Source of the DNA: Elusimicrobiota bacterium
GTDB taxonomy: Bacteria > Elusimicrobiota > Elusimicrobia > UBA1565 > UBA9628
DNA: 59,454 bases
Direction: 5' to 3'
Assembly: GCA_003151975.1 (NCBI GenBank)
Contig: PLZD01000067.1
Coordinates: 65,143 to 124,596 of the forward strand
Shown: positions 1 to 59,454 of the stretch, one piece after another
Numbering within the stretch: position 1 is the stretch's first letter
Layout: every line of letters starts with the position of its first letter
Program-made: the position numbers and the translations under genes
Notes under the pieces: model-generated
Told to the model about the DNA's origin: nothing
Databases searched by the model: none
Seen by the model: the letters and a program-made list of their open reading frames with translations, nothing else

Positions 1-1327
1 CGAGAACGCTCTGCACGCCGTCGATGGTCTTGAGCCAGTCGTCGGCCTGGAGAGCGTTGATGGCGGCCGCGTCGTTGGCCTTGATCGTCTTGAGTTTCTT
101 GTCGTAGTCTTCGCCGCGCCGCTTGTAGGCGTCGCGGCCGTTTTGGTCGACGGGCGCGCGAGCGATGGCGTCGAGGAGTTCCGGGCTCAGGAAGCCCTCC
201 TGCTCCGTCACGCGTTGGAGTTCCTCCTCGAGCGAGGCGACCGTGATCCAGCGGGCCGCCTCTTTTTGCTCCGCGCCCAGCGACATGATCATCGCGCGGG
301 AAATCTTCATGGGATCGCGCGCGGGACCTGCGGTCGCGTCAAACCCCGCGACGGCGGAAAGCGCGCGCTCGAGCGCGGCCTGACGCGCCGCGAAGCTCTC
401 CGGCAGCTTGATGCCCTTGGCCGCGGCGTCGGCCTTGAGCTTGGCCTCGACGGCCGGATCGAGCAGCTGGCTCTGGTTGAATTCCTTTTCGCGCCCGAGG
501 GCTTTTGCGAGCGCGTAATTCATCTCGAGGCGCAGGCGGTCTTGCAGATTCTTGATGTCGTACTTGTTCCCGTAGGACGGATAGCTCAGCGTCTCGTAGT
601 CGAGTTTTCCCGTCTCGATAAGCTTGGGCGCGCCCGGCACGCGGCGCTGATTTAACGAGGACTGCAGGGCCTGCAGTTGCGGGGAATAGCCGTGGAGATT
701 TCCGCCGCTGAGGCGGTTGAAATAGGAATTGTCGAAGCCGCCCTGGCCCACGACGCCGCCTTTGGAGTTCTTGGGACCCTCGAGCTGCTGCGTGATGATC
801 TTGCCGGATTGATTTCCCTGGCCGAGGAACATCGTGTTGAGCAGTTCGCGCTGCTCCTCGTCGGCAAGGTTTGCTCCATTCTTGTTCATGAGCTTGGAAT
901 CCAGCCCCGACTTCCTGAGCCGGCCGAAGAGGCCCTTCTTCGAGTTCGTGTTGAACTCAAGTTTGGGGCCCGAGGTCTGCAGCGCGGAATTTTCGAAATC
1001 GTGCGTGCCCATCTTCTCGTCGCCGGCCAGGCCGAGGGCGAGCATCGCGGCCGTGTCGGCGTTGCTCTTGACCCAGGCCAGCACCTCCTGCTGGCGCGTG
1101 TCCGCGTCGGGCGCCTGCGTGATGCGCCGCGAGAGTTTCGAGCCCGAGATGCGCAAGGCGACTCCGGCGGCGATCTGGTCGTCCTCGAGTATTTTCTGCT
1201 TGATCGTGTCGATGGCGTACTGCTCGTCGACCTGGCCTTGCGATTGCCCCTGCGCGCCGCCCGGGTCGTTTCCGAACTGCGCGGACGCGGGTGCTACCAG
1301 CAGGCAGAGGGCCAAGACGGTCCTCAT
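1..1327 (-). CDS. secreted protein of unknown function, partial (3' end outside window)
   Basis: The frame stays open from an ATG at 1327 to the window edge, so 442 codons are visible and the C-terminus is missing. The N-terminus MRTVLALCLLVAPASAQ is a clear signal peptide, so the product is periplasmic or outer-membrane associated. The mature part is hydrophilic, Gln/Asn- and charge-rich, with long helical stretches and no motif I recognise. The start overlaps the stop of the upstream gene as ATGA, so it is translationally coupled and is the last visible gene of the operon that begins with the histidine kinase. Function unknown; the reading frame itself is well supported. Confidence 0.8.
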   Translation of the reverse strand, partial: MRTVLALCLLVAPASAQFGNDPGGAQGQSQGQVDEQYAIDTIKQKILEDDQIAAGVALRISGSKLSRRITQAPDADTRQQEVLAWVKSNADTAAMLALGLAGDEKMGTHDFENSALQTSGPKLEFNTNSKKGLFGRLRKSGLDSKLMNKNGANLADEEQRELLNTMFLGQGNQSGKIITQQLEGPKNSKGGVVGQGGFDNSYFNRLSGGNLHGYSPQLQALQSSLNQRRVPGAPKLIETGKLDYETLSYPSYGNKYDIKNLQDRLRLEMNYALAKALGREKEFNQSQLLDPAVEAKLKADAAAKGIKLPESFAARQAALERALSAVAGFDATAGPARDPMKISRAMIMSLGAEQKEAARWITVASLEEELQRVTEQEGFLSPELLDAIARAPVDQNGRDAYKRRGEDYDKKLKTIKANDAAAINALQADDWLKTIDGVQSVL

Positions 1328-2109
1328 GGCTTGGCCGGGGCGTTGAAGTCGAAGACGAGCTTCTTATTGGAAAAGACCTTGCCGTCGTCGGTGATGCGCG
1401 CGCTGCCCAGATAAAGATCGCCCGAGGCGATGTCCTTGCGCGACTGCTTCTTGATGTTGAGAAAAGTGTGCGTCGCGCTTTGGTCGGGCACGATCCACTT
1501 GATCATCGCATAGGCGCCGTTCTTGGTCAGCGTCGCCGTCTCGACGCGCGCCAAGGGACCCGCCTCGATGATTTTCGCGCCGAGATAATAACGCACCGAG
1601 GCGATCCAGCCTTTTTCTTTGCGTTCGAGCACGATGAAGGTTTCGCCGTCGGCCGAGAAGTGCAGAGGCTCCTGGCCCTCGGGCGCGTCAGCCTCGTTGG
1701 TTTCCCAAAGGGGTTTGGAGTCCGTGCCGTAAACGCGCAGGAAGGTTTGCGATTTAAGGACCTTGGACTTGGAGGCGTTCCAGGTCACGGTCTTGTCGAA
1801 GCTGTAGGCGAAGCGCCCGTTGTCGGAGACGCCGCCGGTCACCTCGCGGATGATCGCCTTGCCGGAGCTTGTGTCCTCGGACTGCGTCAGTGGAATTTCG
1901 GAAGCGATGTCGCCATCGCCGAGACGGAAGAGCAGCGCCGTCCTTTGATGCGACCACGCCGCCGACGAGGCGAACACGACGGAGAGCGTCGTGGTGTCGG
2001 CGGCCACCGGAGCATCTTCCTGCGCATTTATCCGCGCTGGCGCGGATATGTTCAGCAGAACCGCAAAAACAAGCTCAGTCGTGGGAGGCCTCCACTTTGA
2101 CTTCGACAT
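1324..2109 (-). CDS. secreted protein of unknown function, beta-rich
   Basis: A 261-residue protein. A hydrophobic stretch around residues 13-29, ending in a possible Ala-x-Ala-type cleavage site near INAQ, suggests export. The rest is rich in short beta-type segments with recurring Ser/Asp-Gly turns (DNGRFAYSF, ADGETFIVL, KNGAYAMI, DDGKVFSN), which hints at a small beta-propeller, but I cannot name a family. It overlaps the preceding PrcB-like gene by 35 nt, and its own stop forms an ATGA overlap with the next gene. Position in the operon and export signal suggest an envelope role; anything more would be a guess. Confidence 0.75.
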   Translation of the reverse strand: MSKSKWRPPTTELVFAVLLNISAPARINAQEDAPVAADTTTLSVVFASSAAWSHQRTALLFRLGDGDIASEIPLTQSEDTSSGKAIIREVTGGVSDNGRFAYSFDKTVTWNASKSKVLKSQTFLRVYGTDSKPLWETNEADAPEGQEPLHFSADGETFIVLERKEKGWIASVRYYLGAKIIEAGPLARVETATLTKNGAYAMIKWIVPDQSATHTFLNIKKQSRKDIASGDLYLGSARITDDGKVFSNKKLVFDFNAPAKP

Positions 2110-2557
2110 CGTCGCCGGCTTTGGATTTCTTAAAAAGCTTGATGGCGTAGGGCTGCGTCAGCGCCTCGATCGCCATGCCCGAAGGCTTCTTGACTTTGTA
2201 GCTGAGCGAGATGTTTTCCAGCTTCGGAGCCTCGACGGGACCTGTTGTCATCACGACGACCTTCGGTTCGCCCCATGCGACGGAGTATCCTCCCGTCGGC
2301 TTGGTGCCGAGAAAGATTGCCACCGCGAAATAGTTTTTAAAATCGGCGGCTGGGGCGGGCTTGCCGATCTTCGCCCACAAAGCCTTCCATTCGTCCTCCG
2401 CCCTGATCACGGCCTGCTCCGGTTTATCGACGGGGGAAAACGAGCCGTTCCATTCCATGGTAGGTTTCTCCTTCTTTGTTTTTTTCGCCGAGGAATCCGC
2501 CGCGAACGCCGGCGCGATGACCGTCGCGCACAAGAGCAGAGCCAGAAACTTATTCAT
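2075..2557 (-). CDS. secreted PrcB C-terminal-like domain protein
   Basis: A 160-residue protein starting MNKFLALLLCATVIAPAFAA, a textbook signal peptide, which fixes the start at 2557 although the frame extends upstream. After a Lys-rich linker it carries one domain with the pattern EDEWKALW ... FKNYFAVAIFLGTKPTGGYSV, which matches the PrcB C-terminal domain family (first described beside the Treponema PrcA protease). The start overlaps the tldD stop by 8 nt. In Treponema, PrcB stabilises a secreted protease; here the neighbours are TldD and unknown secreted proteins, and a Prc-type protease is encoded 20 kb away. The role as protease partner is inference. Confidence 0.75.
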   Translation of the reverse strand: MNKFLALLLCATVIAPAFAADSSAKKTKKEKPTMEWNGSFSPVDKPEQAVIRAEDEWKALWAKIGKPAPAADFKNYFAVAIFLGTKPTGGYSVAWGEPKVVVMTTGPVEAPKLENISLSYKVKKPSGMAIEALTQPYAIKLFKKSKAGDDVEVKVEASHD

Positions 2558-3938
2558 GAAGGCCTCCGATGAGGATTTTGGGAATGCGCAGAGTCGGCTG
2601 GCCGTCGCCGACGGGCACGCCTTGGCCGTCCTTGCCGCAGGTGCCGATGCCCCAGCCCATGTCCCAGCCGACCTTGTCGATCGACTTGAGCACGTCGGGG
2701 CCGATGCCGAGGAGATTTGCGTCGCGCACGAGGCGCTTGATCTTGCCGTCCTCGACCCAGAAGCCCTCGTCGACTTCAAAGACGAACTCGCCGGTCGCCG
2801 TGTTGACCTGGCCGCCGCCCATGCGCGTGACGAAGATGCCCGCCTTGAGGCTCTTCAGTATCTCGCGGGGGTCGTCTTTTCCGGGCGCGATGTAGAGGTT
2901 CGACATGCGCGGGATGGGCCGGCAGGCGAAAGATTCGCGCCGGCCGTGGCCGTTGGAGGATTTGCCTTCCTTCATGGCGCTGACGCGGTCATAAAGGTAG
3001 TCGACGAGCACGCCGTTCTTGACCAGCGGCGTGGCCTTGGCCTCGATGCCCTCGTCGTCGTAGCGGAAGCTGCCGCGGTAAAAGGGCAAGGTCGGGTCGT
3101 CGATCACGGTGATGTTCTCGGGCCCGACGACTTTGCCGATTTTGCCGATGTAGTGCGGGCTTGAGCCTTCCTGCACATGGTCGACCTCGAGCGAATGACC
3201 GATGGCTTCGTGGATGAAGGTGCCGCCGGCCGAGGATGAGAGCACGATGGGCATCTCGCCGGCCTTGGCCTTGGGCGCGCGCAGTTTGGCCAGCGCGCGG
3301 GCGGCCGCGGCCTTGGCGGCCAGGTGGGGGTCGGAGTCCTCGAGGATTTCCCAGCCCTTGAGGCCGCCGATGACCTCGTGGCCCGTTTGCAGAATGCCGC
3401 CGTCTTCCGCGATCACGTTGGCCGCGAAAAGCACCGTGGTGCGCTCCTCGCGCCGGTTGGCGCCCTCGGAATTGATGATGACGATGTCGCGGCGGCGCTC
3501 GGCCAGGCTCAGTGAGACCTGGCGGATGAACGGGAACTCCGCGCGGATCTCGCGGTCGATGCTTTGCAGGAGCGCGATCTTGCGCTCGAGCGCGATCTCG
3601 CCGGGATCGATGCGCACCGGGTGCCGCCAAAAGCTTTGGGCGCCGAGCGTGACGGGAGTAGACTTTGATCCCGGGCCGAGCAGGCCTTTGCGCAGGTGCG
3701 CCGCACCCGCCGGGGTCAAGTCTTGGGCGCTGCCCTGCAAAGTCTCGATGGCGTCGCCGTTCTTGCGCAGGAAGCGCAGCCCCAGCCCATGATCGGAGGA
3801 GGCGGCGATGTCCTCGACGCGCGAGTCCTCAAACCGAATGGAGGCAGACTCCGAACTCTCGAAGAACGCCTCGCCGTAATCGGCGCCGCCGAGGTACGGG
3901 GCGAACTCGTCGGCCTTCACGGAGGGCAGCAAACTCAT
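2550..3938 (-). CDS. tldD: TldD-family metalloprotease
   Basis: A 462-residue protein, normal length for TldD. It has the zinc-binding signature HEAIGH at residues 243-248, followed by SLEVD, within the usual context SSSAGGTFIHEAIGHSLEVD. TldD usually works as a TldD/TldE(PmbA) heterodimer that degrades unfolded peptides through the cleft between the subunits and matures some peptides. No tldE/pmbA is visible in this window. The ATG overlaps the stop of the sensor kinase gene upstream as ATGA, and the gene is followed directly by a PrcB-like secreted protein. The product is expected in the cytoplasm; no signal peptide is seen. Confidence 0.93.
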   Translation of the reverse strand: MSLLPSVKADEFAPYLGGADYGEAFFESSESASIRFEDSRVEDIAASSDHGLGLRFLRKNGDAIETLQGSAQDLTPAGAAHLRKGLLGPGSKSTPVTLGAQSFWRHPVRIDPGEIALERKIALLQSIDREIRAEFPFIRQVSLSLAERRRDIVIINSEGANRREERTTVLFAANVIAEDGGILQTGHEVIGGLKGWEILEDSDPHLAAKAAAARALAKLRAPKAKAGEMPIVLSSSAGGTFIHEAIGHSLEVDHVQEGSSPHYIGKIGKVVGPENITVIDDPTLPFYRGSFRYDDEGIEAKATPLVKNGVLVDYLYDRVSAMKEGKSSNGHGRRESFACRPIPRMSNLYIAPGKDDPREILKSLKAGIFVTRMGGGQVNTATGEFVFEVDEGFWVEDGKIKRLVRDANLLGIGPDVLKSIDKVGWDMGWGIGTCGKDGQGVPVGDGQPTLRIPKILIGGLHE

Positions 3939-5506
3939 GCTTTCCTCGGCAGGATGACGGTGAAGGTGGAGCCTTTGCCCAGCGTCGAGTCGAGCTCGAG
4001 TTTTCCGCCGTGGCTCTCGACGACTTTCTTGATGTAGGGCAGTCCCAGGCCCCAGCCGTCGACCTGGCCCGTGAAAAAAGTCTCGATCTGGTGGAAGGCG
4101 CTGAAGATCTTGTCGCGGTCCTCGGGCGGGATGCCGGGGCCGGTGTCGCGGATTTTAAGCACGGCCTTTTTCTCGAGCGTTTCGACCCAGAGTTCCACTT
4201 TTCGCTTGGGCTTCACGTCGAACTTGACGCCGTTCTCGATGAGATTTTTGACGACCTCGCGCATCTGGCCCTTGTCGACGACGACGATGACGCCGGGGGC
4301 GCCTGTGTACTCGACCTCGGCGTTCTTGCCCAGCAGCCAGGACTGCAGGTCTTTGGTCGCGGAGGCCACGAGCTCGTCGACCGCAATCGGGGTGAGCTCG
4401 ATGGTGTGGTCGGGATTTTCCAGCGTCGTGTAGCGCAGCAGGCGCTCGACGAGGTCGCCGAGCTTCTTGCCCTGCTCCGAGATCGTCTCGACGGCCTTGA
4501 ACTGCAGGGGCGTCGGCGGCGTCTCCTTGAATTCCTCGAGCAGGATGTCGGAGTAGCCGATCACCGCCGACAGCGGCGTCTTGAGCTTGTGCGAGATCAA
4601 GGAGAGGAAAGTGCGCTTGAGCTTCTCTTTCTTGCGCGCCTCGGTCTCGTCGCGGAAGACGCACAGCCAGCCCGATTGCGCGCCGGTCTGTCCTCCTTGG
4701 GCGAGCGGATCGCTGACGACGAGATTGACGAGCGTGCCCGCGAGTATGAGTTCCTTGCCCTCGAGGCGCGTGGCGGTGAAAGGCACCGCGGCGCGGCGGC
4801 TGGCCAGCACGTCGTTCAACGGCGGCGAGACGGTCATGTCCTTGAGACAATTCTGCAGGGTCGAGAGTTCCGCGGGCAGGCTCAACAGCTTGCGCGCCGC
4901 TCCGTTGGCCAGCAGCACGCGCCAGTCCCCGTCGCAGAGCACGGCCCCGTCGGCCATCTCGGTAAACACCGTGCCGAGCTTCGATTTCTCTTCGATCAAA
5001 GACGAGAAGAGCCGCGCGTTCTCGATGGAGACCGCGGCCTGCGAGGCGAAGGCCTCGAAAAGCTTGGCGTCCTGCTCGGAGAACGCCCCGTCGATCTTGT
5101 TGATGGCCTCGACGACGCCCAAAAGGCGCCCCTTGATCATCATGGGCACGGCTAAAATCGACTTGGTCGTAAATCCCGTGGTCTGGTCCATCATCGGCGA
5201 CCAGCGCGGGTCCGATTTGGGCTCACTGATGATTTCGGATTTGCGGCTCTGCGCCACGGTGCCCGCGATGCCCTGGCCCAGCTTGAGCCGGACTTTGGCG
5301 GCCTCGGGGCCGAGGTCGAGCGCCACGTCGAAATAAAGCTCGTTGGTCTTCTCGTCGAGGAGCAGCAAGGAGGCTTGCTCGGCGCCGACGACCCGGGAGG
5401 CCAGGCGCAGAATGGTCACCAAAAGCTCGTTGATGTCGAGCTTGGAGGACAAAAGCTGGCCCATCTCGAGTATGAGCTCGAGGGTCTCGGATTGGCTTTG
5501 CGCCAT
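3935..5506 (-). CDS. GAF-domain sensor histidine kinase
   Basis: A 523-residue soluble kinase starting MAQSQSETLEL. A GAF domain spans about 20-170, a PAS-like segment about 175-285, then HisKA with phospho-acceptor His306 in LISHKLKTPL and an HATPase_c domain with NLIENGVKF (N box), DTGPGIP (G1) and GWGLGLPYI (G2). There is no membrane segment, so it senses an internal ligand or partner. A GTG at 5512 is possible, but ATG 5506 lies exactly 6 nt after a TACTTT box, matching the leaderless pattern seen elsewhere here. It heads an operon with tldD and three secreted proteins; no response regulator gene is adjacent. Confidence 0.93.
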   Translation of the reverse strand: MAQSQSETLELILEMGQLLSSKLDINELLVTILRLASRVVGAEQASLLLLDEKTNELYFDVALDLGPEAAKVRLKLGQGIAGTVAQSRKSEIISEPKSDPRWSPMMDQTTGFTTKSILAVPMMIKGRLLGVVEAINKIDGAFSEQDAKLFEAFASQAAVSIENARLFSSLIEEKSKLGTVFTEMADGAVLCDGDWRVLLANGAARKLLSLPAELSTLQNCLKDMTVSPPLNDVLASRRAAVPFTATRLEGKELILAGTLVNLVVSDPLAQGGQTGAQSGWLCVFRDETEARKKEKLKRTFLSLISHKLKTPLSAVIGYSDILLEEFKETPPTPLQFKAVETISEQGKKLGDLVERLLRYTTLENPDHTIELTPIAVDELVASATKDLQSWLLGKNAEVEYTGAPGVIVVVDKGQMREVVKNLIENGVKFDVKPKRKVELWVETLEKKAVLKIRDTGPGIPPEDRDKIFSAFHQIETFFTGQVDGWGLGLPYIKKVVESHGGKLELDSTLGKGSTFTVILPRKA

Positions 5507-5512
5507 TGGCAC

Positions 5513-5518
5513 AAAGTA
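5513..5518 (-). promoter_or_regulatory. -10 box of a leaderless promoter for the kinase-tldD operon
   Basis: TACTTT on the minus strand ends 6 nt before ATG 5506. With a start site 6-7 nt below the box the mRNA would begin at the start codon. No convincing -35 box is visible. Inferred from the pattern repeated at many genes here. Confidence 0.5.
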
Positions 5519-5592
5519 CCAAATTGCCGCTCATGCGGGAAGGCGCTACCCCGGGCCGCCGTCTCAAACGCGTTTTGAGATTTGTATGGGAG

Positions 5593-5620
5593 GGTTTTGT
5601 CACCAAAGAGTGACAAAACC
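5593..5620 (-). terminator. perfect 11-bp inverted repeat, possible terminator or operator
   Basis: GGTTTTGTCAC and GTGACAAAACC flank a 6-nt loop. It lies between the stop of the YdjM-like gene and the kinase promoter, all on the minus strand. There is no T-tract on either side, so a Rho-independent terminator is only one option; an operator about 75 bp above the kinase promoter is the other. Confidence 0.4.
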
Positions 5621-5651
5621 TCCGACGGAAGAATTGAAATTCTACCGGGGA

Positions 5652-6590
5652 CTACGGCGTGTGAGTGGGTTTGGCGGAGTCCGCGGGATCGGCGAGGAAC
5701 CGGAATTGAAAGCCGCGCTGGCGCGGGAAGACCAGGGAGCGGAAGCGGATGTCGTAGGCGTCCACTTCGTCGCCGTTGCAAAGCCACACGGGTGCCTTGA
5801 AGAAGGTGTCGATTCTTTGGCCAAGCGGCGACTGGCGCGCCTTCAAAACGCGCGGATCGTTCGGTGATGTCGAGATGTGTTCTTTAAGTTCGGCCGTTTC
5901 GTACAAGAGGTGATTGTGGATCAAGTAGAGCTCATAGTCATCACCGTAGCGCATTACTCCGCGCCATCGGTGAGGCCCAAGGGGCTCGGGGAAAACATAC
6001 GAGAAGTCGGGAGGTTGATAGCCATGCCGATTTTCTTCCTCATAAGCTAGGCTGCTGCCAGCGGCAGCGCGGTTCGCGAAGCACAAGACGAGGTACGCGG
6101 CGACGGCGGCCATCGAGTACCGAAAATAGCGCTGACGCTTTTCAGGATCAAGATATCGCGTCGCGATCAAGGGCGCGATAAGCAGGGCGAGCAGGATTAG
6201 ATCGACGATGAACACGGCGGCAAACTCGGGCCGCCACGACGAGAACGGCCAAAGCACGACGACGCCGAAGGAATTGACTAGGTCGAAGAAGACGTGCACC
6301 GCCGCGCCAAGAAGGCAAAGCCCGAACAGCGTGCCGAATTTCTGGTGCGGGTATTTCTTCTTGAAAATCCAAGCCAGCCCCGCCGCCCAAACCGGGAACA
6401 AGAAAATCGAATGGCCAAACGTCCGGCGCAAAGTGATCGCGGCGGGGTCGCGCCAGAGCATGACGGCCGCGTCGATGTCGGGCAGGTTCGACGACCAGGC
6501 CAGCACGGGCACGGCTTCGGGCCCGACGCGCTTGCGAAAGAACGCGTTGGCCATGCCGACGCCCACCAGCGTGTGTGTGACGTTATCCAA
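5652..6590 (-). CDS. YdjM/YbcI-like membrane-bound metal-dependent hydrolase (DUF457)
   Basis: A 312-residue protein beginning MDNVTHTLVGVGMAN, the standard N-terminus of the YdjM/DUF457 family, with the family motifs LPDIDA (residues around 53-58), RTFGHSI and AAVHVFFDLVNSFG that supply Asp/His metal ligands. Four to five hydrophobic segments place it in the inner membrane; the C-terminal third is soluble. The codon used for the first Met is TTG at 6590, chosen because family members begin exactly there. An 11-codon mini-ORF ends across this TTG (see 6583-6618), so translation may be coupled. The substrate of the family is not established. Confidence 0.85.
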   Translation of the reverse strand: MDNVTHTLVGVGMANAFFRKRVGPEAVPVLAWSSNLPDIDAAVMLWRDPAAITLRRTFGHSIFLFPVWAAGLAWIFKKKYPHQKFGTLFGLCLLGAAVHVFFDLVNSFGVVVLWPFSSWRPEFAAVFIVDLILLALLIAPLIATRYLDPEKRQRYFRYSMAAVAAYLVLCFANRAAAGSSLAYEEENRHGYQPPDFSYVFPEPLGPHRWRGVMRYGDDYELYLIHNHLLYETAELKEHISTSPNDPRVLKARQSPLGQRIDTFFKAPVWLCNGDEVDAYDIRFRSLVFPRQRGFQFRFLADPADSAKPTHTP

Positions 6591-6618
6591 CGCGCGGGAG
6601 GGTCTCCAAGACCGGCAT
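6583..6618 (-). CDS. candidate 11-codon leader ORF coupled to the YdjM-like gene
   Basis: ATG at 6618 begins MPVLETLPRVG and stops with TAA at 6583-6585. The stop overlaps the TTG start of the hydrolase gene by 8 nt (TTGGATAA). ATG 6618 sits exactly 6 nt below a perfect TATAAT, so ribosomes would load on this mini-ORF first and re-initiate at the TTG. Seen: the box, the short frame and the overlap. Inferred: that it is translated. Confidence 0.4.
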   Translation of the reverse strand: MPVLETLPRVG

Positions 6619-6624
6619 GAGAAA

Positions 6625-6634
6625 ATTATATCAT
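6625..6634. promoter_or_regulatory. overlapping divergent -10 boxes
   Basis: TATAAT on the minus strand (6625-6630) serves the mini-ORF/YdjM side. TATCAT on the plus strand (6629-6634) lies 18 nt before the M13 peptidase ATG, which has its own GAGGTGA ribosome site at 6643-6649. The two promoters share the same AT-rich core, so polymerase binding should be mutually exclusive. Confidence 0.5.
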
Positions 6635-6652
6635 TGGCGCACGAGGTGAACG

Positions 6653-8662
6653 ATGAACATCATTTTCTTTGCCGCCGCTCTCATTAATTTCTCTTGGGCC
6701 GCGACCCCTGCGATCCCCGCCGCCACGCCCGGCTTCGACCCGACGGCGCTCGATCGCACGGCCGACCCCTGCGGCAATTTTTTCCAGTTCGCCTGCGGCG
6801 GGTGGCTGGCCAAGAACGAGATCCCGGCCGACCAGAGCAGCTGGGGGCGCTTTCGCGAGCTGACCGAGCGCAACCGCGAGACCTTGCACGGCATTCTGGA
6901 GGCCGCCGCGAAGGATGACGCCAAGCCCGACGCCCTCGACCGCAAGATCGGCGACTACTACGCCTCGTGCATGGACGAGGGCGCCATCGAAGCCAAGGGC
7001 CTCGAGCCGCTGCGAATGGAACTCGGCCGCATCGAGCGCAGCACGCCGGCCGACCTCACCGACGCCATCGCGCACCTGCATTCGATCGGCGTTGCCGCGG
7101 CTTGGTCCTTCAGCGCGGATCAGGACTACAGCGACGCGTCGAAAATGGTCGCCGAGGCCGATCAGGGGGGGCTTGGCCTTCCCGATCGCGACTACTATCT
7201 CAAGACCGACGCCAAATCCGAGGAGCAAAGACGCCAGTACGTCGAGCACGTCTACAAGATGCTGAGACTTGCCGGCGAGTACGAACAGCAAGCCGCCGCC
7301 GACGCCGAGACCGTGCTGCGCTTCGAGTCGCGCATGGCCAAGGCCTCGCAAGATTTGGTGTTTCGCCGCGACCCCGAGCACCTCTACCACCGGATGAAGG
7401 TCACCGAGCTTTCTAAGATCGCGCCGCTGCTGCAGTGGGACCGCTATTTCGCCGACATCGAGGCGCCGATGTTCTCCGAGCTCAACGTGGTCGCGCCTGA
7501 GTACTTAAAAGAGCTGAGCGCCATGACCACCGGCGTGCCGTGGCCCGAGTGGCAGGCCTATCTGCGCTGGCACCTCGTGCACTCGCAGGCCGCGATGCTG
7601 CCCAAGGCCTTCGTCGATGAGGACTTCGACTTTTACGGCAAGAAGCTTTCCGGCGCCAAGGAGCTCAAAGCCCGCTGGAAGCGCTGCGTCGAATCCACCG
7701 ACGGCGTTCTGGGAGAAGCCCTGGGCCGCCGTTACGTCGAGAAGACTTTCGGCGCCGCGGGCAAGCAGCGCACGAGCAAAATGGTCAAAGCCATTGAAAG
7801 CGCTCTCGAGGTCGACCTGAAATCGCTCGAGTGGATGACGCCCAAGACGAAGAGGGAGGCGCTCTCCAAGTTCAACGCGATCGCCAACAAGATCGGCTAT
7901 CCCGACAAGTGGCGCGACTACTCGTCCTACGAGGTCGTGCGGGGCGACGCGCTGGGCAACCTCACGCGCGGGCGCGCCTTCGAGGACAAGCGGCGTCTGG
8001 CGAAGATCGGCAAACCCGTCGACCGCAAGGAATGGGATATGACGCCGCCGACGGTCAACGCCTACTACAACCCGCAGATGAACGACATCAACTTCCCCGC
8101 GGGAATTTTGCAGCCTCCCTTCTACGACAATGCCTTGGATGACGCGATCAACTTCGGCGCGATCGGTGCGGTCATCGGCCACGAGCTGACGCACGGGTTC
8201 GATGACGAAGGCCGCAAGTTCGACGGCAAAGGAAACCTGCATGATTGGTGGACGTCGGACGACGCCAAGGCCTTCGACGGCCGCGAGCAGTGCCTCGTCG
8301 ACGAGTACGCGGGCTTTACCGCGGTGGGCGACGTCAAGCTCAACGGCAAGCTGACCTTGGGCGAGAACACGGCCGACAACGGCGGCCTGCGCATCGCCAT
8401 GATGGCCCTCCAGGCGTTAAAAGGGAAGAACGCGCCGATTGACGGCTTCACGCCGGATCAGCGGCTTTTCCTAGGCTGGGGACAGATCTGGTGCGAGAAG
8501 CGCACGGACGAGTCCATGCGCATGCTGGCGCTGACCAATCCGCACTCGCCGGGGCGCTACCGCGTCAACGGCGTGGTCTCCAACATGCCGGAATTCTTCA
8601 AGGCCTTCGACTGCCCGGCCAACGCCCCGATGGCGAAGGCCGTGCAGTGCCGGGTCTGGTAG
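6653..8662 (+). CDS. M13 (neprilysin/PepO family) metallopeptidase, secreted
   Basis: A 669-residue zinc endopeptidase with a signal peptide (MNIIFFAAALINFSWAA). The N-terminal family landmark DPCGNFFQFACGGW is present. The catalytic site is complete: HELTH at 510-514 and the third zinc ligand in ENTAD at 571-575. The conserved NPQMNDINFPAGILQPPFY segment that lines the substrate site is also present. The C-terminus ends CRVW, the usual M13 ending with the disulfide-forming Cys. Length fits the family. The start is supported by a GAGGTGA ribosome site 4 nt upstream. It probably cleaves peptides in the periplasm; another secreted metallopeptidase gene follows. Confidence 0.96.
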   Translation: MNIIFFAAALINFSWAATPAIPAATPGFDPTALDRTADPCGNFFQFACGGWLAKNEIPADQSSWGRFRELTERNRETLHGILEAAAKDDAKPDALDRKIGDYYASCMDEGAIEAKGLEPLRMELGRIERSTPADLTDAIAHLHSIGVAAAWSFSADQDYSDASKMVAEADQGGLGLPDRDYYLKTDAKSEEQRRQYVEHVYKMLRLAGEYEQQAAADAETVLRFESRMAKASQDLVFRRDPEHLYHRMKVTELSKIAPLLQWDRYFADIEAPMFSELNVVAPEYLKELSAMTTGVPWPEWQAYLRWHLVHSQAAMLPKAFVDEDFDFYGKKLSGAKELKARWKRCVESTDGVLGEALGRRYVEKTFGAAGKQRTSKMVKAIESALEVDLKSLEWMTPKTKREALSKFNAIANKIGYPDKWRDYSSYEVVRGDALGNLTRGRAFEDKRRLAKIGKPVDRKEWDMTPPTVNAYYNPQMNDINFPAGILQPPFYDNALDDAINFGAIGAVIGHELTHGFDDEGRKFDGKGNLHDWWTSDDAKAFDGREQCLVDEYAGFTAVGDVKLNGKLTLGENTADNGGLRIAMMALQALKGKNAPIDGFTPDQRLFLGWGQIWCEKRTDESMRMLALTNPHSPGRYRVNGVVSNMPEFFKAFDCPANAPMAKAVQCRVW

Positions 8663-8697
8663 GTCCAAAGGCCCCTGCGCTAAGGGAGGGCTTTCCT

Positions 8698-8703
8698 TAT
8701 AAT
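8698..8703 (+). promoter_or_regulatory. -10 box for the DUF4344 peptidase
   Basis: A perfect TATAAT ends 10 nt before ATG 8714; the expected start site leaves a 3-5 nt leader with no ribosome site. Confidence 0.5.
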
Positions 8704-8713
8704 TAGCCATAGC

Positions 8714-9616
8714 ATGAACCGCCTCATTTTGGCGTCGGCGCTCTCGTTGATCGCTCCGGCCGTCATGGCCGAGGGTTTTTCCGCGGCCGCGCAAACCATG
8801 CTCGCCGAGTTTGCCAAGTCCACGGGCCAATCGTCTTTGCTCGACGCCGGGGTCCCGCAGGCGCCGGTTCCCGTTCTCGGCAAGAAGCTCGAGGGGAAAT
8901 TCGTCCTCGTCTACCAGCCCGGCAAGACGCCGCAGGGGATTAAATGGGAACGCATACTAAAGGAAGCCAAGATTTATGAACAGGCCGTCACCGAGCTCAA
9001 CGCCAAGTTCTCCTTGCCTTACGACCTGACCATCGAGGCCCGGGAGTGCGGCGAGGCCAACGCCTGGTATCACTCCGAAGAACGCAAGATCACGCTGTGC
9101 TACGAGGAGACCGCCAACACGGCGCGGCTGCTCAAGAAGCAAACTAAGCCGAAGAAAAACGCCGACGCGCTGGCCCTGGGCGACGCAATCCACACCTTGC
9201 TGCACGAAACCGGCCACGCGCTGATCGACATCTTCAATCTTCCGGCCGTGGGCCGCGAAGAGGACGCCGTCGACCAGTTCGCGACGCTGACCTTGCTCAA
9301 GAGCGGCGAATCCGGCGAGATGGCGGCCCAAATCGCGGCCATGTCGTTCTTCTTGAGCGGCAAGGAGAGCCGCAAGAAGCACGAGAAGCTCGACTACTGG
9401 GACGAGCACTCCTTCGACAAGCAGCGCTACTACGACATCCTTTGCCTGGTCTACGGCAAGGACCCCGACAAATACGCCGATCTCGTTCCGAAGAAGCTGC
9501 CGCAAGCTCGCGCCGACCAGTGCCCCGCGCAGTACGAGAAGCTCGACGCGGCCTGGGACACGCTGCTCGCACCCCACCGCAAGAATCCGCTGGCCTCAAC
9601 GCCCTCGGCCAAGTAG
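8714..9616 (+). CDS. secreted DUF4344-type putative metallopeptidase
   Basis: A 300-residue protein with a signal peptide cleaved near VMA-EGF (residues 1-20). The zinc motif HETGH is at 164-168, followed by acidic residues EED (182-184) that may give the third ligand. The flanking context (YDLTIEARECGEANAWY, RKITLCYE, DAVDQFA) is typical of the DUF4344 family. It lies 51 nt after the M13 gene but has its own promoter-like box. The product should be a periplasmic peptidase of unknown substrate; activity is inferred from the zinc motif only. Confidence 0.85.
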   Translation: MNRLILASALSLIAPAVMAEGFSAAAQTMLAEFAKSTGQSSLLDAGVPQAPVPVLGKKLEGKFVLVYQPGKTPQGIKWERILKEAKIYEQAVTELNAKFSLPYDLTIEARECGEANAWYHSEERKITLCYEETANTARLLKKQTKPKKNADALALGDAIHTLLHETGHALIDIFNLPAVGREEDAVDQFATLTLLKSGESGEMAAQIAAMSFFLSGKESRKKHEKLDYWDEHSFDKQRYYDILCLVYGKDPDKYADLVPKKLPQARADQCPAQYEKLDAAWDTLLAPHRKNPLASTPSAK

Positions 9617-9646
9617 CCCGAGTCGTCCGACTCGGCGTCAAATAGA

Positions 9647-9652
9647 TATGAT
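9647..9652 (+). promoter_or_regulatory. -10 box of a leaderless promoter for the glycerol facilitator
   Basis: TATGAT ends 6 nt before ATG 9659; this spacing decides between the ATGs at 9653 and 9659. Confidence 0.5.
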
Positions 9653-9658
9653 ATGCGC

Positions 9659-10369
9659 ATGACCTCTCCATTTTTGGGCGAATTCATGGGCACGATGATC
9701 TTGATCCTGTTGGGAGACGGCGTGGTGGCCAGCGTGCTGCTGAAGAAATCCAAGGCCGAGGGCGGCGGTTGGATCGTGATCACCGCGGGCTGGTGCTTCG
9801 CGGTGGTCGCCGGCGTGTTCACGGCGCTGGCCTGCGGCAGCGCGGACGCCCACCTCAATCCCGCCGTGACGCTGGGATTTGCGGTGGTCAGCGGCGATTA
9901 CTCGAAATGCCTTTCTTATTTTGCCGCCCAGACTTTGGGCGCAATCGCGGGCGCGACTTTGGTCTGGGTGCATTTCCTGCCGCATTGGAAGGAGACGCCG
10001 GACAAGGGCCACAAGCTCGCGGTCTTTTGCAACTCGCCCGCGATCAACGCTCCGGGCTGGAATCTGCTCAGCGAAGTGATCGCGACCTTCGTGTTGATCT
10101 TCGTCATCAGCTGCATGGCGGCCAAGGCCCAACCCGGCTTGGTCCCCTTTTTGGTCGCCTCCCTGGTGTGGGGAATCGGCTTGTCGCTGGGCGGGCCCAC
10201 CGGCTACGCGATCAATCCCGCGCGCGACGTGGGTCCCCGGATCGCGCACTGGCTCCTGCCGATCGCGGGCAAGGGGCCATCGGGCTGGGACTACGCGGCC
10301 ATCCCCGTCTTCGGTCCGCTCATCGGCGGCGGGCTTGCGGGCCTGCTCATTCGCTTAATAAGATTCTGA
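9659..10369 (+). CDS. glpF: aquaporin family, glycerol-facilitator type channel
   Basis: A 236-residue inner-membrane channel with six hydrophobic segments and the two half-helix motifs HLNPAVTLG (NPA at 67-69) and YAINPARD (186-190). Asp190 after the second NPA-Arg is the residue that marks glycerol-conducting channels (GlpF) as opposed to water-only aquaporins. Start ATG 9659 gives MTSPFLGEF; ATG 9653 would add two residues. No glycerol kinase or glycerol-phosphate dehydrogenase gene is nearby, so the physiological substrate is inferred from the signature alone. Confidence 0.9.
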   Translation: MTSPFLGEFMGTMILILLGDGVVASVLLKKSKAEGGGWIVITAGWCFAVVAGVFTALACGSADAHLNPAVTLGFAVVSGDYSKCLSYFAAQTLGAIAGATLVWVHFLPHWKETPDKGHKLAVFCNSPAINAPGWNLLSEVIATFVLIFVISCMAAKAQPGLVPFLVASLVWGIGLSLGGPTGYAINPARDVGPRIAHWLLPIAGKGPSGWDYAAIPVFGPLIGGGLAGLLIRLIRF

Positions 10370-10384
10370 CGGTCGTATGATTTT

Positions 10385-10471
10385 GGAGGGGTGGCCGAGT
10401 GGTTTAAGGCAGCGCTCTTGAAAAGCGCCAGGGATGAAAGTCCCTCGTGAGTTCGAATCTCACCCCCTCCG
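10385..10471 (+). tRNA. tRNA-Ser (anticodon TGA)
   Basis: An 87-nt class II tRNA. The acceptor arms GGAGGGG and CCCCTCC pair fully, with discriminator G at 10471. The anticodon loop CTTGAAA at 10417-10423 places TGA at 10419-10421, closed by GCGCT/AGCGC. A long variable arm (about 10429-10448) precedes the T loop GTTCGAATC. The 3' CCA is not encoded. It lies between the glycerol facilitator and cytochrome genes on the same strand. Confidence 0.97.
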
Positions 10472-10518
10472 CGGATTTCGTCGACGCCGTCGCTATCAAT
10501 CGCTCGCGAGGAGAACAA

Positions 10519-11049
10519 ATGCTGAAAGGGATTATAGTCGGAGCCGTGTCAACCTTGGCCGCCATCGCAGTCGGGGCCTATCTCTTTATCTCGCTGGGGC
10601 TGATGCCGGCCAACGCGGACGGCAAGCCGCCGTGGCTCGAGAAGTGGGCCGCGAAAAAATCATTAAAAGTCACGATCGAAAGAGAAATGCCCAAAGGCGA
10701 CAATTCAGCGGCGCTGAGCGACGAGAACATGCTGACGGGCATCAAGCTTTACGCCGCAAACTGCGCGGTCTGCCACGGCGCCGCCGACGGAAAAGCGTCA
10801 AACATCGCCTCAGGGCTCTACCAGCACGCGCCGCAGCTCGGCAAGCACGGCGTCGAGGACGACCCCGACGGCGAGAACTACTGGAAGATCTACCACGGGA
10901 TCCGCATGACCGGCATGCCCTCCTACTCGAAGACCCTGTCCGAACAGGACATCTGGAAGATCGTCCTGTTCCTCAAGAACATGGACAAGCTCAGCCCCGC
11001 GGCCGACAAAGCCTGGAAGGCGGTGCCGAGTGCTGCTCCCGCGGTATGA
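10519..11049 (+). CDS. membrane-anchored class I cytochrome c
   Basis: A 176-residue protein with an N-terminal membrane segment (about residues 4-26) that serves as signal or anchor, and one heme c site CAVCH at 82-86. A later GMP motif (in RMTGMPSYS) offers the axial Met. The spacing and the closing helix (EQDIWKIVLFLKNM) fit the mono-heme cytochrome c / cytochrome cbb3-like fold. Start ATG 10519 is preceded by GAGGAG at 10508-10513. It should carry electrons on the periplasmic face. The stop overlaps the next gene as ATGA. Confidence 0.9.
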   Translation: MLKGIIVGAVSTLAAIAVGAYLFISLGLMPANADGKPPWLEKWAAKKSLKVTIEREMPKGDNSAALSDENMLTGIKLYAANCAVCHGAADGKASNIASGLYQHAPQLGKHGVEDDPDGENYWKIYHGIRMTGMPSYSKTLSEQDIWKIVLFLKNMDKLSPAADKAWKAVPSAAPAV

Positions 11050-11597
11050 TCGCGTCCCTGCTGTCGCTGTTTATCCTCTACGCCCAGCCCGCGGGCGCGA
11101 TGTCGGCGGTGCGCTTTTTGGCCTTCTCGCATGACGGGCACACCATGGCCTCGGTGACCAACGAGACGATCCGGCTCTGGGACGTCGGCGGCGGCAAGCT
11201 GGCGGCGTCCTTGAACGCTCACGACGGTACCGTGTCCGCCGTCGAGTTCTCGCCCGACGACAAGCTGCTGGCCACCGTGAGCTCGGGCACCGTGCATCTT
11301 TGGGACGTGGCGCGCGCGCAGGAGGCGGTGGCGCTTCAGGGAAACGCGAGCCACGCGGTGGCCGTCGCCTTCTCGCCCGACGGGCGCGCGCTGGCCTCGG
11401 CGCAGCGCTCCAGCATCAATATCTGGAATCCCGCCACGGGCCGCGCGATCGCCACCCTTAAGGGCCAAGGCGGGAGCATCTACTCTCTGGCCTACTCGCC
11501 CGACGGCCGCTATGTCGCCGCGGGCATCGGCTCCGACGGCGTCCAAATCTGGGACGTCGCCGGACAGCGCCTGCTGACCACTCTGGGCCCTAACTAG
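11046..11597 (+). CDS. secreted WD40-repeat protein
   Basis: A 183-residue protein: a short signal peptide (MIASLLSLFILYAQPAGA) and four WD40-type blades, seen in TIRLWDVGGGKL, TVHLWDVARAQE, SINIWNPATGRA and VQIWDVAGQRL, each preceded by a VxFSPDG element. Four blades are too few for a closed seven-bladed propeller, so it may dimerise or be a shortened propeller. The ATG overlaps the cytochrome stop (ATGA), so the two are one transcript; a link to the cytochrome is inferred from that only. Confidence 0.8.
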   Translation: MIASLLSLFILYAQPAGAMSAVRFLAFSHDGHTMASVTNETIRLWDVGGGKLAASLNAHDGTVSAVEFSPDDKLLATVSSGTVHLWDVARAQEAVALQGNASHAVAVAFSPDGRALASAQRSSINIWNPATGRAIATLKGQGGSIYSLAYSPDGRYVAAGIGSDGVQIWDVAGQRLLTTLGPN

Positions 11598-11709
11598 ACC
11601 CCGTCTTCCCGACGGACGCGGGCGGCCTCGCCCTTGAAATAGTTTTGTAACAGCCGGGGGCTACCCTTTTCTCAGGATTAGGCATCTTCAGTTCGCGCCG
11701 AGGGACACC

Positions 11710-11877
11710 ATGAACATGCTAATGCTGGTCGGGATGAGCTATCACGGAAGCGTCGCCGGGAACCCGGGCTTCGGAGACTCCGTCGCCCTGGGTTTTTTCA
11801 TTGCGGGGTTCGTGTCGCTGGCCGCGGGCGCTTATCTGTGCGCCAAGGCGCCGGCGTACCAGCCGATCCGCCGCTAG
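11710..11877 (+). CDS. small single-span membrane protein, unknown
   Basis: A 55-residue frame starting MNMLMLVGMSYHG, with one hydrophobic segment (about residues 23-46: SVALGFFIAGFVSLAAGAYLC) and a basic tail YQPIRR, giving an expected cytoplasmic C-terminus. AGGGA at 11701-11705 is a good ribosome site 4 nt before the ATG. I do not recognise a family. Support comes from the ribosome site, the membrane segment and codon use like its neighbours. Confidence 0.55.
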   Translation: MNMLMLVGMSYHGSVAGNPGFGDSVALGFFIAGFVSLAAGAYLCAKAPAYQPIRR

Positions 11878-11962
11878 GGACCTGATTTAGGCTCCGGCCG
11901 CCGTTTTCGTTCGCCAGTGTTTCGTTGCCCTTCCGCCTGTGGCAATCGCGCCTGCGAATGGT

Positions 11963-11989
11963 TATAATGCCCCGAGATAAGGGGCATTA
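11963..11989 (+). promoter_or_regulatory. histone gene promoter with palindrome over the start site
   Basis: TATAAT at 11963-11968 is followed by a perfect 9-bp inverted repeat, TAATGCCCC (11965-11973) and GGGGCATTA (11981-11989), with a 7-nt loop. The repeat begins inside the -10 box and spans the expected start site, as an autoregulatory operator would; the transcript end of it followed by TTATTTTC could also act as a weak terminator. The leader continues to a strong AAAGGAG site 9 nt before ATG 12012. Confidence 0.55.
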
Positions 11990-12011
11990 TTATTTTCAAA
12001 GGAGAGAACTC

Positions 12012-12206
12012 ATGGCCAAGAAAGGCGAGATGCTTCTCGTGAGCAGCAAGGTCAAGGCGATTTTGAAGGGCTACAAGTGCAACACCGCGGGAGACGCGCT
12101 CGACGGCCTCAACGGCTGGGCGCATTGGCTCATCGAGCAGGCCGCAAAGCGCGCCAAGGCTAATGGCCGCAAGACCGTCCGGTCCTACGACTTCATCGTC
12201 CGTTAA
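12012..12206 (+). CDS. bacterial histone-fold DNA-binding protein (HBb-like)
   Basis: A 64-residue basic protein. The layout matches a single histone fold: alpha1 in VSSKVKAILKGY (about 10-21), a long alpha2 in DALDGLNGWAHWLIEQAAKRAKANG (about 28-52), loop 2 with RKTVR (53-57) and a short alpha3 beginning SYDFIVR. The Arg-Lys-Thr-Val plus Asp pattern is the loop-2/alpha3 signature shared with archaeal histones and with the Bdellovibrio histone HBb. A strong AAAGGAG ribosome site and TATAAT promoter suggest high expression. It should be a dimeric nucleoid protein. Assignment rests on reading the motif; a structure prediction would confirm it. Confidence 0.8.
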   Translation: MAKKGEMLLVSSKVKAILKGYKCNTAGDALDGLNGWAHWLIEQAAKRAKANGRKTVRSYDFIVR

Positions 12207-12819
12207 GCGCGGCATCGTACCGCTGACGCTAGCCTTCCTGACGGCCTGCGCGCCTCGCGGCGAGCTGGCGTTGGGGGACCAGGCTTTTCACCAAGGGCGT
12301 CAGGAAGAAGCGGCGCGCCATTACTCCCTTGCCGTCGATGCGGCGCGGGCCGCTCACGGGCCGGAGCTTGCCGCGGCCCTCAATAGTCTCGCCGCCGTCG
12401 AGCGCCTCGAGGGGCGCTACGATAAGGCAGCGGGTCTTTACCGGCAGTCCGCGGCCTCGCTTGAAAAGTTTGTGGGCGCCGATCCCGTCGAGCTGCGCAC
12501 GCTCTATTACGACCTCGCCCAGGTCCTGAGCCTCGCAGGCAAGCTCAAGGAAGCCGACGAAGCTTACGGACGATTCTCGGATCTGGCCGTCGGCGGCGCG
12601 GTCGCGGGCGGCTCCGAGCTGGCCGACGAGCTGGTCGAGGCGGGGCAGTACTTCGATCTGCAGCGCGATCATATCGCGGCGACGAAATGCTACGCGCGGG
12701 CCTTGACGATCCGCGAGCGCCTGCTGCCGCCGGGCAGCGCCGCCATCACCGAGCTGCAAGAGGATATCGAGGCCGCCAAGAAATCCATTCGCGACGAGGG
12801 GGCCGCGCCCAGACCATGA
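12163..12819 (+). CDS. TPR-repeat lipoprotein
   Basis: A 218-residue protein. The lipobox LTAC places the lipidated Cys at residue 29 after a hydrophobic stretch (GIVPLTLAFLTAC). The mature part holds about four TPR-like helix pairs (GDQAFHQGRQEEAARHYSLAVDAAR, LAAVERLEGRYDKAAGLYRQS, and a pair near the C-terminus), a protein-protein interaction fold. The only ATG in frame, 12163, overlaps the histone-fold gene by 44 nt, giving a long n-region; a non-ATG start nearer the lipobox is possible. Its stop overlaps the kinase ATG, so it is likely the periplasmic companion of that kinase. Confidence 0.75.
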   Translation: MAARPSGPTTSSSVKRGIVPLTLAFLTACAPRGELALGDQAFHQGRQEEAARHYSLAVDAARAAHGPELAAALNSLAAVERLEGRYDKAAGLYRQSAASLEKFVGADPVELRTLYYDLAQVLSLAGKLKEADEAYGRFSDLAVGGAVAGGSELADELVEAGQYFDLQRDHIAATKCYARALTIRERLLPPGSAAITELQEDIEAAKKSIRDEGAAPRP

Positions 12820-14309
12820 TCAAGGATCTGCGCCTTCGCACCCAGCTGCCGATCCTCATCTTCTTTTTGACCGTGTATTGCGCGGCGGTCGGCGTCTCGT
12901 ATTCGCTCCAGAGCCGCGCGCAATCCGACCTCGAGGCGGCCTTCCACGAGGACCTCGCCGTGCTCACCAAGCTTCCGCGCCTCGGCGACGAGCTGCGGCA
13001 CCTTGAGTTGCTGACCAACGAATATCTGCTGACGGGAAACGAGACCTGGATCTCGGATCGGCTGCTCTTGATCGCCGACATCCGCAAGACGCAGGCCGAG
13101 CTCAGCGTGCTGCTCGTGCGGGAAGGCGAGAGCAATCTGTGGTCGGACATGGACAAGCGCTTGTCGGCGTATCTCGCCCAGCAGGACGAGTGGATCGCGC
13201 GCAAGAAATCGGGCCGCCTGAGTTTCTCGAACGCGGTGCGCATCGACGATTCACAAAAGAAAGCCTTTAACGCCGTCATCGATACGGTGCTCGCGATGCG
13301 CGACTCCAACCTTTTGGAGCTTCAGCAGCGCCGGGCCTCCGCGCGCCGAGCCGCGAGGCTGACTTTCTACATGACTTTAGGAACGGGCTTTCTCGTGGGG
13401 GGTCTGCTCTCCGCCTTCTTCCTCATCTATGTGATCCGGCCTTTGACGGAGCTGGAAAGCTACGCCAGCAACTGGGAGCTCGGCCGCGAGTGGAGCCTCA
13501 AGCCGACCAACGCGGGGCCCGAGATCCAAAACCTGTTCAACTGCCTCAGGGTCATGTCGACGCGCCTAAGTTCGGAATTCCACCGCGAGCAGGACTTGGC
13601 GCAGTTCAAGTCGCAGCTGGTCTCGTTGGTCAGCCACGAATTCAATAACGCCTTGAGCGTGCTCAACGGCGTCTCGGTGCTGCTCGAAGAGACCGAGGGG
13701 CGCAAGGACGAGGCTCGGCGCAAAGACTACTACGCGATGCTCAAGGGGAACATCCGTACTTTGCACGTCGCGGCCAACAATCTGCTCAACATGGGGCGCC
13801 TGGAATCGGGCAAGTTCGCGCTGAGCCCGCGCAAGACCATGATGCGCGACGTGATCTCGAGCTGCATCCAGCGGCTTGAGATCCTTTCCCTTCGTAAAGA
13901 AATCTCAGTGGCGCTCGACGTGCCCGAGGCGCCCTTATTCGTGCTGGCCGATCCCGAGGCGATGTCCTTGGTCGTCACCAACCTGCTGTCAAACGCCATC
14001 AAATATACGCCCGAGAAAGGCCACGTCTTCATCAGCATCGCCCACGAGGAGAACGACCCCAAGCATGTGCGCGTTTCTTTCCGGGATACCGGCATCGGCA
14101 TCAAGGCCGACGAGAAGGAACGCATATTTTCGGGCTTCTACCGCACCGAGCGCGGCAAGGACCAGGCCAAGGGCTTCGGGGTGGGCTTGTCTTTGGCCAA
14201 GCGCATCGTGGAAGCGCACGGCAGCACGCTTAACGTAGACAGCAAGCCGAACAAGGGCTCGGTGTTCTGGTTTCTACTGCCGGTGTTCGAAGAAAAAAGC
14301 GGCGCTTAA
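12816..14309 (+). CDS. membrane sensor histidine kinase
   Basis: A 497-residue kinase: membrane span about 11-32, a helical periplasmic domain about 33-182 resembling CHASE3-type four-helix sensors, a second span about 186-208, a short HAMP-like linker, HisKA with His274 in LVSHEFNNAL, and an HATPase domain with NLLSNAIKY, DTGIGI and GVGLSLAKRI. The residues after the His (NN in place of the usual RTP) are unusual and deserve a check for kinase activity. The ATG overlaps the stop of the TPR lipoprotein (ATGA). No response regulator is adjacent. The stop shares a TTAA with the convergent gene. Confidence 0.9.
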   Translation: MIKDLRLRTQLPILIFFLTVYCAAVGVSYSLQSRAQSDLEAAFHEDLAVLTKLPRLGDELRHLELLTNEYLLTGNETWISDRLLLIADIRKTQAELSVLLVREGESNLWSDMDKRLSAYLAQQDEWIARKKSGRLSFSNAVRIDDSQKKAFNAVIDTVLAMRDSNLLELQQRRASARRAARLTFYMTLGTGFLVGGLLSAFFLIYVIRPLTELESYASNWELGREWSLKPTNAGPEIQNLFNCLRVMSTRLSSEFHREQDLAQFKSQLVSLVSHEFNNALSVLNGVSVLLEETEGRKDEARRKDYYAMLKGNIRTLHVAANNLLNMGRLESGKFALSPRKTMMRDVISSCIQRLEILSLRKEISVALDVPEAPLFVLADPEAMSLVVTNLLSNAIKYTPEKGHVFISIAHEENDPKHVRVSFRDTGIGIKADEKERIFSGFYRTERGKDQAKGFGVGLSLAKRIVEAHGSTLNVDSKPNKGSVFWFLLPVFEEKSGA

Positions 14310-14821
14310 ATTCCGATCTCGTTTTCCAGCTCCCAGGTCGGGAGTTGGATCACGCGGGAATTCTCGACGCGCTTCTTCTGCTGGCGCTTGGGCTGGGGCC
14401 GCGGAGCGTCTTCAACTTCGACGGCTCCCGCGTGCACGGCGGTCTTGGTGCCCTCGTCAAAGCCCGTGTTGAGCTGCTGCGAGCTCGGCGCCGCGGCGCC
14501 GGGAGCGGCCGCGAAGGCTTTCTGGGCCGAGGCGAAAACGCCCTTTTCCTGCCGCGGGGCCATCGCGATGCCGGTGACCTGGATGCGCTCAGGGACCGAG
14601 ACCACGGGGATCGCGGGGATCGGCAGCTGAATGGCCGGTCCGGGAATGGTGCTGGGAAAAGGGAGCGGAAGATTGGGCAGGGAGACGATGGGAAGAATCG
14701 GCGCCGCGGGCAGGTTCACGCGGGGGATGGCCCGGAACTCGGCGGAATACGCCATCTTGGGGATGAAGAACATCCCGAGAAGAGACGCGATGATGATGAC
14801 CAGCCAGTAGTTGCGCTTCAT
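14306..14821 (-). CDS. secreted/anchored Pro-rich protein, unknown
   Basis: A 171-residue protein with an N-terminal hydrophobic segment (residues 5-26, WLVIIIASLLGMFFIPKMAYS-A), then a Pro/Leu/Ile-rich stretch (about 30-80) with repeated LP and IP units, and a charged Lys/Gln-rich C-terminal region. AAGGAG lies 6 nt before the ATG. No family recognised; the extended Pro-rich stretch suggests a spacer or periplasm-spanning element. The stop overlaps the kinase stop tail-to-tail within TTAA. Confidence 0.65.
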   Translation of the reverse strand: MKRNYWLVIIIASLLGMFFIPKMAYSAEFRAIPRVNLPAAPILPIVSLPNLPLPFPSTIPGPAIQLPIPAIPVVSVPERIQVTGIAMAPRQEKGVFASAQKAFAAAPGAAAPSSQQLNTGFDEGTKTAVHAGAVEVEDAPRPQPKRQQKKRVENSRVIQLPTWELENEIGI

Positions 14822-14952
14822 AGATTCTCCTTACATAGATAGGATACCGCGTAAGGGCATCCCCCAAGAAGGAGAACGGTCAACCGGCCTTGTTGACGCG
14901 CATCAATGGGCCTATTAGGGAAGGCGTCTAGGCCTTTGGGGCAACGGCGATT

Positions 14953-15399
14953 TTAGAAGGTCTCGGTGTCGAGGGAGATCGTGACGGGGCCGTCGTTGAC
15001 GAGCTCGACCTGCATGTGGGCCGCGAACTTGCCGGTTTTCACGGGCACGCCGAGCGTTGCGAGCTCCGCGCAGAATTTTTGGTAGAGCTCGTCGGCCAGC
15101 GCGGGCGCGGCGGCCGCGGTGAACTCGGGGCGGCGTCCGCCTTTGACTCCCGCGTAGAGCGTGAACTGCGAGACCACCAGCGCCCCGCCTTTTGTATCGA
15201 GCAAAGACAGATCGAACTTGCCGTCCGCGTTCGAGAAAATCCGCAAGCCCGCGATTTTGTCCGCGAGCTTCTTGGCCGCGGCGGGCGCGTCGTTCTGGCC
15301 GACCCCAAGAAGAACGACGAGTCCCGGGCCGATCGTTTGGGGCTCGCCTTCAGGCCAGGAAACGCAAGCGCGCGAGACGCGTTGGATCAGCGCTCTCAA
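14953..15399 (-). CDS. dtd: D-aminoacyl-tRNA deacylase
   Basis: A 148-residue enzyme of normal length that removes D-amino acids (and Gly from tRNA-Ala) mischarged on tRNA. It has the two family motifs: SQFTLYA (cross-subunit active site, about 77-83) and the C-terminal NDGPVT that carries the Gly-Pro pair for chiral proofreading. The start is TTG at 15399, overlapping the stop of the upstream hydroxylase-like gene as TTGA. Cytoplasmic. Confidence 0.95.
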   Translation of the reverse strand: MRALIQRVSRACVSWPEGEPQTIGPGLVVLLGVGQNDAPAAAKKLADKIAGLRIFSNADGKFDLSLLDTKGGALVVSQFTLYAGVKGGRRPEFTAAAAPALADELYQKFCAELATLGVPVKTGKFAAHMQVELVNDGPVTISLDTETF

Positions 15400-16040
15400 G
15401 AGCCGAACACGAAATCCCAGAGCGGGGTGGTCACGCCGAAGCGCGCATTGGGGCTCTCGAAGTGATGGCGCGCGTGGTACTTGCGCAGACTGTTGAGCCA
15501 GCGCCAGTCGAGCGGCTGGGGCGCGTGGAAGGCGTAATGAAAAGTCTCGTAGGCGAGATAGCCGACCGCGATGCCGGCCAGCATGCCGTCGGCGTGCGGG
15601 CGGCTCATGAAGGGGAGAAAGATTAGCCAGACGATCGCCGTCAGCGGCAAAGTCTGCAGCGGGCTGATGATGACTTGCGAGACGTCCTCAGGATGCTCGT
15701 GATGGCTGGCGTGGACCTTCGAGAGATTCATGTTCCAGAGCGCGTTGACGTCGGCGTAATGCAGCAGGCCGCGGTGGATGCCGTACTCGAGCAAGGTCCA
15801 CAGCGCCAGTCCCGCGACAAAGAGCAGCCAGGTCGAGCCGGTGAATCCCGGCGCTTTGTAGGACTGCCGCAGCCAGTACGCGGCCAGCGGCAGATAGACG
15901 GCGGCGGGAAAGGCGGGGTGCGTTTTAAGATAGCGGTCGAAGCCGCCTTGGTCGTAGGCGCTGCGCGGCGCGCGGTTGGGGTCGGGGAAGATGAACGAGG
16001 CCGAGAGCGGGCGTTCCGGCGTCGACAAGCTCGGCTTCAT
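15396..16040 (-). CDS. sterol desaturase / fatty acid hydroxylase superfamily membrane protein
   Basis: A 214-residue protein with about four membrane segments and the di-iron histidine boxes of the family: EYGIHR, HASHHEHP and YHARHHFESPNARFG, ending TPLWDFVFG as in FA2H/Scs7-type 2-hydroxylases. It probably hydroxylates a lipid acyl chain or a related carotenoid/hopanoid-type substrate in the membrane; the substrate cannot be told from sequence. ATG 16040 lies 7 nt below a TATAAT and is coupled to dtd by a 4-nt overlap. Confidence 0.88.
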   Translation of the reverse strand: MKPSLSTPERPLSASFIFPDPNRAPRSAYDQGGFDRYLKTHPAFPAAVYLPLAAYWLRQSYKAPGFTGSTWLLFVAGLALWTLLEYGIHRGLLHYADVNALWNMNLSKVHASHHEHPEDVSQVIISPLQTLPLTAIVWLIFLPFMSRPHADGMLAGIAVGYLAYETFHYAFHAPQPLDWRWLNSLRKYHARHHFESPNARFGVTTPLWDFVFGS

Positions 16041-16047
16041 CTTTCAT

Positions 16048-16053
16048 ATTATA
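16048..16053 (-). promoter_or_regulatory. -10 box of a leaderless promoter for the hydroxylase-dtd operon
   Basis: TATAAT on the minus strand ends 7 nt before ATG 16040. Confidence 0.5.
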
Positions 16054-16079
16054 GCGGTCGCAGGACCACCCTTCAAGGC

Positions 16080-16643
16080 ATGAGACTTTTCATCGCGGCC
16101 GGCATCAACGACAAAGTGTGGGCGGCGGCGTCCGGGCTCATCGACGAGCTTTCGAAAGCCAAGGGCGAGGTAAAATGGGTGGAGCCGGGGAACCTTCACT
16201 TGACGCTCGTCTTCCTTGGCGAAGTCTCCGCAGACCATCTCACTCCCATCACCAACGCCCTCGATTCAACGGCCAACGGCAACGGCGCGTTTGAAATCGA
16301 GTTTGACCGGCTGGGCGCCTTCGGCGCGCCTTCGCGCCCTCGCGTCATATGGCTGGGCATCGGAAAGGGCGCGAAGGTTTTAACGACAATCGCGGCTGAT
16401 CTTCGCAGAAGCCTTGAAGCCAACGGCGTCACTTTTTCCGACGAGCACGAATTCTCGGCGCACCTCACGCTCGGCCGCGTGCGCGGCCCGCGCGGCGTCA
16501 AAGAGCTCGTGGAGCGCCTGCGCGCAACACCGGTTTCAGCGGGGCTCTCGCTGCGCGTCGAGAATCTGATGCTGTTTCAAAGCCGGCTCGCGGCTGATGG
16601 CCCGAAGTACGCGGTCCTGCGCGAGTCGGCGCTGGAAATGTGA
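16080..16643 (+). CDS. thpR: RNA 2',3'-cyclic phosphodiesterase (LigT family)
   Basis: A 187-residue member of the 2H phosphoesterase superfamily, normal length. Both catalytic HxT motifs are present: HLT at 40-42 (in NLHLTLVFLG) and HLT at 127-129 (in SAHLTLGRV). The N-terminus MRLFIAAGIND fixes the start. The enzyme hydrolyses 2',3'-cyclic phosphates on RNA to 2'-phosphates. It lies divergent from the hydroxylase gene and converges, with a 1-nt gap, on the YgiQ gene. Confidence 0.93.
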   Translation: MRLFIAAGINDKVWAAASGLIDELSKAKGEVKWVEPGNLHLTLVFLGEVSADHLTPITNALDSTANGNGAFEIEFDRLGAFGAPSRPRVIWLGIGKGAKVLTTIAADLRRSLEANGVTFSDEHEFSAHLTLGRVRGPRGVKELVERLRATPVSAGLSLRVENLMLFQSRLAADGPKYAVLRESALEM

Positions 16644-16644
16644 T

Positions 16645-18582
16645 CTAGTCGCGCCGGCGCGCGGACGGCCGCTGGGGGCGATAGCCCTTCGAGCTCGGGT
16701 CTTTTTTGGGGAACTCGCGCGCGTGGACGTGCTCGCCGGAATCGCGGTTGGCTTTCTCGCGGCGCGCGATGATGGCTTGTTTGGGCGGGTGCTCCGGGAT
16801 CAGGCAGTCGCAGCCGTTGCCGATCAAATCCTTGCGGCCGGCTTTGAGCAGGGCCTCGCGCACCTCGAAATAATTCTCGGGCTTGAAGAATTGCAGCAGC
16901 GCGCGCTGAAGTTTTCGGTCGCGCAGATTGCGCGCGATCGGCAGTTCCCGGCCGGTCTCGGGGTCTTTTCCGGTGTAGTACATCGCGGTGGCCACATCGA
17001 AGGGCGCGGGGATGAAGTCCTGCACGGCGTCGGGCTTATATCCGTTGCGCTTGAGAAAGATCGCGAGATCGATCATCGCCGGAAGATCGGAGCCCGGGTG
17101 CCCTGAGATGAAATACGGGACGAGAAACTGGTTCTTGCCGGCCTTTTTGTTTTCCGCCTCGAATTTCTTCGCGAAGTCCTCGAAGGTGTCGTGCGTCGGC
17201 TTTTTCATGGCGGCGAGCACCTTCGGGTCGGTGTGCTCGGGCGCCACCTTGAGGCGCCCGCCGATGTGATGCGCGGTCAGCTCGGTCATGTATTCGGGCG
17301 ACAGGCGGGCCAGGTCCATACGGATGCCGGAGGCAACGAGCACTTTGTTCACGCCTTCGACCTCGCGCGATTTTTTCATGAGCTCGGTCAGCGGTTTGTG
17401 GTCGGTCCCCAGGCACTTGCAAATCGTGGGGGAAACACACGAGAGGCGCTTGCAGATCTTTTCGATCTCGGGCTTGGTGCAGCGCATTTGATACATGTTC
17501 GCGGTCGGCCCGCCGATGTCGGAGACCGTGCCTTTGAACTCGGGGTCCTGGCCCATCTGCTTGAGCTCCTTGAGAACGCTTTCTTCGGAGCGCGACTGGA
17601 TCGTGCGGCCTTGGTGCGCCGTGATCGAGCAGAAAGTGCAGCCGCCGAAGCACCCGCGCATGATCGTGACCGAGTCCTTGATCATCTCGTAGGCGGGGAT
17701 GGGCTCTTTGTAGCTGAAATGGGCTTGGCGCGTGTAGGGCAGGCCGTAGTAGAAGTCCATGCGCTCCTGCGAGACCGGGTACTGCGGCGGGGTCTGCACG
17801 ACGTGGCGGTTGGCGTGCTTCTGGACGATGGTCTTGGCGTTGAAGGGGCTTGTCTCGCGGTGGATGAGATGCGTAGCCCTCAGAAACCTATCCTTGTCGG
17901 CCTTGACCTCCTCGAAGCTCGGAATGTGCAGCGTATTCGCGTCTTGCGGCGGAGGCGGCTCGGAGGCGCCCAGAGCATAGGCGATGCCCCGTAAGTCGCG
18001 CATGTCCTTGACGGTTTTGCCCGCAGCCAAGCGCTTGGCGATCTCGACGATCGTTTCCTCGCCCATGCCGTAGGCGACCAAATCCGCTTTCGAGTCGAGC
18101 AGGATCGACGGCTTGACCGTGTCGCTCCAGTAGTCGTAGTGCGCCAGGCGCCGCAGGCTCGCCTCGACGCCGCCGGCGATCACCGGCACGCCGGAGTACG
18201 CCTCGCGCGCGCGCTGGCAGTACGGCATCGTCGCGCGGTCGGGCCGCAGATGAATTTTCCCGCCGGGAGAATACGCGTCGTCGTTGCGCACTTTTTTGTT
18301 CGCCGTGTAATGATTGATCATCGAGTCCATGTTGCCGGCGGAAATCGCGAAGAACAGGCGGGGGCGGCCGAAGGTTTTCCAGGGCTCGCAGGAGCGCCAG
18401 TCGGGCTGTGAGAGGATCGCGACTTTAAAGCCGGCATGCTCGAGCACGCGGCCGAGTATCGCCATCGCGAACGAGTAATGGTCGATGTAGGCGTCGCCGG
18501 TGACGAAGACGATGTCGACCTCGTCCCAGCCGCGGTCCTTCATCTCGCGGTGGGTCATCGGCAGGAATCTCGAAGCGGCCAT
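16645..18582 (-). CDS. YgiQ family radical SAM protein
   Basis: A 645-residue protein. A B12-binding-like N-terminal region contains DAYIDHYSFAMAILGRVLEHAGF; the radical SAM core has the cluster motif CFGGCTFC near residue 309, followed by SITAHQGR, and the family's C-terminal region with SGHPGSDLPAMIDLA and QDFIPAP. The extreme C-terminus is Lys/Arg-rich. Start ATG 18582 (MAASRFLPM) is preferred to 18591 because it lies 7 nt below a GATAAT box. The reaction catalysed by YgiQ proteins is not known. Confidence 0.93.
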   Translation of the reverse strand: MAASRFLPMTHREMKDRGWDEVDIVFVTGDAYIDHYSFAMAILGRVLEHAGFKVAILSQPDWRSCEPWKTFGRPRLFFAISAGNMDSMINHYTANKKVRNDDAYSPGGKIHLRPDRATMPYCQRAREAYSGVPVIAGGVEASLRRLAHYDYWSDTVKPSILLDSKADLVAYGMGEETIVEIAKRLAAGKTVKDMRDLRGIAYALGASEPPPPQDANTLHIPSFEEVKADKDRFLRATHLIHRETSPFNAKTIVQKHANRHVVQTPPQYPVSQERMDFYYGLPYTRQAHFSYKEPIPAYEMIKDSVTIMRGCFGGCTFCSITAHQGRTIQSRSEESVLKELKQMGQDPEFKGTVSDIGGPTANMYQMRCTKPEIEKICKRLSCVSPTICKCLGTDHKPLTELMKKSREVEGVNKVLVASGIRMDLARLSPEYMTELTAHHIGGRLKVAPEHTDPKVLAAMKKPTHDTFEDFAKKFEAENKKAGKNQFLVPYFISGHPGSDLPAMIDLAIFLKRNGYKPDAVQDFIPAPFDVATAMYYTGKDPETGRELPIARNLRDRKLQRALLQFFKPENYFEVREALLKAGRKDLIGNGCDCLIPEHPPKQAIIARREKANRDSGEHVHAREFPKKDPSSKGYRPQRPSARRRD

Positions 18583-18589
18583 AATAGAC

Positions 18590-18595
18590 ATTATC
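18590..18595 (-). promoter_or_regulatory. -10 box of a leaderless promoter for the ygiQ-like gene
   Basis: GATAAT on the minus strand (one mismatch to TATAAT) ends 7 nt before ATG 18582. Confidence 0.4.
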
Positions 18596-18622
18596 CCACG
18601 AATTCCCGTCGGGCGCCAGGGT

Positions 18623-21393
18623 CTAAAAGGACTCGTACTGCGGCTTCCACAGCCGCGAGAAGCCGATCGAGATGCCCGTCATCGCCGAGTAGCCGGTGAT
18701 GGGCTGGGTCTTGAGCTCGAAGACGTAGACGTCGATGAAGGGCGCGACCGTCAGGTATTTCTTGATCGGGATCTTGAGCTTGAAGTTCATGTCGGCCTCG
18801 AAGCGCAGGTCTTGGATCGTGTCTTGATGCGTCAGGAAGAAGTAGTTGGCGTACCACTCGCCCTGCAGGCTCACGGGCGCTTTGCCCCAATCCTTGGCGA
18901 TGATCATGCGCGTGTGCAGACCGCCCTGGTTGTTGGGCGGCAGGCGCGACTGGTCGCGCTTGATGTTGGCCGAGATCTCCCACTTGCGGATGAAGTTGCC
19001 GTCGTAGAATTCGACGCCGGGAAAAACGCTGTAGACTTGCTTGCGCGGCAGGCCGGGGCTGGCGACGAATTCGCTGTCGTACTCGAAGCCCACCGACGGG
19101 CCCCACGACTGCGCGAGCCATTTTTCGCTGATACCGCCTTGTCTGCGCGTGCCGCTGGTCAGCGCCATGATGCGGTTGGCCGGCGTGTTGATCGTGTGGG
19201 GCTGGTCGCGCGGCGAGATCTGGCTTTGCGCGTACTCGAGCTCCAGAGTGTTGGACCACTTAAAGGGGTCGTAGAGATAATCAAGGTCGGTCTTGAGATC
19301 GCCGCCGACCGTGTATTGGGAGAAGCCTTGTATTCTCGCGTTGGGCACCGAGTTGAAGGCGTCGTCGCGCACGACCTGCGTGTCCTGGAGGTTCAAGCTC
19401 ACGTCGCGGAAGTTGATCTTCCACAAACCGCGTTTCGAGACCGCCGCGCCCTCCATCCACGCGTGATAGTCCGCGTTCCGGCGGCCGCGCCAGTCGCGCA
19501 GGCTCTCGAGGATGAGCTCGTCGGCCGTGCGGCCCACGGGTACCGGCGGCGGCGGGCCGTCGGCGAGCCCCAGAGCGTCGGCCAGGACGACGGTGGTCGC
19601 GACCTTGTAGATCTGCCGGTCGTCGATGGGCACGCCGTGGATTTTTCCATTGCGCGCTCCGCCCGCCGTGTAGGCGGTCTTGTCGCCCTTGGGCAACCCC
19701 TTTTCCCGGCGTTCTTCCTGGGCGCTGGCCTCGGCGAGAATGCCCTTGAGGTCGGCGCCGGTCATACGCAAGATCACGGCCTGGTCGCCGTCGGAGAGCC
19801 AGGATTTGACCACGGACTCGGGGATGTCGGCGTCGGTCTGGATCGATAAGGGCAGCACACGCAAGAGACCGACTTCCGAACCCGTCTTGTCGGCCAGCTG
19901 GGCCGCCGCCATGGTCCAGAACCGCTGGCTGGTGATCTGCGGGAATCCGCCTTGCTCGGCGTTATCGGGGAAGATGCGGCGCGCCGAGGGCAGGAGCGCC
20001 GGCTGCGTCGAGAGCGCGGTGGCGTAGGTCTCGGGGGTGAAGACCGGGATGCCGAAGGCCCACGGAACGTTCTCGTCGAGCGTCAGATGGCGCTCCCGGA
20101 TGTCCACCATGCGCGCCGAGCCTTCGCGGCGCAGGTCGACGCTCAGAAGGTTGAGGGTCTCGTCCCAATACTTCATGATCCAGAGCGGCTGATCGAAGTC
20201 GTACGCGCGGGCGTTGCTCAAACCCGTTTCCGGACGCTTGGCCGCGTGATAAGGCGAATCGTAATCCTCGGCGATGATCAGGTCCGCGCCCAACGCCTCG
20301 AAGCGCAGGCGCTCGGCTTTCGGGGTCAGCGCTCCCAAGATCGCCACCAGATCGCACTCGCGGCGGTAGGCGGTGCTTTTGGCCTGGAACGTCGTCACGG
20401 GGTCGGCGACGGTCGCCCCCGTCAGGCCTCCCTGGTGTAAGAATTTGGCGGCCTCGGGCGGCGTCATGCCGACCAGGCAAAGCTTGAGCCCGCCGGTCGC
20501 GACCACGGCGTGATCGGGGAACAAGGTGACGGCAGGCGAGCTCGTGTAGACCAAGTTCGCCGATAGAAATTGAATGCCGTCGGGCCGCTCGGCGAGATAC
20601 TGCTGAACCTCCCGGAATCTCCCGACCTCGGCCGAGCCGACCGCGGAATATTTGAGGCCCATGGACTCAAGCTTTTCCGCGAGCGCGCGGCCGGAGGGCT
20701 CGGTGATCCCCGAGCCGAAGGCGTCGCTGCGGGCCACCCCCAGCAGCGGGCCTTCCCTTTTTTCCCGCGCGAGCATGGTGGCCAGGCGCCCCAGGCCGCC
20801 GTGGATTTTGGCCACGATCACCACCGAGACCGTCTTGCCGCGCCACTCGATGCGGTAGGACTCGGCCACCGCGGACAGCCACTGAGCGCCCTCGCCGGCG
20901 TTGGGGTCGAGCTGGGCCGTGACGAGCGCCTCGCCGGTCGGGCTGCGCACTTGCGTCAGCGTCATGGTGCGGGTCGTCGTGTGGATGAGCCAAGGCGTGC
21001 GGTAAGTCGAGGTATCTTCCGCCATGGCGCTCAAGCCCGCGATGAGAGAGGGCTCCGGGGGAAAGACGAGCGCCGCCTCGGGTCCCGCCTCGAGGACCAC
21101 GGCGCTCATCGTCGAGAAGACGGCTTCATCGCTCTCGGGGGCCTCGTTTGGGGGCAGGCGCAGGCGATAGTCGGTGCCGGAGTGGTAGCAGGGCACCGAC
21201 TGGATATCGAGCAGGCGCGCCGTCGTCGAGGAAAGGCGGATCAGCCGCTCGAGCGGCACGTCGAGCGTCGTTCCCGCCGAGACCGTGGCCGGTTCGATGA
21301 TCGCCAAGCGCAAGGTCCCCGACGAAGTCTCGCCGGCGCGGACGGCAATCGTGAGGACAGGCAGAAGCGCCAATCCGAGCAGCCGCCTGTAGT

Positions 21394-21397
<4 letters not shown>
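18623..21397 (-). CDS. degenerate UshA-like 5'-nucleotidase fused to a C-terminal outer-membrane beta-barrel
   Basis: A 924-residue secreted protein (signal peptide [21 protein letters not shown]). Residues about 185-410 align by eye with the calcineurin-like half of 5'-nucleotidases ([15 protein letters not shown], then DAFGSG), but the metal ligands are mostly lost: the GNHE block reads GSAE, the LSHLG block LGALT, and GGHSH has no His pair. Residues about 470-625 match the 5'-nucleotidase C-terminal domain ([29 protein letters not shown]). From about 660 on there are alternating amphipathic strands rich in Tyr/Trp/Phe and the protein ends in YESF, a typical beta-barrel end. The TTG start overlaps the clpB stop (TTGA). 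Confidence 0.75.
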
Positions 21398-23940
<2,543 letters not shown>

Positions 23941-23957
23941 TTTCGTCTTCCAACCCT

Positions 23958-23963
23958 ATTATA
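23958..23963 (-). promoter_or_regulatory. -10 box for clpB
   Basis: A perfect TATAAT on the minus strand, 17 nt before ATG 23940, with a GGAAGA stretch that can act as a ribosome site. No CIRCE repeat or clear heat-shock -35 is visible. Confidence 0.5.
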
Positions 23964-24018
23964 TCCTTAGAAGCGCTTGCAGGCTATAAAGTCGGTGGCG
24001 GCGCGCCGACCCCTACGT

Positions 24019-26175
24019 TCAGGGAATGTAGGTTTCGGGCGTGGACTTCGCCGCGTTCTGGCCGGCCGAGTTCGTGGGCGTCATCATGTCGGCCAGCACG
24101 TGCGCCGTTTCCTCGAGGACGAAGTCGGGAACCGGCGGCGCCTTCTCGTAATCGGGGCCCTCGGCTTCCATCGTAACCGCGGCGGTGGATTTCTTCGGGG
24201 GTTCCGCGCCGTCGATGGACTCAAGGGTAATTTCCGTGGCGACCAGTTCCTTGGACTTGCGCGCGGCGCGCTCCTTCTTGCGCTGGGCTTCGCGGTCCTC
24301 GTCGGCCTTCTTCTCGGCGACGCGCTTCTTCTCGTTGAGCGAGATGGTCTTCTCTTCCTTCTGCTTCTTGTAGCGCTCGATGTCGGAGCGCACGTAGGTG
24401 AACTCGGGCGAGGCGGCCACGCGCTCGGCCGAGAGCCGCGCCAGTTCCTTGTTCTTGGGCGCCGTCACCGACTCGGTGCGCTCGAAGCTGGCGGGGTCGG
24501 TCTCATCATAGGGCATCGCGTTCTTGAGCGCGGATTCCGCGATGTCCATGTAGTCCTCGAGGCTCGGCAGCTTCACGTCGGGGATGACTCCCCGATTCTG
24601 CGTCGAGCCGCCCGAGACGCGGTAAAACTTCTGGATCGTGAGCTTGACCGCTCCCGGGTTGTACGAGCGCATCGCTCCCGGAAGATATTGGGACAAGTCG
24701 ATGATCGACTGCACCGTGCCCTTTCCGAAAGTGCTCTTCTCGCCGACGATGAGCGCGCGGTCGTAGTCCTGCAGGGCCGCGGCCAGAATTTCGGAGGCGG
24801 AGGCCGAGGCGCGCGAGGTCAGCACGATGAGCGGGCCGTTGTAGAGCGCGCCGGGCTCGGTGTCGCGCAGGACCTTGGTGATGCCGCGCGCGTCCTTGAC
24901 CTGCACGACGGGCCCCTCGGGGATGAACAGGCCGGTCAAACTGACCGCTTCTGAAAGAGACCCGCCGCCGTTGCGGCGCAAATCGAGAATCACGCCGTCG
25001 ACGTTGTTCTTCTTGAGCGCAAGCAGCAGCTTTTCCACGTCGCGCGTGGTGCTCTTGGCGTCGATGACGGACTTCATGTCGGCGTAGAACGAGGGCAGGT
25101 CGATGACGCCGACCTTGACGGTCTTGCCCGCGGACAGCGGCAGATCGATGATCTTGGCCTTGGCTTCCTGGTCGGTGAGCTTGATCTCGTCGCGCACAAG
25201 CGTTATCGACACGCGGGTCGCGGGGTCGATGGCGTCGGCCGGGATCACGCGCAGGCGCACGGTGGTCCCTTTCTCGCCGCGGATCATTTGGACGAGCCTA
25301 TCCAACTTCATACCCACGGCCTCGATCCACGGGCCGTCGCCCTGGGCGATGGCCTCGATCTTGTCGTTGGGCTTGAGGCGCTTGTCCTTGTCGGCGGGGC
25401 CGCCCGACACCAGCGAGACGATCTTCGCGTAGCCGTCCTCGGAGCGCAGCACGGCGCCGATGCCGACCAGCGAGAGCTTCATGCTGATGTCGAAGTTCTC
25501 CTTCTGCGGGGCGGCCATGTAGTCCGAGTGCGGATCGAAGGTGTGCGTCAGAGCGGAGAGATAATTCTGGAGTATGTCGCTCGAGTCGTACTCTTTGTAG
25601 CTGCGCACGAGGCGCTCGTAGCGCGTGTTGACGGTCTTGACGATCTCCTCGGGCTTGGCCTTGGTCATCTTTTCTTGGAGAAGCTCGTACTTGATGCGCA
25701 GGCGCCACAGCTCGCGGGCTTGCTTGGCGTCGGCGGCCCAGGGCGCCTCGTGGCGGTCGATGACGATGGCATCGGCGGCGTCGAAGTCCATGGGGGAGGC
25801 GGTCAGTTCCTTGACCAGCGCCGCGCGCTCGTCGAGCCTTTTCAAGAAGCGGTCGAAGATCTCGTAGGCCGGGGCGACGTCGCCTTCCTTGATCCTGTCG
25901 GCCAGCGAGTCGCCGTAGCGCGCGTTGAATTCGTCGACGTCGGATTTCTCGAAGAACATGCGGTTGTAGTCGTAGACTTCGAGATAGTCAGCCAGGATCG
26001 CCCTGGAGGTTTTGGCATCGAGCGCGTGGTGCAGATAGTGGTTCTGCTCGAGTATGCGGCCGACGAGCTGGCCCACGATGGGCGCGGCGGGGTCGGGCTC
26101 GATGGCGCGCGCGGGAACTGCCGCCGCCAGCATCGCCGCGGACAGAAAGACAGACAGAATTTTCCTAGAGCTCAT
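24019..26175 (-). CDS. prc: tail-specific (C-terminal processing) periplasmic protease Prc, S41 family
   Basis: A 718-residue protein with a signal peptide (MSSRKILSVFLSAAMLAAAVPARA). The long N-terminal Prc region is followed by a PDZ domain (about 235-330: SLVSGGPADKDKRLKPNDKI), the S41 catalytic core with LRRNGGGSL, a Ser cluster SRASASASEI near 455 and the general-base Lys in TFGKGTVQ, and the C-terminal DUF3340-type helical domain. Length and order match E. coli Prc. It degrades periplasmic proteins with non-polar C-termini. ATG 26175 follows an AAGGTGA site by 5 nt; a GTG at 26184 is less likely. Confidence 0.95.
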   Translation of the reverse strand: MSSRKILSVFLSAAMLAAAVPARAIEPDPAAPIVGQLVGRILEQNHYLHHALDAKTSRAILADYLEVYDYNRMFFEKSDVDEFNARYGDSLADRIKEGDVAPAYEIFDRFLKRLDERAALVKELTASPMDFDAADAIVIDRHEAPWAADAKQARELWRLRIKYELLQEKMTKAKPEEIVKTVNTRYERLVRSYKEYDSSDILQNYLSALTHTFDPHSDYMAAPQKENFDISMKLSLVGIGAVLRSEDGYAKIVSLVSGGPADKDKRLKPNDKIEAIAQGDGPWIEAVGMKLDRLVQMIRGEKGTTVRLRVIPADAIDPATRVSITLVRDEIKLTDQEAKAKIIDLPLSAGKTVKVGVIDLPSFYADMKSVIDAKSTTRDVEKLLLALKKNNVDGVILDLRRNGGGSLSEAVSLTGLFIPEGPVVQVKDARGITKVLRDTEPGALYNGPLIVLTSRASASASEILAAALQDYDRALIVGEKSTFGKGTVQSIIDLSQYLPGAMRSYNPGAVKLTIQKFYRVSGGSTQNRGVIPDVKLPSLEDYMDIAESALKNAMPYDETDPASFERTESVTAPKNKELARLSAERVAASPEFTYVRSDIERYKKQKEEKTISLNEKKRVAEKKADEDREAQRKKERAARKSKELVATEITLESIDGAEPPKKSTAAVTMEAEGPDYEKAPPVPDFVLEETAHVLADMMTPTNSAGQNAAKSTPETYIP

Positions 26176-26256
26176 GGGGGTCACCTTGGAGAGCGTTTTT
26201 CCTCGAACAAGTTAGCAAATTTTTAGACACCGGCCATTCCGTGAAAGTTCGCCTTT

Positions 26257-26262
26257 AGTATA
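26257..26262 (-). promoter_or_regulatory. promoter (-10) for prc
   Basis: TATACT on the minus strand preceded by TGT gives the block ATCCTGTTATACT, nearly the same as the proC promoter block ATCCTGTTATAAC. The expected leader is about 75 nt and is AT-rich. No good -35 hexamer is visible. Confidence 0.45.
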
Positions 26263-26303
26263 ACAGGATTGCTCGTTTATGCCAGTACTGGGACGTTAAA
26301 ACC

Positions 26304-26363
26304 GGGCCATTGGGCCTAGGACGAGCCAGGCCGCTGGGCCGCCGAATACGGCCCGTCGGGCCC
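26304..26363. repeat. cluster of GGGCC / GGCCC motifs
   Basis: GGGCC occurs at 26304, 26312, 26336 and 26358 and its complement at 26350 and 26359 within 60 bp, enough to form alternative hairpins. It lies between the divergent prc and 26399 genes, just above the box at 26387. Function unknown. Confidence 0.4.
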
Positions 26364-26386
26364 AGGTTTGCTGGCGGCGGCGGGGT

Positions 26387-26392
26387 CATACT
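26387..26392 (+). promoter_or_regulatory. -10 box of a leaderless promoter for the 26399 gene
   Basis: CATACT (one mismatch to TATACT) ends exactly 6 nt before ATG 26399. Confidence 0.4.
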
Positions 26393-26398
26393 TGAGAC

Positions 26399-27346
26399 AT
26401 GAGAACGATCTTGCGGGCGTTTCTGGCGGCGTCCCTGGTCCTCAACGGCTTGGGCCCCGCGGCGGCCATCGAAGTGCGCCAAACCGAGGGTTCCAAGACG
26501 CCGCTGGCCATCGTTCCCCTGCAGTTGACGGTCGTAGCACCCGGTCCGTCGGCGACGGCCATGCCCGGCCTGACGCAGGCCGTCATGCCTTCGGCGCCGG
26601 AGTCCATCATCGTCGGTTCGGTCTCGGAAGCGGCGCCGGTCGTGCCGGTTCTTCCGGTGATGACGGCGCTCGAGCCCGGGCGGCCGACGATTGAAGCCGG
26701 CAAGGCTGAAGCGCCCTCGGCGCAAAACGATCTCAAGACGGCGGCGGGTTCCGAAACGCCCGAAGGCGCCGTTTTCGACGGCCAAAAGAGCTCCTGGCGG
26801 TCTCGGGCGGGCGCTGCCGTCGAGATGGCCCCGGTGGTTTTGGCGGCGCATTTCGTCTCTCTTTTCCCCAACGCTTTGACGCAGGGCACCGCGGCTCATC
26901 CGGTGGTCATGGGCGCGCTTTGGTATGGAGCGTCCGAGGGCATGGCCGGCATGCTCGCCGAGGCCCGGCGCACCGTGGTCGGCGGCTGGCAGGCTTCTCA
27001 CGATCAAAAATACCGCACCGACTACGCCACCGGCCAAATGCGCGACATTCGCGGCCATAAATACGGAACCGACCGCTACGAGCAGTACGCTCCCGGCAAG
27101 GTCAGCGCGGGAGAGCGAATGTTCGCGGCGCTGTTCTCCGGCGGCATGGGACTGCTGTGGGTCGGCGCCGACCTCAAGAACGTTCTCGCTTACGCGGCGA
27201 CCTTGGGCGTGCTCTCCGCGGTCACGGCGATCATCCGCGCTCGCCGCCCCGCGGCGCCGCCGTTCACGCAAAGCCCCGAAGATAAGGCGCACGCCTCTCG
27301 TTTCAACGCGAGTTTGGCGCCGGCGCCGGCCGTTTTGTTCGCCTAG
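26399..27346 (+). CDS. secreted protein of unknown function with Pro/Ala/Val-rich N-terminal half
   Basis: A 315-residue protein. A signal peptide (MRTILRAFLAASLVLNGLGPAAA) precedes a low-complexity region rich in Ala, Pro and Val (about 25-125). The C-terminal half has hydrophobic segments (about 142-160 and 235-280) around a conserved-looking polar piece with repeated Tyr/Arg/Asp (HDQKYRTDYATGQMRDIRGHKYGTDRYEQY), so it may be membrane-embedded. I recognise no family. Its stop overlaps the stop of the convergent PC4-like gene within CTAG. Confidence 0.65.
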   Translation: MRTILRAFLAASLVLNGLGPAAAIEVRQTEGSKTPLAIVPLQLTVVAPGPSATAMPGLTQAVMPSAPESIIVGSVSEAAPVVPVLPVMTALEPGRPTIEAGKAEAPSAQNDLKTAAGSETPEGAVFDGQKSSWRSRAGAAVEMAPVVLAAHFVSLFPNALTQGTAAHPVVMGALWYGASEGMAGMLAEARRTVVGGWQASHDQKYRTDYATGQMRDIRGHKYGTDRYEQYAPGKVSAGERMFAALFSGGMGLLWVGADLKNVLAYAATLGVLSAVTAIIRARRPAAPPFTQSPEDKAHASRFNASLAPAPAVLFA

Positions 27347-27804
27347 GCGGGCTTGGCGACGAGCTTCTGCATCTCTTTAAGGAAGGCGATGCTCTTGGGA
27401 ATATCTTTGTAGGGGATGCGCACGCCCTTCTTGGACCAGCCCTTGTAATCGACGTCCTCGACCCACTCGCGCAGGTCCACGCCGGTGTTGTCCCGAAAAA
27501 GCGTTATACGGACCACGAGCTCGACGCCCATTTTCTTGGGGAAGCGCCCGAGTTCTTTCTCCTCGAGCGCGTCGGGCTCCGGGGGGAGCTTGGCCAGCGT
27601 CGCGATCACGCCTTCGAGCACCTGGCCGTTGAGCGTGACGCCGGCCTTGGTGGGGCCGGTATAGGTGTCGCCTTTGACGAAGGTGCGCACCGAGGCGTAC
27701 TTGTAGCCGCGGTATTCGTCGACGTAGAACTTGAGCTCGCTGGTGTCGGAGAGGGGAATGGCGCCCACTTCTTTGAGGGGCTTGAATTCCTTAGCATCGG
27801 CCAT
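27343..27804 (-). CDS. tandem PC4-like (ssDNA-binding transcriptional coactivator) protein
   Basis: A 153-residue cytoplasmic protein in two similar halves. Residues about 22-70 (ELKFYVDEYRGYKYASVRTF ... GVTLNGQVLEGVIATL) and about 95-148 (VVRITLFRDNTGVDLREW ... GVRIPYKDIPKSIAFLKEM) each show four short strands followed by a helix, as in the PC4/YdbC fold. PC4 proteins bind single-stranded DNA as dimers, so this would be a built-in dimer. Family assignment is by pattern only. A TAGGAT box lies 6 nt before ATG 27804. Confidence 0.6.
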   Translation of the reverse strand: MADAKEFKPLKEVGAIPLSDTSELKFYVDEYRGYKYASVRTFVKGDTYTGPTKAGVTLNGQVLEGVIATLAKLPPEPDALEEKELGRFPKKMGVELVVRITLFRDNTGVDLREWVEDVDYKGWSKKGVRIPYKDIPKSIAFLKEMQKLVAKPA

Positions 27805-27810
27805 GCTTCA

Positions 27811-27816
27811 ATCCTA
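27811..27816 (-). promoter_or_regulatory. -10 box of a leaderless promoter for the PC4-like gene
   Basis: TAGGAT on the minus strand ends exactly 6 nt before ATG 27804. Confidence 0.45.
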
Positions 27817-27886
27817 CCAAATTGAAGACCGGGCCGACCCCTTGCGCGGACCGCCAACTACCGCTACACTCATTGCTGCACGCTAA

Positions 27887-29455
27887 ATGGATCAATCACG
27901 CGAATTCGATGAGTTTCTCGGCACGGAAGTCCGCATCCACGACAAGCATCGCTTCGAGGTCAAGCTCGACGTCGGGGTCAAGGACGGGGAGCGCCATGTC
28001 TACCGGGTCGAGACCTACCTCTTCATCCCGCGCACGCTGGGGATCAATCCCGCGACCTATGCGAAGGCCGATTTCTACAACGACATTCAGCGCTACATTC
28101 GCTTCAAGACGCCGCAGTTTTCCGTCAGCAAGCTGACCGACCCTGCCGAGAAGAACTCGCCTTTGGCGCGCCTGAAATCGATGCTTGATGGCATATTGGC
28201 CGGAGCCAAGACGCCCAGCGCCGTGGAGTCAGCCTACGAGGAAATCAAACTTCTGGCCTGCGTCGTGCGCGTAGCGCTGCGGGACCAATCGAAATTTTTC
28301 ATCGACGAACTCGCCCGCATCCCGGACGAGGAGGGCGACCAGGCCAGGATCGCCGTCTTCAAGGAGCAGGTCGGCGCTTTTCTCGACGGCTTGGAGTCCT
28401 TCATTCTCTCGGTGCACGGCTTGCGCGAGGCGCTGGCGGCACCCGCGGCACCCGACCGCCTGCGCGAGGCGCTCGCCTTCGCCGACGAATATTTCAGCAT
28501 CGCCGCGGAGGACACCCTGACGGAAATACTCGCCGCGATTCGCGCGCGCGCGGCTTTGCGCGCCGGTCTCTCCGCCGTCGACGCGCATCTGGCCGCGCTC
28601 ATCAAGGGTCAGGAAGCCTACCGCGCCGAGCGGGGCTATCCATCGCTCGTCGACAAAGGCACCGACAGCGAGACCTTCATCTACCGCAGCGGCGTGCTTA
28701 AGAAATTCGTCTCGAGCGTGCTCTACCTGCAGATCGAGACCTCGGCCGGCGAGCGCGAAGCCCAAATTATTTTTGGCATCGCGGCGGGGCTAGCGATGGC
28801 CATCTTTATGGTCGTCGCCTACTACGCCAACACGCGCTACACTCCCACCAGCATGACCTTCGCGATGATTCTGACCGTCGGCTACATCGTCAAGGACCGC
28901 ATCAAGGACCTGCTCAAGCTTTGGTTCCTCACGCGCTGGACCCGCTGGGCCTCGGACCGCTCGACTGAGATCACCGATCCCGCGACCGGCAAGGTCATCG
29001 GCCGCATGCGCGAGGCCTTCAGCTTCGTGCGTCTGGCTTCGGTGCCAGACGAGATCAAGCGCCGCCGCTTCATGGACAACATCACCGCCATCGAGAACGA
29101 GGGCAAGCCGGAGGAGATCATCCGCTACGAAAAAGAGGTGACGCTCTTTCCTAAGCTCATCACGCAGTTCCACGAGCGGCGCAAGGACCTCAACGACATC
29201 CTGCGGATCAACATCTCGCCGTTCCTGGAGCAGGCCGACGACCCGAAGGCCGAGCACGTCCACCTCAATGGCAAGACCGGCAAGGTCGAGGTCCTGCAGT
29301 GCGCTCGCGTTTATCACGTCAACGCGCTGATGCGCTACGTGGTGCGCGCGAGCGGCGAGGCCGAGACGGTCAAGTACGAGCGCTTCCGCATCGTGCTGAC
29401 GCGCAAGGGCATCAAGCGCCTCGAGGTCGTCCCCGCGGTCGTCGCCGAGCCCTGA
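27887..29455 (+). CDS. membrane protein of unknown function
   Basis: A 522-residue protein. The N-terminal 280 residues are soluble and helical with a beta-rich start (VRIHDKHRFEVKLDVGV). Two adjacent membrane spans (about 296-315 and 321-338: IIFGIAAGLAMAIFMVVAYY and SMTFAMILTVGYIVKD) form a hairpin, and the C-terminal 180 residues are soluble, predicted cytoplasmic like the N-terminus. I know no family with this layout. It ends 1 nt before the CNNM-EIIA gene, so the two are almost surely cotranslated partners. Confidence 0.7.
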   Translation: MDQSREFDEFLGTEVRIHDKHRFEVKLDVGVKDGERHVYRVETYLFIPRTLGINPATYAKADFYNDIQRYIRFKTPQFSVSKLTDPAEKNSPLARLKSMLDGILAGAKTPSAVESAYEEIKLLACVVRVALRDQSKFFIDELARIPDEEGDQARIAVFKEQVGAFLDGLESFILSVHGLREALAAPAAPDRLREALAFADEYFSIAAEDTLTEILAAIRARAALRAGLSAVDAHLAALIKGQEAYRAERGYPSLVDKGTDSETFIYRSGVLKKFVSSVLYLQIETSAGEREAQIIFGIAAGLAMAIFMVVAYYANTRYTPTSMTFAMILTVGYIVKDRIKDLLKLWFLTRWTRWASDRSTEITDPATGKVIGRMREAFSFVRLASVPDEIKRRRFMDNITAIENEGKPEEIIRYEKEVTLFPKLITQFHERRKDLNDILRINISPFLEQADDPKAEHVHLNGKTGKVEVLQCARVYHVNALMRYVVRASGEAETVKYERFRIVLTRKGIKRLEVVPAVVAEP

Positions 29456-29456
29456 C

Positions 29457-30959
29457 ATGGTGCTAGTCCTCGTCTCGGTCCTGCTGATCTTCGTCAACTC
29501 GCTCTTCGTGCTCATGGAGTACGCGCTGGTCAAGGTCCGAGCCTCGCGCATCGAGGTGCTCGCGCGCAAGGGCAATCACCGGGCGCTGGCCGTGCAGGAG
29601 ATGCAGCTGCATCTCGACGAATATCTGGCCGCGATCCAAGTGGGACTCACCATGATCGCGTTGGCGCTGGGCTGGCTCGGCGAGCCGGCTTTGGCCCAGC
29701 TTTTCGAGCACGCGCTCGCGCGTTTTAATCTCGATCTGCCGCACCGCGCGGTCTTCGGCATTTCGTTTGGCGCGGCACTCGTCTCGCTCGCGTGGGCTCA
29801 AGGCGTCTTCGGCGAGCTTTTGCCGCGCTCGGTCGGCATACAAAAGGCCGAAGTGGTGGCGCTGTGGGGCGCGGCACCCCTGCGCATGTTCGCCGCGGTC
29901 TTCCGCTGGCCCGTGGCGTTCTGGTCGTTCTGCTCGCTTTCAATCATAAAGCTGATGGGCTTAAAACCCGCGGCGAGCGCGGAGTCGGTCGTCTCGGAAG
30001 AGGAGATGCGCATTCTCCTCGGCGAAACCCAGGAAAAGGGGACCTTGCCGCTCGAGCGCCTGCTGCTGCTCGAGAACCTCTTCGACCTGGGCTCCGCGAA
30101 GGTCGCCGAAGCGATGATCCCGCGCGATAAGATCAGTTATCTCTCCCTCTCCAAGACCTGGGAGCAAAATCTCGAGATCATCCGCGCCAAGCGCTACTCG
30201 CGCTATCCGCTGTGCGAGGACGAGCTCGACAGCGTCGTTGGGTTTGTGCACTTGAAGGATATACTGCTCAAGGGCGAGGGACCCACGCCCAACCTCAAGC
30301 ACTTGCGCCGAGAACTGACCGAGGTGCCCGAGACGGAGCCGCTTGAGAAGCTTCTTAAGCAGTTTCCCGACAAGGGCACGCACATGGCCATCGTGCGCAG
30401 CGGCCTGGGCCGGATCGTGGGGCTGCTCACGATGGAGGACATCATCGAGGAGCTCATCGGCGAGGTCCACGACGAGTTCGACCCGCAGGCCTGGTCTTTG
30501 ATGGACGTCGTGGTCAACTCGGCGGTCGCAGTCCAGCTGCAGGCCGCCGACCGTCAGTCGGCGATCAAGCAGCTGCTGGCCAAGCTCGTCGCGGCCGAGC
30601 CGACGCTGAAGGAGGCCGAGGTCTTCGAGAAAGTCTGGGAGCGCGAGAATAAATTCTCGTCCGCCGTCGGCCGCGGCGTCGCGGTGCCCCACGGCAGGCT
30701 TCTGGACTTGGCCAAGCCGCTCGTGGCCGTCGGGAGATTTGCCAAGCCCGTGCCCTTCCCGTCGCCGGACAACGTGCCGGTGCGGCTCGTCTTCTTGATC
30801 CTGACGCCGGCGCAGTCGCCCGTCATGCAGCTCAAGGTGCTCGGGCGCATCGCGAGCTTGGTGACCAACGAGAACCTGCGCCGTAAGCTGCTGCGCGCCA
30901 AGACCGCGGAATCCATGCTCGAGACCCTGCGCACCGCCGATACGATGCTCGCGGCCTAG
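29457..30959 (+). CDS. CNNM/CorC-type transporter domain protein fused to a PTS EIIA(Ntr/Fru) domain
   Basis: A 500-residue protein in three parts. Residues 1-170 form a DUF21 (CNNM) membrane domain with about four spans; the linker region and a CBS pair follow (about 215-335, with AMIPRDKISYLSL and the GLLTMEDIIEELIGE signature). Unlike usual CNNM/HlyC proteins, the C-terminal CorC/HlyC domain is replaced by a PTS EIIA type-2 domain (about 355-495) with the phosphorylatable His412 in VAVPHGRL. CNNM proteins move or sense Mg2+/Co2+; EIIA-Ntr domains regulate by phosphorylation. Control of ion flux by PTS phosphate is inference. Confidence 0.85.
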   Translation: MVLVLVSVLLIFVNSLFVLMEYALVKVRASRIEVLARKGNHRALAVQEMQLHLDEYLAAIQVGLTMIALALGWLGEPALAQLFEHALARFNLDLPHRAVFGISFGAALVSLAWAQGVFGELLPRSVGIQKAEVVALWGAAPLRMFAAVFRWPVAFWSFCSLSIIKLMGLKPAASAESVVSEEEMRILLGETQEKGTLPLERLLLLENLFDLGSAKVAEAMIPRDKISYLSLSKTWEQNLEIIRAKRYSRYPLCEDELDSVVGFVHLKDILLKGEGPTPNLKHLRRELTEVPETEPLEKLLKQFPDKGTHMAIVRSGLGRIVGLLTMEDIIEELIGEVHDEFDPQAWSLMDVVVNSAVAVQLQAADRQSAIKQLLAKLVAAEPTLKEAEVFEKVWERENKFSSAVGRGVAVPHGRLLDLAKPLVAVGRFAKPVPFPSPDNVPVRLVFLILTPAQSPVMQLKVLGRIASLVTNENLRRKLLRAKTAESMLETLRTADTMLAA

Positions 30960-31603
30960 GCGGCTGCGGCGGGGCCGAAGACTGAGAGCTCCGAGCGGAA
31001 CCGCACGACGACGGTGACGCGCCCGGCGCCCAGTTGCCGGGCGTAATCCTCGGCAAGTTTTATCAACCTCGCCCGCGCGATCTCTCTGACCTCCGCGAGT
31101 TCGGCGGGCGTGCCCGCCCGCGCTTTGGCCGCGTCGTAGAGCCCGCGGTCGAGTTTATCGAGCAAGGCTTGGCCCGAGAAAACCCCCAAGCGTCCCCAGC
31201 CCGGTTGGACCAAGGTTCTGCGGTCGCGCAGGAAGAGCTCGACCGAGTCCACTTGAGGATCGGGGAACACGGCCGTCAAAATTCTCCGGGCGTCGAGGTT
31301 CAGCGTGACGCCGTTGCCGGAAAGATCGACGCTGTACCGCGCGCGAGAGTGGACGGAGACGGACGCCCTGGTAGTTCCCAGGTCGACGCCCCAAATGGTT
31401 TTGGGGCTGTCGGCTTGCGCCGTCTCCGTAAAGTCAAGCTTCGCGACCACGAGATGCATCTCGGGCGAGAGTTGGGTCAGGCCGCTGACGAACTCGGCGG
31501 CGTTAGGCGCCGGCCGGCTCTTATAAAGGAAAAGGCAGAGCCCCGCGAGAACTAAGACCGTGAAAATCAACGCTTTTTTCATACCGCAAACCCGCTTGAA
31601 CAC
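30956..31603 (-). CDS. membrane-anchored DUF4230-like protein
   Basis: A 215-residue protein with one N-terminal membrane span (about 9-27, ALIFTVLVLAGLCLFLYK) and a periplasmic domain whose pattern (MHLVVAKLDFTET, WGVDLGTTRASVSVHSRARYSVDL, an L/V-rich strand set and a long amphipathic helix ending in ARQLGA) resembles DUF4230. The GTG at 31603 is 8 nt below a TATGAT box; ATG 31582 (MKKALIF) is an equally sensible start. Its stop shares CTAG with the stop of the CNNM-EIIA gene. Function of the family is unknown. Confidence 0.65.
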   Translation of the reverse strand: MFKRVCGMKKALIFTVLVLAGLCLFLYKSRPAPNAAEFVSGLTQLSPEMHLVVAKLDFTETAQADSPKTIWGVDLGTTRASVSVHSRARYSVDLSGNGVTLNLDARRILTAVFPDPQVDSVELFLRDRRTLVQPGWGRLGVFSGQALLDKLDRGLYDAAKARAGTPAELAEVREIARARLIKLAEDYARQLGAGRVTVVVRFRSELSVFGPAAAA

Positions 31604-31610
31604 TATTTTG

Positions 31611-31617
31611 TATCATA
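31611..31617. promoter_or_regulatory. shared divergent -10 boxes for hemE and the DUF4230-like gene
   Basis: TATCAT on the plus strand (31611-31616) ends 7 nt before the hemE ATG; TATGAT on the minus strand (31612-31617) ends 8 nt before GTG 31603. The two boxes overlap by five bases and both imply leaderless mRNAs. Confidence 0.5.
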
Positions 31618-31623
31618 CGAGAC

Positions 31624-32655
31624 ATGGCAAACTTACAAGCGGCGCCGCGCTTTATCCGCGCCTGCAAGCGGCTTCCTGTCGACCGGACTCCGGTCTGGTT
31701 CATGCGCCAAGCCGGGCGCTATATGAAGGAATACCGCGAACTGCGCAAGAAATACAGCATACTCGCGCTCGCCAAGACCCCGGAGCTGGCCTGCGAAGTC
31801 ACGCTGCAGCCCATCCGCGCGATGCCCATCGACGCGGCCATTATTTTTGCCGACATTTTGCTTCCCATTGAGCCCATGGGCGCGCGCCTGCGCTTTGCGC
31901 CGGGGCCGATCATCGACAATCCGGTGCGCTCGGCCTCTGACGTCAAGCGTCTGAAGAATTTCGAGCCGCGCGAGGGATTGGGTTTCGTTCTGAAGGCCAT
32001 CACGCTCACTCGCCGCGAACTCGGGGCGACTCCTTTGATCGGCTTTGCCGGCGCGCCGTTTACTTTGGCGAGCTACCTGATCGAGGGCGGCCCATCGGAT
32101 CACTTCTTGAAGACCAAAGCCTTTATGCTGGAGCAGCCCAAAGCCTGGGACGCGCTCATGCGCAAGGTGCGCGCCATCACCGCCGATTACCTCAAGGCGC
32201 AGGTCGAGGCCGGCGCGCAAGCGGTCCAGCTCTTCGACTCTTGGGTCGGCTGTCTGTCGGCCGATCAGTACCGGCGCTGCGTTTTGCCGCACTCGCGCTT
32301 CGTGCTCGCGGCGCTGAAAAAATCCGGCGTACCGGTCATCCATTTCGGCACCGGCACGGCCGGTTTCTTGGAGGACTTCGCTTCCGCCGGCGGCGACGTC
32401 GTGGGTGTCGACTGGCGCATGGACCTCGACGCGGCGTGGAAGCGCATCGGGCCGCGCGCGATCCAGGGCAATCTCGATCCGACTTTGTTGTTCGCAAAAA
32501 AAACCGTGCTCAAAGCCGCGGTGAAGGATATTCTTTCGCGCGCAGGCTCACGCAAAGGTTTTATTTTTAATCTCGGCCACGGCATACTGCCGAAGACGCC
32601 CGTCGGCAATGTCGAGGCGGTCGTCGACTGGGTCCACGAGCGGAGACTCAATTGA
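31624..32655 (+). CDS. hemE: uroporphyrinogen decarboxylase
   Basis: A 343-residue enzyme, normal length, that converts uroporphyrinogen III to coproporphyrinogen III. The diagnostic N-terminal block PVWFMRQAGRYMKEYR is present with the catalytic Arg and the substrate-binding region, plus GFAGAPFTLASYLIEGG and the C-terminal FNLGHGILPKTPVGNV. No ribosome site; the ATG sits 7 nt below TATCAT. It is followed, by a TTGA overlap, by the oxidase of the same pathway. Cytoplasmic. Confidence 0.97.
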   Translation: MANLQAAPRFIRACKRLPVDRTPVWFMRQAGRYMKEYRELRKKYSILALAKTPELACEVTLQPIRAMPIDAAIIFADILLPIEPMGARLRFAPGPIIDNPVRSASDVKRLKNFEPREGLGFVLKAITLTRRELGATPLIGFAGAPFTLASYLIEGGPSDHFLKTKAFMLEQPKAWDALMRKVRAITADYLKAQVEAGAQAVQLFDSWVGCLSADQYRRCVLPHSRFVLAALKKSGVPVIHFGTGTAGFLEDFASAGGDVVGVDWRMDLDAAWKRIGPRAIQGNLDPTLLFAKKTVLKAAVKDILSRAGSRKGFIFNLGHGILPKTPVGNVEAVVDWVHERRLN

Positions 32656-34088
32656 ACCAGCCGGGCGTTTCGCGCGTCGTCATATTGGGCGGCGGCATCA
32701 CGGGGCTGTCGGCCGCCTATGAGCTGACCTTGCGCGCCGCGCGCGACAACCGCAAGCTCGAGATCACCGTGCTGGAGTCCTCCGGCCGCGTGGGCGGCAA
32801 GGTCATGACCGAGACCAAGGACGGCGTCGTCTTCGAGCTCGGGCCCGACTCTTTCATCACCGCCAAGCCCGACGCGCTCGCGCTGGTGCGCGAGCTGGGC
32901 CTGCAGGACGAGCTCATTAAGACCAACGAGAGCCAGAAGACGATTTATGTCTTGTCGAAAGGCCGGCTCGAGCCCTTGCCCGAGGGCATGAGCTTGCTGC
33001 CTTCCCGCGTGCTGCCGTTCTTGACGACGAAGCTTTTGTCGTGGAAAGCAAAATTTCGCATGGCGCTCGAGCCGCTGGTGCCGTTGGAAGAGGAAGAGCT
33101 CGACGAAAGTTTGGGTTCCTTCATCCGCCGAAGACTCGGGCAAGAGGCGCTCGACAAGATCGTCTCTCCGATGCTGGCCGGCATCTACGCGGGCGATTGC
33201 GAGCAGATGAGCCTGCAAAGCACCTTCCCTCAGCTCAAGGAGCTCGAGCGCAAGGGCGGCATTTTCAAGGGGATGCGCGCCGCGGCCAAACGGCCCAAAG
33301 CCTCGACCGATCTGACGATGTTCATGACGCTCAAAGGCGGGCTCTCGCGGCTCATCGAGGCGTTGGCAAGAAAGCTTCCGCGCGGCACGGTGCGCACCAA
33401 CGCCGCCGCGTTGAGCCTCAAGCGCCGCGGCGCCGAGTGGCAGATCACGACGAAGGAAGCGATGATATCGGCGGATGCGGTCATCTCGGCGCTGCCGGCC
33501 AACGCGCTTGCCGCCGTCATCGGCGATCTCGATTTTGAGCTGTCCGCCGTGCTCAAGGAGATCCCGTTCGTGTCCACCGCGACCGTCTCCTTGGTTTACG
33601 ACAAGGCGGGCTTTCCCGACAAGCTCGATGGATTTGGCTTCATCGTCCCGCGCTCCGAGGGCCGCGAGATCACGGCGGGGACCTACACCTCGACCAAATT
33701 TCCCGAACGCGTGCCGGACAGTCAAGTGATGATCCGCTGCTTCATGGGCGGCGCCGGCCGCGAGGAAGCCGTAAAGACCGACGAGGCGGGACTCTCCCGC
33801 ATCGCGCGCAAGGAATTGACCGACCTTCTGCATCTCGGCGAGGCGCACCCTAAGTTCACGCGCTCGCAGCTGTGGGAAAATTCCAACCCGCAGTACAACG
33901 TGGGCCATTCCTTCCGTTTGAGGCGCATCGCGTCCTGCCTGCAAGGGCACCCGGGACTAATTCTTGCCGGCTGCTCGTACGAGGGCGTCGGCCTTCCCGA
34001 CTGCATACGCTCGGGCCGCGAGGCCGCCGCGACCGCCTACAAGAGGATCGTCGGCCGGTCGCCCGCGCCCGCGAGGCCGAGCCGTTGA
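32652..34088 (+). CDS. hemY: protoporphyrinogen/coproporphyrinogen oxidase (HemY/HemG type)
   Basis: A 478-residue FAD-dependent oxidase. The dinucleotide-binding site GGGITGLSAAYEL follows the TTG start, then ESSGRVGGKVMTE and the family's GPDSFITAKP. The C-terminal FAD motif lies in GLILAGCSYEGVGLPDCIRSG. It oxidises protoporphyrinogen IX or coproporphyrinogen III; which depends on the pathway branch and cannot be read here (no hemH in the window). The start is TTG at 32652, overlapping the hemE stop (TTGA). Confidence 0.92.
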   Translation: MNQPGVSRVVILGGGITGLSAAYELTLRAARDNRKLEITVLESSGRVGGKVMTETKDGVVFELGPDSFITAKPDALALVRELGLQDELIKTNESQKTIYVLSKGRLEPLPEGMSLLPSRVLPFLTTKLLSWKAKFRMALEPLVPLEEEELDESLGSFIRRRLGQEALDKIVSPMLAGIYAGDCEQMSLQSTFPQLKELERKGGIFKGMRAAAKRPKASTDLTMFMTLKGGLSRLIEALARKLPRGTVRTNAAALSLKRRGAEWQITTKEAMISADAVISALPANALAAVIGDLDFELSAVLKEIPFVSTATVSLVYDKAGFPDKLDGFGFIVPRSEGREITAGTYTSTKFPERVPDSQVMIRCFMGGAGREEAVKTDEAGLSRIARKELTDLLHLGEAHPKFTRSQLWENSNPQYNVGHSFRLRRIASCLQGHPGLILAGCSYEGVGLPDCIRSGREAAATAYKRIVGRSPAPARPSR

Positions 34089-35143
34089 ACCTGAGCCTGG
34101 TCGAGTCCGCGCTCAAGGAGCTTGGCGCGCCGCGCTTTCGCCTCGATCAGGTGCGCCGCGCGGTGTTTACGGAAGCCGCGGCCTCCTATGATGAGATCAA
34201 AGTGCTGCCGGAGGACCTCCGCCGCGGGCTGCAGAAATTGGCGCCCCTGATGAGCGTTAAAGAACGCCGCGTCGAGGTCTCCTCCGATGGGCGCGCGCAC
34301 AAGGCCCTGCTCGAGCTCTTCGACGGCAAAATCGTCGAGACCGTCCTGCTGCGTCCCAGCGCCAGCCGCTGGACGACCTGCATCTCCTGCCAGGTCGGCT
34401 GCGCGATCGGCTGCACGTTCTGCGCGACGGGCCTTATGGGCCTCGCGCGCAACCTCACGCCCGAGGAGATCACCGACCAAGTCTTGTTTTGGCGCCAGTA
34501 CATGAAGCGCGAGGGTTTGGAAGGCCGGCTCGACAACGTGGTCTACATGGGCATGGGCGAGCCTTTCGCGGTCTACGAGCCGCTGGCCGAAAGCCTGCGC
34601 GCCTTGATGGATCAAAAACGCTTCGGCATCGGCGCGCGGCACATCTCGGTGTCGACCTCAGGCCTAGCGCCCCAGATCGAGCGCTTCGGCAAGGACTTCC
34701 CGCAAGTCAATCTCGCGCTGTCCTTGCACGCGGCCGACGACGCGTTGCGCACCAAACTGGTGCCGGTCAACAAGGCTTATCCTCTCAAGGTGCTCTCAAA
34801 CGCGATCAAGAAGTACCTCAGCCTGACGCCCCGCAAGGTGTTCTTGGAGTACGTCATGCTGCGGGGGGAGAACGACCGCGACGAGGACGCGGACAGCCTC
34901 ATCGCTTTCTGCAAAGAGCTGGGCCCCCGCGAGCTCATCCACGTCAATTTGATCGTCTACAACGAGACCGACACGCCGCACAAGGCCACCAACGAGGACT
35001 CGGCGCGCGCGTTCCAGCAGCTGCTGATAAAGGCCGGAGTGCACTCGACGGTGCGCCAGAACCTGGGGCGCGACATCCAGGGCGCTTGCGGGCAGCTCAT
35101 CGTCGCGGAGACGGCGCGGGAGAAAAGCCATGCGAGGAAATGA
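34085..35143 (+). CDS. rlmN: 23S rRNA (A2503-C2)/tRNA (A37-C2) methyltransferase
   Basis: A 352-residue radical SAM methylase of normal length. The [4Fe-4S] motif CAIGCTFC lies near residues 104-111 in CISCQVGCAIGCTFCATG; the second catalytic Cys is in GACGQL near 334. Other family blocks include VYMGMGEPF, SVSTSGLAPQI and LSLHAADD. The start is TTG 34085, overlapping the hemY stop as TTGA; an upstream extension into hemY is not needed. It modifies A2503 in the peptidyl-transferase centre and A37 in some tRNAs. Confidence 0.95.
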   Translation: MNLSLVESALKELGAPRFRLDQVRRAVFTEAAASYDEIKVLPEDLRRGLQKLAPLMSVKERRVEVSSDGRAHKALLELFDGKIVETVLLRPSASRWTTCISCQVGCAIGCTFCATGLMGLARNLTPEEITDQVLFWRQYMKREGLEGRLDNVVYMGMGEPFAVYEPLAESLRALMDQKRFGIGARHISVSTSGLAPQIERFGKDFPQVNLALSLHAADDALRTKLVPVNKAYPLKVLSNAIKKYLSLTPRKVFLEYVMLRGENDRDEDADSLIAFCKELGPRELIHVNLIVYNETDTPHKATNEDSARAFQQLLIKAGVHSTVRQNLGRDIQGACGQLIVAETAREKSHARK

Positions 35144-35153
35144 GAGAGGGGAA

Positions 35154-35684
35154 ATGAACGAGGAGCTCAAGGCGCTCGAGGAGGCCAAGGCGCTCAAGGG
35201 CCGTCCCTCGCGGGCGCGCTACGACAAGGCGCACTTCAACCTCGAGCGCAAGTGGCGCCGGCGCGAGCTTAAGTCGGAGCGCATGATGCGCGAGATCGTC
35301 GACGAGCTGTGGGACACGTTCGAGAAGGCCCCGTACTCGTGGTGCGGCTTCTACGTGCTGGCCCCGTCGGGCTCGGAGTTCACGCTCGGCCCGCACCGCG
35401 ACAAACCCGCGTGCTCCCCGCTGGCCATGCACGGCGTCTGCGGCAAGGCGCTCAAGGAAGGCAAGACGATCATCGTCCCGGACGTCAAAGCCTTGGGCGA
35501 CGCGCACATCGCGTGCGACCCGCGAAACTTGAGCGAGATCGTCGTGCCGGTCTACGACGCGAAGGGCAAGGTCTGGGCGGTGTTTGACGTCGATTCTGAG
35601 GCCAAAGATGCCTTCGATGCGATGGACCAGCGCTGGCTGGAGACGATCATGAGGAATTTCGAGAAGGTCGGAAAACCCGAATAG
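35154..35684 (+). CDS. free methionine-(R)-sulfoxide reductase-like GAF protein
   Basis: A 176-residue GAF-domain protein. The three cysteines of the fRMsr active site are present at 87, 96 and 121 (CSPLAMHGVCG and HIACD), at nearly the same positions as Cys84, Cys94 and Cys118 of E. coli fRMsr (YebR), together with LSEIVVPVYD and VFDVDS. About 25 extra residues with basic and acidic clusters precede the GAF core. Start 35154 is chosen for the GAGAGAGGGG ribosome site; an ATG at 35130 inside rlmN is possible. It should repair oxidised free Met in the cytoplasm. Confidence 0.85.
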   Translation: MNEELKALEEAKALKGRPSRARYDKAHFNLERKWRRRELKSERMMREIVDELWDTFEKAPYSWCGFYVLAPSGSEFTLGPHRDKPACSPLAMHGVCGKALKEGKTIIVPDVKALGDAHIACDPRNLSEIVVPVYDAKGKVWAVFDVDSEAKDAFDAMDQRWLETIMRNFEKVGKPE

Positions 35685-35688
35685 AAAA

Positions 35689-35722
35689 CCGGCCCTGCAT
35701 GCGGAGAGTCATGCAGGGCCGG
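35689..35722 (+). terminator. strong hairpin after the hemE-rlmN gene run
   Basis: A perfect 13-bp inverted repeat, CCGGCCCTGCATG and CATGCAGGGCCGG, with an 8-nt loop, begins 5 nt after the reductase stop. There is no T-tract after it, so it may terminate by another route or protect the 3' end of the mRNA. Confidence 0.6.
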
Positions 35723-35733
35723 GCTCCTGGTGA

Positions 35734-35777
35734 TTGTCGTCGTTCTGTTGTCGAGCTAAGTTGTCGTACTGTTGTGC
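35734..35777 (+). repeat. spaced TTGTCG direct repeats
   Basis: TTGTCG occurs at 35734, 35748 and 35761, and TTGTGC at 35772, at 14-, 13- and 11-bp steps, 40-80 bp above the -10 box of the MEMO1-AMMECR1 gene. This looks like a small array of activator or repressor sites; no known regulator site is recognised. Confidence 0.35.
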
Positions 35778-35814
35778 GCCTCTGAAAAGTAGTGTAGCCC
35801 AATCCTGTTCCGAA

Positions 35815-35820
35815 TATATT
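35815..35820 (+). promoter_or_regulatory. -10 box for the MEMO1-AMMECR1 gene
   Basis: TATATT ends 8 nt before ATG 35829, leaving almost no leader. Confidence 0.45.
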
Positions 35821-35828
35821 TCGTACCT

Positions 35829-37307
35829 ATGAACAAATTGTTAACGGGATCAGCCTGCATTTTCCTGGCCTGTTCCGTCGCCTGGGGCGCCAAGAACGCC
35901 GCCGTGCGTCCGCCCGCGACAGCCGGCCAATTCTACCCGAAGGACCCGGCGGCGCTCACCGCCTTGGCCGACCGTCTCATGGGCCAGGCCCCTCAGGAAA
36001 AATTATCCGGCGAGATTGTAGGCATGCTGGTGCCGCACGCGGGGCTGGAGTACTCGGGCGCGACGGCCGCGCGCGCCTACAAGGCCTTGCCGCGCGGGGG
36101 CTGGGACACGGTGATCGTCATCGGCACGGGCCATTACAAGGAGCTGCAGGGCGCGGCGATCTATCCCGGCGCGTACGCGACGCCTGAAGGGTCGCTGGTC
36201 TACGACTCCAAGCTTGCCGACCAGCTCGTGAAATCCTCTTCCTTGATCAAGTTCGACGCCTCCGCGCACGACAAGGAGCACTCGATCGAAGTCCAGCTTC
36301 CCTTCATCCGGCGTGCTCTGGGGCCCGTCAAGATCGTGGCCATGGTCATGAACACCGAAGACCTCGAAGTCTCGCGCGCGATCGGCCACGCGCTCTCGGC
36401 CGCGGTCCGCGGGCGGAAGGTCCTGCTCATCGCCTCTTCCGACCAGTCGCACTATCCCAGCGGCAAGCTCTCGGACATCGTCGACAACGCGACGCTCCTG
36501 GCCCTGCAGGCGATGGACCCCGCTTATTTCTGGCTGACCAACCGCCTGCTCATGAACCGCGGGCTCGACGGGCTGGCGGTCACCTACTGCGGCGAAGGCG
36601 CGCTGACCGCGGTCCTGACGGCCGTGCGGGATCTCGGCGCCTCGTCGGCGCGCGTGCTGGCCCACATCAACTCCGGCGACGTCGTCTCCGAGCGCGACTA
36701 CCACCGCGTCGTGGGCTACGCCTCGGTGCTTTTTCTCAAAGGGGTTCCGGCCTCGTCGGTGCCCGCGTTGTCGGCGCCGGAAAAGCGCGAGCTCCTTATT
36801 CTGGCGCGGCGCTCCATCGACAACTATCTCGCCAGCGGCAAGATGCCGCCGTCGGCCCTCTCCGTCGACCCGAGGCTCGACCTGCCGGGCGCCGTGTTCG
36901 TGACGCTCGAGACGAAAAAAGGGGACCTGCGCGGCTGCATCGGCTCGCTCCAAGCCCAGGAAAGCCTCGTCGAATCGGTGATCCACAACTCGGTTGCCGC
37001 CGCAGTTCAAGACACGCGCTTTAAGCCCGTCGAAAAATCGGAGCTTGAAGGTCTTAAAATCGAGATTTCGATCCTGTCGCAGGCCAGGGCCGTTAAATCG
37101 GCCTCCGACATCAAGAAGGGAGACGGCGTCATCGCCGAGGCCGGCGGACATTCCGGCGTTTTCTTGCCGCAAGTCTGGGAGAAGGTCCCCGCGAAGGAGG
37201 AATTTCTCGGGGAGTTGTGCGAACAGAAAGCCGGCTTGAGCCTTGATTGTTGGAAGGACCCCAAGACGAGCCTCAAGGTTTTCTCGGTCGAGATCATCCG
37301 CGAGTAG
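35829..37307 (+). CDS. secreted MEMO1-AMMECR1 fusion protein (AmmeMemoRadiSam proteins B and A)
   Basis: A 492-residue protein. An N-terminal hydrophobic export signal (MNKLLTGSACIFLACSVAWG) precedes a MEMO1 domain (about 27-303) that keeps the metal-site pattern of human MEMO1: His70 (VPHAG), His102 (GTGHYK), His208 (SSDQSHYP) and Cys254 (YCGEGAL), plus EHSIEVQLPF. An AMMECR1 domain follows (about 315-490) with LRGCIGSL. The two are separate proteins A and B of the AmmeMemoRadiSam set in most genomes, usually with a radical SAM partner, which is absent here. The export signal makes it unusual. Role unknown. Confidence 0.88.
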   Translation: MNKLLTGSACIFLACSVAWGAKNAAVRPPATAGQFYPKDPAALTALADRLMGQAPQEKLSGEIVGMLVPHAGLEYSGATAARAYKALPRGGWDTVIVIGTGHYKELQGAAIYPGAYATPEGSLVYDSKLADQLVKSSSLIKFDASAHDKEHSIEVQLPFIRRALGPVKIVAMVMNTEDLEVSRAIGHALSAAVRGRKVLLIASSDQSHYPSGKLSDIVDNATLLALQAMDPAYFWLTNRLLMNRGLDGLAVTYCGEGALTAVLTAVRDLGASSARVLAHINSGDVVSERDYHRVVGYASVLFLKGVPASSVPALSAPEKRELLILARRSIDNYLASGKMPPSALSVDPRLDLPGAVFVTLETKKGDLRGCIGSLQAQESLVESVIHNSVAAAVQDTRFKPVEKSELEGLKIEISILSQARAVKSASDIKKGDGVIAEAGGHSGVFLPQVWEKVPAKEEFLGELCEQKAGLSLDCWKDPKTSLKVFSVEIIRE

Positions 37308-37337
37308 CGGGCTCTCGGTTTTGTAATATCGGTTTGG

Positions 37338-37343
37338 TACGAT
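37338..37343 (+). promoter_or_regulatory. -10 box for the HEAT lipoprotein/TonB operon
   Basis: TACGAT ends 9 nt before ATG 37353. A GGAGG at 37346-37350 is close to the expected start site; an upstream TAATAT (37324-37329) could instead give a short leader that includes it. Confidence 0.35.
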
Positions 37344-37352
37344 GTGGAGGAC

Positions 37353-39014
37353 ATGACTACGATGAAGGGAAAGCTAATTTTGATCGCGGCCGCAGCCGGT
37401 CTTTGCGCCTGCGGCGCCATCACCGTCAAGGAGACCGCGGGGCCGCGGCCCGCGGGTGGTGGTCCCGTAAAAACCGACGCCTTCATCAGCAACACCTTGG
37501 TCCAGCTGTTGGAGAACAAGGACAAGGAAGCCGTCGACATGGCGTCCGTGCTCGGCACGCCCGCGGCCGATATCCTCGGCCTGGGCTCGCCCATCGGCTT
37601 CTCGCTGCGAAACCGCTACCTCAACATCGGCGTGCCGCTCTCCGAAGCTCTTTCGCGCAACGAAGACCCCGATTTCCGCAAGAAGCTGATCGAAGAGGCG
37701 CGTTGGGAGCGCGACGGCGAGACCCGGGCGGCGGCTTTAATCTCGGTCGCCCGGGGCCACGACATCAACGACCTCGACATCTTCCGCGAGGCGCTCATCA
37801 ACCTCGATCCGGCCGTGCGCTTCGGCGGGCTCGAGTCCCTCATGGTTTGGGGTCATCCCGAGAAATCATTGCAGTGGTTTGCCATGGCGCAGGACCCGCG
37901 CAATGAGACCGAGCCCATCTTGCGCGTCTTCGCGGCGCGCGGCTTGGCCGCGGGCGGCGACCCGCGCGGCATCCCGGCCCTGCGCGAGTTCCTCGACAAC
38001 GGCTCGTGGCTGGTGCGCGCCATGGCCGGCCGCTACCTCGGCGATTTCGGCACCGCCGACGACTACGACAACATGGTCTCGCGGCTGGGCAACGAAGTGC
38101 AGAACGATTTCGTCGAGGCCGAGTTCTGCCTGGCCGCGCTCAAGCTCTTTCCTCAGAAAGCCGCGGCCGTCGACGCCGCCAACCGCCAACTGCAGGAAAA
38201 GGTCAAGGAGGAAGCGGCACCCGTCCAGAATTCCGCGATTCCCGACGGCGAGCCGGTCTTCCAGCTCGAGGCCCTGGTCATCACGGCACCCCGCGTGAAG
38301 CTCTCGCCCAACGCGATCCTCGATCCCCGGATCGGAGACACCTTGCTGCGGCTGCTCGCCACAAAAAAGAACTCGCGGCCCGATTCCCAGGCGCAGATGG
38401 ACGCCTCGGTCCCCAATCTCGCCAAGATCAGCACGCTCGACGGCTACAACCTGAAGACGCGCTACACCCAGCTGGGCTTCCTGCTCACCGACGGTCTGGC
38501 CGGCTCGCAGGACCTCGCCATCGACGAGGCGCTCGAGAACGTGGCCACGATGGGCAAGAACGTGCAGATCCAAGCCGCCGCGATGGTAGCGCTCGCCTAC
38601 ACGCGCCAAATGCGCTACACGCCGGTCTTTCAGCAGGGCCTGACCAACACCAACATCACCGTGCGCTTCGGCGCGCTCGAGTCGCTGCTGATCGAAGGCG
38701 ACGCGGCCAACCAGTTCATGGTCGACACGCCGGCCCGCACCGACGCCTCGCTGGTCATGCAGGTCTACGCCGCCGCGGGCCTCTGGCGCATGGGCAACAT
38801 CTTCGGCCGCGAGATGCTGCTGCGGCTCTACCAGAACGCGGATTGGCTCACGCGCGCGATGTCGGCGCATTATCTCGGCGAGCTCGGCGGGCCCTCCGAC
38901 GCGGGCGATATTTACAGCAGACTTATGATCCAACTTCAAAACGAGACGCATCCGTCGGTCAAGGCCGAGCTGGTCTCGTCGCTGCTGCGGCTTCAGAAGA
39001 TCAGGGAGGACTAA
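37353..39014 (+). CDS. HEAT-repeat lipoprotein
   Basis: A 553-residue protein. The hydrophobic signal ends in LCAC with the probable lipidated Cys at residue 20. The rest is two large sets of HEAT-like helical repeats (about 60-270 and 330-550), recognisable by repeats of the type AAALISVARGHD, VRFGGLESLMV, LRVFAARGLA and WLVRAMAGRYLGDFG; the two sets resemble each other, suggesting an internal duplication. Starts at GTG 37344 and ATG 37362 are also possible. The stop touches the ExbB-like gene, so it heads the TonB-type operon and probably acts as its envelope partner (inference). Confidence 0.8.
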   Translation: MTTMKGKLILIAAAAGLCACGAITVKETAGPRPAGGGPVKTDAFISNTLVQLLENKDKEAVDMASVLGTPAADILGLGSPIGFSLRNRYLNIGVPLSEALSRNEDPDFRKKLIEEARWERDGETRAAALISVARGHDINDLDIFREALINLDPAVRFGGLESLMVWGHPEKSLQWFAMAQDPRNETEPILRVFAARGLAAGGDPRGIPALREFLDNGSWLVRAMAGRYLGDFGTADDYDNMVSRLGNEVQNDFVEAEFCLAALKLFPQKAAAVDAANRQLQEKVKEEAAPVQNSAIPDGEPVFQLEALVITAPRVKLSPNAILDPRIGDTLLRLLATKKNSRPDSQAQMDASVPNLAKISTLDGYNLKTRYTQLGFLLTDGLAGSQDLAIDEALENVATMGKNVQIQAAAMVALAYTRQMRYTPVFQQGLTNTNITVRFGALESLLIEGDAANQFMVDTPARTDASLVMQVYAAAGLWRMGNIFGREMLLRLYQNADWLTRAMSAHYLGELGGPSDAGDIYSRLMIQLQNETHPSVKAELVSSLLRLQKIRED

Positions 39015-39638
39015 ATGGTTGCGGTTCTAAGAGCGCTGGCGCTCACGGGCGGAGACTGGGTGATCTGGGCGCTGCTCGCGTGCTCGGTGGCGGCCGTCGC
39101 GATCATCGTCGAGCGCTTTTTCGCCCTGCGGCGCGAGGACAAGGCCTTTCGCGCGCTGCGCAAGGCGGTCATGGCGGGGCTCGGCGAGGACTTGCCCTCG
39201 CTCGAGAAAACGGTGCAGCGCCATCCGGGAGCGGCGGCCCGCATACTCAAGACGGCCCTGGCGCGCTCGCACAACGGCCCGGAGGGCGTCGAGGACTTGC
39301 TGATCGCGGCCTCGCTGGCCGAGAAAGAGGTGCTCGAGCGCCGGCTTCTCGTGCTGGGCACGCTCGGCAGCAACGCTCCGTTCATCGGCCTCTTCGGCAC
39401 GGTGCTCGGCGTCATCCGCGCCTTCCACGACTTGTCGATGACCGCCGGCGGGCCCGAGGTCGTCATGCAGGGCCTCTCCGAGGCGCTGGTCGCCACCGCC
39501 GTCGGCTTGTTCGTGGCCATCCCCTGCGTCATCTCGTACAACTACTTCTCGAAAGGCGTCAAGGACCTGCTCGGCGGCACGGAAAGCCTCGGGCGCTACT
39601 TGATGGCCAACGTCCGCGAGGGGAAGATCAAGCACTAG
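39015..39638 (+). CDS. exbB: ExbB/TolQ/MotA family proton channel protein
   Basis: A 207-residue inner-membrane protein with three spans: about 14-32, 118-140 and 155-178. The family core LGTLGSNAPFIGLFGTVLGVIRAFHDL and the third-span block EALVATAVGLFVAIPCVISYNYF are intact. With ExbD it forms the proton-driven motor that energises TonB. It begins immediately after the HEAT lipoprotein stop and lies 4 nt before the ExbD gene. TolQ is an alternative name, but the following TonB protein favours the Exb role. Confidence 0.92.
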   Translation: MVAVLRALALTGGDWVIWALLACSVAAVAIIVERFFALRREDKAFRALRKAVMAGLGEDLPSLEKTVQRHPGAAARILKTALARSHNGPEGVEDLLIAASLAEKEVLERRLLVLGTLGSNAPFIGLFGTVLGVIRAFHDLSMTAGGPEVVMQGLSEALVATAVGLFVAIPCVISYNYFSKGVKDLLGGTESLGRYLMANVREGKIKH

Positions 39639-39642
39639 GAAC

Positions 39643-40047
39643 ATGGCCTCCTCCCTTTCCGACGGCGACGGACCGATCACCGCGATCAACGTCACCCCGT
39701 TTGTCGACATCATCCTCGTGGTCCTGATCATCTTCATGGCGACTGCCCCCATCATCGCTCGGCGCGCGATCAAGGTCGACGTGCCCAAGGCCGCGCAGCA
39801 CGAGCGGGCCGCCACCGAAGCCAAGGACGTTGTTTATAACGCCAAGCGAGAACTGTTCATCGAGGGCAAGAGGATCGAGCCCGACGCGCTCAAGAGCCTG
39901 CTGGCCGCCGGCGTGAAGGCCGACCCGGACCTGCATGTCACTCTTTCCGCCGACAAGACTATCGCTTACGGGGACATCGTGGGCGTGCTGGATCTTGTGC
40001 GCGCCGCCGGTGTCAGAAAGATAGGCCTCGAAGTCGAACGCAAATGA
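39643..40047 (+). CDS. exbD: ExbD/TolR family protein
   Basis: A 134-residue protein: a short cytoplasmic N-terminus, one membrane span (about 19-39) with the essential Asp22 in INVTPFVDIILVVLIIFM, and a periplasmic domain (about 60-134) ending in the usual VLDLVRAAGVRKIGLEVE. It partners ExbB in the proton motor. Its stop overlaps the TonB gene as ATGA. Confidence 0.93.
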   Translation: MASSLSDGDGPITAINVTPFVDIILVVLIIFMATAPIIARRAIKVDVPKAAQHERAATEAKDVVYNAKRELFIEGKRIEPDALKSLLAAGVKADPDLHVTLSADKTIAYGDIVGVLDLVRAAGVRKIGLEVERK

Positions 40048-40796
40048 ATGAGGACTTCCCTAATTTTCGGCAGACTCTGGCGGCCTCGGCCGTCCTGCAC
40101 GCGCTTTTTTTCCTGCTAGCGCGCGGCGTTCCCGGCTTCAATTTCAACCCGGCCGTCGAGGTCGAGATCACAAGCCCGTTTCTCGGCACCGGCCCCGCGC
40201 GCCTGGCCCCGCCGAAGGCCAAGGTGACCGACAAGGGCAACCCGCTGCCCGCCCAGGAACTCAAGCCCGTCTCGAGCACCAAGCCGCCCGAGCCGCAGAA
40301 GGACTGGATCGCCCCCACAACCGCGAATCAAAAAATCGAGAAGGCTCCGGAAAACGCGCAGGCCCCCGGGGCCGTTCCCAATGGGACGGAAAGCGCGCCG
40401 AGCTCCGGGGGAGTGACCGGCGGCACCGGCATCTCGCCCATGCTGGGCGGCATCGACGGACATTCTCCCTATGGCACGCCTAACGGCACCGGCGACGGCG
40501 GATCGCTGGCGACCGCGCCGAAACTTCTCAACAAGGATGTATTCCTGGCGCTGATGCGCAAGTATTATCCGGAGAACGAGCGCCGCGCCGGTCGCGATGG
40601 CGATGTCCAGCTGAAGATCCACATCGCGGTCGACGGCACGGTCGGAAGTAGCGAGATCGTGCATACCGACGCCGAGGACTTTGGCGTCGCCGCGCAGCGG
40701 GTCGCGCTCGTGTTGCGCTTCTCTCCCGCGATGCGGGGAGGCCAACCTGTCCCGGCTGCCGTGATGATCCCTTTTCTGTTCCGCATCCACGACTAG
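40044..40796 (+). CDS. TonB-like energy transducer
   Basis: A 250-residue protein: an N-terminal membrane anchor (about 9-27, with the family His in AVLHALFFLLA), a Pro/Gly-rich periplasm-spanning linker (about 50-155) and a C-terminal TonB-type domain (about 165-250: VQLKIHIAVDGTVGSSEIVH ... VALVLRFSPAMRGGQPVPAAVMIPFLF). It carries energy from ExbBD to outer-membrane receptors. No TonB-dependent receptor is encoded in this window. TolA is less likely because the C-terminal domain is of TonB type. Confidence 0.85.
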   Translation: MNEDFPNFRQTLAASAVLHALFFLLARGVPGFNFNPAVEVEITSPFLGTGPARLAPPKAKVTDKGNPLPAQELKPVSSTKPPEPQKDWIAPTTANQKIEKAPENAQAPGAVPNGTESAPSSGGVTGGTGISPMLGGIDGHSPYGTPNGTGDGGSLATAPKLLNKDVFLALMRKYYPENERRAGRDGDVQLKIHIAVDGTVGSSEIVHTDAEDFGVAAQRVALVLRFSPAMRGGQPVPAAVMIPFLFRIHD

Positions 40797-40804
40797 CGCG
40801 GGGA

Positions 40805-41290
40805 ATGATGAAGAAAATCACGGCCGATGAGCTGGTCAAACTTTACGGCATGCAGCCGCATCCCGAAGGCGGCTATTATAGGGAAACCTACCGCGCCAAG
40901 GGACGCATATCCGCCATCCACCGCGATTATGCGACGGCGATCTACTATCTTCTGCCCCCGGGAGCCCGCTCGCGCCTGCACCGGCTCAAGTGGGACGAGC
41001 TTTTTCATTTTTATCTCGGCGGGTCGCTGATCCTCGTCAAGATTTTTCCCGACGGCAAAGTCGAGAAAATCCGGCTGGGCCACGACGTCGCCGCGGGAAA
41101 CGTTTTGCAGCACGTCATCCCCGCGGGAACATGGTTTGGCTGCTATCCGGAGACAGACGAGTTCTGCCTCATCGGCTGCACGGTGGCGCCGGGCTTTGAC
41201 TTCGCGGATTTCGAGATCGGCGACAAGGCGAAATTGCTGGCGCAATTCCCCCAGGCCCAGGAGCTCATCGAGCGGCTCATGCCCGCTTGA
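40805..41290 (+). CDS. cupin-fold protein, DUF985 family
   Basis: A 161-residue protein matching DUF985: the N-terminal LVKLYGMQPHPEGGYYRETYR, AIYYLLPPGARSRLHRLKWDELFHFYLGGSL and the C-terminal CTVAPGFDFADFEIGD. The fold is a cupin and the family includes yeast YML079w, whose ligand is not firmly known. It follows the TonB gene by 8 nt, so it is probably cotranscribed. Either ATG 40805 or 40808 can start it. Cytoplasmic. Confidence 0.88.
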   Translation: MMKKITADELVKLYGMQPHPEGGYYRETYRAKGRISAIHRDYATAIYYLLPPGARSRLHRLKWDELFHFYLGGSLILVKIFPDGKVEKIRLGHDVAAGNVLQHVIPAGTWFGCYPETDEFCLIGCTVAPGFDFADFEIGDKAKLLAQFPQAQELIERLMPA

Positions 41291-41309
41291 TGCGCCCGGT
41301 CCCATATGG

Positions 41310-41315
41310 TGTAAT
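41310..41315 (+). promoter_or_regulatory. -10 box of a leaderless promoter for the response regulator
   Basis: TGTAAT (one mismatch to TATAAT) ends exactly 6 nt before ATG 41322. Confidence 0.4.
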
Positions 41316-41321
41316 CAAGCC

Positions 41322-41756
41322 ATGGCCCCCGAAGGAGAATTGACGCCGGCAAGCGAAAAGCTCATCCTCGTCATCGAGGACGACGAGGGCACGCGCGAGC
41401 TCATGGAGAAGATCCTCACGCTCGAGGGCTTCCGCTTCGAGGCCGCGCGCGACGGCCAGGAAGGCATCGACAAGGCGCAGGCGCTCAAGCCCGACCTGAT
41501 CATGCTCGACCTGCGCTTGCCGAAATATCAGGGTTCCGAGATCGTGCGCATGCTTCAGCAAGGCGAGACGAGCGGGATTCCCGTGATCATCGTGACCGGC
41601 CACGCCGGAGACCGCTCGAATGCCGACGCGTTGCGCCAGGAAATCAACGTTAAGGGCTACTTCGAAAAGCCGGTCAACCCGATGGCGCTCGGCATGAACC
41701 TGCACATGCTGCTCAAGACCAAGCCCCCGATGAAGGGCAAGCCGACCGCCTGGTAA
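41322..41756 (+). CDS. single-domain response regulator (CheY-like)
   Basis: A 144-residue receiver with no output domain. The acidic pocket is in VIEDDEG (Asp20/Asp21), the phospho-acceptor is Asp63 in LIMLDLRLP, the switch Thr is Thr92 in VTGHAG and the Lys is Lys116 in FEKPVNP. It is an orphan here; either of the two histidine kinases in the window (5506 minus, 12816 plus) could feed it, but nothing in the sequence links them. A short Lys-rich tail follows the domain. Confidence 0.93.
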   Translation: MAPEGELTPASEKLILVIEDDEGTRELMEKILTLEGFRFEAARDGQEGIDKAQALKPDLIMLDLRLPKYQGSEIVRMLQQGETSGIPVIIVTGHAGDRSNADALRQEINVKGYFEKPVNPMALGMNLHMLLKTKPPMKGKPTAW

Positions 41757-41763
41757 GCGTTCT

Positions 41764-42909
41764 TCAGGACTGCGTCTTGATGACGCCGGTCAGCGCTTCG
41801 CCGTAGCGCCCGCGCTTAAGCTCGCTGAGCTTCGATAACGGATCGGCTCCATTCTCGATCGCCAGCCGCGCGATCTCGTGCAGGACCTCGCTCGACATGA
41901 TCACGACGGGCTCGACGCTTTCCTTTTCGGCCTGGGACTTGCGCCATTGCCGCAGGGCCTCGAAGAGCTTCTCCTCGCGCATGTCGCGCCGCACGCGCGT
42001 GCGCGGCCCTTGGGAGGGCGGCTCGCCGGCCAGCCCGCGGGCGACGGCCTTAAGAAGCGCGTGTCCGAACTTTCCTAGAAGATAGGGAGACATGCCGCGC
42101 ACGGCCCCCAATTCATCCATGGTGGATGGCGTCGCGGCGGCCACCCGGATCATGAGGTCGTCGGCCATGACCCTGAAGTGCGCGCGGTCGCGCGAGGCGG
42201 CCTGTTCCTCGCGGAAGTGGTAAATCTCGCGCAGACAGCCGATCTGCGGGCCCGTGAGCTGGGTGCGCGCGGTCAGCCGCCAGTAGCCCTCGGGATCGAA
42301 GACCTTGGTGTTGGGCTCGACCTCGGTCAGCTCGATGAAGGCCTCGGCCGCGTCTTCGAGGCGATTTTTTTGGCGCAGCTGCTCGAGCAGGATGTCGGCG
42401 AGGCGAATCAGAAAGTGCGTGTCGAGCTGGGCGTAGCGGATCTGCGCGTGGGTCAGCGGGCGCTGGCCCCAATCGGCGCGCTGAAGCTTCTTGGAAAGCT
42501 TGTGCCCGAAATGCTTTTCGATGAGCGCGGCCAGGCCCAGCTCCTTGACGCCGAGCAAGCGGCTTGCGATCATCGTGTCGAAGACGTTCTTGAACTTGAA
42601 GCCGTAGTCGCGCTTGAGGCAAAGCACGTCGTACTCGCCCGCGTGGAAGATCTTTTCGATGGCCGGGTCCTCCATGAGCGGTCCAAGGCTCGAGAGGTCC
42701 GCGACGGCGATGGGGTCGACGATGTAGTCCTCGGTCGGCGACGAAATCTGCAGCAGGCAGACCTTTTCGCGGTAGGCGTAGAAGCCGTTGGACTCGATGT
42801 CGAGGCAAAGACGCGGGGCGCGCTTGAGGTCGCCGACGATTTCCACCAAATGTTCTACCGCGGTAACCAGCGTCGGCTGGGGGATTTTCTCTAGATCGCC
42901 TGAATCCAT
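41764..42909 (-). CDS. rnd: ribonuclease D
   Basis: A 381-residue 3'-5' exoribonuclease. The DEDDy exonuclease domain spans about 20-190 with LDIESNGFY (exo I), FHAGEYDVLCLK (exo II) and YAQLDTHFLIRL (exo III). An HRDC domain follows (about 215-285) and a second, weaker HRDC-like region lies at the C-terminus. It trims tRNA and other small RNA 3' ends. Start ATG 42909 is preferred: it lies 4 nt after the proC stop, while an ATG farther upstream would overlap proC. Usual length is about 375. Confidence 0.93.
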   Translation of the reverse strand: MDSGDLEKIPQPTLVTAVEHLVEIVGDLKRAPRLCLDIESNGFYAYREKVCLLQISSPTEDYIVDPIAVADLSSLGPLMEDPAIEKIFHAGEYDVLCLKRDYGFKFKNVFDTMIASRLLGVKELGLAALIEKHFGHKLSKKLQRADWGQRPLTHAQIRYAQLDTHFLIRLADILLEQLRQKNRLEDAAEAFIELTEVEPNTKVFDPEGYWRLTARTQLTGPQIGCLREIYHFREEQAASRDRAHFRVMADDLMIRVAAATPSTMDELGAVRGMSPYLLGKFGHALLKAVARGLAGEPPSQGPRTRVRRDMREEKLFEALRQWRKSQAEKESVEPVVIMSSEVLHEIARLAIENGADPLSKLSELKRGRYGEALTGVIKTQS

Positions 42910-42913
42910 CGGT

Positions 42914-43738
42914 TTAGTCGGCGTAAAGCCTGCTGAGCTCCAGAGATCGGTTGGTTGCGGTGACGATGGCATCAATGAGCACGCTCCTTAAGCCTTTGGT
43001 TTCGAGAATGTGGATGGCGTTGATCGCGCAGCCGCCCGGCGTGGTGACTTCGTCCTTCAAGATGGCGGGATGCTTGCCCGTTTCGATGACGAGCTTGGCG
43101 GCACCCAGCACGGTCTGAGCCGCGAGCTGGGTTGCGATGGCGCGCGGTATGCCCATCTTGACGCCGCCGTCGATCATCGCTTCGATGACCATGTAGATGT
43201 AGACGGGACCGGAACCGGAGAGTCCCGTCACCGCATCGAGTGCGGATTCAGGAAGAGTCACGACCTTGCCGACGGATTTAAAGATGGCCTCCGCCGCGGA
43301 AAGATCTTTGTCGGTCGCGTGCGCGCCCGCGCAGATCGCCGTGGCCCCCGCGTCGACGAGGCACGGCGTGTTGGGCATCGCGCGCACGACGGGGCAGGGC
43401 TTCTTTAATTTCTTATTGATGGTCGCGGTGGTCAGGCCCGCCATGATGCTGATGATGAGCTGACCTTTGTTGACGGCGGGAGCGATTTCGGCCAGGACCG
43501 CCTGGGCTACTTGAGGCTTCACGGCCAAAATCACAATGTCGGCGCCGGCGACGGCTTTCTTGTTGTCGGAAATCGCGTGGATGCCCCACTTCTTGCGGAG
43601 TTCCTTGAGAGATTCCTCGTTTCTTCGGGAAGCCGTGATGTTCTTGGGCGCGGTGAGCTTGGCGTTGACCATGCCCCCGATGAGGGCCCGGCCCATGTTG
43701 CCCGCGCCGATGACGGCTATTTTCTTGTTGTTGAGCAT
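42914..43738 (-). CDS. proC: pyrroline-5-carboxylate reductase
   Basis: A 274-residue enzyme for the last step of proline synthesis (NAD(P)H-dependent reduction of P5C). The Rossmann motif AVIGAGNMGRALIGGM is at the N-terminus, and the C-terminal signature reads ALDAVTGLSGSGPVYIYMVIEAMIDGGVKMGI and TTPGGCAINAIHILE. It is transcribed with the RNase D gene 4 nt behind it. A sigma70-type promoter and a terminator-like hairpin lie upstream, suggesting control by attenuation. Cytoplasmic. Confidence 0.97.
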   Translation of the reverse strand: MLNNKKIAVIGAGNMGRALIGGMVNAKLTAPKNITASRRNEESLKELRKKWGIHAISDNKKAVAGADIVILAVKPQVAQAVLAEIAPAVNKGQLIISIMAGLTTATINKKLKKPCPVVRAMPNTPCLVDAGATAICAGAHATDKDLSAAEAIFKSVGKVVTLPESALDAVTGLSGSGPVYIYMVIEAMIDGGVKMGIPRAIATQLAAQTVLGAAKLVIETGKHPAILKDEVTTPGGCAINAIHILETKGLRSVLIDAIVTATNRSLELSRLYAD

Positions 43739-43745
43739 TGTGGTT

Positions 43746-43786
43746 CCTAAAAATAAAAATCCCGAACCCCCGTTCGGCGGTTCGGG
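43746..43786 (-). terminator. attenuator-like hairpin in the proC leader
   Basis: On the minus strand an 8-bp stem CCCGAACC/GGTTCGGG (43761-43786) is followed at once by ATTTTTATTTTTAGG (43746-43760) and then the proC ATG at 43738. This is an intrinsic terminator placed inside the leader, downstream of the promoter at 43806-43834. No anti-terminator partner or proline-rich leader peptide is obvious. Confidence 0.65.
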
Positions 43787-43805
43787 TGTCTGCGGCTACG
43801 CTCAA

Positions 43806-43834
43806 GTTATAACAGGATGGGGCAGTTCTGTCAA
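43806..43834 (-). promoter_or_regulatory. consensus sigma70-type promoter for proC
   Basis: TTGACA (43829-43834) and TATAAC (43806-43811) on the minus strand are separated by exactly 17 nt, the best -35/-10 pair in the window. The predicted leader is about 60 nt. Confidence 0.75.
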
Positions 43835-43854
43835 GGCCGGGGCAAAGTCTGGAC

Positions 43855-44370
43855 CTAGACCGTCTTAATTTCTTCTTTAAACGCTCCGTCTGCCGCCGCG
43901 GCCAGGACGATCTTGGCGCAGGCCGACGCGTCGGAGAGCGCCTCGTGATGGTTGAGCGTGATGCCGAGGTGCCGGCAGACGTCGGGCAATTTCGTGGGCC
44001 GCAGGTTCCAAGCCTTGCGCGCCAGACGCACCGTGCAGACGAACGGGAGCTTCGGCGCGGGAACGCCCGCGACGGCGCAGCACGAGTTCAACACGCCGCG
44101 ATCGAAGGGCGCGTTGTGCGCCGCAAAAAAGCGCGCCCCGTGGAGAATCACGGCGATCTTGGGCCAGAGCTCGCCGAATGTCGGCTGATCCTTGACGTGG
44201 CGCCACTCGATGCCGTGGATGTAGCTGAACATGACGTGCGGCCGGGGCGGACGGATCAAGAACGCCTCAGACTTTACGATCTGTCCGCGTTCGACTTTAA
44301 TGAGGCCTACCGCGCAGGCCGAGTCGGGCCCTTGGTCTGCCGTCTCGAAGTCGATGGCGACGAAATCCAA
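43855..44370 (-). CDS. DEDDh 3'-5' exonuclease (DNA polymerase III epsilon-like)
   Basis: A 171-residue single-domain exonuclease. Exo I is FVAIDFETAD at the very N-terminus, exo II FFAAHNAPFDRGVLN, and exo III HHEALSDASACA gives the DEDDh His and last Asp. The domain occupies the whole protein, so it is not a DinG or polymerase fusion. The ATG lies 61 nt inside the 3' end of the PDZ gene (64-nt overlap), so the two frames share DNA. Substrate unknown; proofreading or nucleic-acid clean-up are options. Confidence 0.88.
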   Translation of the reverse strand: MDFVAIDFETADQGPDSACAVGLIKVERGQIVKSEAFLIRPPRPHVMFSYIHGIEWRHVKDQPTFGELWPKIAVILHGARFFAAHNAPFDRGVLNSCCAVAGVPAPKLPFVCTVRLARKAWNLRPTKLPDVCRHLGITLNHHEALSDASACAKIVLAAAADGAFKEEIKTV

Positions 44371-44753
44371 TTCGTTGATTTCTTGGGAGGGGTCTTGAGC
44401 GCGTCGCGGGTGAGCTCGACGATGAGCTGCTGGCGGGAGCCGTCATCGGTCATGCGCGTGGCGCGGACGCTGACCTTGGTGCCGCGCTTGCCGCGGACGA
44501 GCGTCACGACGTCGATGAGCTTGAGCCCGTAAGTCGACTTCCACGGCTCGTCGCCTTGGGCCACGCCCTCGATGCGGTCGCCGATCGAGAGCTGTCCGTC
44601 CTTGCCGGCGGGGCCGCCCGGCACCAGCGAAACGATCACGGGGTAGCCGTTGTCGATCTTGATCTCGATGCCGACGCCGACGACGGCGGGATCGGTCTTG
44701 ACGGGTGCCGCCATGACGGTTGCCGCGAGCAAGACGGCGTGCGCGAGGATCAT
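44307..44753 (-). CDS. secreted stand-alone PDZ domain protein
   Basis: A 148-residue protein with a short signal peptide (MILAHAVLLAATVMA) and one PDZ domain (about 25-115). The segment SLVPGGPAGKDGQLSIGDRI followed by EGVAQGDEPW is strikingly like the PDZ of the Prc protease in this window (SLVSGGPADKDKRLKPNDKI, EAIAQGDGPW). The C-terminal 30 residues are Ser/Thr/Arg-rich and are encoded in the overlap with the exonuclease gene. The ATG overlaps the lipoprotein stop (ATGA). It may bind the same C-terminal peptides as Prc; that is inference. Confidence 0.8.
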   Translation of the reverse strand: MILAHAVLLAATVMAAPVKTDPAVVGVGIEIKIDNGYPVIVSLVPGGPAGKDGQLSIGDRIEGVAQGDEPWKSTYGLKLIDVVTLVRGKRGTKVSVRATRMTDDGSRQQLIVELTRDALKTPPKKSTNWISSPSTSRRQTKGPTRPAR

Positions 44754-45154
44754 CGGCCTTTTCTCTCGGCGACGATTTGATCATGCAAAGGCGTTCCTCG
44801 GTCGAAGGCGGCGAAAATCTGCGCGCCGATCGAGCGGGCGGCGTCATTGACCGTCCCCGTCGAGGAGACGGTCACGAGGTCCTTCTTGGAATACGCCGAG
44901 ACGACTTGCACCGAGTAATTTCCCGAATCAACACTCTTAAGATTGGCGATCACGTCGCACATCCTTGTCAGTCCCCCGGGCGGCATCAGATGCACGCGAC
45001 GGAAAGGAGGAAGGTGCTCGGCGTAATAGCGGTGGCGGATGGCGGCGCCGAGCTCGCGCTTGGGGCTGTCCTCGGAAAGGCAGAGCCGGATGTCGAGACT
45101 TTTTCCCGCGCAGCCGGAGAGAAGCAGAACGGTGAGACAGAGGAACGCCTTCAT
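44750..45154 (-). CDS. small lipoprotein, unknown
   Basis: A 134-residue protein with a lipoprotein signal MKAFLCLTVLLLSGC (lipid Cys at 15). The mature domain has alternating strands (NYSVQVVSAYSKKDLVTVSSTGTV) and a helix (AARSIGAQIFAAF) and recalls small envelope lipoproteins with a cystatin-like or LPP20-like fold, but no family is recognised. The ATG overlaps the lysC stop (ATGA), and the stop overlaps the PDZ gene, so this envelope pair is translated with the threonine operon. Confidence 0.75.
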   Translation of the reverse strand: MKAFLCLTVLLLSGCAGKSLDIRLCLSEDSPKRELGAAIRHRYYAEHLPPFRRVHLMPPGGLTRMCDVIANLKSVDSGNYSVQVVSAYSKKDLVTVSSTGTVNDAARSIGAQIFAAFDRGTPLHDQIVAERKGR

Positions 45155-46377
45155 TTTTTTCGGCCCAGGCCGTAAGCGCGATGCAGGGCGCGCAGCGCCG
45201 TTTCGCCGTGCTTGGCGTCGACGATGCAGGAGATGCGCAGGTCGGAGGCCACGATCATGTGGATGTTGATCTTGTTGGCGGCCAGCGTCTCGAACATGCG
45301 GGCCGCGACTTCGGGGTGATGGCGAAAGCCCGTGCCGACCGCCGAGATCTTGGCCACGTGCTCGTGGATGTCCACGCGGGCCTTGAGGCGCTTTGCGGCG
45401 CTGGCCAGGGCTTCCTTGGCTTTGGCGGCAAACGAGCGCGGCGTCATGAAGGAAATGGCGTTGACCCCGGAGTGCGTGGGGGCCGACTGAATGATCATGT
45501 CGACGGGGATCGCTTGGCTTGCCAGCACGGATAAGATTTCGGCGGCCACGCCGGGACGGTCGGGCACGTCGACCACCGAGAGGCGCACCTCGTTTTTGTC
45601 GAGCGCCAGCGCCGAGACCTGTGCTTTTTCCAGCATGTGATTGTTCTCCCGAGGGACGATCCAAGTCCCTGCTTGCGGATGGAAAGCCGAGCGCACGTGA
45701 ATGCGAATGCCGTATTCGGATGCGACCTCAAGCGAGCGCGCCTGCATGACCTGGGCTCCGGCGCCGGCAAGCTCGAGCATTTCCTTGAAACTTATTTTCG
45801 AGAGCTTCTTGGCCTCGAAGACGATGCGCGGGTCGGCCGTGTAGACGCCCTTGACGTCCGAGAAGATCTCGCAAGTTTTCGATTTGAGCGCGCAGGCCAG
45901 CGCTACCGCCGTCAGGTCCGAGCCGCCGCGGCCGAGCGTGGCGACTTCGCCTGCGGTCATGGCGCCCTGAAATCCGGCGACGGCGACGATCTTACCGGCT
46001 TTGATTTCCTTGATAATTTTACCGGGCCGAATCCGCACGATCTGCGCGCGTGTGTAGTCGCCGCCCGCCTCGATGCCTGCTTGCGGTCCTGTCAAAGAAA
46101 TCGCGGGAGCGCCTTTGGCGATGCACGCCATCGAGAATAGCGAAATTCCCACCTGCTCGCCCGTCGAGATCAGCTGGTCGAGCTCGCGCTCGGCGGGCTC
46201 GGGGCAGACGCGCTCGGCTAAATTAAGGAGCTCGTCGGTCATCTCACCGGGGGCGGAGACCACGACCACGACGCCGCGGCCGCGGCGCCGTTCTGCGATC
46301 GCGCGGTCGGCGGCGCGCTGGATTTTTTCCGGGTCGGCGACGGAGGTCCCGCCAAACTTCATGACGGTGATTTTCAC
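45151..46377 (-). CDS. lysC: aspartate kinase
   Basis: A 408-residue enzyme of normal single-function length. The kinase domain begins at KFGGTSV (about residues 7-13) with GRGGSDLTAVALA and FSDVKGVYTADPR; two ACT domains follow (about 270-400, with VPDRPGVAAEILSVL and ISAVGTGFRHHPEVAARMFETL) where Lys or Thr can inhibit. It phosphorylates aspartate at the entry to Lys, Met and Thr synthesis. The start is GTG 46377, overlapping the thrB stop as GTGA. Confidence 0.96.
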   Translation of the reverse strand: MKITVMKFGGTSVADPEKIQRAADRAIAERRRGRGVVVVVSAPGEMTDELLNLAERVCPEPAERELDQLISTGEQVGISLFSMACIAKGAPAISLTGPQAGIEAGGDYTRAQIVRIRPGKIIKEIKAGKIVAVAGFQGAMTAGEVATLGRGGSDLTAVALACALKSKTCEIFSDVKGVYTADPRIVFEAKKLSKISFKEMLELAGAGAQVMQARSLEVASEYGIRIHVRSAFHPQAGTWIVPRENNHMLEKAQVSALALDKNEVRLSVVDVPDRPGVAAEILSVLASQAIPVDMIIQSAPTHSGVNAISFMTPRSFAAKAKEALASAAKRLKARVDIHEHVAKISAVGTGFRHHPEVAARMFETLAANKINIHMIVASDLRISCIVDAKHGETALRALHRAYGLGRKK

Positions 46378-47294
46378 CCAATGACCCGCGCGCCTTTGAG
46401 ATCGACGCTCAAGACTTGAAACGAGCTCTTGATGCCGCGCCGCGAAAATCCGGTCTGCATCGCGGCGCCGATGGCTTTGGCCGCCGGTCCCTTGCGGCAG
46501 AACGCGGCGATCGTAGGCCCCGAACCCGATAGGGCGGCGCCGCACTCGCCCGCGCCGCGAGCGGCGGCCAGAACCTCGTCGAGGCCCGGCACGAGCGCGG
46601 CGCGATGGGGCTGGTGGATGAAGTCCTTGGTCGCCTCGGACAAGGCGCTCCAAAGCCCGCGCTCGAGCGCGGCAGTCAGAAGCGCCGTGCGTGATATGTT
46701 GTCGACGGCCTGCTCTCGCAGGACCGTATTCGGGAGCACTCCGCGCGCCTTTGAAGTCGCGAGTTCGAACTCCGGTATGCAGACGACGACGCAAAGATTC
46801 TTGTGGACCTTGAGTGGAAAGGCTTCGACGGCCTTGTGCTGCTTGACCGTCACGGTGAGCCCGCCAAAAACCGCGGGCGCGGCGTTGTCGGGATGCCCTT
46901 CGAGCGTCGCGGCGTACTGGAAAAGATCTCTTGGCGTTAGAGGGGAAGGCTTGTAGAGCTCGTTGGCGGCCATCAAGCCCGAGACGATCGCCGCGGCCGA
47001 CGAGCCCAGGCCGCGCGCCAGCGGAATGCGGTTGACCGCCCGAAACACCAGCCGTCCGTGCTCCTTGCCGCCGAGCACCGCGTTGGCCGCCTTGACGATC
47101 AGGTTCTCGGGATCGCGCGGCAGGGTCGCGGCACCTTCGCCTTCGATCTCGACGATGCTTTCGCCGCGCTCGGGAAGCTCTTCGAGGGTCAGCTCGTTAT
47201 AAAGGGAAAGCGCCAGGCCCAAGCAGTCGAAGCCCGGGCCGAGGTTGCTCGTGCTGGCGGGAACCTGAACCGTGACGCGCCGATTCTTCTTCAT
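46374..47294 (-). CDS. thrB: homoserine kinase
   Basis: A 306-residue GHMP kinase. The ATP-binding motif PLARGLGSSAAAIVSGL (about 90-106) is present with the N-terminal VPASTSNLGPGFDCLGLAL and C-terminal CGAALSGSGPTIAAF. It makes O-phosphohomoserine for ThrC. It is coupled at both ends (ATGA with thrC, GTGA with lysC). Confidence 0.97.
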   Translation of the reverse strand: MKKNRRVTVQVPASTSNLGPGFDCLGLALSLYNELTLEELPERGESIVEIEGEGAATLPRDPENLIVKAANAVLGGKEHGRLVFRAVNRIPLARGLGSSAAAIVSGLMAANELYKPSPLTPRDLFQYAATLEGHPDNAAPAVFGGLTVTVKQHKAVEAFPLKVHKNLCVVVCIPEFELATSKARGVLPNTVLREQAVDNISRTALLTAALERGLWSALSEATKDFIHQPHRAALVPGLDEVLAAARGAGECGAALSGSGPTIAAFCRKGPAAKAIGAAMQTGFSRRGIKSSFQVLSVDLKGARVIG

Positions 47295-48313
47295 AACGTC
47301 ACGCGAGAGCCCGCGGTCACGGTTTTCCTTTTATACTTGAACTTCAACGGAGTCTCGGGGTCCTTGAGGCCGTGGCCGGTCAAAATGCAGACGATGCGTC
47401 CCTTCAATGGAAAGCGCGCTCGGGAAAGTTTCAAAAGGCCGGCTACGCCCGCCGCCGACGAGGGCTCGCAGAAGACGCCTTCAAGACGCGCGAGCATTCG
47501 GTAGGCCGCTATAATCTCGGCGTCGGTGACCTTGTCGATGAGCCCGCCGGACTCATCGCGCGCGGCCAGCGCGCCTTCGCGCGAGACCGGGTTGCCGATG
47601 CGGATGGCGGTCGCGATCGTCTTGGGCTTTAGAACGGCGCGGCCGAGCACCAGGGGTGCTGCGCCCGCCGCTTGAAAGCCCATCATGCGCGGCCGCGTCT
47701 TGCCCGATTCGCGGTAACCCCGCCAGTACGCCGTGATGTTGCCCGCGTTGCCGACCGGCATGAATTGAAAAGCGGGAGGCGCCCCAAGCTGCTCGATGAT
47801 CTCGAAGGCGCCGGTCTTCTGGCCTTCGATGCGCCAGGGATTGGATGAGTTGACCACCGTGTAGCCGGAGGATTTGGCCGCCGCAAGAGCCGTGGCGAGC
47901 GCCTCGTCGAAATTACCGCGCACCTCGACGATGCGCGCGCCGTACATCAGCGATTGAGCGAGCTTGCCCGCGGCGACATTGCCCTTGGGAAGGAAAACGA
48001 CGCAGGGCAATCCCGCGCGCGCCGCGTACGCGGCGGCCGAGGCCGCCGTGTTGCCCGTCGAGGCGCACAACACGCCGCGGGCCTTGTCCTCGAGGGCCTT
48101 CGAGATGGCCAGCGTCATGCCGCGGTCCTTGAACGAGCCCGTGGGATTGGCGCCCTCGATTTTCAAGAACAACGAGCCTTTGGGAAGTCCCGCAATCGCT
48201 GCGAGCTTATCGGCGGGGATCAGCGGTGTGCCGCCTTCGCCGAGAGTTACGATGGGAGTCGCCGGCGTGACCGGCAGGCGCGAGCGGTATTTCTCGATGA
48301 GCCCTAATTTCAC
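47291..48313 (-). CDS. thrC: threonine synthase
   Basis: A 340-residue PLP enzyme of the shorter class. The PLP-binding Lys lies in GSFKDRGM (about residue 61), with CASTGNTAASAAAYAARAG and the phosphate-binding MPVGNAGNITAYW. It converts O-phosphohomoserine to threonine. The start is GTG 48313 overlapping the hom stop (GTGA); the product of the following gene, ThrB, supplies its substrate. Confidence 0.96.
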   Translation of the reverse strand: MKLGLIEKYRSRLPVTPATPIVTLGEGGTPLIPADKLAAIAGLPKGSLFLKIEGANPTGSFKDRGMTLAISKALEDKARGVLCASTGNTAASAAAYAARAGLPCVVFLPKGNVAAGKLAQSLMYGARIVEVRGNFDEALATALAAAKSSGYTVVNSSNPWRIEGQKTGAFEIIEQLGAPPAFQFMPVGNAGNITAYWRGYRESGKTRPRMMGFQAAGAAPLVLGRAVLKPKTIATAIRIGNPVSREGALAARDESGGLIDKVTDAEIIAAYRMLARLEGVFCEPSSAAGVAGLLKLSRARFPLKGRIVCILTGHGLKDPETPLKFKYKRKTVTAGSRVTL

Positions 48314-49614
48314 GCGAGCATGCGCAAGACGGTGTGGCGTCGCGAGACCGAGCCGAGTGCCAGAATCTCGCGCAGGGCGCCCTCGAAGGAACCCAGCGCC
48401 GCTGGGTGCGTCGTCAGCACGACGGGCACGCCGTCCTTGGCGGGGACGTCGGACTGGTGGATCGTCGAGATGGAGATGCCGCGGCGCCCGAGCGACGCCG
48501 TGATCTTGGCGAGCACGCCGGGCTTGTCCTGGGCAAAAAGCCGCAAATAGTAGGGCGAGACCGATTCCGAGACCGGGATCAGCTCGACGGTCGCGGGAGT
48601 CTGCGTGCGCGCGGGAGCCGAGCCCAGTATGTCGCGGCAGAGCATGAAGATGTCGCCGACGACGGCGCTTGCCGTAGGCCCCGGGCCCGCGCCCTTGCCG
48701 TAGAACATGAGGTCGTCGGCGTGGGAGGCCTTGACCATGACGGCGTTGTATTGGCGGCGCACCGCCGCCAGGGGATGCTCGAGCGGAACCAGCGTCGGGA
48801 ACACGTGGGCCTCGAGGCGGACCTTTTTACCCCAGTCGAGGCGCAGCACGCCCAAAAGTCGCGGGGTGCGCGAGAGCGTGCCCAGCGCGAAATCGATATC
48901 CTCGCGCTCGATGCCCGTGATGCCGCGGCAGGCGATCTTGGACGGCGGCAAGGCGCGGCCGGTCAGCAGGGCCGCCAGCACCGAGACCTTCTGGGCCGAG
49001 TCTTGGCCGCTTAAGTCCATCGTCGGGTCTTTCTCGGCAAAGCCCGCGGCTTGGGCTTCCTTGAGCGCGGTCGCCATCGTCGCGTTGGGGCCCGAATGCT
49101 CGAGCGACGAGAGGATGTAGTTGGTCGTGCCGTTGAGGATGCCGTAGACCGCCTCGATGCGGTTGGCCGCGAAGCTGTTGTCGAGCGCCTGCAGGACCGG
49201 GATGCCGCCGGCGACCGAGGCCTCGAAGTACATGCGCGAGGATCCCTTGTTGGCCGCGCGCCGCAGCTCCTCCCAGCAGTGCGAGAGCAGGCGCTTGTTG
49301 GCCGTGACGAGATGCCGGCCGCCTTTCAAGGACGCCAGCGCCAGGGCTTTCGGCGCGTCGATGCCGCCGAGCACCTCGACGACGATGTCGATGCCGGGAG
49401 TCGTGGCGAGTTTGAGCGGATCGCGCAGGCGCAGCACGGACGGGGGCAGGCCGAGAGCCTTGGCCTCGCGCGCGGCGTCGCGATCGGCGACGGCGGCAAG
49501 CTCGATGTCGGCGCCCAGGCGCGCGCGGAAGCGCTCGCGGTTGGAGAGCAGCAGGCGGACCGTCTCGCGGCCGACATGGCCCAGCCCCGCGACGGCGACG
49601 TGGATGGTGCGCAT
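48310..49614 (-). CDS. hom: homoserine dehydrogenase
   Basis: A 434-residue enzyme. The N-terminal Rossmann motif VAGLGHVGRETVRLL binds NAD(P)H, the catalytic domain has the family signature YGILNGTTNYILSSL and AGFAEKDPTMDLSG, and an ACT domain at about 350-430 (LRLFAQDKPGVLAKITASLGRRGISI) allows feedback by threonine. It lies 4 nt after a lipoprotein gene and starts the hom-thrC-thrB-lysC series. Confidence 0.97.
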   Translation of the reverse strand: MRTIHVAVAGLGHVGRETVRLLLSNRERFRARLGADIELAAVADRDAAREAKALGLPPSVLRLRDPLKLATTPGIDIVVEVLGGIDAPKALALASLKGGRHLVTANKRLLSHCWEELRRAANKGSSRMYFEASVAGGIPVLQALDNSFAANRIEAVYGILNGTTNYILSSLEHSGPNATMATALKEAQAAGFAEKDPTMDLSGQDSAQKVSVLAALLTGRALPPSKIACRGITGIEREDIDFALGTLSRTPRLLGVLRLDWGKKVRLEAHVFPTLVPLEHPLAAVRRQYNAVMVKASHADDLMFYGKGAGPGPTASAVVGDIFMLCRDILGSAPARTQTPATVELIPVSESVSPYYLRLFAQDKPGVLAKITASLGRRGISISTIHQSDVPAKDGVPVVLTTHPAALGSFEGALREILALGSVSRRHTVLRMLA

Positions 49615-49618
49615 GGTA

Positions 49619-50119
49619 TCAGTGCGCGTGAAAGATCGTCTCGATCTTATTGTTGTCCTGCGTCAGGTCGACGTGATCCCAGCCCGCGATGTACCAGTGG
49701 TTGTGATCCTTGGTCAGAGTGTCGCGCTCGGTGCCGCCGAAGTCGCCCTTGTGGTCGGGAGTGTCGACGTGGTAGGTCAGGATCACCGAGGCCTTCACGT
49801 AGCTCACGGACTCGATCTCGAGCTTCTCGATCTTGAAGTGACCGTTCTTGTTTTCCGTGAAGAACTTGGCGGCCCAGTCCTCGATCTCCTTGTGGGTCAT
49901 GGGATGCGTGATGGAGGGCGCGAAAAGCGTGGTCAAGCCGTCCGGGTTGGCCGTCGCGAAGGCCTCTTGGACCTGAGTGTAGTAGTCGTGGATCTCCTGG
50001 CGCAGGAGCAACTCGTCGTCGGTCACGTTGTGCCCGAAGCTGATGCGGCTGCAGGCGCAGGCCAAGACCGCGGCGGCGAGGCACAAGGATAGGCCGAGCC
50101 TTCCTCTAATAGGAGCCAT
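49619..50119 (-). CDS. NTF2/SnoaL-like lipoprotein
   Basis: A 166-residue protein. The signal LSLCLAAAVLACAC gives a lipobox (lipid Cys at 21 or 23), and the mature part has the helix-plus-strand pattern of the NTF2-like fold (EIHDYYTQVQEAFATANPDGLTTLFAPSITHPMTHKEI ... HWYIAGWDHVDLT). It is the first gene of the transcript that runs into hom-thrC-thrB-lysC. Ligand and role unknown. ATG 50119 lies 6 nt below a TAAAAT box. Confidence 0.75.
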   Translation of the reverse strand: MAPIRGRLGLSLCLAAAVLACACSRISFGHNVTDDELLLRQEIHDYYTQVQEAFATANPDGLTTLFAPSITHPMTHKEIEDWAAKFFTENKNGHFKIEKLEIESVSYVKASVILTYHVDTPDHKGDFGGTERDTLTKDHNHWYIAGWDHVDLTQDNNKIETIFHAH

Positions 50120-50125
50120 CGAGAG

Positions 50126-50131
50126 ATTTTA
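50126..50131 (-). promoter_or_regulatory. -10 box of a leaderless promoter for the threonine operon
   Basis: TAAAAT on the minus strand ends exactly 6 nt before ATG 50119. Confidence 0.5.
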
Positions 50132-50206
50132 GCATCTTTGGCGCTCCTCGCCGCTAGGACGGCGCGGCCCCAGCGGAGGGTCGCGGCCCCGGCGCGGGGA
50201 ATTTTG

Positions 50207-50212
50207 TAGAAT
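50207..50212 (+). promoter_or_regulatory. -10 box of a leaderless promoter for the GT-C gene
   Basis: TAGAAT ends exactly 6 nt before ATG 50219, in an AT island within very GC-rich DNA. Confidence 0.5.
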
Positions 50213-50218
50213 CGCGGA

Positions 50219-51742
50219 ATGCGGCGCGACGACGCAGGAGCCCTGATCCTCCTCGCGCTGTGCGTTGCGGCGCTGCTGGCACGCTTGGCCGACGTGCCCG
50301 CCATGACCAGCGACGAGTCCTGGATGGGCATATTCGCTCTGAGAGTGCTCGCCCGGGGAGTCGACAGCGTCCACGAGATGAACCGCTACACCGGCCCGCT
50401 CTACGGCGTCGTCGTGTCGGGCTTTCTGTCCGCCTTCGGGACCTCGATTGCGAGCTTGCGGGCGTTCGGCGCGCTCTGCAACGCCGGCGCGCTGATCGCG
50501 ACCTGGGCGCATCTCCGGCGCCGGATCAGCCCGCAGGCGGGGGCCTTCTGGCTGCTGCTCGCGGCGGGCTCGGCCTATTGGCTCATGAAGTCGCGCCTGG
50601 CGTGGGAGGTCTACGCGCTGCAGCCGCTGCTGGTCTGCGCCGTGGCCGCGGTCGTGGCTGGCGCGGAAAAGCGAGCAGCTCCGTTGGCTTTGGCGGCGCT
50701 GTGCTGGCTGGGAGTGCAGAATCATTTCATTTTTCTTTGCGTGCCGGCGTCGTTGGTCCTGATGTTCGCGGCGCGCGCGGCGTGGCTCGATGAGGCGGCG
50801 GCGGTGCCGGGGTTGCGCGCGTCGACGGCGGGCCTGGCGGCGGCGGCGGTGCTGGCCGCGCTCAAGTACCGTGTGTCTGACGAATTTTGGGACGCTCACC
50901 GAGTGTTGGTTGCCGCCGGGCTTCTGGCGGCGCCCGCGACGGCGGCCGCCTTGGTTTTGGCCGCGCCAGCGACCGCATGGAAGCGCGCGCTGGACGTGCT
51001 GGCCGCGCCCGCGGCGCGGCGGCTCGGAACGATTCTGACCGGCGCGGGGCTGCTGGCCTTCGGCGTGTGGCATCTGATTCCGATGATCCAGATTCTCGCC
51101 GGGCCGGTCGTGTTCAAGCGCGTTTTCTCCTGGCCGCCGCCGCTGGCCTTGAGCCTGTGTTGGCATCTCTGGGCGCTGTTTCTGTGCGCGGCGATCATTT
51201 GGAACTCGGTGCGCGCTTGGCATGACGGAAGTCTTTCGACCCATCAGCGGACTCTGTTGTTGTGGCCCGCGGCGCTGGGCGCGGTCTTCATCGTTCTGCG
51301 CAACACGAGTTCGCTGCGATATTACTGCCTGCCCGTCTGGATCTCGCTCATGGCGCTCGGCGTGGGATTTGCGCTCTTGGCGGAGGCCGACAAGCGCGCG
51401 GCAGCACTCTGCGCGGCGGCGGCGATGCTCGCGACGCAGGGCCTGCTTTGGCGGGAGATCCTGGCGCCCGTCGACCGGCGGCCTCTGGAATTCCGGATCG
51501 GCTGGCACCGGGACAATTCTTGGGACTTCGCGCGCAAGGACGCGCTTTACGAGGCCCTGGACCAGACCCGGGCCTGCACGGCGTCATCCGACGAGCCCGG
51601 CTGGGCTCAAGGCCCGCTGACTTTTCACCATGCCGCGCGGCTGTCGCCGTGCGACCACAGCGTCGTCTTGCGCGTCCGTCCGTTGCCCGAGGCGGCGGCG
51701 CCTCCGTTTTTTCAGTGGTGGCTCGTGCCCAGTAAAAGCTAG
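50219..51742 (+). CDS. GT-C family membrane glycosyltransferase (PMT/ArnT-like)
   Basis: A 507-residue inner-membrane protein with about ten to eleven hydrophobic spans. The first periplasmic loop has the acidic TSDESWM motif (about residues 30-36) that is the catalytic signature of dolichol- or undecaprenyl-phosphate-sugar transferases, and the C-terminal 90 residues form a soluble domain. It likely moves a lipid-linked sugar to an envelope target. The acceptor is not evident from neighbours. A 32-nt gap precedes the M16 peptidase genes on the same strand. Confidence 0.78.
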   Translation: MRRDDAGALILLALCVAALLARLADVPAMTSDESWMGIFALRVLARGVDSVHEMNRYTGPLYGVVVSGFLSAFGTSIASLRAFGALCNAGALIATWAHLRRRISPQAGAFWLLLAAGSAYWLMKSRLAWEVYALQPLLVCAVAAVVAGAEKRAAPLALAALCWLGVQNHFIFLCVPASLVLMFAARAAWLDEAAAVPGLRASTAGLAAAAVLAALKYRVSDEFWDAHRVLVAAGLLAAPATAAALVLAAPATAWKRALDVLAAPAARRLGTILTGAGLLAFGVWHLIPMIQILAGPVVFKRVFSWPPPLALSLCWHLWALFLCAAIIWNSVRAWHDGSLSTHQRTLLLWPAALGAVFIVLRNTSSLRYYCLPVWISLMALGVGFALLAEADKRAAALCAAAAMLATQGLLWREILAPVDRRPLEFRIGWHRDNSWDFARKDALYEALDQTRACTASSDEPGWAQGPLTFHHAARLSPCDHSVVLRVRPLPEAAAPPFFQWWLVPSKS

Positions 51743-51774
51743 CGTGTTCAGAACAGGATGAAAACCAGAAAACC

Positions 51775-53154
51775 ATGAGAATGATGATCGGCGGTCTGCT
51801 GCTGACGGTGCTCTGCGGCTCAGTGCGGGCGAGCGTGCTGCCCTATCCGGTCCAGAAAAAGACCTTGGACAACGGGCTTGACGTCGTCGTGATCGAGACG
51901 CCCGAGTTCAAGGACGTGCTGAGCTACAACACCATGGTGCTGGCCGGCTCGGGCAAGGAGGAGGAGCTGGGCGCCACGGGTTTGGCCCACCTCTTCGAGC
52001 ACATCCTGTTCACGCACCGCATGCTTGGCAAGGACAACGGCTACAACGACGCGATCAACAAGATGGGCGCCGATAACAACGCGTGGACGTGGTTTGACAT
52101 CACCTATTTCTACCCGCTGACCTTCAGCGAAAATCTCATCAAGCTCGTCGAGCTCGAGTCCTCGCGCTTCAAGGGGCTCAACATCAACGAGAAGATCTTT
52201 CAGACGGAGACGGGCGCGGTGCTGGGAGAATACCGCAAGGTCGCCTCCCACCCGTCGACTAAAATGGAGGAGCGCCTTTACGACCTGCTCTACCCGAACC
52301 ATCCTTACGGGCACACGACCATGGGCTACTACCAGGACGTCGTCGACATGCCCAAGCATTACGAGGCGGCCAAGCGCTTTTACGACACCTACTACCGGCC
52401 CAACAACTGCGTGGTGATCGTCGCGGGCGACGTGAAGGCCAACGACGTCTTCACCGAGGTCGAGGCCCGCTACGCCGACTGGAAGGCCAAGCCCGTGCCG
52501 CCGGTCAAGGAAAAAGGGCCGGAGCCTACGGGCGACCGCCGCGAGAGCGTCGCTTGGGATTCCGACGTCGCGCCGCAAGCCTGGGTCGCCTACCGCATGC
52601 CCGCCTTCAAGCTCGGCACGCCCGACGCCGCAGCCGCCGAGATGCTCGAAGAGCTCCTGGTCTCGCCGGCGGCCCCCCTGTACAAGAAGCTGCGCTTTGA
52701 AAAGCAGTCGGCCGCCGGCCTCGGCTTCGAGGAAGGCACCAACGGCTTTGAGAGCGCGGATGCGCGCGCGATCGTCGTCTCGGCCGAGCTCTACAAGGAG
52801 AAGCTCACCGCATCGGGCACCTACTACGACGACGTCGTCAAGGACGTCGAGGACGGCATGGACGGCCTCAAGTCCTTCTCGAAAGCGCCGGGAGCCGTCG
52901 ACCTGCTCAAGGTCGTGCAGAGCAAATATCGCTACGACTTCCTGGCCCAGCTCTCCAGCCCGCGCAACATCGCGAGCGTGTTCGCGCAGTACTACCGCTT
53001 CAGCCGCGATCCGAAAGCGCTCGACACCTTGCTCGATTCGGTGGCCGCGCTTAAGCCCGAGGACATCGACCATCTGGCCCAGACCTATTTCACGCCGGAG
53101 AACCGCGTCGTGCTGACTCTGGCCTACGATCCGACAGCCCAAAAGGGGAAATAA
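51775..53154 (+). CDS. secreted M16 zinc peptidase, catalytic subunit
   Basis: A 459-residue protein with a signal peptide (MRMMIGGLLLTVLCGSVRAS). The inverted zinc motif HLFEH is at 72-76 and the third ligand lies in the ETGAVLGEYRK block about 75 residues later. Two roughly equal M16 halves are seen. It is the active partner of the next gene, 1 nt downstream. Such pairs degrade peptides in the periplasm or process surface proteins. Confidence 0.94.
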   Translation: MRMMIGGLLLTVLCGSVRASVLPYPVQKKTLDNGLDVVVIETPEFKDVLSYNTMVLAGSGKEEELGATGLAHLFEHILFTHRMLGKDNGYNDAINKMGADNNAWTWFDITYFYPLTFSENLIKLVELESSRFKGLNINEKIFQTETGAVLGEYRKVASHPSTKMEERLYDLLYPNHPYGHTTMGYYQDVVDMPKHYEAAKRFYDTYYRPNNCVVIVAGDVKANDVFTEVEARYADWKAKPVPPVKEKGPEPTGDRRESVAWDSDVAPQAWVAYRMPAFKLGTPDAAAAEMLEELLVSPAAPLYKKLRFEKQSAAGLGFEEGTNGFESADARAIVVSAELYKEKLTASGTYYDDVVKDVEDGMDGLKSFSKAPGAVDLLKVVQSKYRYDFLAQLSSPRNIASVFAQYYRFSRDPKALDTLLDSVAALKPEDIDHLAQTYFTPENRVVLTLAYDPTAQKGK

Positions 53155-53155
53155 C

Positions 53156-54739
53156 ATGAGAAGAACCATTCTGTCGATCGCAGTACTCGTCATTGCCTCG
53201 TCGGCCCTCGCGCTGCCGATCGTGACGGTCGACTCGAAGGCGCCGCTGCTCAAGATCAAGGTCATGATCAGGGCGGGCTCGGCGCAGGACCCCGAGGGCC
53301 TCGAGGGCTTGGCGGCGCTGACCGGCATGCTGCTGCGCGACGGCGGCTTCGGCGACCCCGCCCATCCGGTCACGAAAGAAAAGCTCGCCGACCTCACGAG
53401 AGCTTGGGGTTCCGCGGCGTATCCGACGACGCAGGTCACCAAGGAGGTGACCGTGGTTCACTTCTCCGTCCCGCGCGAGTTGGCCGGCCAGTACATCGAT
53501 CAAGTGCTGGGTCCCATGTTGACCCGGCCGCTGTTTGACGCGGCGGAGCTTGCGCGCGTGCGCGGGGAGACTTTGCAGGAACTGCGCTCGGGACTGCGCC
53601 TGGAGCGCATCGAGGATTTCGGCCTGACGGCGCTCGACAATCTCATTCACGAAGGCACGGCGTACGCGCATTGGGACGGCGGCACCGAGAAGGGCCTTGA
53701 GAAGGCCGACCGCGCGGCCGTGCTGAGCTTCTACAAGACTTATTACCGTCCCGAGAACATCGTCGTCGGCATCAGCTCGACGGACAAGGCGCTCATCAAG
53801 AAAGTGGAAACCGCCTTGGCCGCTTTCGAGCATACCGACGCCGAGCCTTTGCCCGTGCGCGAGCAGAAGGCAGCACCTCTGGTCTCCGGCCGCAGCGCGC
53901 TGATCATCGAGCTGCCCAACGCCATCTCCAGCGGCATCCACGCGGGCTACCCGATCGGGCTTTCGCGCAAGGACAAGGATTTCTGGCCGCTTTATGTCGG
54001 CAATGTTTGGCTGGGCACGCATCGCGACGATTTCTCGCACTTATACCACGTCATAAGGGAAGAGCGCGGCTATAACTACGGCGACTATTCCTATATCGAA
54101 CATTTCGAGGGCCGGCCCGAGAATCTGTTCCCGCCGTTCAACACGCCGAGGCGCTTCCAGTACTTCAGCCTCTGGGCGCGCCCGGTGGCGCACCAGTACG
54201 TGCCGCACATCATGCGCGCGCTGACCTGGGAGCTGCAGCGCTTCGTCGACACGGGGCTCGACGAGGAGCAGTGCCGCATGGCCAAGAACAAAGCCAAGAT
54301 CCTTTACCTGAGCCTCGCCGAGACCACCGACAGGATTCTTGCCAGCCGCCTTGACGACGCGTTCTACGGCATGGAGCCCGGCTACCTGCCCGGCTATCTG
54401 TCCCGCGTGGAGAAGTCGAGCTGCGAGCAGATCAACACGGCGGTCAAGAAGTACCTCTCTTCCCAAAATCTCAAGTTCCTCGTCGTGACGAAGAAAGGCG
54501 AGGCCGCGAAAATCGAGGCGGGGATCGCTTCGAAGGATCCCGTCTGGGGCAAGGAACCGCAGGACTACAACATCGACGCCAAGGAAGAGGACGGCCGCAA
54601 GGTCTACGAGGTGCCGCAGTCCAAGCTCGACATCCTGCGCCGCGACGCGGTGTGGGCCTTTGCGCCGCTCGATATCCCGAAATCGGCCGTGCGCGTCGTC
54701 CCGGCCGAGAAGATGTTCGTGACTTCGGCCCTGCCCTAG
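53156..54739 (+). CDS. secreted M16-like protein, inactive subunit
   Basis: A 527-residue protein with a signal peptide (MRRTILSIAVLVIASSALA) and the M16 fold, but the zinc motif is gone: the aligned helix reads GLAALTGMLLRDGG, with no HxxEH. The C-terminal half keeps the family pattern (RVIREERGYNYGDYS-like segment YHVIREERGYNYG, which provides the substrate-binding Arg/Tyr). It should form the heterodimer with the active subunit encoded just upstream, as in mitochondrial processing peptidase. It converges with a 1-nt gap on the next gene. Confidence 0.92.
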   Translation: MRRTILSIAVLVIASSALALPIVTVDSKAPLLKIKVMIRAGSAQDPEGLEGLAALTGMLLRDGGFGDPAHPVTKEKLADLTRAWGSAAYPTTQVTKEVTVVHFSVPRELAGQYIDQVLGPMLTRPLFDAAELARVRGETLQELRSGLRLERIEDFGLTALDNLIHEGTAYAHWDGGTEKGLEKADRAAVLSFYKTYYRPENIVVGISSTDKALIKKVETALAAFEHTDAEPLPVREQKAAPLVSGRSALIIELPNAISSGIHAGYPIGLSRKDKDFWPLYVGNVWLGTHRDDFSHLYHVIREERGYNYGDYSYIEHFEGRPENLFPPFNTPRRFQYFSLWARPVAHQYVPHIMRALTWELQRFVDTGLDEEQCRMAKNKAKILYLSLAETTDRILASRLDDAFYGMEPGYLPGYLSRVEKSSCEQINTAVKKYLSSQNLKFLVVTKKGEAAKIEAGIASKDPVWGKEPQDYNIDAKEEDGRKVYEVPQSKLDILRRDAVWAFAPLDIPKSAVRVVPAEKMFVTSALP

Positions 54740-54740
54740 A

Positions 54741-55838
54741 TCAGGGCGAGCGCGTCGTCGTCGTGCTCGGCGGCGCGGCATAGGGCGCCGGAGCCATCAG
54801 CAAGGGCGGCACCGAGACCTGTGCCGGCGCCGACGGCACTGCCGCGGGCGGGACTTGCGCCGAAGTCGTCGAGACAGACATTCCAGGCAAAGTCGGGATC
54901 GCGGGTCCCGGGGCCGCGGCCGGCGGCGCCGGAGTCGTCACCGCAGGGGGATGCATGAACTTCGACATGGGGTTCGACAACGTCGGCAGGTCGGGCGCGG
55001 CGTACCAGCCGGAGGGCGCCGCGGTGGACGCCGCCACGTTGACGGGCGGGCGATACGGGCTGTACAAGCCGGCCGTCGTCAGCTCCTTGCGGTAATCCTC
55101 GACGACCTTGGCCGCAAGCTGCGGCAAAAGCTTGCGGTATTTCTTGATGAGGTCGTCGGGCTCCTGCTTGAATTCGTAGATCAGTCGCGCGCCGGCCTTG
55201 TCCTCGACGTAGTCCTCGTGGCGCCAGAGCAGGTGCATCCCGTCGACGCGGAACAGCTTCACGACGCACGCGGCATTGGGCGAGGCGTTCTGCTGGTCGT
55301 CGGAGACCAGTCCATACGCCACGTCGACTTCGAGGACCAGGGCGTCGTTGAGCTGGAGCAAGGTTTCGTAGTTGCGGGGCACCGGGGTCTCGGGATTCTG
55401 GACGAAGTAGCGCAGCTTCCACTCTAGAATGTCCGAGGCCTTGTTGAATTTCTCCATCTGATCGGCCGTGATTTCGGCGTCCTCGGGCGAGAGCAGCTTG
55501 CCCGGATGGCCGGCCTTGGGGAGCTCCTTCATGAGGACGTCGTAAAACTCCTTTCCGACGCCGAAGGTCGGCAGGTACTGCTGGAGGTCCTTGGACGCGG
55601 CCAGATCGCGGTCATTCTGAGCGCCCTGCATAATGAAGGAAAGCCCGGGAGTGATCGAGCCCAGCGCCTCGGCCTTGTTTTCTTCCTGGCTCATGACCGG
55701 CCCGGGGCCGCCGAAGACGGCGACGAGCTCGCGCTGGTCGCGGCGCACGCCGCCTTTGGGGATGTGCATCTCCTCGAGCGAGACGCAGGCGCCGAGCGTG
55801 ATCAGCGCGAGCGCGAGCCAAAGTCTGGGCCTGTCCAC
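54741..55838 (-). CDS. lipoprotein with Pro/Ala-rich C-terminus, unknown
   Basis: A 365-residue protein. The lipoprotein signal WLALALITLGAC gives lipid Cys18. The mature domain (about 20-270) is mixed alpha/beta and mostly hydrophilic (with EDAEITADQMEKFNKASDILEWKLRYF and DALVLEVDVAYGLV), followed by a 90-residue low-complexity tail rich in Pro, Ala, Ser and Thr. I do not recognise a family. The start is GTG 55838, 6 nt below a TATATT box shared with the divergent gene. Confidence 0.72.
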   Translation of the reverse strand: MDRPRLWLALALITLGACVSLEEMHIPKGGVRRDQRELVAVFGGPGPVMSQEENKAEALGSITPGLSFIMQGAQNDRDLAASKDLQQYLPTFGVGKEFYDVLMKELPKAGHPGKLLSPEDAEITADQMEKFNKASDILEWKLRYFVQNPETPVPRNYETLLQLNDALVLEVDVAYGLVSDDQQNASPNAACVVKLFRVDGMHLLWRHEDYVEDKAGARLIYEFKQEPDDLIKKYRKLLPQLAAKVVEDYRKELTTAGLYSPYRPPVNVAASTAAPSGWYAAPDLPTLSNPMSKFMHPPAVTTPAPPAAAPGPAIPTLPGMSVSTTSAQVPPAAVPSAPAQVSVPPLLMAPAPYAAPPSTTTTRSP

Positions 55839-55844
55839 GACAAC

Positions 55845-55854
55845 AATATATAAT
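55845..55854. promoter_or_regulatory. shared divergent -10 boxes, both leaderless
   Basis: TATATT on the minus strand (55845-55850) ends 6 nt before GTG 55838; TATAAT on the plus strand (55849-55854) ends 5 nt before GTG 55860. Only 21 bp separate the two start codons. Confidence 0.55.
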
Positions 55855-55859
55855 TTTGC

Positions 55860-57761
55860 GTGCGCTACTTGAGGGTCGCGGCCATTTTTCTCTGCTTTAG
55901 CCCCGCCGCGCGCGCGGGCGTCTCGCGGGAAGACATTCTAAAGGAACAGGATCTTCGTATCCAGGATTCCGCTCTGCTCCGTAAGGCCGCGGCGTCCGAT
56001 TCAGCCGAGGTGCGCCGCCAGGCATATCTTTCGATGGGGCGCATACAAAGCGAGGCGTATCTCGAGTCGCTGCTCAAAGGACTTCACGACGGCGATCCGG
56101 CCGCGCGAGAGCAGGCGGTATTCTCTCTCGGGCAGTTGGGTTTGGCTGAGCCGGAACTTTCGACGACGACGATCAAGACGGCATGCATCGCTGTTGAAAA
56201 ATTATCCGGCGGCGTCTCAGGTTCCCTCAAACAGGCGAGTGTCGAAGCGCTGGGCAAGCTTGGCGGCGCGGAGGCCGAGCCGAGCTTGCTTTCTGATCTC
56301 AAGGACGGCGACAAGCAAGTCCGCGGCGAGGCGGCGCTCGCCTTGTTTCGACAGCGCTTCCTGAAGCGCGTGCCGGAATACTCGACGGCGGCGGTGACGG
56401 GGCTCGTTTCTCTTTTCAAAGACTCCGATCCCGGCGTGCGCTGGCGCGCGGTCTACGCCTTTAGCCGTTTTGCCGAGCCGCGCGCGGCGCGAGCACTCGA
56501 TGGCGCCGCAGGCGACAAGGACCGTTGGGTGCGATTCTTCGCCTGCCGGGCCCTCGGTCTATTGAAGGTTGATCGCAAAGACATGCCGTCCGCATCGCCG
56601 TTGGGGAGCGCTGCCAGGGATTCGGATTATTTGGTCCGACTCGAGGTCATGCGTGCCGCCGCGGGATTCGCGGTGCCTGAAGGTCTCGCCCAACTCCTTT
56701 CAGGCGAACCCTCCGCGCACGTGCGCGCCGCCGCGGCCGATACGATCGCCGCCAACGAGATTGCCCCGCCGTCGCGTCACGCCAATTTTGATCTCTTGTA
56801 CCGGCTCTGGCATGATGAGTCCGCCATGGTCAGAGGGCAGGCGCTTTTTGCATTGCGGAGAGTCTGGCCGGACGATGCATTGAGTCTATTGGATGAGGCG
56901 CGCAGCGGTCCGCGCTGGCGGCTGCGGTCGAAGGCTTACGAAGCGCTCGGCGAAATTCCCGGCTCCGAGGCTCTATTGAAGGAAGGGATCAAAGATAAAG
57001 ACACGCGGGTCGCGTCGGCCGCTTTGGAAGCCCTCGCCAAAAGCAGTTCGACTGAGGTCGACGGGATTTTGGACAAGATCTTGCGCGATCCAAATGCGAC
57101 TTTGGAGATGGCGGGCACGGCGGCCGAGGCCGCCAAAAAGCGCGAGGCGGTCGCGTTGCTCGACGCGGAGCGAGCCGCTTATGAAGGAAGCCTCGCGAGG
57201 CAATATCCTGAATTCTCCGACGATCTCGTGGAAGCCTACAACGAGACGCTCAAGGCGCATCCCGAGGTCAAGGCCGCGCCGCTCGTGCCTCATCCCGCGG
57301 AAAAAATAGAGCTCTCACCCTTTATCAATGAGCATCTCAAACCGACAACGGTCATACTCGACACCGAGCGCGGCGAAATCGACATCGAGCTGGCCGTCGA
57401 AGACTCCCCGCTCCACGCCGCGGCCTTCATCGCAAGCGTGAAGAAAGGCCTCTACGACGGCACGATCTGGCACCGCATCGTTTCCGGCTTCGTCGCGCAA
57501 GGCGGCGACCCGCGCGGCAGCGGCTGGGGCGACGCGGGCTTCTTGCTGCGCGATGAGATCAACCGCCGGCCCTTTGCGCGCGGCGCCGTCGGCATGCCCA
57601 AGGCCGGCAAGGACACGGGCGGCTGCCAGCTCTTCATCACTTATGTCCCGACGCCGCACTTGGACGGCCGCTACACGGTCTTCGGCCAGGTCACCGCGGG
57701 CATGGACGTCGTAGACCGCCTCGAGCCGGGCGACCGCATCACCCGCGCGCGCCTCAAATAG
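55860..57761 (+). CDS. secreted HEAT-repeat protein fused to a cyclophilin peptidyl-prolyl isomerase
   Basis: A 633-residue protein with a signal peptide (MRYLRVAAIFLCFSPAARA). Residues about 25-420 are HEAT/armadillo-type repeats (AREQAVFSLGQLG, VRWRAVYAFSRFA, VRFFACRALGLL, VASAALEALA). A cyclophilin domain fills about 490-633 with the catalytic Arg in WHRIVSGF, the FVAQGGDP loop, QLFITY and LDGRYTVFGQV, so activity is expected. It would act as a periplasmic folding factor with a HEAT docking platform. The start is GTG 55860. Confidence 0.9.
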   Translation: MRYLRVAAIFLCFSPAARAGVSREDILKEQDLRIQDSALLRKAAASDSAEVRRQAYLSMGRIQSEAYLESLLKGLHDGDPAAREQAVFSLGQLGLAEPELSTTTIKTACIAVEKLSGGVSGSLKQASVEALGKLGGAEAEPSLLSDLKDGDKQVRGEAALALFRQRFLKRVPEYSTAAVTGLVSLFKDSDPGVRWRAVYAFSRFAEPRAARALDGAAGDKDRWVRFFACRALGLLKVDRKDMPSASPLGSAARDSDYLVRLEVMRAAAGFAVPEGLAQLLSGEPSAHVRAAAADTIAANEIAPPSRHANFDLLYRLWHDESAMVRGQALFALRRVWPDDALSLLDEARSGPRWRLRSKAYEALGEIPGSEALLKEGIKDKDTRVASAALEALAKSSSTEVDGILDKILRDPNATLEMAGTAAEAAKKREAVALLDAERAAYEGSLARQYPEFSDDLVEAYNETLKAHPEVKAAPLVPHPAEKIELSPFINEHLKPTTVILDTERGEIDIELAVEDSPLHAAAFIASVKKGLYDGTIWHRIVSGFVAQGGDPRGSGWGDAGFLLRDEINRRPFARGAVGMPKAGKDTGGCQLFITYVPTPHLDGRYTVFGQVTAGMDVVDRLEPGDRITRARLK

Positions 57762-57791
57762 CCCCCCATTAACGCCGCCTTCCTTAAATGC

Positions 57792-57797
57792 TAAAAT
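57792..57797 (+). promoter_or_regulatory. -10 box for the AHSA1-like gene and secA
   Basis: TAAAAT lies 22 nt before ATG 57820; TAGGGA at 57804-57809 then serves as the ribosome site, a leadered case. Confidence 0.4.
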
Positions 57798-57819
57798 GGA
57801 CGGTAGGGAAAAAATAACC

Positions 57820-58293
57820 ATGTCCAAAGCGCGCGACATCGATATCTCCATCTTGATCGAAAATCCCGTCGATTCGGTGTTCGACGCCTGGATCAAGCCC
57901 GAGCTGTTGGAGCGCTGGCTGACCCGCAAGGCCAACGTCGAGCCCAATGTGGGCGGCGCCTACGAGCTCTTTTGGGATCCGGAACGCCCCGAGCACAACA
58001 GCACCATCGGCTGCCGCATCACCGATATCCATCCCAACACCGAGCTCAGCTTCAATTGGCGCGGCCCCGAGGAATACGAGACGGTCATGGGCGTGGCCAC
58101 GCAGGTGTTCGTGCGCCTGGAGCCCCGCGAGGGCGGCACTTTGCTGCGGTTCGTGCACACGGGCTGGGGCTCGGGAGCCCAGTGGGAAAAAGCGCGCGCC
58201 TGGCAGGCCGAGGCGTGGAAGGAGGCCATCGAGAATCTCAAGAACATGCTCGAGAACACCGACAAGTTCCGGCAGAATCTCTCGATGAACTAG
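57820..58293 (+). CDS. SRPBCC/AHSA1-domain protein
   Basis: A 157-residue protein with the START-like SRPBCC fold of the AHSA1 (activator of Hsp90 ATPase) family: [28 protein letters not shown] at the N-terminus, then [22 protein letters not shown] and the closing helix [28 protein letters not shown]. It likely binds a hydrophobic ligand in its cavity. Start 57820 follows a TAGGGA ribosome site; an ATG at 57796 overlaps the -10 box and is unlikely. secA begins 10 nt after it. Confidence 0.88.
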
Positions 58294-58303
58294 GCGACCG
58301 GTC

Positions 58304-59454
58304 ATGGGTTTTCTCAAGTGGATTTTTTACAAGATTTTCGGCAGCCCGTCTGAGCGCACGCTCAAGCGCTACAAACCGACTCTAGACCGAATCAACGCGT
58401 TCGAGGAGCAGGTCAAGGCTCTGCCCGATTCGGCTTTTCCCGAGAAGACGGCGCAGTTCAAGAAGCAGCTCAAAGAGCGCCTCGAGCCGCTCATGCAGGG
58501 CCTGCCCGAGGATGAAGAGGAGCGCCGCAAAGCCGAGAAGAGGCTTTGGCAGGAAGCCCTCGACGAGATCCTGCCCGAGGCGTTCGCCTTGGCGCGCGAG
58601 GCCTCCCGCCGCACGATCGGCCTGCGCCAGTACGACGTGCAGATGCTCGGCGGCATGGTGCTCCACGAGGGCAACATCGCCGAGATGAAGACCGGCGAGG
58701 GCAAGACGCTCGTCGCCGTGGCTCCGGTCTATCTCAACTCTTTGCTCGAACGCGGCTGCCACCTCGTCACCGTCAACGATTACCTGGCCAAGCGCGACTG
58801 CGAGTGGATGGGGCCCGTCTATCGCTTCCTCGGCCTCTCCGTGGGCTTCGTCCAGCACGACATGCCCAACGAGGAGCGGCGCAAGGCGTATCTCTCCGAC
58901 GTGACTTACGTGACCAACAACGAGGTCGGCTTCGACTACCTGCGCGACAACATGGTGACCTCGAGGGAAGAGCGCGTGCTGCGCCCGGTCCAGTTCGCCA
59001 TCATCGACGAGGTCGACTCGATATTGGTGGATGAAGCTCGTACGCCTCTCATCATCTCCGGCTCGGCCGAAAAATCCACCGACCGCTACGCCATCATCAA
59101 CCGGATCATCCCGGTGATCAACGTCCGCAAGATCACCGAGGAAGAAGAGATTCAGGCCAAGTACAAGGGCGAGGAGCTCGGCAAAGGCTTTGACGCCATC
59201 GTCGACGAGAAGAACCACAGCGCCATTCTCACCGAGGAAGGCATCCAGAAGTGCGAAAAGCTGCTCGGCATCGCCAACCTCTACGATGATCTCGAGGGCG
59301 AGTGGGTCCACCACATCACGCAGGCCCTGCGCGCGCACCATCTCTACCACCGCGACGTCGACTACGTCGTCAAGGACGGCGAGGTCATCATCGTCGACGA
59401 GTTCACGGGCCGCCTGATGCCGGGCCGCCGCTGGTCCGACGGCCTGCACCAGGC
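58304..59454 (+). CDS. secA: preprotein translocase ATPase SecA, partial (N-terminal part)
   Basis: About 383 codons are visible before the window ends. The start [23 protein letters not shown] is typical of SecA. Walker A is in [13 protein letters not shown], with [12 protein letters not shown], the [17 protein letters not shown] block, [19 protein letters not shown] (Walker B) and [18 protein letters not shown] at the cut. The segment between is the preprotein-binding domain. It powers export of the many signal-peptide proteins encoded here. No ribosome site is obvious; the gene starts 10 nt after the AHSA1 gene. Confidence 0.97.

Follow-up and report, generated by a model that had tools for sequence, protein, structure and literature searches.

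The gene at positions 12012-12206 of the window, by which we mean the whole stretch of 59,454 nucleotides analysed here, encodes a bacterial histone. Judging from the sequence and predicted fold of its 64-residue product, we consider it probable (roughly 0.7) that this protein is an alpha3 histone of the face-to-face (FtF) kind, resembling HLp of Leptospira perolatii, and that it would wrap DNA without sequence preference. Prokaryotic alpha3 histones include FtF tetramers as well as bacterial dimers (PMC11390915), and the two bacterial histones characterised in structural detail in the literature consulted are HBb, a bending dimer (PMC11317129, PMC10627809), and HLp, a wrapping tetramer (PMC12701072).

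The gene and its surroundings

The open reading frame runs on the forward strand from an ATG at 12012 to a stop at 12206, and its complete product is MAKKGEMLLVSSKVKAILKGYKCNTAGDALDGLNGWAHWLIEQAAKRAKANGRKTVRSYDFIVR. The sequence-only reading had quoted the C-terminal end as AKRAKANGRKTVRSYDF; that segment is present, but three further residues, IVR, come after it. Its 124.6-kb contig also bears the S10/spc/alpha ribosomal protein operon, so that the gene is chromosomal. A chance ORF is ruled out by orthologues in several phyla, and a contaminating contig by the ribosomal protein operon together with matches L007 and L008 (genomes G298 and G306), which belong to the same family as the window's genome and place the host in Elusimicrobiota. 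An origin from a phage or plasmid was also rejected, as relatives were absent from viral contigs and phages and the sole plasmid relatives were haloarchaeal FtF histones. Nor is the neighbourhood conserved: save for one distant kinase match in L011, no neighbour recurs beside orthologues.

The ribosome site that had been proposed for the gene was found as the Shine-Dalgarno sequence AAAGGAG, with a similar one in most orthologues. The accompanying proposal of a strong promoter is weakened: a sigma-70 match of 10/12 is present, but its TATAAT is overlapped by a terminator-like hairpin (Table 1). Almost no shuffled sequence folds as well as this hairpin (z -3.6), which was absent upstream of all orthologues examined and may terminate transcription of the upstream ORF or serve as an operator. 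A short WD40-repeat protein is encoded at 11100-11597, between a cytochrome c gene and the histone gene. On the other side, 12163-12819 encodes a TPR protein that may carry a lipoprotein signal (LTAC), and a histidine kinase gene follows it. The sole ATG start in the listed TPR ORF falls within the histone gene, at its 3' end, and these two genes may be translationally coupled.

Table 1. Features of the histone gene and its upstream region (window coordinates)
Feature	Coordinates	Strand	Basis
Sigma-70-like match GTGGCA-18-TATAAT, 10/12, uncertain	11939..11968	+	
Perfect 10-bp inverted repeat, 7-nt loop, then TATTTTC; terminator-like; overlaps TATAAT	11964..11990	+	
Shine-Dalgarno region CAAAGGAGAGAACTC, immediately 5' of the histone ATG	11997..12011	+	
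Histone gene, 64 aa, type A subfamily of alpha3 histones (probably FtF-like)	12012..12206	+	
Helix alpha1, residues 11-20	12042..12071	+	DSSP on model, alignment to HLp and HBb
Loop L1, residues 23-27 (C23 N24 T25 A26 G27)	12078..12092	+	
Long helix alpha2, residues 27-50, including FtF interface arginine R47	12090..12161	+	
Loop L2, residues 51-57 (N51 G R53 K T55 V R), with FtF asparagine, RD-clamp arginine and DNA-contact KT pair	12162..12182	+	
Short alpha3, residues 58-61 (S Y D60 F61); D60 aligns with the aspartate of the RD clamp	12183..12194	+	
C-terminal extension I62 V63 R64, past the last residue of HLp	12195..12203	+	

Histone fold in sequence and predicted structure

In a phmmer search of the PDB, the best E-value went to HLp (1.4e-10), ahead of those for HBb/Bd0055 (Bdellovibrio; about 5e-6) and for HTkC, an FtF histone from archaea (5e-4), and a profile of 21 subfamily members gave 9.8e-19, 8.5e-14 and 1.1e-13 for the same three. 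The AlphaFold2 single-chain model has a mean pLDDT of 88.9. With this model Foldseek placed HLp at the top (TM 0.82/0.92, rmsd 0.8, 49% identity) and HBb and HTkC next, the probability being 1.00 for all three alike and the gap in E-value between HLp and HBb small. DSSP assigned helices to residues 11-20, 27-50 and 58-60 of the model, so that the last helix is cut to the three to four residues typical of alpha3 histones, and the RxTxxxxD motif of that group is present as R53-K-T55-VRSY-D60. The phmmer search, the AlphaFold model and Foldseek thus bear out the initial proposal that this is a bacterial protein with a singlet histone fold, akin to HBb. The profile recommended for checking it, CBFD_NFYB_HMF (PF00808), gave no match in a Pfam search with the 64-residue protein, although this protein is a histone, and among its relatives matched only weakly, in 4 of 21; that profile test alone would therefore have missed the histone. 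Against the profile of archaeal nucleosomal histones (NF043032) the protein scored 14.4 bits, where the curated cut-off is 50.

Face-to-face tetramer or dimer

The FtF class is defined by a predicted or solved face-to-face tetramer, and bacterial dimer histones are without the arginine and asparagine that connect the two dimers (PMC11390915). In HLp (PDB 9QT0, 9QT1, 9QT2), which is an FtF histone, the tetramer residues are R49 and N53, plus R55 (PMC12701072). All three are kept in the 64-residue histone, where they align with R47, N51 and R53, and the two proteins have the fold, a short alpha2, a one-turn alpha3 and the RD clamp in common. Across about 31 members of the subfamily that we call type A, R47, N51, R53, T55 and D60 are invariant. 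HBb (Bdellovibrio bacteriovorus; PDB 8CMP, 8FVX, 9EZZ, 9F0E; PMC11317129, PMC10627809), in contrast, has S and D at the positions of the FtF arginine and asparagine, both of which our protein carries.

The same division was seen with FtF and dimer profiles, which we built in the present analysis from few sequences: the FtF profile scored higher in 31 of 31 type A members, with a margin of 7 to 30 bits. For the 64-residue histone the scores were 67.4 and 39.4 bits, and omitting HLp from the FtF profile still left 58.8 against 39.4. In a 78-row tree of 66 columns, most deep forks of which are weak, type A lies with HLp and the haloarchaeal FtF histones on one side and HBb on the other, although the fork uniting type A with HLp is itself weak (96/75). 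Tree and profile scores, with this reservation about the tree forks, set the protein apart from HBb. L066, a second histone copy from a Bdellovibrionota genome, was placed within type A, at the end of a long branch.

The likeness to HBb that had first been stressed therefore stands as a relatedness of fold, while among characterised histones tetrameric HLp is the closest, and FtF residues that HBb lacks are kept. HBb is about 37% identical by structure alignment and shares the histone-fold singlet, the RKTV loop, the RD clamp, the alpha1 SK motif, the N-T of L1 and a few residues past alpha3; it has one more residue around L1. HLp also differs from the 64-residue histone, which has three extra C-terminal residues, a shorter N-terminal tail, A50 and Y59 where HLp has the tetramer residues S52 and T61, an N24 preceding the threonine of L1, and W36 and W39 in alpha2. 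HTkC (PDB 9F2C) and the haloarchaeal FtF histones (PMC11390915) likewise have the RxT motif and an arginine close to where alpha2 ends, and the haloarchaeal plasmid copies are 41-50% identical to our protein; in HTkC the asparagine is replaced by E, and the haloarchaeal proteins end at D-L, without an extension.

The C-terminal extension is the feature that complicates the assignment. All type A members continue for 1-4 residues beyond F61, the position at which the chains of HLp and of haloarchaeal FtF histones stop. In the FtF model, the C-terminal carboxylate of the opposing dimer is in contact with the key arginine (PMC11390915); we took residue 55 of that model as the chain end because related haloarchaeal proteins are 55 residues long. 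In the 64-residue histone F61 is kept, but it is not the last residue, so that this contact, if made, would have to be made differently in type A. As the extension shifts the C-terminus, full membership of the FtF class is only tentative. The protein could instead be a dimer-only, DNA-bending histone like HBb, with R47 and N51 kept for some other reason and the extension, which no type A member lacks, blocking the tetramer interface. The N-T pair in L1 and the identity of 7 of the 10 main HBb DNA contacts would agree with this, as would the fact that Elusimicrobiota have been reported mainly for bacterial dimer histones (PMC11390915). We nevertheless regard it as unlikely, given the invariance of R47 and N51, the lead of the FtF profile throughout type A, and the position of HLp as best match both by sequence and by structure; moreover, the dimer histones of Elusimicrobiota form a separate group, described below, which offers the published report an alternative home.

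DNA contacts and proposed mode of action

HLp contacts DNA through A13, S14, K15, K17, K21, T27, G29, T56 and T57 (PMC12701072), and the matching residues of the 64-residue histone are S11, S12, K13, K15, K19, T25, G27, K54 and T55. Seven of these positions are identical (S14, K15, K17, K21, T27, G29 and T57 of HLp; S12, K13, K15, K19, T25, G27 and T55 here), and K54 is the residue used by HBb at the position of HLp T56. Within alpha1, S11, S12, K13, K15 and K19 occupy the positions of DNA contacts in HLp and HBb alike; in HBb, N22 of L1 is also in contact with DNA (PMC11317129). From these correspondences we infer that the protein binds DNA. In the mode of action that we propose, it would form a handshake dimer, and two dimers would pack face to face, with the last part of alpha2, loop L2 and alpha3 (R47, N51, R53) making the interface. 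About 50-60 bp of DNA would be wound round the tetramer ring, with backbone contacts from alpha1 (S12, K13, K15, K19), L1 (T25, G27) and L2 (K54, T55).

A second histone in the same genome

The genome holds a second histone gene of 60 residues, L022 (also L086; C2:64723-64899 of G000), just downstream of a tRNA-Met gene. HU is also present, whereas Leptospira has neither HU nor a second histone. The family profile of L022 matches HBb best (1e-21, versus 1e-10 for HLp), and HBb is likewise its best PDB match. Its predicted model has the same helix plan, with a mean pLDDT of 84.1 (59 to 84 over five models). This type B histone of Elusimicrobiota thus has a predicted alpha3-type histone fold in common with type A; it differs in one extra L2 residue, a lysine at the RD-clamp position and D or E for N51. 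The genome therefore appears to encode one HLp-type and one HBb-type histone beside HU. With bending and wrapping histones seemingly in one genome, their division of labour is open to study in a single cell type.

Codon usage was compared through an index in which the ribosomal operon served as reference and the window genes, called by a simple script, as background. The gene at 12012-12206 has an ordinary index of 0.67 (rank 19 of 48 window genes), a value reached by 20% of random recodings, 64 codons being a weak guide to abundance. L022 stands at 0.78, the level of ribosomal proteins, and by eye has a promoter TTGACA-18-TATATT. The earlier description of the 12012-12206 product as an abundant chromatin protein is unsupported by this comparison, and it is L022 that these weak indicators favour as the abundant histone. 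In our model, the 64-residue histone would act in this cell as a secondary architectural protein beside the HBb-type histone and HU, and not as the main one.

Of 341 Elusimicrobiota genomes, 99 gave some histone match, and in 15 a type A gene scored high, at about 100 bits or above. A second, lower-scoring match was present in 14 of these 15 genomes, and the nine second copies that we read all grouped with L022. This co-occurrence could mean that type A pairs with the HBb-type histone of its genome in heterodimers or mixed particles. We think this very improbable: the dimer type occurs in about 80 Elusimicrobiota genomes without type A and so does not need it as a partner, the interface residues differ widely between the two histones, and the co-occurrence tracks shared ancestry, for which the count of 14 in 15 is uncorrected. 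A histone-fold protein outside chromatin, with some other DNA-related or regulatory job, would suit the patchy distribution, the ordinary codon usage and the unfixed gene neighbourhood, but is scarcely credible with all seven of the compared HLp DNA-contact positions kept.

Returning to the HLp-like wrapping histone that we prefer, a more far-reaching version of it can be formulated. In most type A members loop L1 reads C-N-T and position 39 is W or Y. Together with the C-terminal extension, these features call for care in assigning type A fully to the FtF histones and are the basis for reading it as a distinct histone class of Bdellovibrionota, Myxococcota and Elusimicrobiota. Its tetramer interface would have been rebuilt (C-terminal extension, H/Y59, alpha2 aromatics), and each cell would have two histone systems, an abundant bending dimer and a scarcer wrapping tetramer. 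We put this forward as a tentative possibility.

Distribution and transfer between phyla

The gene has orthologues, 62-82% identical, in Bdellovibrionota, Myxococcota and other Elusimicrobiota. In the tree, the type A sequences of Elusimicrobiota do not form one group and are interleaved with those of Bdellovibrionota and Myxococcota, which suggests that the gene has been transferred among the three phyla, although some metagenome bins could be mis-binned. A near-identical type A gene in three phyla is a clean case for how histone genes travel between bacteria. The persistence of histone genes in Elusimicrobia was reported earlier (PMC10627809), and the 64-residue histone therefore fits existing classes; its sequence, or close relatives, may already be in the supplementary tables of histone surveys.

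Three further observations concern relatives in other genomes. L002, a type A sequence 82% identical to the query, lies on a contig labelled Solirubrobacterales (Actinomycetota) and groups with Bdellovibrionota, through either transfer or mis-binning. The second histones of type A-bearing Myxococcota genomes (L063, L064, L065 and L070) retain both FtF residues, arginine and asparagine, and have D-L or D-I as their last two residues; those genomes therefore seem to have two FtF-like histones. Finally, L074, from G158, consists of a cysteine-rich, finger-like segment followed by a dimer-type histone domain, and is possibly a ZZ-type histone.
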